The notes beneath the pieces are model-generated. The model saw only the letters and a list, made by a program, of their open reading frames with translations. It did no database searches and had not been told where the DNA came from. From Actinomycetota bacterium (lineage in GTDB: Bacteria; Actinomycetota; Thermoleophilia; Gaiellales; Gaiellaceae), in contig JACCXC010000111.1 of NCBI GenBank assembly GCA_013697275.1, positions 1 to 38,526 on the forward strand: 38,526 nucleotides of DNA. The letters are read 5' to 3'. The translations under genes were made by a program, and so were the position numbers. The stretch's first letter is position 1. Each line of letters opens with the position of its first letter. Shown here piece after piece: positions 1-38,526 of this stretch.

Positions 1-2
1 CC

Positions 3-959
3 GCCGGGCCGCTCGGCCCCGGCACCACCCTCCGGATCTCGACAGGCGGCGCCGTGCCAGCCGGGGCGGATGCCGTCGTCCCGCTCGAACTCGTCGAGGA
101 GCAGGATGGCGCGGTCGTCTTTCCGGATGCAGTCGCGTCCGGCACCCACGTGCGCGAGCGAGGCGGAGACATCCGTGCGGGCGCGCTGGTCCTGAAGCCC
201 GGGGTCTTGCTCGGCCCCGCCCAGGTCGCGGCGCTCGCGGCGGCGGGCGTCGCAGAGGTGCACTGCGCGAAGCGTCCTCGCGTCGCAATCCTCGTCACGG
301 GCTCGGAGCTTCGGCCGCCCGGCGAGCCGCTCGGGCCGGGCGAGATCTACGAGTCGAACGCGCTTCTTCTTGCCGCGGCCCTGCAAGGCGGCGGGGCGGT
401 GCCCGCCCAGCTCGGCGTCGTTGCCGACGACCTCGCGGAGCACGTGCGCGCGCTCGAGCGGGCCCTTCTCGCCTTCGACGTCGTCGTCACCTCCGGCGGC
501 GCGTCGGTCGGGCCGCACGACCTCGTGCGCGAAGCGCAGCGGAAGCTCGGCGTCGAAGAGCTCTTCTGGGGTGTCTCCGTCAAGCCCGGGAAGCCGGTCG
601 CTTTCGGCGTCCGGCGAAACCACCTGGTCTTCAACCTCCCAGGGAACCCGGTCTCCGTCCTGGTCACGTTCGAGCTCTTCGTCCGTCCCGCCCTTGCCGC
701 GCTGCAGGGGGCTTCCGACTCTCTCCCCGCCTTTGGTCGCGGGCGGCTCACCGCACCGATCAGGCCGAACGCGCGCCGGCACGAGTTCGTGCGCGCGCGG
801 GCCTTCGCAGAGAGCGGTGAGCTTCGCCTCGAGCCGCTCGACGGCCAGGAGTCGCACATGATCGTGCGGGCCGCGCAGGCAAACGCGCTGGTCTCGGTTC
901 CGGCGGGCGAGGAGGAGCTCTCGGCCGGCTCCGAGGCGCGGTTCCTTCCCCTTCGCTAG
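3..959 (+). CDS. moeA: Molybdopterin molybdenumtransferase MoeA (5' truncated by window edge)
   Basis: Frame stays open upstream of the called ATG (…LRISTGGAVPAGADAVVPLE…); MoeA motifs TGSEL, TSGGASVGPHD, PGKPVAFG, NLPGNPVS. Confidence 0.93.
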   Translation, partial: AGPLGPGTTLRISTGGAVPAGADAVVPLELVEEQDGAVVFPDAVASGTHVRERGGDIRAGALVLKPGVLLGPAQVAALAAAGVAEVHCAKRPRVAILVTGSELRPPGEPLGPGEIYESNALLLAAALQGGGAVPAQLGVVADDLAEHVRALERALLAFDVVVTSGGASVGPHDLVREAQRKLGVEELFWGVSVKPGKPVAFGVRRNHLVFNLPGNPVSVLVTFELFVRPALAALQGASDSLPAFGRGRLTAPIRPNARRHEFVRARAFAESGELRLEPLDGQESHMIVRAAQANALVSVPAGEEELSAGSEARFLPLR

Positions 960-2879
960 CTACTCCTCGCCGACGACACGAAGCTTGGGATCGTCCCTGT
1001 CCGCCCGGGTGGCGCGACTCCTGCGCCGCGCGAGCACGACTCGTCGGATTCCGGCGCGGAAAGGTCCACGGACGTGCGTGTCGCCCCGGCCCGGGTACGG
1101 CGCATACCGGCCGAACGCGAGCGCACCGACCTGCATGGCCGCTGCCGCCCATACGAGCGCTGTGAGCAGGAAGGGCGGAGCGACGTAGCCGACCGAGACG
1201 AGTGCGAGGACGTACCAGGGCGCGTCGAAGCCGAGCCCGAAGCGGACGGCGAAGGATCCGACCAGGACGACCGGCCCCGCGAGACCCGCCAGAAACACTC
1301 CCACGCGGAGCGGGAAGTTCCGGCGCGGCACATGCGGAAGCCAGAGCCACGCGTGGAGCGAAGGCAGGAGGAAGAGGAGCGCATAGGGGCTCGTCGCAGC
1401 GACGACAAGCGCCACCACTCCGAGCACGAGCATGGCTGCCAGGTGCCCGCCGAGCTCCTCGCGTCGCGCGACCGGTCGCCGGGGCGCCAGGCGCGGCCGT
1501 GCGATGAGCCAGCCGAGTGCCGAGGCGAGCACGAGGCCGAGAAGGGCGACCAGGGGCCAGTCGCCCGCGGCGTCCGAGTCGGGGCTGAGCGGGCGGGGCT
1601 CGCCAGCGGGGAGTAGGCCGGCCGCCGACCAGGCGGCGAAGAGGAGCCCCGCCCAGATCCAGACGGCAAGGCGGCTTCCAAGGCTTCGCAGCGCCGCCCC
1701 GAGTGCCACGCGCCGGCGGCGGCAGCGGGCGAAGAGATCGACTACCGCGACGAGGAACGGAATGAGCGATGCGAAGAGGAGGAGTTGGATCGTCCACCCG
1801 CGGATCAGCCGCGTCCCGGTGTAGACGTAGGACTCGGTGCCCCGGGCGAGCTCGGCGGTCGCGTCGAGAGCCAGGACCAGCTCCTGAGAGGCTGTGCCGA
1901 GCGAGCCAAGCTGGGTGGGGGCGAGCGCTTCGAGGGTGTCAGTCTCCGGCCGGGGCGGGCGCTCGCCACGGCCTGTCGTGATCGTGACGGCGGGGATCCC
2001 GCGCGCGACGAAGGGGCCCTGCTCGTTCAAGGCGAAGGGGAAGGCAAGGTCGACGACCTGGGCGAGGAAGGAGGGGCGGCCGGGGATCGTCTCCGTCGCG
2101 TCAGCCACCGTCCCGTCGGCGGTTGCGACGAGTGAGGCCGACGGAGAGCGCGCGGCGTCGCCGGCGAATGCGAGCCGGGCTGGGGCTCCGCCCCCAATGG
2201 CGTCCAGGCTGACGACGGCGACGATCGACGCTCCGCCCCCGGCGAGGCGCCGGACGATCTCGGGGTGTTCGGCGAACCGCGTGGCTCCGACGGCGCCGAA
2301 CGCACCGCCGTCCGTCGAGACGAAGAGAAGGGTGTGGGCCGGTTGGGTGACCTCGACGTTGCGCGCGATCTCGAGGAGCGCTGCGGTGCCCGATGCGTTG
2401 TCGTTCGCGCCGGGCGACTCGCCCGAGTTGTCCCGATGGGCTATGACGACGATCGTCTCGGGCGAGCGTCCGGGCGCCAGCGCGAAGAGATTCACGAGCG
2501 GGCGCGACCCGAGCCCGGGAACGTCGGCGGTGAACTCGTCCCGCTGGGCCGTGAGGCCGGACTCGCCGAGCCGGTCGACCACCCAGCGGACAGCCCCGTC
2601 GGCGCCGACCGAGCCGGGTGAGCGATCCGGGAAGCGGCGGGTCAGCTCGGTCGCGAATCCGACGGCCGTGGTCTCGTCGAAGGTCGGCTCGAGCCGCGGG
2701 GGTGGGAGGCGTTCCGGTTGGCCGACCGTGAAGGCCGCGATCAGCAGAGGAAACGCGACGGCCGCCCAGGAAGCCCGGTAAAGGCGGCCCGAGATCGGCC
2801 GCTCGAGGGTGCCGCGCCGCGGTCGGCGGCGCGCGGCCGCCGGGTCGTCCGGCTGGACAGGGGGGCGCCGCGAGGACAG
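960..2879 (-). CDS. M28-family zinc peptidase with C-terminal multi-TM region; true start about 2879-2882 (CTG/GTT), not GTG 2582
   Basis: HRDNSGESPGANDNASGTAALLEIAR motif; hydrophobic C-terminal half. Frame open to a stop at 2886-2888, encoding a TM anchor and conserved M28 N-terminal sequence (TELTRRFPDRSPGSVGADGAVRWVVDRL) upstream of the called start. Confidence 0.8.
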   Translation of the reverse strand: MSSRRPPVQPDDPAAARRRPRRGTLERPISGRLYRASWAAVAFPLLIAAFTVGQPERLPPPRLEPTFDETTAVGFATELTRRFPDRSPGSVGADGAVRWVVDRLGESGLTAQRDEFTADVPGLGSRPLVNLFALAPGRSPETIVVIAHRDNSGESPGANDNASGTAALLEIARNVEVTQPAHTLLFVSTDGGAFGAVGATRFAEHPEIVRRLAGGGASIVAVVSLDAIGGGAPARLAFAGDAARSPSASLVATADGTVADATETIPGRPSFLAQVVDLAFPFALNEQGPFVARGIPAVTITTGRGERPPRPETDTLEALAPTQLGSLGTASQELVLALDATAELARGTESYVYTGTRLIRGWTIQLLLFASLIPFLVAVVDLFARCRRRRVALGAALRSLGSRLAVWIWAGLLFAAWSAAGLLPAGEPRPLSPDSDAAGDWPLVALLGLVLASALGWLIARPRLAPRRPVARREELGGHLAAMLVLGVVALVVAATSPYALLFLLPSLHAWLWLPHVPRRNFPLRVGVFLAGLAGPVVLVGSFAVRFGLGFDAPWYVLALVSVGYVAPPFLLTALVWAAAAMQVGALAFGRYAPYPGRGDTHVRGPFRAGIRRVVLARRRSRATRADRDDPKLRVVGEE

Positions 2880-2888
2880 AACTCGCTA

Positions 2889-2894
2889 AGGGTA
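2889..2894 (-). promoter_or_regulatory. Candidate -10 for M28 peptidase
   Basis: Reverse strand TACCCT, 6 nt before GTT 2882 and 9 nt before CTG 2879. Confidence 0.4.
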
Positions 2895-2966
2895 GACCGG
2901 GCGCAGGCGTTTCCCGGCCCGACGGTGCCCACAGCAGCCTGCGGCGCCGTGCCTATCCTGTCCTCG

Positions 2967-3665
2967 GTGGCAACCGGCGTCACGATCTTGCTCGTCGACG
3001 ACGAGGAGTCCATCCAGAAGCTCCTCACCTATCCGCTCGAGCGCGACGGCCATCGCGTCGTGCAGGCTCGAGACGGCGAGGAGGCGCTCTCGCGCTTCCG
3101 GGAGGAGGCCGTCGACCTCGTCCTCCTCGACCTCGCGCTTCCGAAGCTCGACGGCCTCGAGGTCTGTCGGCGGATCCGCGCCGAGAGCACGGTTCCGATC
3201 CTGATGCTCACGGCCCGCGACGACGAGATCGACAAGGTGCTCGGGCTCGAGATCGGCGCTGACGACTACATCACGAAGCCGTTCTCGATCCGCGAGCTCC
3301 GCAGCCGGATCCGGGCCGCGGTACGACGGGCCAACCTGACCCCGCCGGCGGAGTCCGCAGAGGTGATCGAGGCCGACGGGCTGCGCATGGACATCCCCCG
3401 TCGAACCGTGCAGGTGCACGAGCAGCCGGTCCAGCTGACCTACCTCGAGTTCGAGCTCTTGCGGACGCTCGCGTCGGCTCCCGGCCGCGTTTTCACGCGC
3501 CAGGCGCTTCTCGACAAGCTCTGGGGCGGCTCGGCGTTTCGCGACCCCCGGACGATCGACGTGCACGTGCGCCACCTGCGCGAGAAGATCGAGCCCGACC
3601 CTGCCGAGCCCGAGTACATCTTCACGGTCCGGGGAGTCGGCTACCGGTTCCGGGACGGCCGGTGA
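2967..3665 (+). CDS. OmpR/PhoB-family response regulator
   Basis: ILLVDDEESIQKLL receiver, LLDLALPKLDGLEVC, GADDYITKPF, C-terminal winged helix VRGVGYRF. GTG 2967 has TATCCT 7 nt upstream. Confidence 0.93.
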   Translation: MATGVTILLVDDEESIQKLLTYPLERDGHRVVQARDGEEALSRFREEAVDLVLLDLALPKLDGLEVCRRIRAESTVPILMLTARDDEIDKVLGLEIGADDYITKPFSIRELRSRIRAAVRRANLTPPAESAEVIEADGLRMDIPRRTVQVHEQPVQLTYLEFELLRTLASAPGRVFTRQALLDKLWGGSAFRDPRTIDVHVRHLREKIEPDPAEPEYIFTVRGVGYRFRDGR

Positions 3666-5119
3666 GGAGCGCGCTTCCGCCGCTTCGAGCGACGCTGGGC
3701 GTCAAGCTTGCACTCGCCGTCTTCGCAATCGTCGCGGGGGCGCTCGCGATCGTCTACCTGCTCGTCGTGCCGAGGCTCGAGGAGCAGCTCGTCGACGCGA
3801 AGGTCCGCCAGCTCGAACGGTCGGCGCCGCGCCTCGTCGCCGAGCTGCGACAGAGCAGCTCTCGCGGGATTGTCGGGATCAATGACACCGTCAGCTTCGC
3901 CGCGACGAACCTGAACGCGCGAATCGTCGTCTTCGACCGCCTTGGCACGGACGGGCTCCGCACGATCGCCGATTCGAGCGTCGTGCAGGCCGGCGACCTC
4001 GGCCGCGACCGGATCGCGCGGCAGGCCGCCGAGGGCCCGGGCCCCGCCTCCGGACGGGTGGAGCGCGAGGGGCTCGAGTACGCCGAGCACTCGGTCCCGG
4101 TCGGCAGCTCGATCGTCGTCCTCTTCTCGGCACCACTCGAGGAGACGCTTGCGAACGTGCGACTGGTTCGGCGAAGCGTCGTCATTGCCGGCCTCGTCGC
4201 CCTCCTGGCCGCGGCAGCAGCGGCCTATGCGGCCGCCATCGGCCTCACGCGGCGGCTCCGGCGGCTGGAGACCGCCGCTGACCGGATCGCGCGGGGCGAC
4301 TTTGCGACTCCGGTCGCCGAGACCCGCGGCGGCGACGAGGTCGCCGAGCTCGCGCGCGGCTTCGACGCGATGCGGGAGCGACTGTCGGACCTCGATCGCG
4401 TGCGCCGTGAGTTCATTGCCAACGCCTCGCACGAGCTTCGAACGCCGCTCTTCTCGCTGGCCGGCTTTCTCGAGCTCCTGGCCGACGAGGAGCTCGACCC
4501 CCCCACACGCCGCGAGTTCCTGCAGGAGACGCGCGCTCAGGTCGAGCGGCTGACCCGCCTCGCCACCGATCTTCTCGACCTGTCGCGCCTTGACGCGGGC
4601 CAGCTTTCGGTCGAACGAGGCGAGGTCGACCTGACCGTTGCCGCGCGCACGGTCTGCGAGGAGTTCCGCGCCCTGGCCGAGGCGACCGGCCACCCTCTGA
4701 GCGTCGAGGCCGCGGATGATGTGCTCGCAGTGGGTGACTACGAGCGCGTGATCCAGATCGGGCGCATCCTCGTCGAGAACGCCCTGCGGCACACGGCCAC
4801 CGGGACGCGGATCGAGCTGCACCCCGCCTTCGACAACGGCCGCGCCACGCTCGCTGTAACGGACAAGGGCCCCGGCATCGCCGCCGAGGATCAGGAACAC
4901 GTCTTCGAGCGCTTTTACCGCGCGGGTGGCGGGCGGGCGTCCGGAAGCGGGCTCGGCCTGGCGATCGCCCGCGAGCTCGCCACGCGGATGGACGGCACGC
5001 TCGATCTTTCCTCGCAGCCCGGCGAGACCGTGCTCAGGCTCTGCCTGCCGGCCGTTGCGCCGATTCCACGTGGAAACGGTGAACCGGCGGCGGCCCGGGA
5101 ACCTGCGACTACGCTGTGA
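3662..5119 (+). CDS. Sensor histidine kinase (TM, HAMP, HisKA, HATPase_c)
   Basis: FIANASHELRTPLFSLAGFLELL H-box; ENALRHTATGT; GPGIAAEDQEHVFERFYR; 4-bp overlap with the response regulator. Confidence 0.94.
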   Translation: MRSALPPLRATLGVKLALAVFAIVAGALAIVYLLVVPRLEEQLVDAKVRQLERSAPRLVAELRQSSSRGIVGINDTVSFAATNLNARIVVFDRLGTDGLRTIADSSVVQAGDLGRDRIARQAAEGPGPASGRVEREGLEYAEHSVPVGSSIVVLFSAPLEETLANVRLVRRSVVIAGLVALLAAAAAAYAAAIGLTRRLRRLETAADRIARGDFATPVAETRGGDEVAELARGFDAMRERLSDLDRVRREFIANASHELRTPLFSLAGFLELLADEELDPPTRREFLQETRAQVERLTRLATDLLDLSRLDAGQLSVERGEVDLTVAARTVCEEFRALAEATGHPLSVEAADDVLAVGDYERVIQIGRILVENALRHTATGTRIELHPAFDNGRATLAVTDKGPGIAAEDQEHVFERFYRAGGGRASGSGLGLAIARELATRMDGTLDLSSQPGETVLRLCLPAVAPIPRGNGEPAAAREPATTL

Positions 5120-5122
5120 CGG

Positions 5123-6373
5123 TTGCCCGTGCGCTCCTCGCTAGTAGCCGTTGTCGCGATCGTCTCCGCCTTCCTGGGCGGGCTCGGCGCGCTGCTCGTG
5201 GGCCAAGCGGTCGGGTGGACTGAGAGCAGCACACAGACAGTCCTCGTGTCCGGAGCCGGCACCGCGTCGCCTGCCGCGCGCACCAGTCCAGCCGCGACCG
5301 GGGAGGCCGCCAAGCCGCTCCCGGGAAACGACTTCGACGCGACCGCGATCTACCGCGAGCGCGTGGGCGGTGTCGTGACCATCCACTCCCTGTTCGGCAA
5401 TCACGCGGCGACGGGCGAGGGAACAGCCGCGCAGGGCACCGGCTTCGTGGTCTCGTCCGACGGCTACATCCTCACGAACTCGCACGTGATCACCACGGCC
5501 GGTGAAACAGGAGAACCGAGCAGCACCCGCGCGGCCAAGGCAGCCACCCAGGTCTACATCGAGTTTCGGGACGGTGACCGGGTCGAGGCCAAGGTCGTGG
5601 GTTGGGACGTCTTCGACGACGTCGGGCTCCTGAAGGTGGAGCCTGGCCTGCACGAGCTCCGGCCCCTTCCGCTCGGGGACTCGAGCGGGGTCCAGGTGGG
5701 CGAGCCGGTTGCGGCAATCGGGAGCCCGTTCGGACAGGCCAACACGCTGACCGTCGGCGTCGTCGGGGCGATCGAGCGGTCGATTCCCTCGCTCACCTCG
5801 GACTACAGCCTCGTCGACGCGATCCAGACCGACGCACCGATCAACCGGGGAAATTCGGGCGGCCCGCTCCTCGACGCCCGAGGGCGCGTGATCGGGGTGA
5901 ACGCGCAGATCCGTAGCGAGTCGGGAACCGCAGAAGGGGTCGGCTTCGCCGTTCCGATCAACTCGGCGGTCCGCTCGATGAAGCAGTTGATCGCTCGCGG
6001 AGAGGTCGCGTACGCCTGGGTCGGGATCACGACGGCGACCGTGACAGCCTCGGTCGCGAAGCGTTTCGCCTACGGGGCCGAGGAGGGCGCCGCCGTCCAG
6101 ACCGTGATCGAGGACGGCCCGGCCGACCGGGCGGGCTTTCGTCCCGGGCGCGAGGCACAGCTCTTCGCGGGGCTCTCGCTTCGTCCGGGCGGCGACCTGA
6201 TCGTCGCGATCGACGGTGAGCCGGTTCGGACGGCCGAGGACGTCGTCCGTGCCGTTACCAGCCGGCTCCCGGGCGAGCAGGTCGAGTTCACCGTGTTCCG
6301 TGGATCGAGGCGGGTCGCCGTCGCGGTCGAGCTTGGTCAGCGCCCGCTCGTCCCACCCGACGACGGCCGCTGA
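5123..6373 (+). CDS. HtrA/DegP-like trypsin-type serine protease with PDZ domain
   Basis: N-terminal TM; GTGFVVSSDGYILTNSHVI; DVGLLKVE; INRGNSGGPLLD catalytic Ser; C-terminal PDZ. TTG start 5123 has TACGCT 7 nt upstream. Confidence 0.94.
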   Translation: MPVRSSLVAVVAIVSAFLGGLGALLVGQAVGWTESSTQTVLVSGAGTASPAARTSPAATGEAAKPLPGNDFDATAIYRERVGGVVTIHSLFGNHAATGEGTAAQGTGFVVSSDGYILTNSHVITTAGETGEPSSTRAAKAATQVYIEFRDGDRVEAKVVGWDVFDDVGLLKVEPGLHELRPLPLGDSSGVQVGEPVAAIGSPFGQANTLTVGVVGAIERSIPSLTSDYSLVDAIQTDAPINRGNSGGPLLDARGRVIGVNAQIRSESGTAEGVGFAVPINSAVRSMKQLIARGEVAYAWVGITTATVTASVAKRFAYGAEEGAAVQTVIEDGPADRAGFRPGREAQLFAGLSLRPGGDLIVAIDGEPVRTAEDVVRAVTSRLPGEQVEFTVFRGSRRVAVAVELGQRPLVPPDDGR

Positions 6374-6392
6374 CCCAGCTACCGTCGCGCGC

Positions 6393-7253
6393 ATGGAGCG
6401 CCCGGACGCCGACGCGATCCTGCTCGGTGACAACCTCCAGGTGCTGCCGCGCTTCGCGGACGGGAGCTTCCAGCTCGTCTACGCCGATCCGCCGTTCAAT
6501 ACCGGCAAGCGCCAGGCGCGCCGCACGCTCGCGACCGTGGCCGACGAAGCGGGTGAGCGAACCGGCTTCGGCGGACGGCGCTACCGCTCGACGCTTCTGG
6601 TGGAGTCCTCATACAGCGACTCCTTCGAGGACTACCTCGGCTTCCTCGAGCCGCGGCTGCGGGAAATCCATCGGCTGCTTGCACCGACAGGGACGCTCTA
6701 CCTCCACCTCGACTACCGCGAGGCCCACTACGTGAAGCTCCTCCTGGACGAGCTCTTCGGCCGCGAGTGCTTCCTGAACGAGCTCGTTTGGGCCTATGAC
6801 TACGGTGCGCGCACGAAGCGCCGTTGGCCGGCCAAGCACGACACGATCCTCGTCTACGTTAGGGACCCGGGCCGCTACCACTTCGACGCCGAGGCCGTCG
6901 AGCGGGAGCCGTACATGGCCCCCGGCCTCGTGACGGCCGAAAAGGCCGCCCGAGGAAAGCTTCCGACCGATGTCTGGTGGCACACGATCGTTTCGCCGAC
7001 CGGCATGGAGAAGACAGGCTACCCCTCGCAGAAGCCCGAGGGGATCGTCGGCCGCATGCTCCAGGCCTCGACTCGTCCGGGCGACTGGTGCCTCGACCCC
7101 TTCGCCGGAAGCGGCACCCTCGGCGCGGTCGCCAGGAAGCTCGGCCGGCGGTTCGTGCTCGTCGACGAGAGCGCCGAAGCGGTCGCCGTGGCGACCCGCC
7201 GGCTCGGAAAGCTCGACCAGGAATCCCCGCTCAGGGGACGAAAAGCCGTTTAG
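6393..7253 (+). CDS. DNA methyltransferase, adenine-N6/cytosine-N4 beta-class-like
   Basis: Motif IV DPPFNTG precedes motif I DPFAGSGTLGAVARKLGRRFVLVDES; TGYPSQKPEGIVGRMLQASTRPGD. ATG 6393 has TACCGT 7 nt upstream. Confidence 0.92.
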   Translation: MERPDADAILLGDNLQVLPRFADGSFQLVYADPPFNTGKRQARRTLATVADEAGERTGFGGRRYRSTLLVESSYSDSFEDYLGFLEPRLREIHRLLAPTGTLYLHLDYREAHYVKLLLDELFGRECFLNELVWAYDYGARTKRRWPAKHDTILVYVRDPGRYHFDAEAVEREPYMAPGLVTAEKAARGKLPTDVWWHTIVSPTGMEKTGYPSQKPEGIVGRMLQASTRPGDWCLDPFAGSGTLGAVARKLGRRFVLVDESAEAVAVATRRLGKLDQESPLRGRKAV

Positions 7254-7318
7254 GCGTCCCTCGGCCGGGTAGAGCTTCGTTTCAGGGCCTGACACGAAGG
7301 AAGTGATCAAGGGCACCC

Positions 7319-7735
7319 ATGGGTGAGGAACGCGACAGCGGCGTCGTAGAGCTCTCCATCCCGGCCAAGGCCGAGTACATCGCACTGTGCCGTCTCGCGC
7401 TCGCGGGCCTGGCGCAGGTGCGTGCGCTCGAGGAGGAGACGCTTGCCGACTTGAAGCTCGCGCTGACGGAGGCCTGCTCGAACTCCATCCGCCACGCGTA
7501 TGAGGCCGGCCGGACCGGCGTGGTGGACATTCGCTACGAGCTGAACGGGGAGCAGCTCGCAGTCGAGGTCGCCGACGAAGGCAGTGGCTTCGAGCTAGAC
7601 GCAACGGGGGCCCAGAACGGAGATCTGGACGAGGGCGGGCTCGGGCTCGCGATTATCCGGGCGGTGACCGACGAGCTCGCCGTCGAGTCGCACGATCGCG
7701 GCTCGCGTCTGCGCTTCGTCAAGTATCTGAACTAG
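7319..7735 (+). CDS. RsbW/SpoIIAB-like ATP-binding protein (anti-sigma/serine kinase fold)
   Basis: LKLALTEACSNSIRHAYE; VADEGSGFELD; EGGLGLAIIRAVTDEL (HATPase_c N and G boxes). Confidence 0.87.
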   Translation: MGEERDSGVVELSIPAKAEYIALCRLALAGLAQVRALEEETLADLKLALTEACSNSIRHAYEAGRTGVVDIRYELNGEQLAVEVADEGSGFELDATGAQNGDLDEGGLGLAIIRAVTDELAVESHDRGSRLRFVKYLN

Positions 7736-7771
7736 ACAACGTTCGGACCCGAATTCGCCCGGGGCGATCGT

Positions 7772-7777
7772 TATTCT
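7772..7777 (+). promoter_or_regulatory. Candidate leaderless -10 of treT
   Basis: TATTCT, 7-nt spacer, GTG 7785. Confidence 0.55.
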
Positions 7778-7784
7778 CGCGGGC

Positions 7785-9065
7785 GTGCAGCTGCAGCCGG
7801 TGAACGTGGGCCACAAGGCACTGGCCGACTACGCCACGATCGCGAGCCGCGGGCTCATGGATCAGATCCGCGCCCTCGCCGAGCCGCTCGCCGGCAAGCG
7901 CGTCCTGCACCTCTCGGCCACCGCGTTCGGGGGAGGCGTCGCCGAGATCAACTACACGCTCGTCCCGCTCATGCGCGATGCCGGGCTCGAGACCGACTGG
8001 CGAATCATTCACGGACAGGACGAGTTCTTCGACGTCACGAAGACGATTCACAACGCCCTTCAGGGCGCCGAGCGCAGCCTGACGCCCGAGCAGCAGGAGG
8101 TCTTTCGCCGCTACAACCGGCTGAACGCCGAAGCGCTCGAGGGCGAGTACGACTTCGTGATCGTCCACGATCCCCAGCCGGCGGCTGTGGTGGAGGACGC
8201 TCGGAGCGTCGGCCAGTACTGGATCTGGCGCTGTCACATCGATCTCTCCGAGCCGAACCGGGAGGTGCTCGACTTCCTCGCTCCCTCGATTGCGCGCCAC
8301 GATGCTGCTGTCTTCCACCGGCGCCAGTACGTACCGTCGGGCGCCCCGCTTCCCCCCGCGTACATCTGGCCCCCCGCAATCGATCCGCTCGCGCCGAAGA
8401 ACATGGCCCTCTCGGCCGAGGACGCGTCCTACATCGTCGACCAGTTCGGGATCGACGTCGAGCGGCCGCTCGTGACGCAGGTCTCCCGCTTCGACCCCTG
8501 GAAGGACCCGATCGGGGTGATCGACGCCTGGCGCCTCGTGCGGAAGCGTCACCCGGAGGTGCAGCTCGCGCTCGTGGGCTCGATGGCGCATGACGACCCC
8601 GAGGGCTGGGATCTCTACACCCGCACGATCGAGGCCGCGGACGGCGACCCGGACATCTACATCCTCTCCAACCTGAACAACGTCGGCTCGGTCGAGGTCA
8701 ACGCTTTCCAGGTGCACTCGGCGGCCGTCGTCCAGAAGTCCGTGCGCGAGGGCTTCGGCCTGACCGTGACGGAGGCGCTCTGGAAGGGCCGGCCCGTCGT
8801 CGCCGGCCGGGTGGGCGGCATCGTCGATCAGGTGCAGGATGGCGAAACGGGCTTCCTCGTCAGCTCCGTCGAGGAGTGCGCCGACGCGATCTCGGCGATC
8901 CTGGACGACCCCGAGCGCGCCCGGCTGATGGCGCGGAAGGGCAAGGAGCATGTCCGCGCCAACTTCCTCACCCCGCGGCTCCTGCGCGACTGGCTCGCGC
9001 TCTTCAACCTGCTAGCCGGGCGCGAGACGGCCGAGTCGAAGCAGCTCCTGGCCTCCGCTGCCTAG
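7785..9065 (+). CDS. treT: Trehalose synthase TreT-like GT4 glycosyltransferase
   Basis: VLHLSATAFGGGVAEINYTLVPLMRDAGLETDWRIIHG; VQKSVREGFGLTVTEALWKGRPVV. GTG 7785 with TATTCT 7 nt upstream. Confidence 0.85.
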   Translation: MQLQPVNVGHKALADYATIASRGLMDQIRALAEPLAGKRVLHLSATAFGGGVAEINYTLVPLMRDAGLETDWRIIHGQDEFFDVTKTIHNALQGAERSLTPEQQEVFRRYNRLNAEALEGEYDFVIVHDPQPAAVVEDARSVGQYWIWRCHIDLSEPNREVLDFLAPSIARHDAAVFHRRQYVPSGAPLPPAYIWPPAIDPLAPKNMALSAEDASYIVDQFGIDVERPLVTQVSRFDPWKDPIGVIDAWRLVRKRHPEVQLALVGSMAHDDPEGWDLYTRTIEAADGDPDIYILSNLNNVGSVEVNAFQVHSAAVVQKSVREGFGLTVTEALWKGRPVVAGRVGGIVDQVQDGETGFLVSSVEECADAISAILDDPERARLMARKGKEHVRANFLTPRLLRDWLALFNLLAGRETAESKQLLASAA

Positions 9066-9218
9066 CAGAACACCGATCTCGACCCAGGCGCCCCGACTGC
9101 TGCGAACCCTCCGGCAGCTACTCGAAGATCTGCATCGAGAAGCCCGGCACCCTCGGCTCGCGCGGCTGCTGGGATCAGAGGACTAATGCGAGCGGCTGAG
9201 CGGCGCACGGGCGGGGGC

Positions 9219-9224
9219 TAGGCT
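9219..9224 (+). promoter_or_regulatory. Candidate leaderless -10 of otsA
   Basis: TAGGCT, 7-nt spacer, GTG 9232. Confidence 0.55.
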
Positions 9225-9231
9225 TCCTGCC

Positions 9232-10716
9232 GTGTCACGGCGCCGGAAGATGATCGTCGTCTCGAACCGCGCTCCGGCGACGTACGCGCGGGATGTAGAC
9301 GGCAATCGCGTCGCCCGCCGGGGCGGCGGTGGTCTCGTGACGGCACTCGGAAGCCTGGTTCGCCACCACGACGTGACCTGGGTGGCGAGCGCGATGTCGG
9401 ACGAGGACCGTGCGGCGGCGGCCGAGGCGGGCGGGGGCGGGATCGACGAGACGGCGCGCGACGGCTCTCCCTACCGGTTGCGCCTCGTCGCGCACGAGCC
9501 GCGGGCCTACGACTGGTACTACAACGTGATCGCGAACCCGGTCCTCTGGTTCGCACAGCACTATCTCTGGGGGCTCGCGACGGCGCCTCACTGGGACCTC
9601 GGGGTGCGGCATGCCTGGGAGGAGGGCTACCTCGCGGTCAACCGCAACTTCGCGGAGGCCGTCGTCACCGAGCTCGAGCGCGAGCCCGAGGCCGCCGTTT
9701 TCTTCCACGACTACCACCTCTACGCGGCGCCGGGCTTCGTACGAGAGCGGGTGCCCGACGCGACGCTCGCGCACTTCGTGCACATCCCCTGGGCGCAGCC
9801 GGACTACTGGCGCGTTCTTCCCGACCCGATCCGGCGCGCCGTGCACGAGGGTCTCCTGGCGAACGACGTGGTCAGCTTCCACACGCGCCGCTGGCGGATC
9901 AACTTCCTGCGCTGCTGCGCCGATCTCACGGACGCCCGGGTCGATTTCGGCACCTACGAGGCGACCCTGGGCGAGCATCGGGCGGCTGCCAGGTACTGCC
10001 CGATCTCGGTCGAGCCGGGCGAGTTCGAGGAGCTCGCCCAGAGCGAGGCCGTGCGCGCCGCCGAGGGGGTTCTCGTCGCAGAGCGGCCGGAGCTCCTCAT
10101 CCTGCGGGTCGACCGCACGGATCCGTCCAAGAACGTCGTGCGCGGCTTCCGGGCCTTCGAGCTCTACCTGGACGCGCATCCCGAGATGCACCGCCGGGTC
10201 GGAATGCTCGCCCTTCTCGATCCCTCACGTCAGGACATTCCCGAGTACGCCGAGTACCTCGGCGCGATCCAGCGGGCCGCGCGGGTTGTGAACGACCGCT
10301 TCCAGCAGGAAGGCTGGCGCCCGCTCGAGCTGCGCGTCACGGACGACTTCGCGGCTTCCGTCGCGGCTTACAAGCAATACGACGTGCTGCTCGTGAACGC
10401 GATCTTCGACGGGCTCAACCTGGTCGCGAAGGAGGCCCCGCTCGTCAACACGCGCGCCGGCGTCCTCGTTCTCTCGGAGAACGCGGGGGCGCACGAGGAG
10501 CTCGGCGACTGGGCGCTGACGGTCAACCCATTCGATGTCGCCGGCCAGGCCGAGGCGATCCACGAGGCGCTCACCATGGCGGAGGAGGAGCGGCGGCAGC
10601 GTCTCTCTGCAATACGGGAGCACGTGCGCGAGCACGACATCGGCGCGTGGATCGCCTCGCAACTTCGCGACCTGGACGAGGCCTGGGCGCGGGCCGACCG
10701 TAAACTCACCGTGTAA
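9232..10716 (+). CDS. otsA: Trehalose-6-phosphate synthase (GT20)
   Basis: VVSNRAP; GGGLVTALGSL; HDYHLY; HIPWAQPDYWRVLP; RVDRTDPSKNVVRGFRAFE; LVAKEAPLVN. GTG 9232 with TAGGCT 7 nt upstream. Confidence 0.9.
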   Translation: MSRRRKMIVVSNRAPATYARDVDGNRVARRGGGGLVTALGSLVRHHDVTWVASAMSDEDRAAAAEAGGGGIDETARDGSPYRLRLVAHEPRAYDWYYNVIANPVLWFAQHYLWGLATAPHWDLGVRHAWEEGYLAVNRNFAEAVVTELEREPEAAVFFHDYHLYAAPGFVRERVPDATLAHFVHIPWAQPDYWRVLPDPIRRAVHEGLLANDVVSFHTRRWRINFLRCCADLTDARVDFGTYEATLGEHRAAARYCPISVEPGEFEELAQSEAVRAAEGVLVAERPELLILRVDRTDPSKNVVRGFRAFELYLDAHPEMHRRVGMLALLDPSRQDIPEYAEYLGAIQRAARVVNDRFQQEGWRPLELRVTDDFAASVAAYKQYDVLLVNAIFDGLNLVAKEAPLVNTRAGVLVLSENAGAHEELGDWALTVNPFDVAGQAEAIHEALTMAEEERRQRLSAIREHVREHDIGAWIASQLRDLDEAWARADRKLTV

Positions 10717-11169
10717 ATGGAAGCCCCGCTCTCCCATGTGGACGAGGCGGGCGAGGTTCGGATGGTCGACGTCGGCGGGAAGCCGGTGTCCCGGCGCCGC
10801 GCCCGGGCGACCGCGTTCGTGCGCATGCGGCCCGAGACGGCTGCGCAGCTCCGCAGGCTGCCGAAGGGCGACGCCCTCGCGACCGCACGTCTCGCCGGGA
10901 TCATGGCCGCCAAGCGGACTGCCGAGCTCATTCCGCTCTGCCACCCGCTGCCGCTCACGCACGTCGAGGTGGAGGCGAGGGTCGTCGAGTCGGGGGTCGA
11001 GATCGAGGCCGCGGCAGAAACGACCGCGCAGACCGGTGTCGAGATGGAGGCGCTGACTGCCGCCGCGATTGCGGCTCTGACCGTCTACGACATGGCCAAG
11101 GCGGTCGACCCCGACATGGTCGTCGCCGAGGTGCTCCTGGTCGAGAAGACGAAGGAGGCTGCGGGATGA
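10717..11169 (+). CDS. moaC: Cyclic pyranopterin monophosphate synthase MoaC
   Basis: MVDVGGKPVSRRRA; KGDALATARLAGIMAAKRTAELIPLCHPLPL; GVEMEALTAAAIAALTVYDMAKAVD. Confidence 0.96.
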   Translation: MEAPLSHVDEAGEVRMVDVGGKPVSRRRARATAFVRMRPETAAQLRRLPKGDALATARLAGIMAAKRTAELIPLCHPLPLTHVEVEARVVESGVEIEAAAETTAQTGVEMEALTAAAIAALTVYDMAKAVDPDMVVAEVLLVEKTKEAAG

Positions 11170-11645
11170 AGGCGGCAGTCCTCACCGTTTCCGACGGCGT
11201 CGCCCGCGGGGAACGAGAGGACGTGAGCGGCGACCTCCTGGCGGAGCTCCTCGCCTGTGAGGGCTTCGACGTGGAGCGTGAGCTAGTCGCCGACGATCTC
11301 GACGAGATCGGCTCGGCGCTCGGCGGCTTGATCGAACGGGCAAAGCTCGTGCTGACAACGGGAGGCACGGGCTTCGGGCCTCGGGATGTGACGCCGGAGG
11401 CGACCGCGCCGCTGCTCGATCGCCCCGCGCCGGGGATCGCGGAGGCGATCCGAGCCGACGGGGCGAAGAAGACTCCGCATGCGCTCCTCTCCAGAGGTCG
11501 CGCAGGCATTGCGAACGGGGCTCTCGTCGTGAACTTTCCCGGCTCCCCCGGCGGCTGTCGCGACGGGTTCGGAGTCTTGCGGCCCTTGCTTGGCCATGCG
11601 CTGGCGTTGTTGGCCGGAGAGACAACTACACATAAGCAGACATGA
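11166..11645 (+). CDS. mogA: Molybdenum cofactor biosynthesis protein MogA/MoaB
   Basis: AAVLTVSDGVARGEREDVSG; TTGGTGFGPRDVTPEAT; NFPGSPGG. Confidence 0.92.
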   Translation: MKAAVLTVSDGVARGEREDVSGDLLAELLACEGFDVERELVADDLDEIGSALGGLIERAKLVLTTGGTGFGPRDVTPEATAPLLDRPAPGIAEAIRADGAKKTPHALLSRGRAGIANGALVVNFPGSPGGCRDGFGVLRPLLGHALALLAGETTTHKQT

Positions 11646-12502
11646 GCTCCGTGCTTCGCTACCCCCGGCTCCTCGCCTCGCTCGTGAAGATCGAGCACAC
11701 GGTGTTCGCGCTTCCGTTCGCCTACGTGGGCGCCTTCCTCGCCCTGGACTCCGTCCCGAGCGGGCGGGAGCTTCTCTGGCTCACGGTCGCACTGATCGGG
11801 GCGCGCAGCCTCGCGATGGCGCTGAACCGCTTGATCGACGCCGAGATCGACTCGCGCAATCCGCGGACGGCGGCGCGGGAGCTTCCGCGCGGCGCGCTTC
11901 GCCGGCTCGACGTGCTCCTCTTCTGCGGGGCGTCGCTCGCGCTCTTCCTCGTCGCGGTCTTCCAGCTCGAGCCGGTCGTCCGGTGGCTCTGGCCGATCCC
12001 GGTCGCCGCGTTCGTCCTCTATCCCTACCTCAAGCGCTGGACCTGGCTCTCGCACCTCTGGCTCGGCGTCGTGGACGGGCTCGCGCCCGTCGGCGCCTGG
12101 GCCGCGGTCACGAACGAGCTGCCCTGGGAGGCCTGGGCACTCGGCGCGGCGGTCGCCGTCTGGGTGGCCGGCTTCGACGTCCTCTACGCCCTCTTCGACC
12201 TCGAGATCGACCGCGCGCAGGCGCTGCACTCGCTTCCGGCGCGGTTCGGAGTGCCAGCGACCTTCGCTGCATCGCGGGCCCTGCACGCGGCGACGGTCGG
12301 ACTCCTCGTGCTCGTGGGGGTGGGCCTCGCCCTCGGACCCTTGTACTGGGTAGGCGTGGCATCGGTAGCCGCACTCCTCCTCTACGAGCACCTGATCGTT
12401 TCTCCGCGGGACTTGCGGCGACTCGACATGGCGTTCTTCACCATGAACGGGGTCATCTCACTGGCTCTCTTCGCGTTCGTCCTGGCCGATGTCGTCGCTT
12501 GA
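11642..12502 (+). CDS. UbiA-family prenyltransferase (possibly menaquinone biosynthesis)
   Basis: IEHTVFALPFAYVGAFLA; ALNRLIDAEIDSRNPRTAARELPRG (NDxxDxxxD-like); polytopic; DVLYALFDLEIDR. Confidence 0.88.
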   Translation: MSSVLRYPRLLASLVKIEHTVFALPFAYVGAFLALDSVPSGRELLWLTVALIGARSLAMALNRLIDAEIDSRNPRTAARELPRGALRRLDVLLFCGASLALFLVAVFQLEPVVRWLWPIPVAAFVLYPYLKRWTWLSHLWLGVVDGLAPVGAWAAVTNELPWEAWALGAAVAVWVAGFDVLYALFDLEIDRAQALHSLPARFGVPATFAASRALHAATVGLLVLVGVGLALGPLYWVGVASVAALLLYEHLIVSPRDLRRLDMAFFTMNGVISLALFAFVLADVVA

Positions 12503-12524
12503 CGCGCGGGGTCGAGGGGGCAGC

Positions 12525-12671
12525 TTGAGTGACGTCCTCTTCAGTCCGGTGAACAGAAACGCAACCAGCTCGGAGGAGGCCGACCGTCTGAACCGTGAGT
12601 TCGACGCGCTGGCGACGAAGGGCTACGACCTTGCGAAGGCGCTCGCCCACGACGTCGAGGCTCAGGTGTGA
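12525..12671 (+). CDS. Small conserved-looking protein (about 48 aa) in ccm operon, function unknown
   Basis: TTG 12525 preceded by GAGGGGG Shine-Dalgarno-like sequence; MSDVLFSPVNRNATSSEEADRLNREFDALATKGYDLAKALAHDVEAQV; overlaps ccmA start by 4 bp. Confidence 0.6.
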   Translation: MSDVLFSPVNRNATSSEEADRLNREFDALATKGYDLAKALAHDVEAQV

Positions 12672-13255
12672 TCGTGCGGGCGCGCGGGCTCGAGCGGCGC
12701 TTCGGGGAGAAGCGCGCTCTCAGGAGCTTGGACCTCGACCTGGGCGAGCGCGACTGCCTGGTCGTGACCGGGCCGAACGGATCCGGGAAATCGACGCTTC
12801 TCGCGCTACTCGCCGGGCTCCTCGCGCCGACCCGGGGCGAGCTCGAGGTCTCGGCCGCGCGTGGCTCGATCGGCTTCCTGGCCCACGAGCCGCTGGTCTA
12901 CCGGGAGCTGACCGCCCTCGAGAACCTCGAGCTCTACGGGCGCCTGTACCGGGTGCGCGAGCGCCGGGAGCGAATCGGCATGCTGCTCGAGCGTTACGGC
13001 CTTTGGGACGCGCGCCACGAGCGCGTTTCGGCTTACTCCCGTGGGATGGTGCAACGCCTCGCCCTCTGTCGTGCGCTCCTGCACGGCCCTCGACTACTCC
13101 TTCTCGACGAGCCGTTCTCGTCGCTCGATGCGGCGGGTGCGGAGGTGCTCGACGCCGAGCTGGCGGCGCTGGCGGGCGAGCGCGCTCTCGTCCTCGCGAC
13201 GCACGAGCCGGAGCGCGTCCGGCCGTTGGCGACCCTGGACCTCGCACTCGCATGA
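12668..13255 (+). CDS. ccmA: Heme exporter ABC ATP-binding protein CcmA
   Basis: Walker A GPNGSGKST; signature VSAYSRGMVQRLALCRALL; LLLLDEPFSSLD; followed by ccmB and ccmC. Confidence 0.88.
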   Translation: MIVRARGLERRFGEKRALRSLDLDLGERDCLVVTGPNGSGKSTLLALLAGLLAPTRGELEVSAARGSIGFLAHEPLVYRELTALENLELYGRLYRVRERRERIGMLLERYGLWDARHERVSAYSRGMVQRLALCRALLHGPRLLLLDEPFSSLDAAGAEVLDAELAALAGERALVLATHEPERVRPLATLDLALA

Positions 13256-13893
13256 GCGCCTACCTTGGCGACGTGGTCGTCCTTGCCCGCAAGGACCTGT
13301 TGCTCGAGCTGCGGGCGCGGGACACGGTACCCGCGATGCTTCTCTTCGTCGTCTCGGCGCTCGTCGTCTTCCGCTTCTCCCTTCCGGCCGAGGCGTCGGA
13401 CCTAGCGGCCGTCGGTCTCCTCTGGATCGCCGTCGTCTTCACCGCGCTCCTCGGCCTGACGCGCGCATTTGCCGCCGAGCGGGAGCAGCGCCTCCTGGAC
13501 GGCCTCGTCCTCGCGCCCTGCGACCGGAGCGCCATCTGGCTCGCAAAGAGCGCGAGCGTCTTGGCCTTCCTCGTCCTCGCGGAGGCGATCGCGCTGCCGG
13601 CTTTCGCGCTCTTCTTCGCTCCGGTCGGCTGGGAGACGGTCGCCGCTTTCGCGCTCGCGGATCTCGGGATCGCGGCGGTCGGGACGCTCCTGGCGGCGAT
13701 GGCGGCGGCGAGCCGGGCGCGCGAGTTGCTCCTCCCGCTTCTCTTCCTTCCGCTCGTGATCCCGATCGTGGTCGGAGGCGTAGGGGCGAGCGTCCAGGCT
13801 GATCCGGGCCGGTACCTCGCCTTCCTCGGCCTGTACGACCTCGTGTTCGCGATACTTGCGTGGGCCAGCTTTGAGTATGTCGTTACGGAATAA
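13252..13893 (+). CDS. ccmB: Heme exporter protein CcmB
   Basis: ATG 13252 inside the longer ORF; VVVLARKDLLLELRARDTVPAMLLF; polytopic; between ccmA and ccmC. Confidence 0.88.
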   Translation: MSAYLGDVVVLARKDLLLELRARDTVPAMLLFVVSALVVFRFSLPAEASDLAAVGLLWIAVVFTALLGLTRAFAAEREQRLLDGLVLAPCDRSAIWLAKSASVLAFLVLAEAIALPAFALFFAPVGWETVAAFALADLGIAAVGTLLAAMAAASRARELLLPLLFLPLVIPIVVGGVGASVQADPGRYLAFLGLYDLVFAILAWASFEYVVTE

Positions 13894-14560
13894 CGCAGGC
13901 CCAGCGGCCGCCCTCGGCGCTTTCGCGTTCCTTCTCGGAGGAGTCGCGCTCGCCTTCTACTGGGTGCCCGACGATGCCGACCAGGGGTTCAGCCAGCGAA
14001 TCTTCTACATCCACGTTCCGGTTGCGCTGACGGCGTACGCCTGCTTCGGCTGGGGCGCGTGGAAGGCGCTCAGGCTTCTCTGGACGCGTGACCAACGCTA
14101 TGACCTCGAGAGCTACACCGCGGTGCACATGGGCGTGATCTTCGGCGTCCTGACGCTCGTGACCGGCTCGATCTGGGCGAAGATCTCGTGGGGCGTCTGG
14201 TGGAGCTGGAGCGAGCAGCAGCTCGTCCTCTTCCTCGTCCTCTTCCTCTTCTACTCGGCCTACTTCATGCTTCGGTACTCGACCGATCCGGGGCCGCGGA
14301 GGGCGAGCATGTCCGCCGTCTATGCCCTCTTCGGCGTCGTCCTCATCCCGGTCAGCTTCCTCGCGATTCGACTGGCGGAGAACTTCATCCACCCGGTCGT
14401 GTTCACTCGGGACGGGCCGCAGATGGAGGGAACGATGTTTCTTACCTTCTGCGTCTGCCTGGCTGGAGTCCTGGCCCTGGCGACGGCGCTCTACCAGACC
14501 GAGCTGGCCGGGAAGCGCCTGGACGAGCGGCTGCGCGAGCTGCGCGAGGCGCTGGCATGA
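13877..14560 (+). CDS. ccmC: Cytochrome c biogenesis protein CcmC
   Basis: QRIFYIHVPVAL; WGVWWSWSEQQLVLFLVLFLFYSAYFMLR (WWxW-like heme-handling motif). Confidence 0.92.
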   Translation: MSLRNNAGPAAALGAFAFLLGGVALAFYWVPDDADQGFSQRIFYIHVPVALTAYACFGWGAWKALRLLWTRDQRYDLESYTAVHMGVIFGVLTLVTGSIWAKISWGVWWSWSEQQLVLFLVLFLFYSAYFMLRYSTDPGPRRASMSAVYALFGVVLIPVSFLAIRLAENFIHPVVFTRDGPQMEGTMFLTFCVCLAGVLALATALYQTELAGKRLDERLRELREALA

Positions 14561-14769
14561 CGACCGCCGAGAAGTACGTCACCGCTGCCTACCTCGTCGT
14601 GCTCGCCGTCGTCCTTCTCTACGTCGTCCTCTACGCCTTCAGGATGGCGCGGCTCGCTCGCCAGGTCGATGAGCTCGCGGAGTCACATGGCCACCGCGAC
14701 CCGGCTCATCCGCAGGCGGCGGTGCCCGCCACTCCCCGTGCTCGTCCGGCTCGGGTCACGCGGCAGTAG
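14557..14769 (+). CDS. ccmD: CcmD-like small single-TM protein
   Basis: MTTAEKYVTAAYLVVLAVVLLYVVLYAFRMARLARQVDEL; ATGA overlap with ccmC; expected position. Confidence 0.75.
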   Translation: MTTAEKYVTAAYLVVLAVVLLYVVLYAFRMARLARQVDELAESHGHRDPAHPQAAVPATPRARPARVTRQ

Positions 14770-15577
14770 GCTCGCGCTCACGCAGGCCGAGCTCGTCGCC
14801 GGCCGCCTGCGCGAAGCCGACTCCTCGCTCGACATCGCCCTCGTCCCGATCACGACGGCGGGCGACCGGGATCGTTCGAGGCCGTTCGGCGAGATCGGCG
14901 AGCGGGGTGTCTTCGTCAAGGAGATCGAGGAGGCGCTCCTCGCAGGGCGTATCGACCTGGCCGTCCATTCGGCGAAGGACATGACGTCGACCAACACCGA
15001 CGGCCTCGTCGTCGGTGCCTACCTCGAGCGCGAGGATCCCCGAGACGCCCTCTGTGGTGCGGCGGCGCTTCGTCCGGGGATGCGGATCGGGACGGCCTCC
15101 GCGCGGCGAAAGGCGCAGCTCCTCGGGCTCGAGCCGGAGCTCTCGATCGAGCCGCTTCGCGGGAACGTCGACACTCGCCTGCGCAAGCGCGACGAGCGGG
15201 GGCTAGATGCAATCGTCCTAGCGGCCGTCGGCCTCGACCGACTCGGCAGGTCGAGCGAGATCGGGAAGCGGTTCGAGGCCGGAGAGCTCGTGCCGGAGGC
15301 CGGCCAGGGTGCGCTGGCGCTTCAGGTGCGCGCGGGGGACGAAGGCGCCGTGGCTGCGCTTGATCACGCAGAAACCAGGCGACGCGTCGAGGCGGAGCGG
15401 GCCTGCGTGGCGAGGATCGGGGCCGGGTGCCTCGCCCCGGTCGCCGCACACCACGACGGCGATGCGGTGGAGGCGCTGATCGCCGCCGAGGACGGCAGCT
15501 GGGTCGAGCGGAGACGCGGGACCGATCCTCGACTGCTCGCCGACGAGCTCCTCGTTGCGGCCGCCGAGCACGCGTGA
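14738..15577 (+). CDS. hemC: Porphobilinogen deaminase (hydroxymethylbilane synthase)
   Basis: RLGSRGSRLALTQAELV; AVHSAKDM; GTASARRKAQLL; RGNVDTRLRK; GQGALALQVR; GAGCLAPVAA. GTG 14738 start. Confidence 0.95.
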   Translation: MLVRLGSRGSRLALTQAELVAGRLREADSSLDIALVPITTAGDRDRSRPFGEIGERGVFVKEIEEALLAGRIDLAVHSAKDMTSTNTDGLVVGAYLEREDPRDALCGAAALRPGMRIGTASARRKAQLLGLEPELSIEPLRGNVDTRLRKRDERGLDAIVLAAVGLDRLGRSSEIGKRFEAGELVPEAGQGALALQVRAGDEGAVAALDHAETRRRVEAERACVARIGAGCLAPVAAHHDGDAVEALIAAEDGSWVERRRGTDPRLLADELLVAAAEHA

Positions 15578-16233
15578 GGATTGCGGTCACCCAGGCCGCT
15601 CCCCGCGGGGCAGTCGTCGCGGAGACGTTGCGCCGGGTGGGCTTCGAGGCAGTCGAGTGTCCACTCGTACGGGTCGAGCCGTTGGGGGGGCCACCGATTC
15701 GTGCTGCTGGCTATGACTGGCTCCTCCTCACGAGTCGAAACGCAGTAGTCCCGTTCCTCGCCCGCCTCGAGGGCGCGCTCCCGCCGGTCGGGGTTGTGGG
15801 GCCGGGCACGGCGGAGGCGCTCCGCGAGCAGGGGGTGGAGCCCGCTCTCGTCGCGACCAGCTCGAGCCAGGAGGGCCTCGCCGCCGAGGTCCCTAGGCCC
15901 GCGGGTCGCGTGCTCTTCGCGGGTGCCGAAGGCGCGCGGGACGTGCTCGTGCGCGAGCTCGGAGCGGACTTCGTTCCCCTCTACCGAACGATCGAGGAGC
16001 AGCCCGAAGTGTTTCCTGAATCGGAGCTCGTCCTCCTCTCCTCTACGTCGGCCGTGAGGAGCTTCGCGGCGCTCGGCCTAGGCCGGCCGTGCGTCGCGAT
16101 CGGCCCGCTGACCGCAGAGGAGGCTCGCAACCTTCGGCTCGAGGTCGTCGCGGAGGCGGCGGCCCAGACCCCCGAGGGGCTCGTCGACGCCGTTAAGCTC
16201 GCCGCATCGCGCATCGGTTCATCACACTCCTGA
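15574..16233 (+). CDS. hemD: Uroporphyrinogen-III synthase
   Basis: RIAVTQAAPRGAVVAETLRRVGFEAVECPLVRVEP; YDWLLLTSRNAV; follows hemC with 4-bp overlap (GTG 15574). Confidence 0.88.
   Translation: MRIAVTQAAPRGAVVAETLRRVGFEAVECPLVRVEPLGGPPIRAAGYDWLLLTSRNAVVPFLARLEGALPPVGVVGPGTAEALREQGVEPALVATSSSQEGLAAEVPRPAGRVLFAGAEGARDVLVRELGADFVPLYRTIEEQPEVFPESELVLLSSTSAVRSFAALGLGRPCVAIGPLTAEEARNLRLEVVAEAAAQTPEGLVDAVKLAASRIGSSHS
16194..16199 (+). promoter_or_regulatory. Candidate -10 for leaderless DUF62 transcript
   Basis: TAAGCT, then CGCCGC, then ATC 16206. Confidence 0.4.
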
Positions 16234-17015
16234 CGGATTTCGGTCTCGCGGACGATTTCGTCGGGACCTGCCGAGGCGTGATCAAGCGGATTGCCCCGGA
16301 CGTGGAGGTGATCGACATCACGCACGGGATCGAGCCGCAACAGGTTCTCCAGGGCGCGCTCGTGCTCGCAAACACGCTCCCCTACATGCCGCCCGGCGTC
16401 CACGTCGCGGTCGTCGATCCGCAGGTCGGTGGCGAGCGGAAGGCCGTTGTTCTCCGCGGCGGCGAGCGCCTCTTCGTCGGCCCCGACAACGGGCTCCTCC
16501 CCGTCGCCGTCGAGAAGCTCGGCGGCATCGACGATGCCTACGAGATAACCAACCGCGCGCTCCTCCTCGAGCCGGTCTCCCGCACGTTCCACGGTCGCGA
16601 TGTCTTCGCGCCAGTCGCGGCGCATCTCGCCGCGGGACTCGACCCCTCCAAGGTCGGGGAACGGTTCGACCCCGCCGCTCTGACGCGCTTGGACGTGCCC
16701 GAGCCCGACATTGGGCGTGCACGCGTGCGGGTCACCGTTCTCTACGTCGATCGCTACGGGAACGTCCAGGTCAACGCGACGGCTGATGACCTCGCCCGGG
16801 CCGGAATGACGCCCGGCGTCCAGGTCGAGATCGACGTCGGCTTCGAGTCCTACTTCGCCACTGTCGCGACGACGTTCGCAGACGTCCGGATCGGCGACAT
16901 CCTCGTCTACGAAGACGCCTATCGGAACATCGCTGTCGCGATCAACGGCGGCAATGCGGCCGACATGCTCTCCGCCAGGACCGGCGAGGAGCTTCGCATC
17001 CGACTCGTTGGATGA
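16206..17015 (+). CDS. SAM hydroxide adenosyltransferase (DUF62 family); probable non-canonical ATC start
   Basis: Frame encodes FITLLTDFGLADDFVGTCRGVIKRIAPDVEVIDITHGI upstream of the called ATG 16278; DPQVGGERKAVVLRGGERLFVGPDNGLL. Frame closed by TAA at 16194. Confidence 0.88.
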   Translation: MAHRFITLLTDFGLADDFVGTCRGVIKRIAPDVEVIDITHGIEPQQVLQGALVLANTLPYMPPGVHVAVVDPQVGGERKAVVLRGGERLFVGPDNGLLPVAVEKLGGIDDAYEITNRALLLEPVSRTFHGRDVFAPVAAHLAAGLDPSKVGERFDPAALTRLDVPEPDIGRARVRVTVLYVDRYGNVQVNATADDLARAGMTPGVQVEIDVGFESYFATVATTFADVRIGDILVYEDAYRNIAVAINGGNAADMLSARTGEELRIRLVG

Positions 17016-17638
17016 ACAGCGGTCTCGACCGCGCGTGCCGCCGGTTTGCCCGGTTCGTGACTCGGGTGGTCGTCGCCCAGCCCGTGCTCTGGAGGATCTT
17101 CCGCGGACCGCTTCGTGCGCAGTTCGACCGGTTGGCTCCCGTGTGGGAGGGGCGCCGGAGCTCCGAGAGCTTCGCGCCTGTGGAGGCAGCACTCGCTCGC
17201 CTCGAAGTGGTTCCAGGGCGGATCCTCGACCTCGGCACGGGCACCGGCCTGGCGGCGCGGCTCCTCGCGGAGCGGTTTCCTTCCGCGGAGGTGGTCGGCG
17301 TGGACGTCTCGCCGGCGATGGTCGCGGAGGCCCGGCGAATGCTCCCGCCGACGCTCACTCTCCGCGTCGATTTCCAGGTGGCTGACGGTGCAAGGCTCCC
17401 CTTCGCTGACGCCAGCTTCGATCTGGTCGTGCTTCTGAACATGATCCCGTTCTTCGACGAGCTGGCCCGCGTGACTGTCGATGGGGGCGCGGTCATCGTC
17501 GCGTCGTCACGGGGAGCCGAGACGCCGATCTACGTTCCCGGCGAGGTGCTCAGGCGGCGGCTCGGGCGGGTCGGCTTCACGAGGCTCGAGGAGCTCGTCG
17601 CCGGTCCCGGGACTGCCGTGGTGGCGCGGCGAAGCTAA
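17012..17638 (+). CDS. Class I SAM-dependent methyltransferase
   Basis: ILDLGTGTGLAARLLAERFPSAEVVGVDVSPAMVAEARR; ATGA-type overlap with upstream gene. Confidence 0.88.
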   Translation: MNSGLDRACRRFARFVTRVVVAQPVLWRIFRGPLRAQFDRLAPVWEGRRSSESFAPVEAALARLEVVPGRILDLGTGTGLAARLLAERFPSAEVVGVDVSPAMVAEARRMLPPTLTLRVDFQVADGARLPFADASFDLVVLLNMIPFFDELARVTVDGGAVIVASSRGAETPIYVPGEVLRRRLGRVGFTRLEELVAGPGTAVVARRS

Positions 17639-17711
17639 TGGCGAGGGCCGGAATCGAACCGGCGACACCACGGTTTTCAGCCGTGTGCTCTACCAACTGA
17701 GCTACCTCGCC
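17639..17711 (-). tRNA. tRNA-Phe (anticodon GAA), no encoded CCA
   Basis: Reverse strand GGCGAGG TAGCTCAGTTGGTAGAGC ACACGG CTGAAAA CCGTGG TGTC GCCGGTTCGATTCCGGC CCTCGCC A; acceptor, D, anticodon and T arms all pair. Confidence 0.95.
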
Positions 17712-17722
17712 GCGGCTCGGCC

Positions 17723-17728
17723 AGTGTA
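17723..17728 (-). promoter_or_regulatory. Candidate -10 of tRNA-Phe
   Basis: Reverse strand TACACT, 11 nt upstream of the tRNA 5' end at 17711. Confidence 0.45.
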
Positions 17729-17735
17729 GCGACGC

Positions 17736-17741
17736 TATGGT
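17736..17741 (+). promoter_or_regulatory. Candidate leaderless -10 of arginase
   Basis: TATGGT, 7-nt spacer, ATG 17749. Confidence 0.5.
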
Positions 17742-17748
17742 CGCCGCC

Positions 17749-18648
17749 ATGCCGCCCCGGGACGTCGCAATCATCGGTGCCGAGCTGGATCTTGGTGCCG
17801 GCCGCCGAGGCGTCGACATGGGCCCGTCCGCCATCCGCTATGCGGGTCTAGGCGATCGAATCTCGGCAATCGGCATCACCGTCACCGACCTCGGGAACGT
17901 GGACGCCGCTCTCCCGGAAACGGTCGCCGCAGGCAGCGAGCGAGCTCGCTTCCTCGCGGAGATCAAGGCCGCGTGCGAGCGAATCGCCGACCAGGTGGCA
18001 CGCGCGGCCGACGAAGGGTTGGTTCCCCTCGTGCTCGGCGGAGACCATTCGATCGCGCTTGGCACGGTCGGAGGGATGGCGCACCGCTCGGGGGCCGGCG
18101 GGGCGCTCTGGTTCGACGCGCACGGCGACCTGAACACGCCGGAGACGACGCCGAGCGGCAACGTGCACGGGATGCCGCTGGCGGCGGTGCTCGGGCGGGC
18201 AACCGATGGCTTTCAAAGCGACGCCTGGCCGCTGCCGGCGCTCGACCCCACCCGCGTTTCGCTGATCGGCGTTCGCTCCCTCGACGAGGGGGAGCGGCGG
18301 GTCGTTCGCGAGCTCGGCCTGGCCGTCTTCACGATGAGCGAGATCGACCGGCGCGGCGTCGAGGAGGTTGTGCGGGAGGCGCTGGCGCGGGCCGAGGGAG
18401 CGGCCTTCGTCCACGTGTCGCTCGACATGGACGTGGTCGATCCGGATGTCGCTCCCGGGGTCGGCACGCCCGTGCGGGGCGGGCTTTCGTACCGTGAGGC
18501 GCACCTGGCGATGGAGCTCGTGTCGGAGTCGGGCCTGCTCGACTCCATGGAGATCGTCGAAGTGAACCCGATCCTGGATCGGATGAACGAGACCGCCGCA
18601 CTCGCCGTGGAGCTCGCTGCCAGCGCTCTCGGCGCGCGCATCCTGTGA
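17749..18648 (+). CDS. rocF: Arginase/ureohydrolase
   Basis: GGDHSIALGTVGG; WFDAHGDLNTPETTPSGNVHGMPLAA; HVSLDMDVVDPDVAPGVGTPVRGGLSYREAH. ATG 17749 with TATGGT 7 nt upstream preferred over ATG 17737. Confidence 0.9.
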   Translation: MPPRDVAIIGAELDLGAGRRGVDMGPSAIRYAGLGDRISAIGITVTDLGNVDAALPETVAAGSERARFLAEIKAACERIADQVARAADEGLVPLVLGGDHSIALGTVGGMAHRSGAGGALWFDAHGDLNTPETTPSGNVHGMPLAAVLGRATDGFQSDAWPLPALDPTRVSLIGVRSLDEGERRVVRELGLAVFTMSEIDRRGVEEVVREALARAEGAAFVHVSLDMDVVDPDVAPGVGTPVRGGLSYREAHLAMELVSESGLLDSMEIVEVNPILDRMNETAALAVELAASALGARIL

Positions 18649-18706
18649 CTCCATGGGAGCCCACGCCGGCCGTCCAACCCGTCCAAGGGCGCACTACGCC
18701 CACGCC

Positions 18707-18758
18707 CCACCCAGGGTGGTGGTGAGGCACCCCGGGGTGAGGGGTCCACCCACCACCC
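18707..18758. other. Nested inverted repeats with mutually exclusive pairings
   Basis: CCACCCAGGGTGG (18707-18719); GGGTGGTGG (18714-18722) pairs with CCACCACCC (18750-18758); palindrome CACCCCGGGGTG (18728-18739) inside. Confidence 0.65.
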
Positions 18759-18836
18759 ACCGAAAAGAGTACGCCCGAACCGCCCGCGGCTTCGTGACGG
18801 TTCGAGCCATCCGTGTGCCAATTCCGAGGAGGAACG

Positions 18837-19460
18837 ATGCGCTTCTATCCCGATGTCCCTGCTCAGCGGCTGTCGACCGCTGCGCGCGACCTCGTCGTCC
18901 TCATTCTGCTCGCTCTCTTCGCGTGGCTCGCCGTCGCCGTCCATGATGCCGTGGACGCTCTGGCCGTCCTCGGCGAGGGGGTTGGCGAGGCGGGCGAGTC
19001 CGTCCAGGGCGGGTTCGGGACGGCTGCCGACGCGGTCGACGACGTCCCGGTCGTCGGCGGGACGCTCGCCGACGGCCTGCGTGCTGCAGGCGAGGGGAGC
19101 GGGGGCAACGTCGCGGAGGTCGGCCGCCGTGGCGAGGAGCGCGTGCACGAGCTCGCGAACCTCCTCGGCGTCCTCACCTTCGGGATCCCGGCGACGCTCC
19201 TGCTCGTTCAGGCGCTTCCGCCGCGGATCGCCCAGGTGCGTCAGCTGACAGCAGCGGGGCGAGCGCTTCGCGACGGCGTCCACGCCGTTGAGGGAGCCGA
19301 GCGGACGCGGCTCGTCGCCATGCGCGCGGCCTTCTCGCTCCCCTACGGACAGCTCCTGCGCTTCACACCGGATCCGTTCGGAGACCTGGCGGCCGGCCGC
19401 TACGACGACCTCGTGCGCGCCGCGTACGAAGATGCCGGCCTCCGCTCGGAACGGGCCTGA
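18837..19460 (+). CDS. Uncharacterised membrane protein with two predicted TM helices
   Basis: ATG 18837 preceded by GAGGAGGAACG Shine-Dalgarno; hydrophobic segments LVVLILLALFAWLAVAV and LLGVLTFGIPATLLLVQAL. Confidence 0.75.
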   Translation: MRFYPDVPAQRLSTAARDLVVLILLALFAWLAVAVHDAVDALAVLGEGVGEAGESVQGGFGTAADAVDDVPVVGGTLADGLRAAGEGSGGNVAEVGRRGEERVHELANLLGVLTFGIPATLLLVQALPPRIAQVRQLTAAGRALRDGVHAVEGAERTRLVAMRAAFSLPYGQLLRFTPDPFGDLAAGRYDDLVRAAYEDAGLRSERA

Positions 19461-19463
19461 GTC

Positions 19464-20759
19464 TCAGCGGCTTCGGACGAGCGCGTCGTCGAAGACGATC
19501 TCGCTGTCGCCTGCCACGCTCTGGACGACCACCGCGAGGCCGCGGAACGAGCGCGGCCCGTCGAGGTCGACCGCCGACCCGATCTGGTCGCCGTCCACGG
19601 AGAAGGCAAGCTCGACGCGTCCCTCCCGCGAGCCTGAACAGCCGGCTGCGAGCTCGACCGGCGTCCCCGGCGCTCGGAGCCCGGTCCCGGCTCCCTCCGT
19701 CAGCACGGCGAGCCCGCCGGCCGCGAGCTCCTTTCGGATCGACCAGCGGCCGAGCCGGTCGACGAGAAAGAGGTAGCCGCGCTCGGCGAGCGCGTAGCAG
19801 CCGATGCCGAATGAGCTCGGCCGGCCTGGTCGCTCCGTCGCGGTCATGCTGGCTTCGATCGCCCGCACGGGCCGCTCGGTGAACACGAGGCCGCGCCTGA
19901 TGCTCCCGCTCTGATCCAGGCGCACGCGATAAGCCCCGTCCGTGTACCCGAAGGAGCCGAACCGGGCCCGACCGCTCGGCCAGCCGCTCGCCTCGTCGGA
20001 GAAGTCGTCGCTCAGAAGCGTCCGAGGATTGCCCGTCTCCATGGTGGGCTCTTCCTGGGCGAGCGCCGCCTCGAGGTCGCGTCCCGCGAGGCGGTCGGCC
20101 GCAAGGTCGTCGAAGCGCACCTCGGTGCCGTCGCTCGTGCTCGCGACGTAGAAGCCCAGGTCGCCGAAGGAGGAGGGCCGGTCGGGGTCAGCGGCGGCGA
20201 GGACGATCCGACCGTTGACCGCGAGCACGAGTCGGCCCGCCTCACCCTTCGGCGCCAGGCAGTCGGCCCGAACACGCACGCTTTCGCCCGGTACAAGCGG
20301 CTCGGCCAGGGCCTCGTCGGTCTCGGCAAGCGTCTCGAAGCCACCCACCTCCCGCTTCACCCGCGCGATGAGCGCGAAGCCCGCGGGGCTCACGAGGAAC
20401 AGGTATCCGTCGCCGTTGACGCGCGTCCAGCAGCCGACGCCGTAGACCGCGCGCTCGCTCCCGCTGAGAACGGGCGGGCCCGACTGGAAGGTCGCCTCGG
20501 CCTCGATCCGAACCGCGGGAGTTCTCTCGATCGTCCGATGCGCCGCGACCGGCCGCTCCGAGCGCTTGACGAGGACGCGGTAGCGGCCTTCGACACAGCC
20601 GAGCACGGCTGCGGCGCTACTTGCCTGCGCCCACCGGCACTGTCCTCCGAAGTCGTCGCGAAGCGGAAGCTCGGCCGCATCGCCCCCGACCGGGCCGCAG
20701 CCCGCGAGGATTGCGAGCGAGGCGCCGGTCGCAGCCAGCCACGCCGCCGCACGGGTCAC
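19464..20759 (-). CDS. Secreted lipoprotein with two homologous concanavalin-like/LamG-like modules
   Basis: Lipobox LAILAGC; repeat cores GVGCWTRVNGDGYLFLVSPAGFALIARV and GIGCYALAERGYLFLVDRLGRWSIRKE, each ending EVRFDDL/EIVFDDA. Confidence 0.75.
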   Translation of the reverse strand: MTRAAAWLAATGASLAILAGCGPVGGDAAELPLRDDFGGQCRWAQASSAAAVLGCVEGRYRVLVKRSERPVAAHRTIERTPAVRIEAEATFQSGPPVLSGSERAVYGVGCWTRVNGDGYLFLVSPAGFALIARVKREVGGFETLAETDEALAEPLVPGESVRVRADCLAPKGEAGRLVLAVNGRIVLAAADPDRPSSFGDLGFYVASTSDGTEVRFDDLAADRLAGRDLEAALAQEEPTMETGNPRTLLSDDFSDEASGWPSGRARFGSFGYTDGAYRVRLDQSGSIRRGLVFTERPVRAIEASMTATERPGRPSSFGIGCYALAERGYLFLVDRLGRWSIRKELAAGGLAVLTEGAGTGLRAPGTPVELAAGCSGSREGRVELAFSVDGDQIGSAVDLDGPRSFRGLAVVVQSVAGDSEIVFDDALVRSR

Positions 20760-22024
20760 CCGTCGTCCTGCGCGCGCTCCTCGCCCGCCCCCGACGGCTC
20801 GTAGTACGTACGGCCCTGCAGCTCCTCCGGGAGGTAGTCGACCCCGTAGCCCGCTGGATTGCTCGGGGGATAGAGGTAGCCCTCGCCGTGGCCGAGCTTC
20901 TTCGCCCCGCGATAGTGCGCGTCGCGGAGGATCTTCGGCGGCCGGATCGTTCCGTGCTCCTTCACGTCGCGGGTGGCCGCTCCGAGGGCGCTGAGAACGG
21001 CATTCGACTTCGGCGCCCGCGCGAGGTAGATGGTCGCGTGCGCGAGGTTCAGCCGGGCTTCCGGGAGCCCGACGTGCTCGAGCGCGTGCGCGGCGGCCGT
21101 CGCCACGAGCAGGGCGCGCGAGTCGGCCATTCCGATGTCCTCCGAGGCGTGGACGATCAGTCTCCGCGCGACGTAGCGCGGGTCCTCGCCGCTCTCGAGC
21201 ATCGCCGCGAGGTAGTAGAGCGCTGCGTCGGGATCGGAGCCTCGGATCGCCTTGATGAACGCGGAGATGAAGTCGTAGTGCGCGTCGCCGTGCTTGTCGT
21301 AGACGAGTGGACGCTTGCGGGCGGCGTCCTCGACATGGCGCTCCTCGAGCTCGCCTCCCTCCGCGCGCGCAGTCGACCAGGCGAACTCGAGCGTGTTCAG
21401 CGCGGCCCGCCCGTCGCCACCGGCCTTCTGGGCGATCAGCCGCACGAGCGGCTCGGGGACGTCCGCGGCGATCTCCTCGGCACCGCGCTGGACGATCGTC
21501 GCGACGTCAGACTCGTCGAGCGGCTCGAGCTCATAGATCTGGCAGCGCGAGAGAAGGGCGGAGTTGACCTCGAAGTAGGGGTTCTCGGTCGTCGCCCCGA
21601 TCAGCGTCACGAGCCCGGTTTCGACCGCCGGGAGGAGCGCGTCCTGCTGGGCCTTGTTGAAGCGGTGGATCTCGTCCAGGAAGAGGATCGTGCGCTGGCT
21701 CGACGTTCCGAGCCGCTCCTTTGCACGGGCGAGCACGCCCCGGACGTCCGCCACTGACGCGGAGACGGCCGAGAGCTCCTCGAAAGCGGCCCCGGTAGTG
21801 TGGGCGACGATCCGCGCAAGGGTCGTCTTCCCGCTCCCCGGCGGGCCGTAGAAGATCGCCGAGCCGACGCGGTCCTCGGCGATCGCAAGCGCGAGCGCTG
21901 ATCGGGGCCCCACGACCTGCTCCTGGCCCACGAAGTCCGCGAGCGCTGCCGGGCGCATCCGGACGGCGAGGGGCGCGACGTCACCCAGCTGCTTGTCCGC
22001 GGCGTCCGAGAAGAGATCGGCCAT
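20756..22024 (-). CDS. rarA: Replication-associated recombination protein A (AAA ATPase)
   Basis: [75 protein letters not shown]. Confidence 0.95.
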
Positions 22025-22030
22025 GCCGAA

Positions 22031-22038
22031 AGTATGCT
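22031..22038. promoter_or_regulatory. Candidate symmetric bidirectional -10 element
   Basis: AGTATGCT contains TATGCT on + (6 nt before GTG 22045) and CATACT on - (6 nt before ATG 22024). Confidence 0.55.
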
Positions 22039-22044
22039 CCGGCG

Positions 22045-23343
22045 GTGGCGGGAACAGCGCTTCGGGACGAGGCTTCGGAGCTCCTCCGGGAGCTGATCCG
22101 CCTCGACACCGTCAACCCGCCGGGCAACGAGACGCGTGCCGCAGACCTGCTGCGCGACTACCTGGAGGAGGCGGGGCTCGAGTGCGAGACCTACGCCAAG
22201 GTGCCCGCGCGCGCCAACTTGGTCGCGCGCCTTCCAGGTGGCGACGGGCGCCGGCTCCTCCTGCTCGGCCACACGGACACGGTGCTCGCCGACCCCGACG
22301 AGTGGTCGGTCGATCCGTGGTCCGGCGAGGTGCGCGACGGCGCAATCTGGGGGCGAGGCGCGCTCGACATGAAGAGCCAAGTCGCAGCGAACGCGGTCGC
22401 GATCGCAACGCTGGCGCGCGAAGGCTTCCGGCCGAGCGGCGACCTCATCTTCGCGGCGACGGCCGACGAGGAGGTGGGGACGAGCGACTTCGGGCTCTCC
22501 TGGCTCTGTCGCGAACACCCCGAGGCCGTCCGCGCCGAGTTCTGCGTGAACGAGGGGGGCGGCGACCGGATGATCGTCGGTGGCCGGCCCGTCTACCTCT
22601 GCGCCGTCGCCGAGAAGATGAGCTCGCCGTTCGTCCTTCGGGTTCGCGGCCGAAGCGGGCACGCGTCCATGCCGGGGATCGCCGACAACGCGCTCGCCCG
22701 GGCGGCGCGACTCCTCGTGCGGCTCGCAGAGCACGAGCCCGAGCCGCGCCTCCTGCCCGAGACCGAGGCGTTCTTCTCCACGGTCTTCGGGCACGTGCCC
22801 GGCCCGGACGAGCTCGGCTCCGAGCTCCGCGCCCTCGAGCCCGCTCTGGCCGGCATGGTCGAGCCGATGCTCGCGCTGACCATCTCGCCCACCATGGTGG
22901 AGGCCTCGCGCAAGAGGAACGTGATCCCGGCGGTCTGCGACGTCACGTGCGACTGTCGCCTTCTTCCGGGACAAACCCAGGCGGAGGCCGAAGCGACGAT
23001 CCGGGCTTGCCTCGGCGAGGACGAGTACGAGCTGCACTGGATCGAGGGCGTCGGGGGAACTCGCTCCTCTCCTCATACGCCGCTCTGGGAGGCGCTCGAG
23101 CGCGCGATCGGCCGGGAAGAGCCAGGCGCGGCGGTCGTCCCCGTCATCCTGCCGGGCTTCACCGACAGCCACTACCTGCGTGAGGTCTTCGGGACTGTCG
23201 CGTACGGCTTCTTCCCCATGCGAACGATGACCGCCGAGCTTGCCGCGCGGCTCGTCCACTCGGCGGACGAGCGGATCCCGGTCGACGACGTCGAGCTCGG
23301 CACGCGGTTCCTGACTCGGCTCGTCCGCGACCTGCTCGGGTAA
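22045..23343 (+). CDS. M20-family metallopeptidase (ArgE/DapE-like)
   Basis: LLLLGHTDTVLADPDEW; GRGALDMKSQVAANAVA; ADEEVGTSDFG; GRSGHASMP. Confidence 0.92.
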   Translation: MAGTALRDEASELLRELIRLDTVNPPGNETRAADLLRDYLEEAGLECETYAKVPARANLVARLPGGDGRRLLLLGHTDTVLADPDEWSVDPWSGEVRDGAIWGRGALDMKSQVAANAVAIATLAREGFRPSGDLIFAATADEEVGTSDFGLSWLCREHPEAVRAEFCVNEGGGDRMIVGGRPVYLCAVAEKMSSPFVLRVRGRSGHASMPGIADNALARAARLLVRLAEHEPEPRLLPETEAFFSTVFGHVPGPDELGSELRALEPALAGMVEPMLALTISPTMVEASRKRNVIPAVCDVTCDCRLLPGQTQAEAEATIRACLGEDEYELHWIEGVGGTRSSPHTPLWEALERAIGREEPGAAVVPVILPGFTDSHYLREVFGTVAYGFFPMRTMTAELAARLVHSADERIPVDDVELGTRFLTRLVRDLLG

Positions 23344-23382
23344 CGGCCTGCGGCCCCGCGTCGGGTCCGTACACTCGGCGGC

Positions 23383-24198
23383 ATGCCCGATCGGATTCGC
23401 CTCGGAGGGATGGCGCTCGAGAACGGCGTGCTCGTGCACGGCCCGCGCCATTGGGCCTGCGCCGTTCGCGATGAGGGAGGCTCGGTCAAGGTTGCGTCCG
23501 GGCCCAAGCCGCTCGTCTCCGCGGACGTCAAGAGCAGCCTCGCGCGCGGGCCACTGAAGCTGGCGGAGATCTTCGCGCTGCTGCCGGTCGTGCGAAAGCG
23601 CCTGCCCGAGGCGCGCCTCCCGTACGAGCGGCGAGGCGTTCTCGCCGCGCTTGCGGGCGGCGCCCTCGCCACACGAGGGATCCGGGCGACCCGGCTCGCG
23701 GCACCCGTTCAGGAGGCCGTTGCCGCCCTCGTCTCCCTCGCGCCCGCGCTCTACGCGCTCAAGGGCTCGACACTCGCCGAGTACCACGGGGCCGAGCACA
23801 TCTCGATCGGCACGTACGAACACGGAGCACCGCGCTCGCGTGAGCACGAGCGCTGCGGCTCGCATCTCGTCGGCCCGCTGCTCTTCACCTCGGCAGCCGG
23901 GAGCCTGGTCGCGCGCGCGGCCCCCCCGCATATGCGCCTGCTCGCCCGCGTGACCGCCGCCGTCGGCGCGATGGCCGCCTCGACCGAGGTCTTCTCGTGG
24001 ATGGTCAAGAACGAGAGCCACCCGCTCGCGCGCGCGCTCGCCCGGCCCGGCCACGAGTTGCAGCAGCGCATCCTCACCGCCGAGCCGACGCCCGCGCAGC
24101 TCGAGGTCGCGCGGACGGCCCTCCAGGAATGCCTGCGCCTAGAATCGACCGGAGATGGCGGTCGAGGCGATGACACGGAGGACGCGCCTCCCACCTGA
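23383..24198 (+). CDS. DUF1385-family membrane protein
   Basis: LGGMALENGVLVHGPRHWACAVRDEGG…EYHGAEHISIGTYEHG…EHERCGSHLVGPLL. ATG 23383 with TACACT 7 nt upstream. Confidence 0.82.
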   Translation: MPDRIRLGGMALENGVLVHGPRHWACAVRDEGGSVKVASGPKPLVSADVKSSLARGPLKLAEIFALLPVVRKRLPEARLPYERRGVLAALAGGALATRGIRATRLAAPVQEAVAALVSLAPALYALKGSTLAEYHGAEHISIGTYEHGAPRSREHERCGSHLVGPLLFTSAAGSLVARAAPPHMRLLARVTAAVGAMAASTEVFSWMVKNESHPLARALARPGHELQQRILTAEPTPAQLEVARTALQECLRLESTGDGGRGDDTEDAPPT

Positions 24199-25228
24199 GA
24201 TCTTCGACCTCCCGGTCGAGAAGATGCGGGAGGGCTACTACACGGACGCTTACTTCAACCAGGCCCGCGACGTGCTCCTGGAGGACGGCCGCCATCCGCG
24301 GGTTGTCATGCAGGTCTTCCAGAAGCAGCAAGCGGTGCTCGGCGGCATGGACGAGGCGATCGCGATCCTCAAGCTCTGTTCGGACGACTGGGAGGAGCTG
24401 ACGGTTCACGCCCTGTACGACGGGGACGAGCTTTCTCCCTACGAGACCGCGATGACGATCGAGGGCGACTACACGCTCTTCGCGCATCTCGAAACGGTCT
24501 ACCTCGGCGTCCTCGCGCGCCGCACGCTGGTCTCGACCAACGTGCGGCGGGTCGTCGAGGCCGCGAACGGCAAGCCGATTCTCTTCTTCCCTGCGCGGCA
24601 CGACCACCATCGCGTCCAGACGGGGGACGGGTACGCGGCGCACATCGCCGGGGCGATCGGGGTCTCGACCGATGCGCAGGCCTCATGGTGGGGTGGCAAG
24701 GGGATCGGCACGATCCCACATGCGCTCATCTCGGCCTACGGAGGCAACACCGTCCTCGCCGCCTCCAAGTTCGCCGAGCACGGCGACCCGGAGGCCAACC
24801 TCGTCGTCCTCGTCGACTTCGAGAACGACTCGGTCCGTACGGCGCTCGAAGTCGCACGCGCGCTCGGCGACCGGCTCTGGGGTGTCCGGCTCGATACCTC
24901 GCGCACGCTCGTCGACCGCTCGCTCTGGAGTGAGATGGGCTACTTCGACCCGCGCGGGGTCAACTCGCGGCTGGTCGAGAAAGTCCGTGGGGCACTCGAC
25001 TCCGAGGGGTTCGAGCGTGTGAAGATCGTCGTCTCGGGCGGGTTCGACGCCGAGCGGATTCGACAGTTCGAGGAGAAAGGCGTCCCTGTGGACTCGTACG
25101 GCGTCGGGTCCTCGCTCCTCCGGGGGGACAACGATTTCACCGGCGACGTCGTGCTGACCGACGGCCGCCCCTCGGCGAAGGTGGGTCGGCGCTTCGTCCC
25201 AAACGAGCGGCTGGAGCTCGTCCAATGA
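24155..25228 (+). CDS. Nicotinate phosphoribosyltransferase-like protein (alternative start 24170)
   Basis: YYTDAYFNQARDVLLEDGRHPRVVMQVFQKQQAVLGGMDEA; FFPARHDHHRVQTGDGYA; VVSGGFDAERIRQFE; VDSYGVGSSLL. Confidence 0.88.
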   Translation: MAVEAMTRRTRLPPEIFDLPVEKMREGYYTDAYFNQARDVLLEDGRHPRVVMQVFQKQQAVLGGMDEAIAILKLCSDDWEELTVHALYDGDELSPYETAMTIEGDYTLFAHLETVYLGVLARRTLVSTNVRRVVEAANGKPILFFPARHDHHRVQTGDGYAAHIAGAIGVSTDAQASWWGGKGIGTIPHALISAYGGNTVLAASKFAEHGDPEANLVVLVDFENDSVRTALEVARALGDRLWGVRLDTSRTLVDRSLWSEMGYFDPRGVNSRLVEKVRGALDSEGFERVKIVVSGGFDAERIRQFEEKGVPVDSYGVGSSLLRGDNDFTGDVVLTDGRPSAKVGRRFVPNERLELVQ

Positions 25229-25275
25229 CCCAGCGGGCGCTTTAGGCCGCCGCGGCGCCGGCCGATGAGTCGGCG

Positions 25276-26799
25276 ATGGACTACTTCGGCGACTGGCTCG
25301 GCACGCTCGGCGAGTACGCCCTCACCTGGCTCCCGCTCTTCTTCCTCGGCGCGATCGTTTACCTGGTCTGGCGCTCCCTCGCGCTCATGCCGCGTGTGAA
25401 GCCGACCGAGGTCGAGCCCGACTCCAAGTCGTCGGTCACCTGGGAGGACATCGCGGGCGTCGACGAGGCGGCCGCGGAGCTCCAGGAGGTGGTCGACTTT
25501 CTCCAGCACCCACAGCGCTTCGCCAAGCTCGGCGCGCGCGTGCCGAAGGGCATCCTCCTCTACGGCCCGCCCGGAACCGGGAAGACCCTGCTCGCGAAGG
25601 CGGTCGCTCACGCGTCGGGCGCGAAGTTCTACTCGCAGAGCGCCTCAGCCTTCGTGGAGATGTTCGCCGGTCTCGGCGCGGCGCGAATCCGCAAGCTCTT
25701 CGAGAAGGCCCGCAAGAACGCTCCAGCGATCGTCTTCATCGATGAGCTCGACGCCGTCGGGATGCGCCGCTCCGGAAACGGCTTCAACCGGGAGCACGAC
25801 CAGACGCTGAACCAGCTCCTTGTCGAGCTGGACGGCTTCAAGAATCCTGACCAAGTAGTCCTCATCGCCGCATCGAACCGGCTCGAGGATCTCGACCCCG
25901 CCCTTCTTCGGCCGGGGCGCTTCGATCGCCAGCTTCTCGTCTCGCCGCCCGACTTCGCCGGCCGCGAGGCGATCCTGCGCGTCCACACCCGCGGGAAGCC
26001 GCTCGCCGCCGACGTCGACATCGAGCTGATCGCGCGCCACACCGCCGGGCTGACCGGGGCCGACCTCGCAAACATCTGCAACGAGGCGGCGATCTTCGCG
26101 GGGCGCGCCGAGCAGCAGTACATTCGCCACGGCGACTTCGAAGCTGCGATGGAGCGGATCGTCGCCGGACTCCAGCAGCGGCGCGTCGTCACCGAGAAGG
26201 AGAAGCGGATCCTCGCCTACCACGAGTCGGGCCACGCGCTCATGGCCCATCTGGTGGGCGACCCGCAGCCGGTTCAGAAGGTCACGATCGTTTCCCGAGG
26301 GTCTGCCCTCGGCTACACGCTGCACACGCCTCAGGAGGATCGCTACCTCCACACGAAGGAGGAGTTCGTCGACCTGATGAAGGTGATGCTCGCGGGCCGG
26401 GCAGCGGAGCAGATCGTGTTCGGGGCTGTCACCAACGGCGCGGCAAACGACCTCGAGCGGGTCACGGATCTTGCGCGCCGGATGGTCTTCGAGTTCGGGA
26501 TGAGTGACGAGGTCGCTTCGCGCACCATGCGTGCGGACAACTACGCGCTCTCCGAGCACACGAAGCGCATGCGCGACGAGCAGCAGGCCCGCCTCACGGA
26601 CGAGGCGTACGCCCAGGCGCTCAAGTTCCTCGGGAAGCACCGCGCCTCGCTCGACCGCGTGGCGGCCGCGCTCCTCGAGAAGGAGACCCTCCACCGTCCG
26701 GAGCTCGAGCATCTGCTCGCCGGCGTCGAGCCCGAGTCGAACTCCTCCGAGTCGGTCGGGGTGGCCCAGATCGTCTCGCTTCCCGTCGACCCCTCGTAG
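25276..26799 (+). CDS. FtsH-like AAA+ zinc metalloprotease, short form
   Basis: VTWEDIAGVDEAAAELQEVV; GPPGTGKT; FIDELDAVG; LLRPGRFDRQLLV; HESGH zinc motif; one N-terminal TM. Confidence 0.92.
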   Translation: MDYFGDWLGTLGEYALTWLPLFFLGAIVYLVWRSLALMPRVKPTEVEPDSKSSVTWEDIAGVDEAAAELQEVVDFLQHPQRFAKLGARVPKGILLYGPPGTGKTLLAKAVAHASGAKFYSQSASAFVEMFAGLGAARIRKLFEKARKNAPAIVFIDELDAVGMRRSGNGFNREHDQTLNQLLVELDGFKNPDQVVLIAASNRLEDLDPALLRPGRFDRQLLVSPPDFAGREAILRVHTRGKPLAADVDIELIARHTAGLTGADLANICNEAAIFAGRAEQQYIRHGDFEAAMERIVAGLQQRRVVTEKEKRILAYHESGHALMAHLVGDPQPVQKVTIVSRGSALGYTLHTPQEDRYLHTKEEFVDLMKVMLAGRAAEQIVFGAVTNGAANDLERVTDLARRMVFEFGMSDEVASRTMRADNYALSEHTKRMRDEQQARLTDEAYAQALKFLGKHRASLDRVAAALLEKETLHRPELEHLLAGVEPESNSSESVGVAQIVSLPVDPS

Positions 26800-26830
26800 C
26801 GACCCGCGGCGAACGGTACGATCGGCCCCC

Positions 26831-27232
26831 GTGGACGTGCGGGGCGTGCATCACGTGGCGCTTGCTGTCGAGGATCTCGACCAGGCGATCGACACCTACG
26901 TGCGCTTTTTCGGCGCCGAGGTCGAAGAGAGAGCCCGGATCGAGGAGCAGGGAGTCGACGCGGTCTACCTGCGCGTCGGCGAGGGGCGCCTCGAGCTCGT
27001 TTCGCCACTCGACCCCGATACGCCGGTCGGACGGTTCCTCGCGCGTCGCGGCCCCGGGATGCACCACGTCGCGTTCGAGGTCGATGACGTCGGGGAAGCG
27101 GTCGCGATGCTCAACCGCTCCGGTGCGAACGTGCTCGAGCCGGCGCCCCGCCGGGGCTTCGGCGGCCACCAGGTCGCCTTCGTCCATCCGGAGTCGCTCC
27201 GCGGAGTCCTGGCCGAGGTGGTCGGTGGCTGA
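26831..27232 (+). CDS. mce: Methylmalonyl-CoA epimerase (VOC family)
   Basis: VHHVALAVEDLDQAIDTYVRFFGAEV; GPGMHHVAFEVDDVGEAVAML; HPESLRGVLAEVV. GTG 26831 with TACGAT 8 nt upstream. Confidence 0.88.
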   Translation: MDVRGVHHVALAVEDLDQAIDTYVRFFGAEVEERARIEEQGVDAVYLRVGEGRLELVSPLDPDTPVGRFLARRGPGMHHVAFEVDDVGEAVAMLNRSGANVLEPAPRRGFGGHQVAFVHPESLRGVLAEVVGG

Positions 27233-27455
27233 CGACCGGGTGCGGATCGAGATCGCGTTCGAGGGCGGGCAGACGATCGGCGGACTCGTGCCGTCAGCGA
27301 CGGTTGACGAGCTGAGAGACGCGCTCGCCCGGGGCCCGGAGGGCGTCGTCGAAGTCCCGACCGAGGACGGCACCTATCTCGTCCCGCTCCACGCCGTGAT
27401 GTATGTGAAGCGGTTCGTGAAGGAGTCGCGAATCGGCTTCGGCCAGGCGGGCTAG
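27225..27455 (+). CDS. Small DUF3107-like protein
   Basis: GTG 27225 overlaps epimerase end; VRIEIAFEGGQTIGGLVPSATVDELRDAL…VPTEDGTYLVPLHAVMYVKRF. Confidence 0.55.
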   Translation: MADDRVRIEIAFEGGQTIGGLVPSATVDELRDALARGPEGVVEVPTEDGTYLVPLHAVMYVKRFVKESRIGFGQAG

Positions 27456-27480
27456 GCCCGCCCCGGGCGGCCGCGGCCGC
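27456..27480. terminator. GC-rich hairpin/palindrome cluster; possible terminator without T-tract
   Basis: GCCCG-CCC-CGGGC hairpin followed by 14-bp palindrome GCGGCCGCGGCCGC (27467-27480, two overlapping NotI sites). Confidence 0.35.
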
Positions 27481-27576
27481 TCCTTGTCATTCCTCTTACG
27501 AGTTTCTGCTTAGGTGCGATGAAGACGGCCTACCCCTTCCGGGGACACAGCGGACAGGCCGGGGGAGTTCTGAGAC

Positions 27577-28170
27577 ATGAGCGGACAGGACGGAAACGCG
27601 GCGGTCATCGACGGCCCCGCACCGAAGCGCGACGCCGTGCCCGACGTTCGCCGGCTGGTCGAGCGGGCGCAGCGGGGCGATCGGGCTGCGTTCGAGCAGC
27701 TCTACCTCATCCACTTCGACCGGATCTACAGCTACCTGCAGCTCTCCGTCGGGAACCGGCACGACGCCGAAGACCTGACGAATCAGACCTTCATCAAGAT
27801 GCTCGAGTCGATCCATCGTTTCGTCTGGCGGCACGCGCCCTTCTCCGCATGGCTCTTTCGGATCGCGCACAACCTCGCCATGGATCATTTCCGGGCCGGC
27901 TGGCGCTGGCAGCCGGAGGAGAGCCCTCCGGAGGATCCTGATTCTCTCGAGCTCTCCGCAGAGGACGAGGCCTTCCACACGATGGGGCGCGAGAGCATGC
28001 TCGGGATGATCGCGAGCCTGTCCGCCGACCAGCAGCAAGTTCTGACCCTGAAGTTCGTCTTCGACTTTTCGAACGCGGAGGTGGCGGCGATCCTCGCGAA
28101 GACCGAGGGCGCGATCAAGTCGCTCCAGCACCGCGCGCTCGCCTCGCTCCAGCGTCAGCTGACGCGCTGA
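27577..28170 (+). CDS. ECF-type RNA polymerase sigma factor
   Basis: RGDRAAFEQLYLIHFDRIYSYLQLSVGNRHDAEDLTNQTFIKMLES; AWLFRIAHNLAMDHFR; region 4 ADQQQVLTLKFVFDFSNAEVAAILAKTEGAIKSLQHRAL; GGGGGAG Shine-Dalgarno. Confidence 0.93.
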   Translation: MSGQDGNAAVIDGPAPKRDAVPDVRRLVERAQRGDRAAFEQLYLIHFDRIYSYLQLSVGNRHDAEDLTNQTFIKMLESIHRFVWRHAPFSAWLFRIAHNLAMDHFRAGWRWQPEESPPEDPDSLELSAEDEAFHTMGRESMLGMIASLSADQQQVLTLKFVFDFSNAEVAAILAKTEGAIKSLQHRALASLQRQLTR

Positions 28171-28197
28171 GGGCTTTCCGGCCGTAGCCTGGAGCTG

Positions 28198-29142
28198 GTG
28201 GCGCTCCAGGTCGGCATTGTCGGGCTCTCGAACGCGGGGAAGACCACGCTCTTCAACGCGCTCACGAACGCGGGCGCGGAGATCACGGCATACGCGACCG
28301 TCTCCGAGAAGGCGAACGTCGGCATGGCCCCGATCGCCGACGAGCGGCTTCCGAAGCTGGCGGAGCTCGTCAGCGCCCGGAAGGTGACGCCCGCGGCGGT
28401 TCGCGTCGTCGACGTTCCCGGCTCCGGACGGCAGCTCCTCGGGGGCTTGCGCGAGGTGGACGCGCTGCTCGCCGTGCTCAACGGCTGGGCCGCCGATGCG
28501 GATCCCGCCCGGGATCTGGAGACGCTCGAGCTCGAGCTCCTCGTCGCCGACCGCGACCATGTAGAGCGGCGACTCGAGCGGGTGGAGAAGCAGGCGAAGT
28601 CGGGCGAGGCCGCGCTTCGCCAAGAGGTGGAGGACCTTCGCGCTTTGCTCGAGCACCTCGACGAGGGTCGGACCCTGAGGGACTACCCGCGGGAGCTCCC
28701 CTCCGCGCTCGAGCCCCTGACCACCAAGCCGATCGTCGCGGTCGAGAACGGCCCGGTCGGGGTCGACCTGAAGCTCGAGGCCGAGCTTGCCGAGCTTCCG
28801 GAAGACGAGGCGGAGGCGTTCCGCGAAGGCCCCTCGGCGCTCGGGACGATCGCCGGCCGGCTCTTCGAGACGCTCGACCTCCTGAGCTTCTTCACCGTCG
28901 GTGACAAGGAGACGCGGGCCTGGACGCTTCGCCGTGGGCGGACGGCGCTCGACGCCGCGGCGGAGATCCACACCGACATCGCGCACGGCTTCATCCGGGC
29001 GGAGGTGATTCGCTGGGATGCACTCGTTGAGTGCGGGTCTCACGCCGAGGCGGCGCGGCGAGGCCTGATGCGGCTCGAAGGGAAGGCTTACGAGGTAGAG
29101 GACGGCGACGTCCTGAACGTCCGCTTCAGCCCGCCGCGTTAG
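28198..29142 (+). CDS. Divergent YchF/OLA1-like GTPase
   Basis: P-loop GLSNAGKTTLFNALT; TGS-like C-terminus FFTVGDKETRAWTLRRG…IHTDIAHGFIRAEVI…LRLEGKAYEVEDGDVLNVRF-type; GTG 28198 with TAGCCT 7 nt upstream. Confidence 0.85.
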   Translation: MALQVGIVGLSNAGKTTLFNALTNAGAEITAYATVSEKANVGMAPIADERLPKLAELVSARKVTPAAVRVVDVPGSGRQLLGGLREVDALLAVLNGWAADADPARDLETLELELLVADRDHVERRLERVEKQAKSGEAALRQEVEDLRALLEHLDEGRTLRDYPRELPSALEPLTTKPIVAVENGPVGVDLKLEAELAELPEDEAEAFREGPSALGTIAGRLFETLDLLSFFTVGDKETRAWTLRRGRTALDAAAEIHTDIAHGFIRAEVIRWDALVECGSHAEAARRGLMRLEGKAYEVEDGDVLNVRFSPPR

Positions 29143-30353
29143 GCATCGAGCTGCCAGACGTCTCCGCGCAGGAGCGGGACGGCGTCTCCCTCCGCGGTCA
29201 CTCCGTCCACCTCGATCTCCGGCCCGCCCACCATGAAGTCGGTGTGGATCGAGGACTGCGAGACCCCGCGCGCCGCCTGCTCCTCGCGGGAGAGCTCGCT
29301 CGCGTCCACGACACTCGCCAAGCCCTGGCCATAGGCGATGTGCGAGGTCGCGTTCTCGTCGAAGAGCGTGTCGTAGAAGGTGATCCCGGTCTGGCCGACG
29401 CGCGACGAGCCGTCGACGAGCGCGATCTCCCCGAGCGTGCGCGAGCCCTCGTCCGTCGCAACCTGTGCGCGCACGACTTCCTCACCCGTTCGCGCGCTCA
29501 CCTCCTCGATCCGTCCCCCGGCGAAGCGCACGACGAGGCCTTCGACGATCGTGCCCCGGGTGAAGAGGGGCCGTGTGGAGCGGACGACCCCTTCGGCGCG
29601 GCGCGCGTCCGGGGTGGTGAAGACTTCTTCGGTGGGCAGGTTGGGGATGAAGGATCGACCCCACACGGTGTCTTTTCGCGCGCTCGACCAGATCGAGCCC
29701 GCGTGGAGGCCGACGGTCAGGTCTGTGCTCGGGCCGCGATACCGGATCGCATCGAAACGACGTTCGTTCAGCGCAGCCGCTCGCCGCTCGAGGCGCTCGA
29801 CGTGCTTCTGCCAGGCGGCGACCGGGTCGGGCTCGTCCAAACGGACGACTCGGCGAATCGCCGCCCAGAGGCGGCTGAGATCGGTCTCGCCGAAGATCGT
29901 TCGCGACCAGCCCTCCGTCGGGCAGCCGACGATGCACCAGTTGACCAGGCGCTCGGTCACCTGGCGGAGCCAGACGTCGTCCTCCTCCCGACGCCGCGAG
30001 CGGCCGAGGCGGTCGTTGTCCACGTCGTCGAAGAGGTGCGGGTCAGGCGAGCCGCGCACCGTGAGGAAGGCGCCCCGGTCGGCGAAGGCCCTGCGCCGCT
30101 CGAGCATCCAGGGTGGCGTCGACCCGAGCAGCTCGTCCGGCACGGACTCGACTAGGGACTTCCGCACGTCCTCGTCCGAGTAGAGGACGTCGACATAGCG
30201 TGCGCCCGCTGCGTATGCCGCGCGCGTGACCGCCCGGACGAACGGCGCGTGCTCGACGTAGGCGTTCACGCCGAGCATCTGCCCCGGCTCGAGGTTGACG
30301 CCGACCCGGACGACGAGCCGGGCGTAGGCGTCGAGCTCGTCACGCGCGATCAC
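29139..30353 (-). CDS. M29-family aminopeptidase (AmpS/AmpT-like)
   Basis: LVVRVGVNLEPGQMLGVNAYVEHAPFVRAVTRAAYAAGARYVDVLY; FIPNLPTEEVFTTPD; SSIHTDFMVGGPEIEVDG. Confidence 0.92.
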   Translation of the reverse strand: MIARDELDAYARLVVRVGVNLEPGQMLGVNAYVEHAPFVRAVTRAAYAAGARYVDVLYSDEDVRKSLVESVPDELLGSTPPWMLERRRAFADRGAFLTVRGSPDPHLFDDVDNDRLGRSRRREEDDVWLRQVTERLVNWCIVGCPTEGWSRTIFGETDLSRLWAAIRRVVRLDEPDPVAAWQKHVERLERRAAALNERRFDAIRYRGPSTDLTVGLHAGSIWSSARKDTVWGRSFIPNLPTEEVFTTPDARRAEGVVRSTRPLFTRGTIVEGLVVRFAGGRIEEVSARTGEEVVRAQVATDEGSRTLGEIALVDGSSRVGQTGITFYDTLFDENATSHIAYGQGLASVVDASELSREEQAARGVSQSSIHTDFMVGGPEIEVDGVTAEGDAVPLLRGDVWQLDA

Positions 30354-30375
30354 GCGGCGACTCTAGCTGGGCTCC

Positions 30376-30426
30376 TCAGCAGCAGCCGCAGCCGCATCCC
30401 TCGCAATCGCAACACGCTTTCCGCAT
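30376..30426 (-). CDS. Cys-rich micropeptide, 16 aa: MRKACCDCEGCGCGCC
   Basis: Not in ORF track (too short). Reverse strand …GGAGGAGGTGACCG-ATG CGG AAA GCG TGT TGC GAT TGC GAG GGA TGC GGC TGC GGC TGC TGC TGA; AGGAGGTGA Shine-Dalgarno; 7 Cys in 16 residues; divergent from arsR. Confidence 0.65.
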   Translation of the reverse strand: MRKACCDCEGCGCGCC

Positions 30427-30448
30427 CGGTCACCTCCTCCGGTAGCCT

Positions 30449-30466
30449 TATATCGAAGAGTATCGA
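30449..30466. promoter_or_regulatory. Candidate ArsR operator/promoter
   Basis: Direct repeat TATCGA-AGAG-TATCGA (30451-30466) in the 39-bp divergent region between micropeptide and arsR; AT-rich TTATAT/TATAAG cores. Confidence 0.45.
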
Positions 30467-30786
30467 TGAAGGAGCTCGCTGTCATCCAACCGTGTTGCGC
30501 GCCAGGTGCGCCGCGGCTCTCGGTTGCCGAGCGCGAGGCGCTTGCCAGGCGCTTCAAGGCGCTCGCCGATCCCGCGCGCGTAGCCATCGTGAACCGGCTC
30601 GCGGGTGCGGGTGAGGTATGCGTGTGCGCCTTCGTTGGCGAGCTCGGCCTTTCGCAGCCGACGGTCTCCCACCACCTGCGTGTTCTGCGCGAGGCGGGCC
30701 TCGTCGAGGCAGAGCGGCGCGGAACCTGGGCGTACTACCGCGTCGTCCCCGAGACGGTCGAGGCCCTCGCCGCGACTCTCGTCTAG
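30466..30786 (+). CDS. arsR: ArsR-family metal(loid)-responsive repressor
   Basis: Winged helix ALADPARVAIVNRLAGAGEVCVCAFVGELGLSQPTVSHHLRVLREAGLVEAERRGTWAYYRV; CVC motif as in As(III)-type sensors; N-terminal PCC. Confidence 0.92.
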   Translation: MKELAVIQPCCAPGAPRLSVAEREALARRFKALADPARVAIVNRLAGAGEVCVCAFVGELGLSQPTVSHHLRVLREAGLVEAERRGTWAYYRVVPETVEALAATLV

Positions 30787-30894
30787 GGTCGACCCGGCGC
30801 GCGGCGGGACGCTGGGTCTGCCCCTCGAATAGGGCCCGGATAGCCCCGTCAACTGTGACAAGAGAGCGGCGGAAGACAATCAATTCAGGTCTGT

Positions 30895-30935
30895 AGCCCC
30901 GGCCGGGGCTTGCCGGGGTCAAGATCCCCGGTGCG
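30895..30935. terminator. Tandem hairpins between convergent genes, candidate bidirectional terminator
   Basis: Palindrome AGCCCCGGCCGGGGCT (30895-30910), then CCGGGG-TCAAGAT-CCCCGG (30913-30931); lies between arsR and the convergent gene at 30947. Confidence 0.45.
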
Positions 30936-30946
30936 CGGCCCGTGTA

Positions 30947-31429
30947 CTAGTCCAGCGCGTGTCGCGCAGCTTCGACTCGGTGCGGCTCGAGGCCGGCCTG
31001 CTGGCGCTCAGCACGCGAAATGAGCTCCTCCAGGGCGATCCCCTGCAGGCGTTCTGCGACGCCTGTCGCGTCGCGCAGGTTGCGCCAGAGGCTCAGCTTT
31101 CCCTGAATCCCCATGGTCAGGCCCTCGAGCTCGAGCACCCGGCTCAGCGGGGAATACCCGGTCACCTGGCCGTTCAGCTTGAGCCGTCCGAGGCGCTCGG
31201 CCACGAGTGCCAACGCGGGCTTCACCCGGCTCGGCCGGACGCCGACTTGCTGCATGACGGTCAGGAGCGTCCTGCGGTCTTCCATGAGCTCGGGCACGAG
31301 GCTCTCGAGATATGCCCCGAGGTCGTTGCCGCGGTTGCTGCGCAGAGTCCGCTTAGCCAGCTCGACTCCCACGGCCGCGCCGGCCAGGTGGTCGTTCAAG
31401 TAGATCGAGAGAAGCTTCCTTTCCGCCAC
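30947..31429 (-). CDS. Hypothetical helical protein (about 160 aa)
   Basis: GTG 31429 with TAACGT 7 nt upstream; MAERKLLSIYLNDHLAGAAVGVELAKRTLRSNRGNDLGAYLESLVPELMEDRRTLL; helix-rich composition. Confidence 0.8.
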   Translation of the reverse strand: MAERKLLSIYLNDHLAGAAVGVELAKRTLRSNRGNDLGAYLESLVPELMEDRRTLLTVMQQVGVRPSRVKPALALVAERLGRLKLNGQVTGYSPLSRVLELEGLTMGIQGKLSLWRNLRDATGVAERLQGIALEELISRAERQQAGLEPHRVEAARHALD

Positions 31430-31447
31430 GCGGGGGACGTTACCGGC

Positions 31448-32302
31448 CTAGGCCGTCTCCACGGGTCGGGTTGCGGCGACGACGTCGAGTTGGTTCGCGT
31501 GGTAGAGGACGAGTGCCTCGGCCGTTCGCGCCGAGCGGCCGTCGTGGTGCGCGGCGATCGCGTGGAGGAGCTCGGCGCGCGCCTCCGGGTCGAGCCCGCC
31601 GGCGCGCTCTTCCACGAGCCGCAGCCCGAGGTGGACGTGGCCGAGGAGCTTGCCCTCGGCCGTCGGGAGGGAGAGCGGGCCGCGGTCGAGCTCGAGAGTC
31701 CGGCCGACGTCGTGCAAAAGCGCAGCCGCGAGGAGTAGGTCGCGCCGTAGGCGCGGATGCAAGTCGGCGGTGTCGCGGCAGAGCGTCGCCACCGCGACCG
31801 TGTGCTCGAGGAGGCCGCCCGCGTACCGGTGGTGACCCTCGGGCGTGGCCGGGAGCTCCCGGAGCCGGGCACGAAACGAGGCGTCCCCCGCGAACGCGGC
31901 CACGACGGCCCGGAGACCGGGGTGCGTCACCTCCTCGGCCAGGAAGTCGAAGAATCCCTCCGCCTCGTCGAGGTCGCGGCGCGCCTCCGGCACGAGCGCC
32001 GCCAGGTCGGCCTCGGCCTGCTCGACCGACCGAACGTCGAGCTGGAGGCGGTCGCGGAAGCGCTCGACCCGGGCCAACACGCGCACCGCGTCGCCTTCGC
32101 GGAAACGGGAGTCCAGAACCTCCACGTCGCTCCAGACACGTCCTTCGACGCTGCCCGTCGAATCGACCAGCTCGACGACCAGATAGGGACGACCGGCCCG
32201 AGTGCGGAGGCGCCGCTTCCGGCGGACTGCGAAGACCCCTTCGACGGTTCGATCCTCCGCGAGATCCGCGATCCGCGTCTCCGGGGCGGCCGCGACAGTC
32301 AC
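31448..32302 (-). CDS. YhaM-like OB-fold plus HD-domain exoribonuclease
   Basis: N-terminal OB-like RTRAGRPYLVVELVDSTGSVEGRVW; HHRYAGGLLEHTVAVATLC; LLHDVGRTLEL; LLHAIAAHHDG. Confidence 0.85.
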   Translation of the reverse strand: MTVAAAPETRIADLAEDRTVEGVFAVRRKRRLRTRAGRPYLVVELVDSTGSVEGRVWSDVEVLDSRFREGDAVRVLARVERFRDRLQLDVRSVEQAEADLAALVPEARRDLDEAEGFFDFLAEEVTHPGLRAVVAAFAGDASFRARLRELPATPEGHHRYAGGLLEHTVAVATLCRDTADLHPRLRRDLLLAAALLHDVGRTLELDRGPLSLPTAEGKLLGHVHLGLRLVEERAGGLDPEARAELLHAIAAHHDGRSARTAEALVLYHANQLDVVAATRPVETA

Positions 32303-32365
32303 GCACCGAGTCTAGGCAGGGAGCCGGATGCCGAGCCTTCCAGCGCCCTGGGATAGCCTGAGCCG

Positions 32366-33487
32366 GTGGCCCGCCTCAAGCCCTTTCGCGCCTTGCGCTA
32401 CGACACGGCGCGGGCGGGGCCGCTCGAAACGCTCGTCGCGCCGCCGCACGACGTGATTGGCGGCGAGGAGCTCGAGCGCCTGCGGGCAGCGAGCCCGTGG
32501 AACATCGTCCACCTGATTCGGCCCGACGCGCCCGAGGATGCCGCGCGGGCGCTCAGGGAGTGGCGCGCGTCGGAGATCCTCGTCCGGGAGACCTCGCCGG
32601 CGGCCTGGATCCTCGAGGAGACTTTCGCAGGGCCGGACGGCCTCGAGCGTACGCGTCGCGGCGTCGTCGCCAGGACCCGGCTCGAGCCGTACGGGGCCGG
32701 CGACGTCGTCCCACACGAACGGACGCTGGCCTCTCAGAAGGCCGCGCGCCTCGACCTCCTCCGGGCTACGCACACGAAGCTCTCATCCGTCCTCCTGCTC
32801 CACGAAGGTGACTCACCGCCGGCGGTCGACCGCGAGCCGGAGATCGAGGTGGAGTTCGACGGGGTGATCAGCCGGCTCTGGCGCGTCGAGGAGCCAGCCG
32901 AGCTGCTCGAGGGCGTTCGAGGCCGCGCGATCATCGCCGACGGCCACCACCGCTATGAGACGTCGTTGCGCTTCCACGAGGAGCAGGGGACGGAGGAAAC
33001 GGCCTACGTCCTCTCCACGCTCGTCGCCCGGAGTGACCCCGGTCTCGTGATCTTCCCGACCCATCGGCTCGCCCTTGGCCCAGTGCCGGAGCTGAACGGG
33101 CGCCTCCGGCTGACGCCCCTCACCGGCGGCGCGAGCGACGCGCTCGAGTCGCTTGCCCGCGTCCCGCGAGACCGGCCCGCCTTCGTGCTCCTGCGCCCGG
33201 ACGACGCCGTCCTCGCCGAGGCCGGGCCGGAGGACGGCCCGGTCGCCGTGCTCGACACGGCGATCCTGGACGAGCTTGCCCTCCCGGATGTGCGCTTCAC
33301 CGCGAGCGTCGAGGAAGCCGAGCGGGCAGTCCGAAGCGGGGACGCCGAGGCGGCCTTCCTCGTCCGGGCGCCGACGATAGCGCAGGTCGAGGCCGTCGCC
33401 CTGGCCGGCGCGAAGATGCCCGAGAAGAGCACGTACTTCTTCCCGAAGCTGACGAGCGGACTCCTCCTCTCGCCTTTCGACGAGTGA
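32366..33487 (+). CDS. DUF1015-family protein
   Basis: PFRALRYDTARAGPLETLVAPPHDVI; PWNIVHLIRPD; PHERTLASQKAARLDLLRATHTKLSSVLLL; IADGHHRYETSLRF. Confidence 0.92.
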   Translation: MARLKPFRALRYDTARAGPLETLVAPPHDVIGGEELERLRAASPWNIVHLIRPDAPEDAARALREWRASEILVRETSPAAWILEETFAGPDGLERTRRGVVARTRLEPYGAGDVVPHERTLASQKAARLDLLRATHTKLSSVLLLHEGDSPPAVDREPEIEVEFDGVISRLWRVEEPAELLEGVRGRAIIADGHHRYETSLRFHEEQGTEETAYVLSTLVARSDPGLVIFPTHRLALGPVPELNGRLRLTPLTGGASDALESLARVPRDRPAFVLLRPDDAVLAEAGPEDGPVAVLDTAILDELALPDVRFTASVEEAERAVRSGDAEAAFLVRAPTIAQVEAVALAGAKMPEKSTYFFPKLTSGLLLSPFDE

Positions 33488-34302
33488 CCGACTGGCCCGC
33501 CGTCTGCCGCGAGGCGGGCGAGGCCGTCTCCCGCGTGCTCGCCGAGCTGCCCGCCCGGGCCGACCGCGAGCCCGTGCTCGGGACGGGAATGGGCGGGGAC
33601 GAGACGACTGCCGTGGACGCTGCGGCCGAGGCCGCGGTGGTCGAAGTGCTTCGGCGCTCGGGAGCCGGCTTCACTCTCGTCTCGGAGGAGCTGGGTGAGG
33701 AGAAGGTCGGGAGTGGCGGCGACGGCGTCCACGTGGTCGTCGACCCGATCGACGGGAGCCTGAACGCGAAGCGCGGGATCCCGCTCTTCGCCTTGTCGAT
33801 CGCGGTCGCGGACGGGCCAGCCATGGGCGATGTCTTCTTCGGGTACGTCCGTGACTACGGGACGGGCGAGGAATGGACTGCCCGGCGGGGAGAGGGGGCG
33901 CGACTGAACGGGGAGCCGCTCGGCGGCGACCTCCCGAAGAGCGAGGTCGAGATCCTCGCGATGGAGGCGACCCGGACGGACCTCCTCGCCGAGAAGGCCG
34001 GCGCGATGGCCGGCTTCGCCTACCGGACGCGCGTCTTCGGCTCGCTCACCCTCTCCCTCTGCCACCTGGCGGCGGGGCGAGTCGACGCTGTCTGCTCGCT
34101 CAAGCCCGCCCGGAGCGTGGATATCGCCGCCGCCCAGCTCCTCGTCCGCGAGCGCGGCCTCGCGATCGACCTGCCGGACGACCGGCCGTTCGGAGCGGCT
34201 CGACTCGACCTGGAGGCCCGCTCCCGGGTCGTGGCAGGAGCCACGGACGCCGTGTGCGCCGAGCTCTGGCGCAGGCTCACGGCTCGAAGAGATCCTGCGT
34301 GA
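33484..34302 (+). CDS. Inositol monophosphatase/FBPase-family phosphatase
   Basis: GTGMGGDETTAVDAAAEAAVVEVL; VSEELGEE; VVVDPIDGSLNAKRGIPLFALSIAVADG; SVDIAAAQLLVRERG. Confidence 0.9.
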   Translation: MTDWPAVCREAGEAVSRVLAELPARADREPVLGTGMGGDETTAVDAAAEAAVVEVLRRSGAGFTLVSEELGEEKVGSGGDGVHVVVDPIDGSLNAKRGIPLFALSIAVADGPAMGDVFFGYVRDYGTGEEWTARRGEGARLNGEPLGGDLPKSEVEILAMEATRTDLLAEKAGAMAGFAYRTRVFGSLTLSLCHLAAGRVDAVCSLKPARSVDIAAAQLLVRERGLAIDLPDDRPFGAARLDLEARSRVVAGATDAVCAELWRRLTARRDPA

Positions 34303-34855
34303 CGGCAGCGATCCGGCCACGCTGAGTCAGAAAGACGTCCACGGTGAACCACTGAAGGCAGCTTTCGAGCCTGCGGGGCTGGACGCTGACCCGGCGAAGG
34401 GACGCCACCCGCGGCGGCGGCGGGACCGGCGGCGAGACGCAGTGACGGTGCGGGCCGAGTGAGAACGCGAGCGGTCCGCGGCTCTGGCCGAGGAGCTCGA
34501 GCGCTGAGAAGGGGCCCACCCCAGCCCTGAAGTCGCCCCCGGGCGGACGAAGGAGCCATGCTTGTGGGTCGGAAAGCTCGGCCCTCGCCCGCTCGAGCAA
34601 GAGGTGGCTTCCCAGACCGAGGTGCACGCGCCCGGCGAAAGGGACGGCGGACGCCGTCCGGGCCGATGGTCGTCGCGCGAGCTCCGCCAGCCTTCGCAGG
34701 ATCGCGCGGTCGCGAGGCGTTGTCGGCTCCGGCGCCCTCGACGTCGTGCCGACTGGCTTCTCCGGTGGCTTCAGGGCATCGCGGGCGGGCCCCTCGGCAC
34801 TGCAGCCGCCGAGGAGCCCGACCGCGCAGAGCGCGGCGAGCGATGCCGCCCTCAC
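34277..34855 (-). CDS. Putative lipoprotein of unknown function
   Basis: Signal peptide and lipobox AVGLLGGC; 3' end overlaps the convergent IMPase; overlaps upstream gene by 4 bp. Confidence 0.6.
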   Translation of the reverse strand: MRAASLAALCAVGLLGGCSAEGPARDALKPPEKPVGTTSRAPEPTTPRDRAILRRLAELARRPSARTASAVPFAGRVHLGLGSHLLLERARAELSDPQAWLLRPPGGDFRAGVGPFSALELLGQSRGPLAFSLGPHRHCVSPPVPPPPRVASLRRVSVQPRRLESCLQWFTVDVFLTQRGRIAAVTQDLFEP

Positions 34856-35769
34856 GGGACGAGCTTGACCGGGATCTCGACCGAGTGGCTTGGCCGCCCG
34901 TCGCCATCCGCGTCGTCGTCCTGGACGAGGAGCGTGCCCATCTGGGCCGTCGAGACCTTGAAGCGAAGCTGCGTCGAGAAGTCGCCGCGGCAGCCGGTTC
35001 CGCAGGTCGCCGTGGTGAACGTGCGCACGAGCTCCTTGCCCTTCGCATCCAGGAGGACGAGCGTGACGTTAGCCTCGAACACGTTGGCGCTGCCCGAGAC
35101 CGTGAACGGGCTGGAGACCGATTGCCTCTGCGTGGGCGACTCGACCACGATCGGCGCGTCGAGCTCCTCGTAGTCCTTCCGCGTCACGGGCTTGTCCAGC
35201 ACGATGCCCTCGCCCGAGAAGACGTCGACGGGCTCGCCGTCCAGGTGGAAGCGCACCGACTTCACCGTGTCGAACTCCGTCATCGTGTAGACGACCTGGG
35301 CGAGCCGCAGGAACATCGAGCGCGAGCCGCCGCCCGACTCGAACTCCGAGCTCAGGTCGACGGTCGCGATGTCGCTCTCGAGGTTGATCCCGAGGAGCCG
35401 GGTGCCGGCCGGGATCGCGGTGGCGAGGCCGGACCCCGACGGCGGGCCGTCGAGGAGGAGCTCGACCGCCGCCAAGGCAACGCCTTCGGGCGCGGGAGCT
35501 TCGATCGTGGTCGGGGAGAGCTCGTCTCCGCGTGCGAACCAGACCGTGTAGTTGCGCCGAGCGCCCGCTGCGGTCTCGGCGGGCTCGGACGTGGTCTCGC
35601 CGGGCGAGGTGGACTCGGAGCTGGTGGTCTCCCCCGCCGTACCCGCCGTACCCGCCGTACCCGCCTCTCCCGGCACCGGGCCGGCCGAGACGGCGCCCTC
35701 CTCGGTACCGCAGCCGGCTGCCGGAAGGACGAGGGCGAGTGTGAGAAGCAGAAGCACGAGCGATTTCAT
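34852..35769 (-). CDS. GerMN/Gmad2-domain lipoprotein
   Basis: Lipobox LPAAGC; GVALAAVELLLDGPPSGSGLATAIPAGTRLLGINLESDIATVDLSSEF (GerMN); IVVESPTQRQSVSSPFTVSGSANVFEANVTLVL (Gmad2). Confidence 0.87.
   Translation of the reverse strand: MKSLVLLLLTLALVLPAAGCGTEEGAVSAGPVPGEAGTAGTAGTAGETTSSESTSPGETTSEPAETAAGARRNYTVWFARGDELSPTTIEAPAPEGVALAAVELLLDGPPSGSGLATAIPAGTRLLGINLESDIATVDLSSEFESGGGSRSMFLRLAQVVYTMTEFDTVKSVRFHLDGEPVDVFSGEGIVLDKPVTRKDYEELDAPIVVESPTQRQSVSSPFTVSGSANVFEANVTLVLLDAKGKELVRTFTTATCGTGCRGDFSTQLRFKVSTAQMGTLLVQDDDADGDGRPSHSVEIPVKLVP
35633..35665. repeat. 9-bp tandem repeat CCCGCCGTA, about 3.7 copies
   Basis: CCCGCCGTA x3 plus CCCGCC, in frame, encoding (GTA)n in the lipoprotein linker. 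Confidence 0.9.
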
Positions 35770-37217
35770 CGAGAGCCTCCTTCAGGTGGACGCTCTCCAT
35801 CGTCGTCCGGGCATTCGACAGAGTCGTGACCGGCGTGCAACGATTCCGTCACAGGCAGTCGGAGCGTGAAGCGAGCGCCGTGGCCCGGCTCGCTTGCGAC
35901 CTCTACGTCGCCGCCGAGAAGCCGGGCATTCTCGCGGGCGATCGCCAGCCCGAGGCCGCTCCCCGGGCCGGCGCGCGAGGGGTCGGCCTTGTAGAAGCGC
36001 TCGAAGACGTGCGGTAGGTGCTCGGCCGGGATGCCAGGACCGCGATCGGTGACCTCCACGACTGCCGAGCCCTCTTCGTTCGAGACGCGGACGGCCGCCT
36101 CGCCGTTCCCGTGGGCGAGCGCGTTGCCGACGAGGTTCCCGAGGATCCGTTCCAGCCGCCGGCGGTCGCTCTCGATCGTGACCGGCTCCTCGTCGACCCT
36201 GACCCGCCCATCGGCGTCGTGGGCCCGAACCACCGAGGCGACCGTCGCACCGAGATCGACGGGCTCGCGTCGCAGCGGCTCGGCTCCAGCGTCGAGACGG
36301 GAGATCTCCATCAGGTCGTCGACGAGCCCGCGCAGGCGCCCGACGTCGGCGACGAGCAGCTCGGCCGGGCGGCGGGCATCGGCGGGAAGGCTGTCGATGT
36401 GCTCGGCAAGGAGCGAGGCCTCGGCGACCAGGGCCGTCAGTGGGGTGCGGAGCTCATGAGCGACGTCGGCCGTGAAGCGTCGCTCGCGCGACTGGGCCTG
36501 GGAGAGCGCGACGATCTTTCCCTGGAGTGCGTCGGCCATCTCGTTGAAGGAGGCGGCCCAGGCGCCGAACTCGTCGGCCCGCTCGACCGGGATGCGAGTC
36601 TCCAGGAGGCCCTCGGCGAGCGAGCGAGCGGCCTCGCTGGCCCGTGCGACGGGCGCGAGCGTGCGTCGCGCGAGGATCCAGCCGACGATCCCCGCGAGGA
36701 GGGCGACCGCGCCGACGCCGACGAGCAGGATCGTGCGCAGCTGGTCGAGCTCGTCGTGTAACTCCCGCTCGTCGAAGAAGAAGTAGACGTCGAGCTCCGA
36801 TTCGGCCACGCGGCCACCGGCCACCAGGTACGGCACGTCGCGTAGCGTGACTCGCTCGTAGCCGAGCTCGCCGCGTGTGACGAGGCTCCCGAGGTCGCGG
36901 GGGACGTCGCCGGCGCCAAGCGAGAGGCTCGACGAGAAAGCGGACTCGCCGGATGTCGCGACCGTCGTGAACTCCCCGCGTCGCTGGAGCGCCTCGACAA
37001 CGCCTCGAATGCCCCCTTCGTCGACCACTTCGCCCGCGAGCACGAGGTTGAAGCGGGACTGGTCGAGGGCGCGGTCGACCGATCCGGTCAGTCGGTCCTC
37101 GCGAACGACGAGGTAAGACCCCGTCGCAAGTGCAGCCGCTGAGAGCCCTGCGACGAGGATGAAGGCGATCGTGAGCCGGCGGCGCAGGCGTCCCGGGGTG
37201 ATCCGCCGCTCGGCCAT
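35766..37217 (-). CDS. Sensor histidine kinase (TM, HAMP, HisKA, HATPase_c)
   Basis: FTADVAHELRTPLTALVAEASLLAEHID; LVGNALAHGNGEA; GPGIPAEHLPHVFERFYKADPSRAGPGSGLGLAIA. Confidence 0.95.
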   Translation of the reverse strand: MAERRITPGRLRRRLTIAFILVAGLSAAALATGSYLVVREDRLTGSVDRALDQSRFNLVLAGEVVDEGGIRGVVEALQRRGEFTTVATSGESAFSSSLSLGAGDVPRDLGSLVTRGELGYERVTLRDVPYLVAGGRVAESELDVYFFFDERELHDELDQLRTILLVGVGAVALLAGIVGWILARRTLAPVARASEAARSLAEGLLETRIPVERADEFGAWAASFNEMADALQGKIVALSQAQSRERRFTADVAHELRTPLTALVAEASLLAEHIDSLPADARRPAELLVADVGRLRGLVDDLMEISRLDAGAEPLRREPVDLGATVASVVRAHDADGRVRVDEEPVTIESDRRRLERILGNLVGNALAHGNGEAAVRVSNEEGSAVVEVTDRGPGIPAEHLPHVFERFYKADPSRAGPGSGLGLAIARENARLLGGDVEVASEPGHGARFTLRLPVTESLHAGHDSVECPDDDGERPPEGGSR

Positions 37218-37900
37218 CAGCCCGCTTCGACCCGGTATCCGACCCCGCGCACGGTGAGCAGGATCCGGGGCTCCTTTGGGTCGTCCTCGATCTTCGCGCG
37301 CAGGCGCTGCACGGCTGCATCGACGAGCCGCGAGTCGCCTAGGTACTCGTAGTTCCAGACGCGCTCGAGGAGGAGCTCCCTGGTGAAGACCTGACGCGGG
37401 CGGCTCGCCAGCTCGAGCAGGAGTCGGAACTCGGTCGCCGTCAGGGCCACGTCCTGGCCGTCCTTCCGGACTCGGAAGCCGGCCGGGTCGATCTCGAGGC
37501 CGCCGACGGTCAGGACGTCTGCGACAGCCACGTCGGCGGCCGCGCGGCGAAGCGCTGCGCGCACGCGGGCCACGAGCTCGGGCAGCTCGAACGGCTTCGT
37601 GACGTAGTCGTCCGCGCCGAGCTCGAGCCCGACGACCACGTCAACGGTGTCGGCCTTGGCGGAGAGCATGAGGATCGGCACGCGGCTCTCCCGGCGGATC
37701 TCGCGGCAGACCTCGTACCCGTCGAGCTCGGGCAGCATCACGTCGAGGACGACCAGGTCGTGCGTGCCGGAGCGGAAGCGCTCCAGGGCCTCGCGCCCGT
37801 TCGCCGCCGTCGTTACGTGGAAACCGGCCCGCTCGAGGCCGAGCGTGGTCACCTCGCGGATCGACGCGTCGTCCTCGACCAGAAGAACGCGCTCGTCCAT
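37217..37900 (-). CDS. OmpR/PhoB-family response regulator
   Basis: ATG 37900 inside the longer ORF; VLLVEDDASIREVTTLGLERAGF; VVLDVMLPELDGYEVCREI; GADDYVTKPFELPELVARVRAALRR; VRGVGYRVE. Confidence 0.95.
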   Translation of the reverse strand: MDERVLLVEDDASIREVTTLGLERAGFHVTTAANGREALERFRSGTHDLVVLDVMLPELDGYEVCREIRRESRVPILMLSAKADTVDVVVGLELGADDYVTKPFELPELVARVRAALRRAAADVAVADVLTVGGLEIDPAGFRVRKDGQDVALTATEFRLLLELASRPRQVFTRELLLERVWNYEYLGDSRLVDAAVQRLRAKIEDDPKEPRILLTVRGVGYRVEAG

Positions 37901-37911
37901 GCAGGGGAAGC

Positions 37912-38523
37912 CTACGGCGGGGATCCGACCTTGCCGGCGACGCGCCGGCCCAGGCTCTCGCGAACTGCGGGCCAGTCGTCGTCGATTACCGAGTACCAGG
38001 CCGAGTCGCGCAGCTCTCCGCCGCGGACGACCATGTGCTTGCGGAAGATCCCCTCGAACTGGGATGGCAGCGCCTCGAGCGCGCGCCGCGCCCGCTCGTT
38101 GCGAGCGTCGGTCTTGAACTCGACGCGCTGGCACCTCAGCGTCTCGAACGCGTGCTCGAGGAGAAGGAGCTTCGCCTCGGCGTTCGCACCCGTGTTCCAG
38201 GCGGCACGGCCGAGCCACGTGTAGCCGACCTCGAGCCCGCGGTGCTTCGGGCGCAGGGAGAGGTAGCGCGTGCTTCCGAGCGGCACACCGGAGGCACGCG
38301 AGCAGACGGCGAAGGCGGCCTCCAGCCCCGCGGCCGACTGGGCGAGCGCCGTCTGGAACCACTCGCGCCAGGCGTCGCGGTTCTCGTCGGCCCGCACGAT
38401 CATCCACTGCCAGACCTCGGGATCCTCGGCCGCTGCCCAGAGGCCCTCCTCGTGCTCGGCCGCGAGCGGCTCAAGGACGACGATTCGGCCCTCGAGGCGC
38501 GTCGCGAGCCCCGGCCAGGTCAC
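37912..38523 (-). CDS. GNAT acetyltransferase, RimJ/RimL-like
   Basis: LRPKHRGLEVGYTWLGRAAWNTGANAEAKLLLLEHAFETLRCQRVEFKTDARNERARRALEALPSQFEGIFRKHMV. Confidence 0.88.
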   Translation of the reverse strand: MTWPGLATRLEGRIVVLEPLAAEHEEGLWAAAEDPEVWQWMIVRADENRDAWREWFQTALAQSAAGLEAAFAVCSRASGVPLGSTRYLSLRPKHRGLEVGYTWLGRAAWNTGANAEAKLLLLEHAFETLRCQRVEFKTDARNERARRALEALPSQFEGIFRKHMVVRGGELRDSAWYSVIDDDWPAVRESLGRRVAGKVGSPP

Positions 38524-38526
38524 AAC

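Follow-up and report, generated by a model that had tools for sequence, protein, structure and literature searches.

A cysteine-rich micropeptide gene divergent from arsR

The window (the whole 38,526-nucleotide stretch of DNA analyzed) contains a short open reading frame on the minus strand at 30376 to 30426, stop included, which runs from an ATG at 30426 to 30424 to a TGA at 30378 to 30376 and encodes the 16-residue, 7-cysteine peptide MRKACCDCEGCGCGCC. A Shine-Dalgarno sequence, AGGAGGTGA, lies upstream on the same strand (30430 to 30438), with a spacing of 6 nt between its AGGAGG and the ATG. The micropeptide gene is divergent from arsR (30466 to 30786, plus strand), whose ATG is at 30466, across a gap of 39 bp (30427 to 30465). 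The reading frame, its ribosome site, and its divergence from arsR are exactly as the first-pass annotation of this DNA had described them. The precise cysteine spacing of the peptide occurs a single time in the entire genome to which the window belongs (pattern search), and a Pfam search with the peptide queried as a tandem doublet gave no match at E values of up to 1.

The arsR gene encodes a 106-aa repressor of the ArsR/SmtB family (PF01022, E = 4e-16) that scores 103 bits against the metalloregulator model NF033788 (cut-off of 55) and whose nearest solved structure is 6j0e, an arsenic-responsive ArsR. As(III) is coordinated by Cys15, Cys16, and Cys55 in CgArsR and by Cys32, Cys34, and Cys37 in R773 ArsR (PMC11868830). 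The window ArsR carries both an N-terminal Cys-Cys pair and a Cys-Val-Cys motif and so appears to combine features of the two. The pair and the nearest structure liken it to the CgArsR-type (type 3) actinobacterial As(III) repressors, from which it differs in its additional CVC motif, as in R773 ArsR, and in the position of the third ligand, its third cysteine being offset from CgArsR Cys55 in the 6j0e alignment. Among the ArsR proteins linked to a peptide (see below), the N-terminal CC is present in 36 of 37, with the remaining row incomplete, and CxC is present in all 37.

Recurrence of the micropeptide within one family

We gathered ArsR relatives from 129 genomes of the order, 399 genomes of the class, and named contigs, on which the nearest relatives belonged to soil MAGs labelled Actinobacteria or Thermoleophilia, and read their gene neighborhoods. 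In 36 further genomes, from 11 genera of a single family, the same slot divergent from an orthologous arsR holds an ORF of 13 to 24 aa with 5 to 9 cysteines, preceded in every case by a strong Shine-Dalgarno sequence (examples are MSCCDCDCDCCSGCC, MPGCCDCPDCCGDDCC, MSCCDCGCDCDCCR, MACCDCDCGGGCC, and MAECDCPPDCCPAGCC). The first-pass annotation had looked to relatives for conservation of both the ribosome site and the cysteine spacing; the Shine-Dalgarno sequence and the richness in cysteine are kept, and the exact spacing is not.

No such peptide was found at ArsR loci of other families and orders, including the ArsR clade of other orders, and at the loci compared none is divergent from the ArsM-associated ArsR paralogues. 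Loci L127 to L148, from other orders of the class, share a conserved ArsR (KxKRPAGEPCCEPV...) but lack the peptide, and at some of them (e.g., L127 and L138) an ArsC-like gene is divergent from arsR. On the ArsR tree, which is based on a short alignment and has many unresolved forks, the peptide label changes 6 times, versus ~29 times when shuffled.

The extreme shortness of the ORF is what would favor a chance frame without a product. A background scan of both strands of ~797 kb of fetched loci, for ORFs of 10 to 30 aa with at least 4 cysteines, at least 25% cysteine, and a Shine-Dalgarno sequence, placed all qualifying ORFs in the arsR-adjacent slot except one, which comes last in an arsR-arsM operon. 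A blind search of 399 genomes, run with a control and using a pattern of operator and ribosome site alone (ATYGA-N6-TCGATGRARGGAG), gave 26 matches, all within the peptide-bearing family, and 0 in the control; 24 of the 26 run into a Cys peptide, 1 into ArsM, and 1 into an unrelated protein. Among them was a 37th, previously unexamined peptide genome (G116, MPSCCDEGCGCGCDCC), so that at least 37 related genomes have a version of the peptide (36 by slot and 1 by blind search). A phylum-wide search of 397 genomes for a single spelling of the motif preceded by a ribosome site returned, beyond the window's own genome, only background-like matches, comparable to those of a reversed-pattern control. 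Recurrence in 37 genomes, a Shine-Dalgarno sequence and composition that survive divergence, the near-empty background, and a blind prediction that came true lead us to reject the chance ORF, the least probable of the readings considered. The micropeptide ORF is almost certainly a real gene that is too short for annotation, and it illustrates that comparison can establish a gene of 16 codons, far under the limits of annotation.

Putative operator and promoter elements

The first-pass annotation had described a direct repeat, TATCGA-AGAG-TATCGA, between the divergent genes, a site that is better taken as the inverted repeat ATCGA-AGAGTA-TCGAT (30452 to 30467), which overlaps the arsR start codon. 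The exact ATCGA-N6-TCGAT pattern occurs at only one site in the 2,185,331-base genome. A relaxed form of the repeat (ATYGA-N5/6-TCRAT) is present in 35 of the 36 peptide-arsR gaps, against a background of 0.04 per kb, and 24 gaps have two copies, one overlapping the arsR start and the second abutting the peptide ribosome site. Only the arsR-side copy is left in the window. Unique in its genome and recurrent among relatives, the repeat is a probable ArsR operator through which ArsR may repress the peptide gene.

A putative arsR -10 element, TATATC, is located at 30449 to 30454 (plus strand), and relatives have TATATT or TACATT in the equivalent position. Since this -10-like element lies ~12 nt before the arsR ATG in relatives, the arsR transcript may be leaderless or nearly so. 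On the peptide side, loci L024, L025, and L026 have TTGACT-N17-TATATA.

Peptide composition

Pooled, the 36 peptides consist of 41% Cys, 17% Gly, 16% Asp, 6% Ser, 4% Glu, and 4% Pro; Phe, Leu, Val, Trp, Tyr, and any Met beyond the start are absent from all of them. The C-terminal residues are Cys-Cys in 32 of the 36, and net charges are mostly -1 to -5. The high cysteine content, the CC and CxC motifs, and the complete lack of aromatic residues are functional hallmarks of metallothioneins. Because the peptides vary by indels and substitutions even between loci whose ArsR proteins are >90% identical, selection appears to act on their composition, as would be expected for a metal-thiolate peptide. 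In aligned peptides, Cys columns are kept at ~70% and other columns at ~45%, values drawn from nonindependent pairs with frequent indels; as indels blur the conservation of Cys codons, we relied on recurrence and composition as evidence for selection.

The same design could serve a different soft metal (Cu(I), Cd(II), Zn(II), or Hg(II)), or else a redox or sulfur signal, with ArsR as the sensor and the peptide as the buffer. Such thiol peptides are good ligands for Cu(I), Zn(II), and Cd(II), the displaced third cysteine of the ArsR site would fit a ligand other than arsenic, and small seven-Cys fungal metallothioneins take about six Cu(I) (PMC13107397). The fungal proteins (~25 aa, from Neurospora crassa and Agaricus bisporus) resemble the micropeptides in being very small, rich in Gly and Ser, and free of aromatics, but they are copper related (PMC13107397) and differently regulated, and they are longer and less acidic than the bacterial peptides, whose Cys spacing varies.

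Gene neighborhood and replacements of the peptide

The usual gene order is ECF sigma factor, YchF-like, peptide (reverse), arsR, arsC-like, EamA (reverse), and HD/OB (reverse). The peptide and YchF-like genes converge in 21 relatives, where no gene follows the peptide gene on its strand. The window encodes the YchF-like GTPase (314 aa) at 28198 to 29142; it scores 221 bits on the YchF equivalog model (cut-off of 279), and its gene is conserved beside the ECF sigma factor gene throughout the family. An EamA/DMT-type transporter gene recurs by the module, convergent with arsC (e.g., at L012, ~+686 to +1516 relative to the start of arsR), and there is none near arsR in the window.

In the window, an M29 aminopeptidase gene (29139 to 30353, minus strand; PF02073, E = 4e-124) begins 22 nt past the peptide stop. 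The peptide could be a leader or attenuator that regulates the M29 gene through the response of its Cys codons to charged tRNA-Cys, much as mycobacterial operons are attenuated by poly-Cys short ORFs (Canestrari 2020, as cited in PMC13236596). Those are likewise very short, Cys-rich actinobacterial ORFs, but they are leaderless and stand before the genes they control, whereas the micropeptide genes have a strong Shine-Dalgarno sequence and usually no gene downstream. The absence of any same-strand downstream gene at 21 loci rules out a leader peptide as a general role, and, of the loci compared, only the window has the M29 gene. Furthermore, neither an Rfam match nor a terminator-like hairpin was found, and the non-Cys residues of the peptides are restricted as well. 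We reject a leader function on the gene order of relatives and the absence of RNA elements, and consider it very improbable. The M29 gene is probably a bystander peculiar to the window's genome, which leaves the link to the peptidase suggested by the first-pass annotation unsupported.

An arsC-like gene lies directly after arsR at 17 peptide loci and is absent from the window; its product is above the cut-off of PF01451 but under those of the ArsC equivalogs. Two relatives have a different gene in the peptide's place behind an operator of this kind, encoding ArsM in one (L027; 299 bits, cut-off of 263) and ArsI/CadI in the other (L023; 167 bits, cut-off of 116), and the position beside arsR therefore looks like an arsenic-defense slot. 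Both slot proteins contain Cys-rich stretches, CCSGAEAHACC in the tail of the L023 ArsI and GCGCSADDCAENGCCG near the N terminus of the L027 ArsM, which perhaps hint at the origin of the free peptide.

Distribution of arsenic genes

As noted at first pass, the window contains no arsenic efflux or reductase gene, and profile searches of its genome (93.6% complete) detected no ACR3, ArsB, low-molecular-weight (LMW)-type ArsC, or above-cut-off ArsM. Of 103 genomes of the family, 16 have ACR3 and 40 have above-cut-off ArsM. At least one of the two is found in 2 of the 36 peptide genomes versus 43 of the 67 others (Fisher P of ~2e-9, uncorrected for ancestry and incomplete assemblies; G116, whose peptide was found afterwards, is scored as negative in the co-occurrence counts). 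Within the same ArsR clade the figures are 2 of 36 with the peptide and 8 of 11 without it (Fisher P of ~2e-5, likewise uncorrected for ancestry and incomplete assemblies), and the inverse pattern recurs inside genera g3 and g30. ArsB (PF02040) matches were mostly weak and uninformative for co-occurrence.

This distribution, inverse to that of ACR3 and ArsM, together with the arsenic genes found as neighbors and as slot replacements (ArsC-like, ArsM, and ArsI/CadI), argues against a peptide devoted to another soft metal, which we consider unlikely though deserving of weight. Alternatively, the peptide might be an As(III) chaperone instead of a store, handing As(III) to ArsR, ArsC, or a transporter, much as ArsD serves ArsA. 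Its paired cysteines and tiny size would suit such a role, as would the Cys-rich stretches that the slot ArsM and ArsI carry themselves. ArsD is a protein of ~120 aa encoded with ArsA, whereas the micropeptide has 16 aa and inspection of the genes flanking the loci showed no ArsA-like neighbor. The module has no conserved partner pump, ACR3 is missing from most peptide genomes, and the fast sequence change speaks against a specific docking surface; a chaperone thus seems a distinctly poor prospect.

A predicted micro-metallothionein for arsenic

We hypothesize that the micropeptide is a micro-metallothionein under ArsR repression whose role is to sequester As(III) or another soft metal, a reading that we consider likely, with the residual doubt mostly over which metal. 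It draws on the recurrence of the gene, its Shine-Dalgarno sequence, the fixed composition, the shared repeat, the arsenic neighbors, the replacement by ArsM or ArsI, the inverse relationship to ACR3 and ArsM, the lack of anything downstream at 21 loci, and the retention of the N-terminal CC and the CxC in ArsR. In this respect comparison supports the first-pass proposal of a stand-alone module that pairs a metallothionein-like thiol peptide with a divergent arsR of the arsenic type, and adds that the peptide is conserved and the probable operator shared. In the model, the micropeptide ORF would be translated, and ArsR bound to the ATCGA-N6-TCGAT repeat would silence the promoters of both genes. 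Release of ArsR by As(III) or a comparable soft metal would then allow production of an acidic, flexible, thiol-dense peptide, which would chelate the ion within the cytosol. Sequestration of this kind would provide detoxification in genomes most of which have neither efflux by ACR3 nor methylation by ArsM.

Several observations count against this reading: the exact Cys spacing varies among relatives, the module is known from one family only among the genomes compared, the window has one operator copy out of two, a sigma-70-type promoter scan of the window passed no candidate, and neither an LMW ArsC nor an arsenic pump is detectable in the window's genome. The 16-aa micropeptide is also not a member of the bacterial metallothionein sequence family (SmtA/BmtA, Pfam Metallothio_Pro; ~50 to 60 aa), and the suggestion that it works like a metallothionein is one of composition and context.

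The layout is similar to that of smtA-smtB in Synechococcus PCC 7942, where the metallothionein SmtA is divergent from an ArsR/SmtB-family repressor with 100 bp between them (PMC8790569). In both, a Cys-rich product is encoded divergently from such a repressor over a short operator region, an arrangement found here at 36 loci and 1 more, with operator function predicted. SmtA has ~56 aa, versus 13 to 24 aa here, the ArsR is of the arsenic type with arsenic gene neighbors, the operator (ATYGA-N6-TCRAT) differs, and no sequence relationship was detected. The metallothionein-plus-repressor design would thereby reach down to ~16 residues.

Phytochelatins, which chelate As(III) and Cd(II), are likewise short, acidic thiol peptides; the micropeptides differ from them in being gene encoded, whereas phytochelatins are made enzymatically from glutathione. 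Whether the peptides of 13 to 24 aa constitute a previously undescribed phytochelatin-like but gene-encoded family, controlled by ArsR, sequestering arsenic in place of ACR3 efflux and ArsM methylation, selected for composition over sequence, and comprising the smallest known metallothionein-like products is to us an evenly balanced question. A literature search, with most subscription journals outside its reach, found no published description of the peptide family. A 2025 study states that the ars operon is not known to contain specific genes for sequestering arsenic inside the cell (PMC12093948), and the micropeptide is a direct candidate for such a gene at an ars locus.

Further arsenic-related features

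At locus L124 (G081:C30, ~40 to 84, minus strand), a Cys micropeptide with a good Shine-Dalgarno sequence, MTPVSECDCGGACC, sits at the contig edge, co-directional after arsM in an arsR-arsM operon. Many genomes of the family (e.g., at G029:C91, G031:C61, and G057:C10) have ArsM-like methyltransferase genes with one in-frame TGA. These are probably NCBIfam-listed selenoproteins (ArsM_AhpD, ArsM_DUF2284, and UXPK-star), which suggests that selenocysteine is used in the family.
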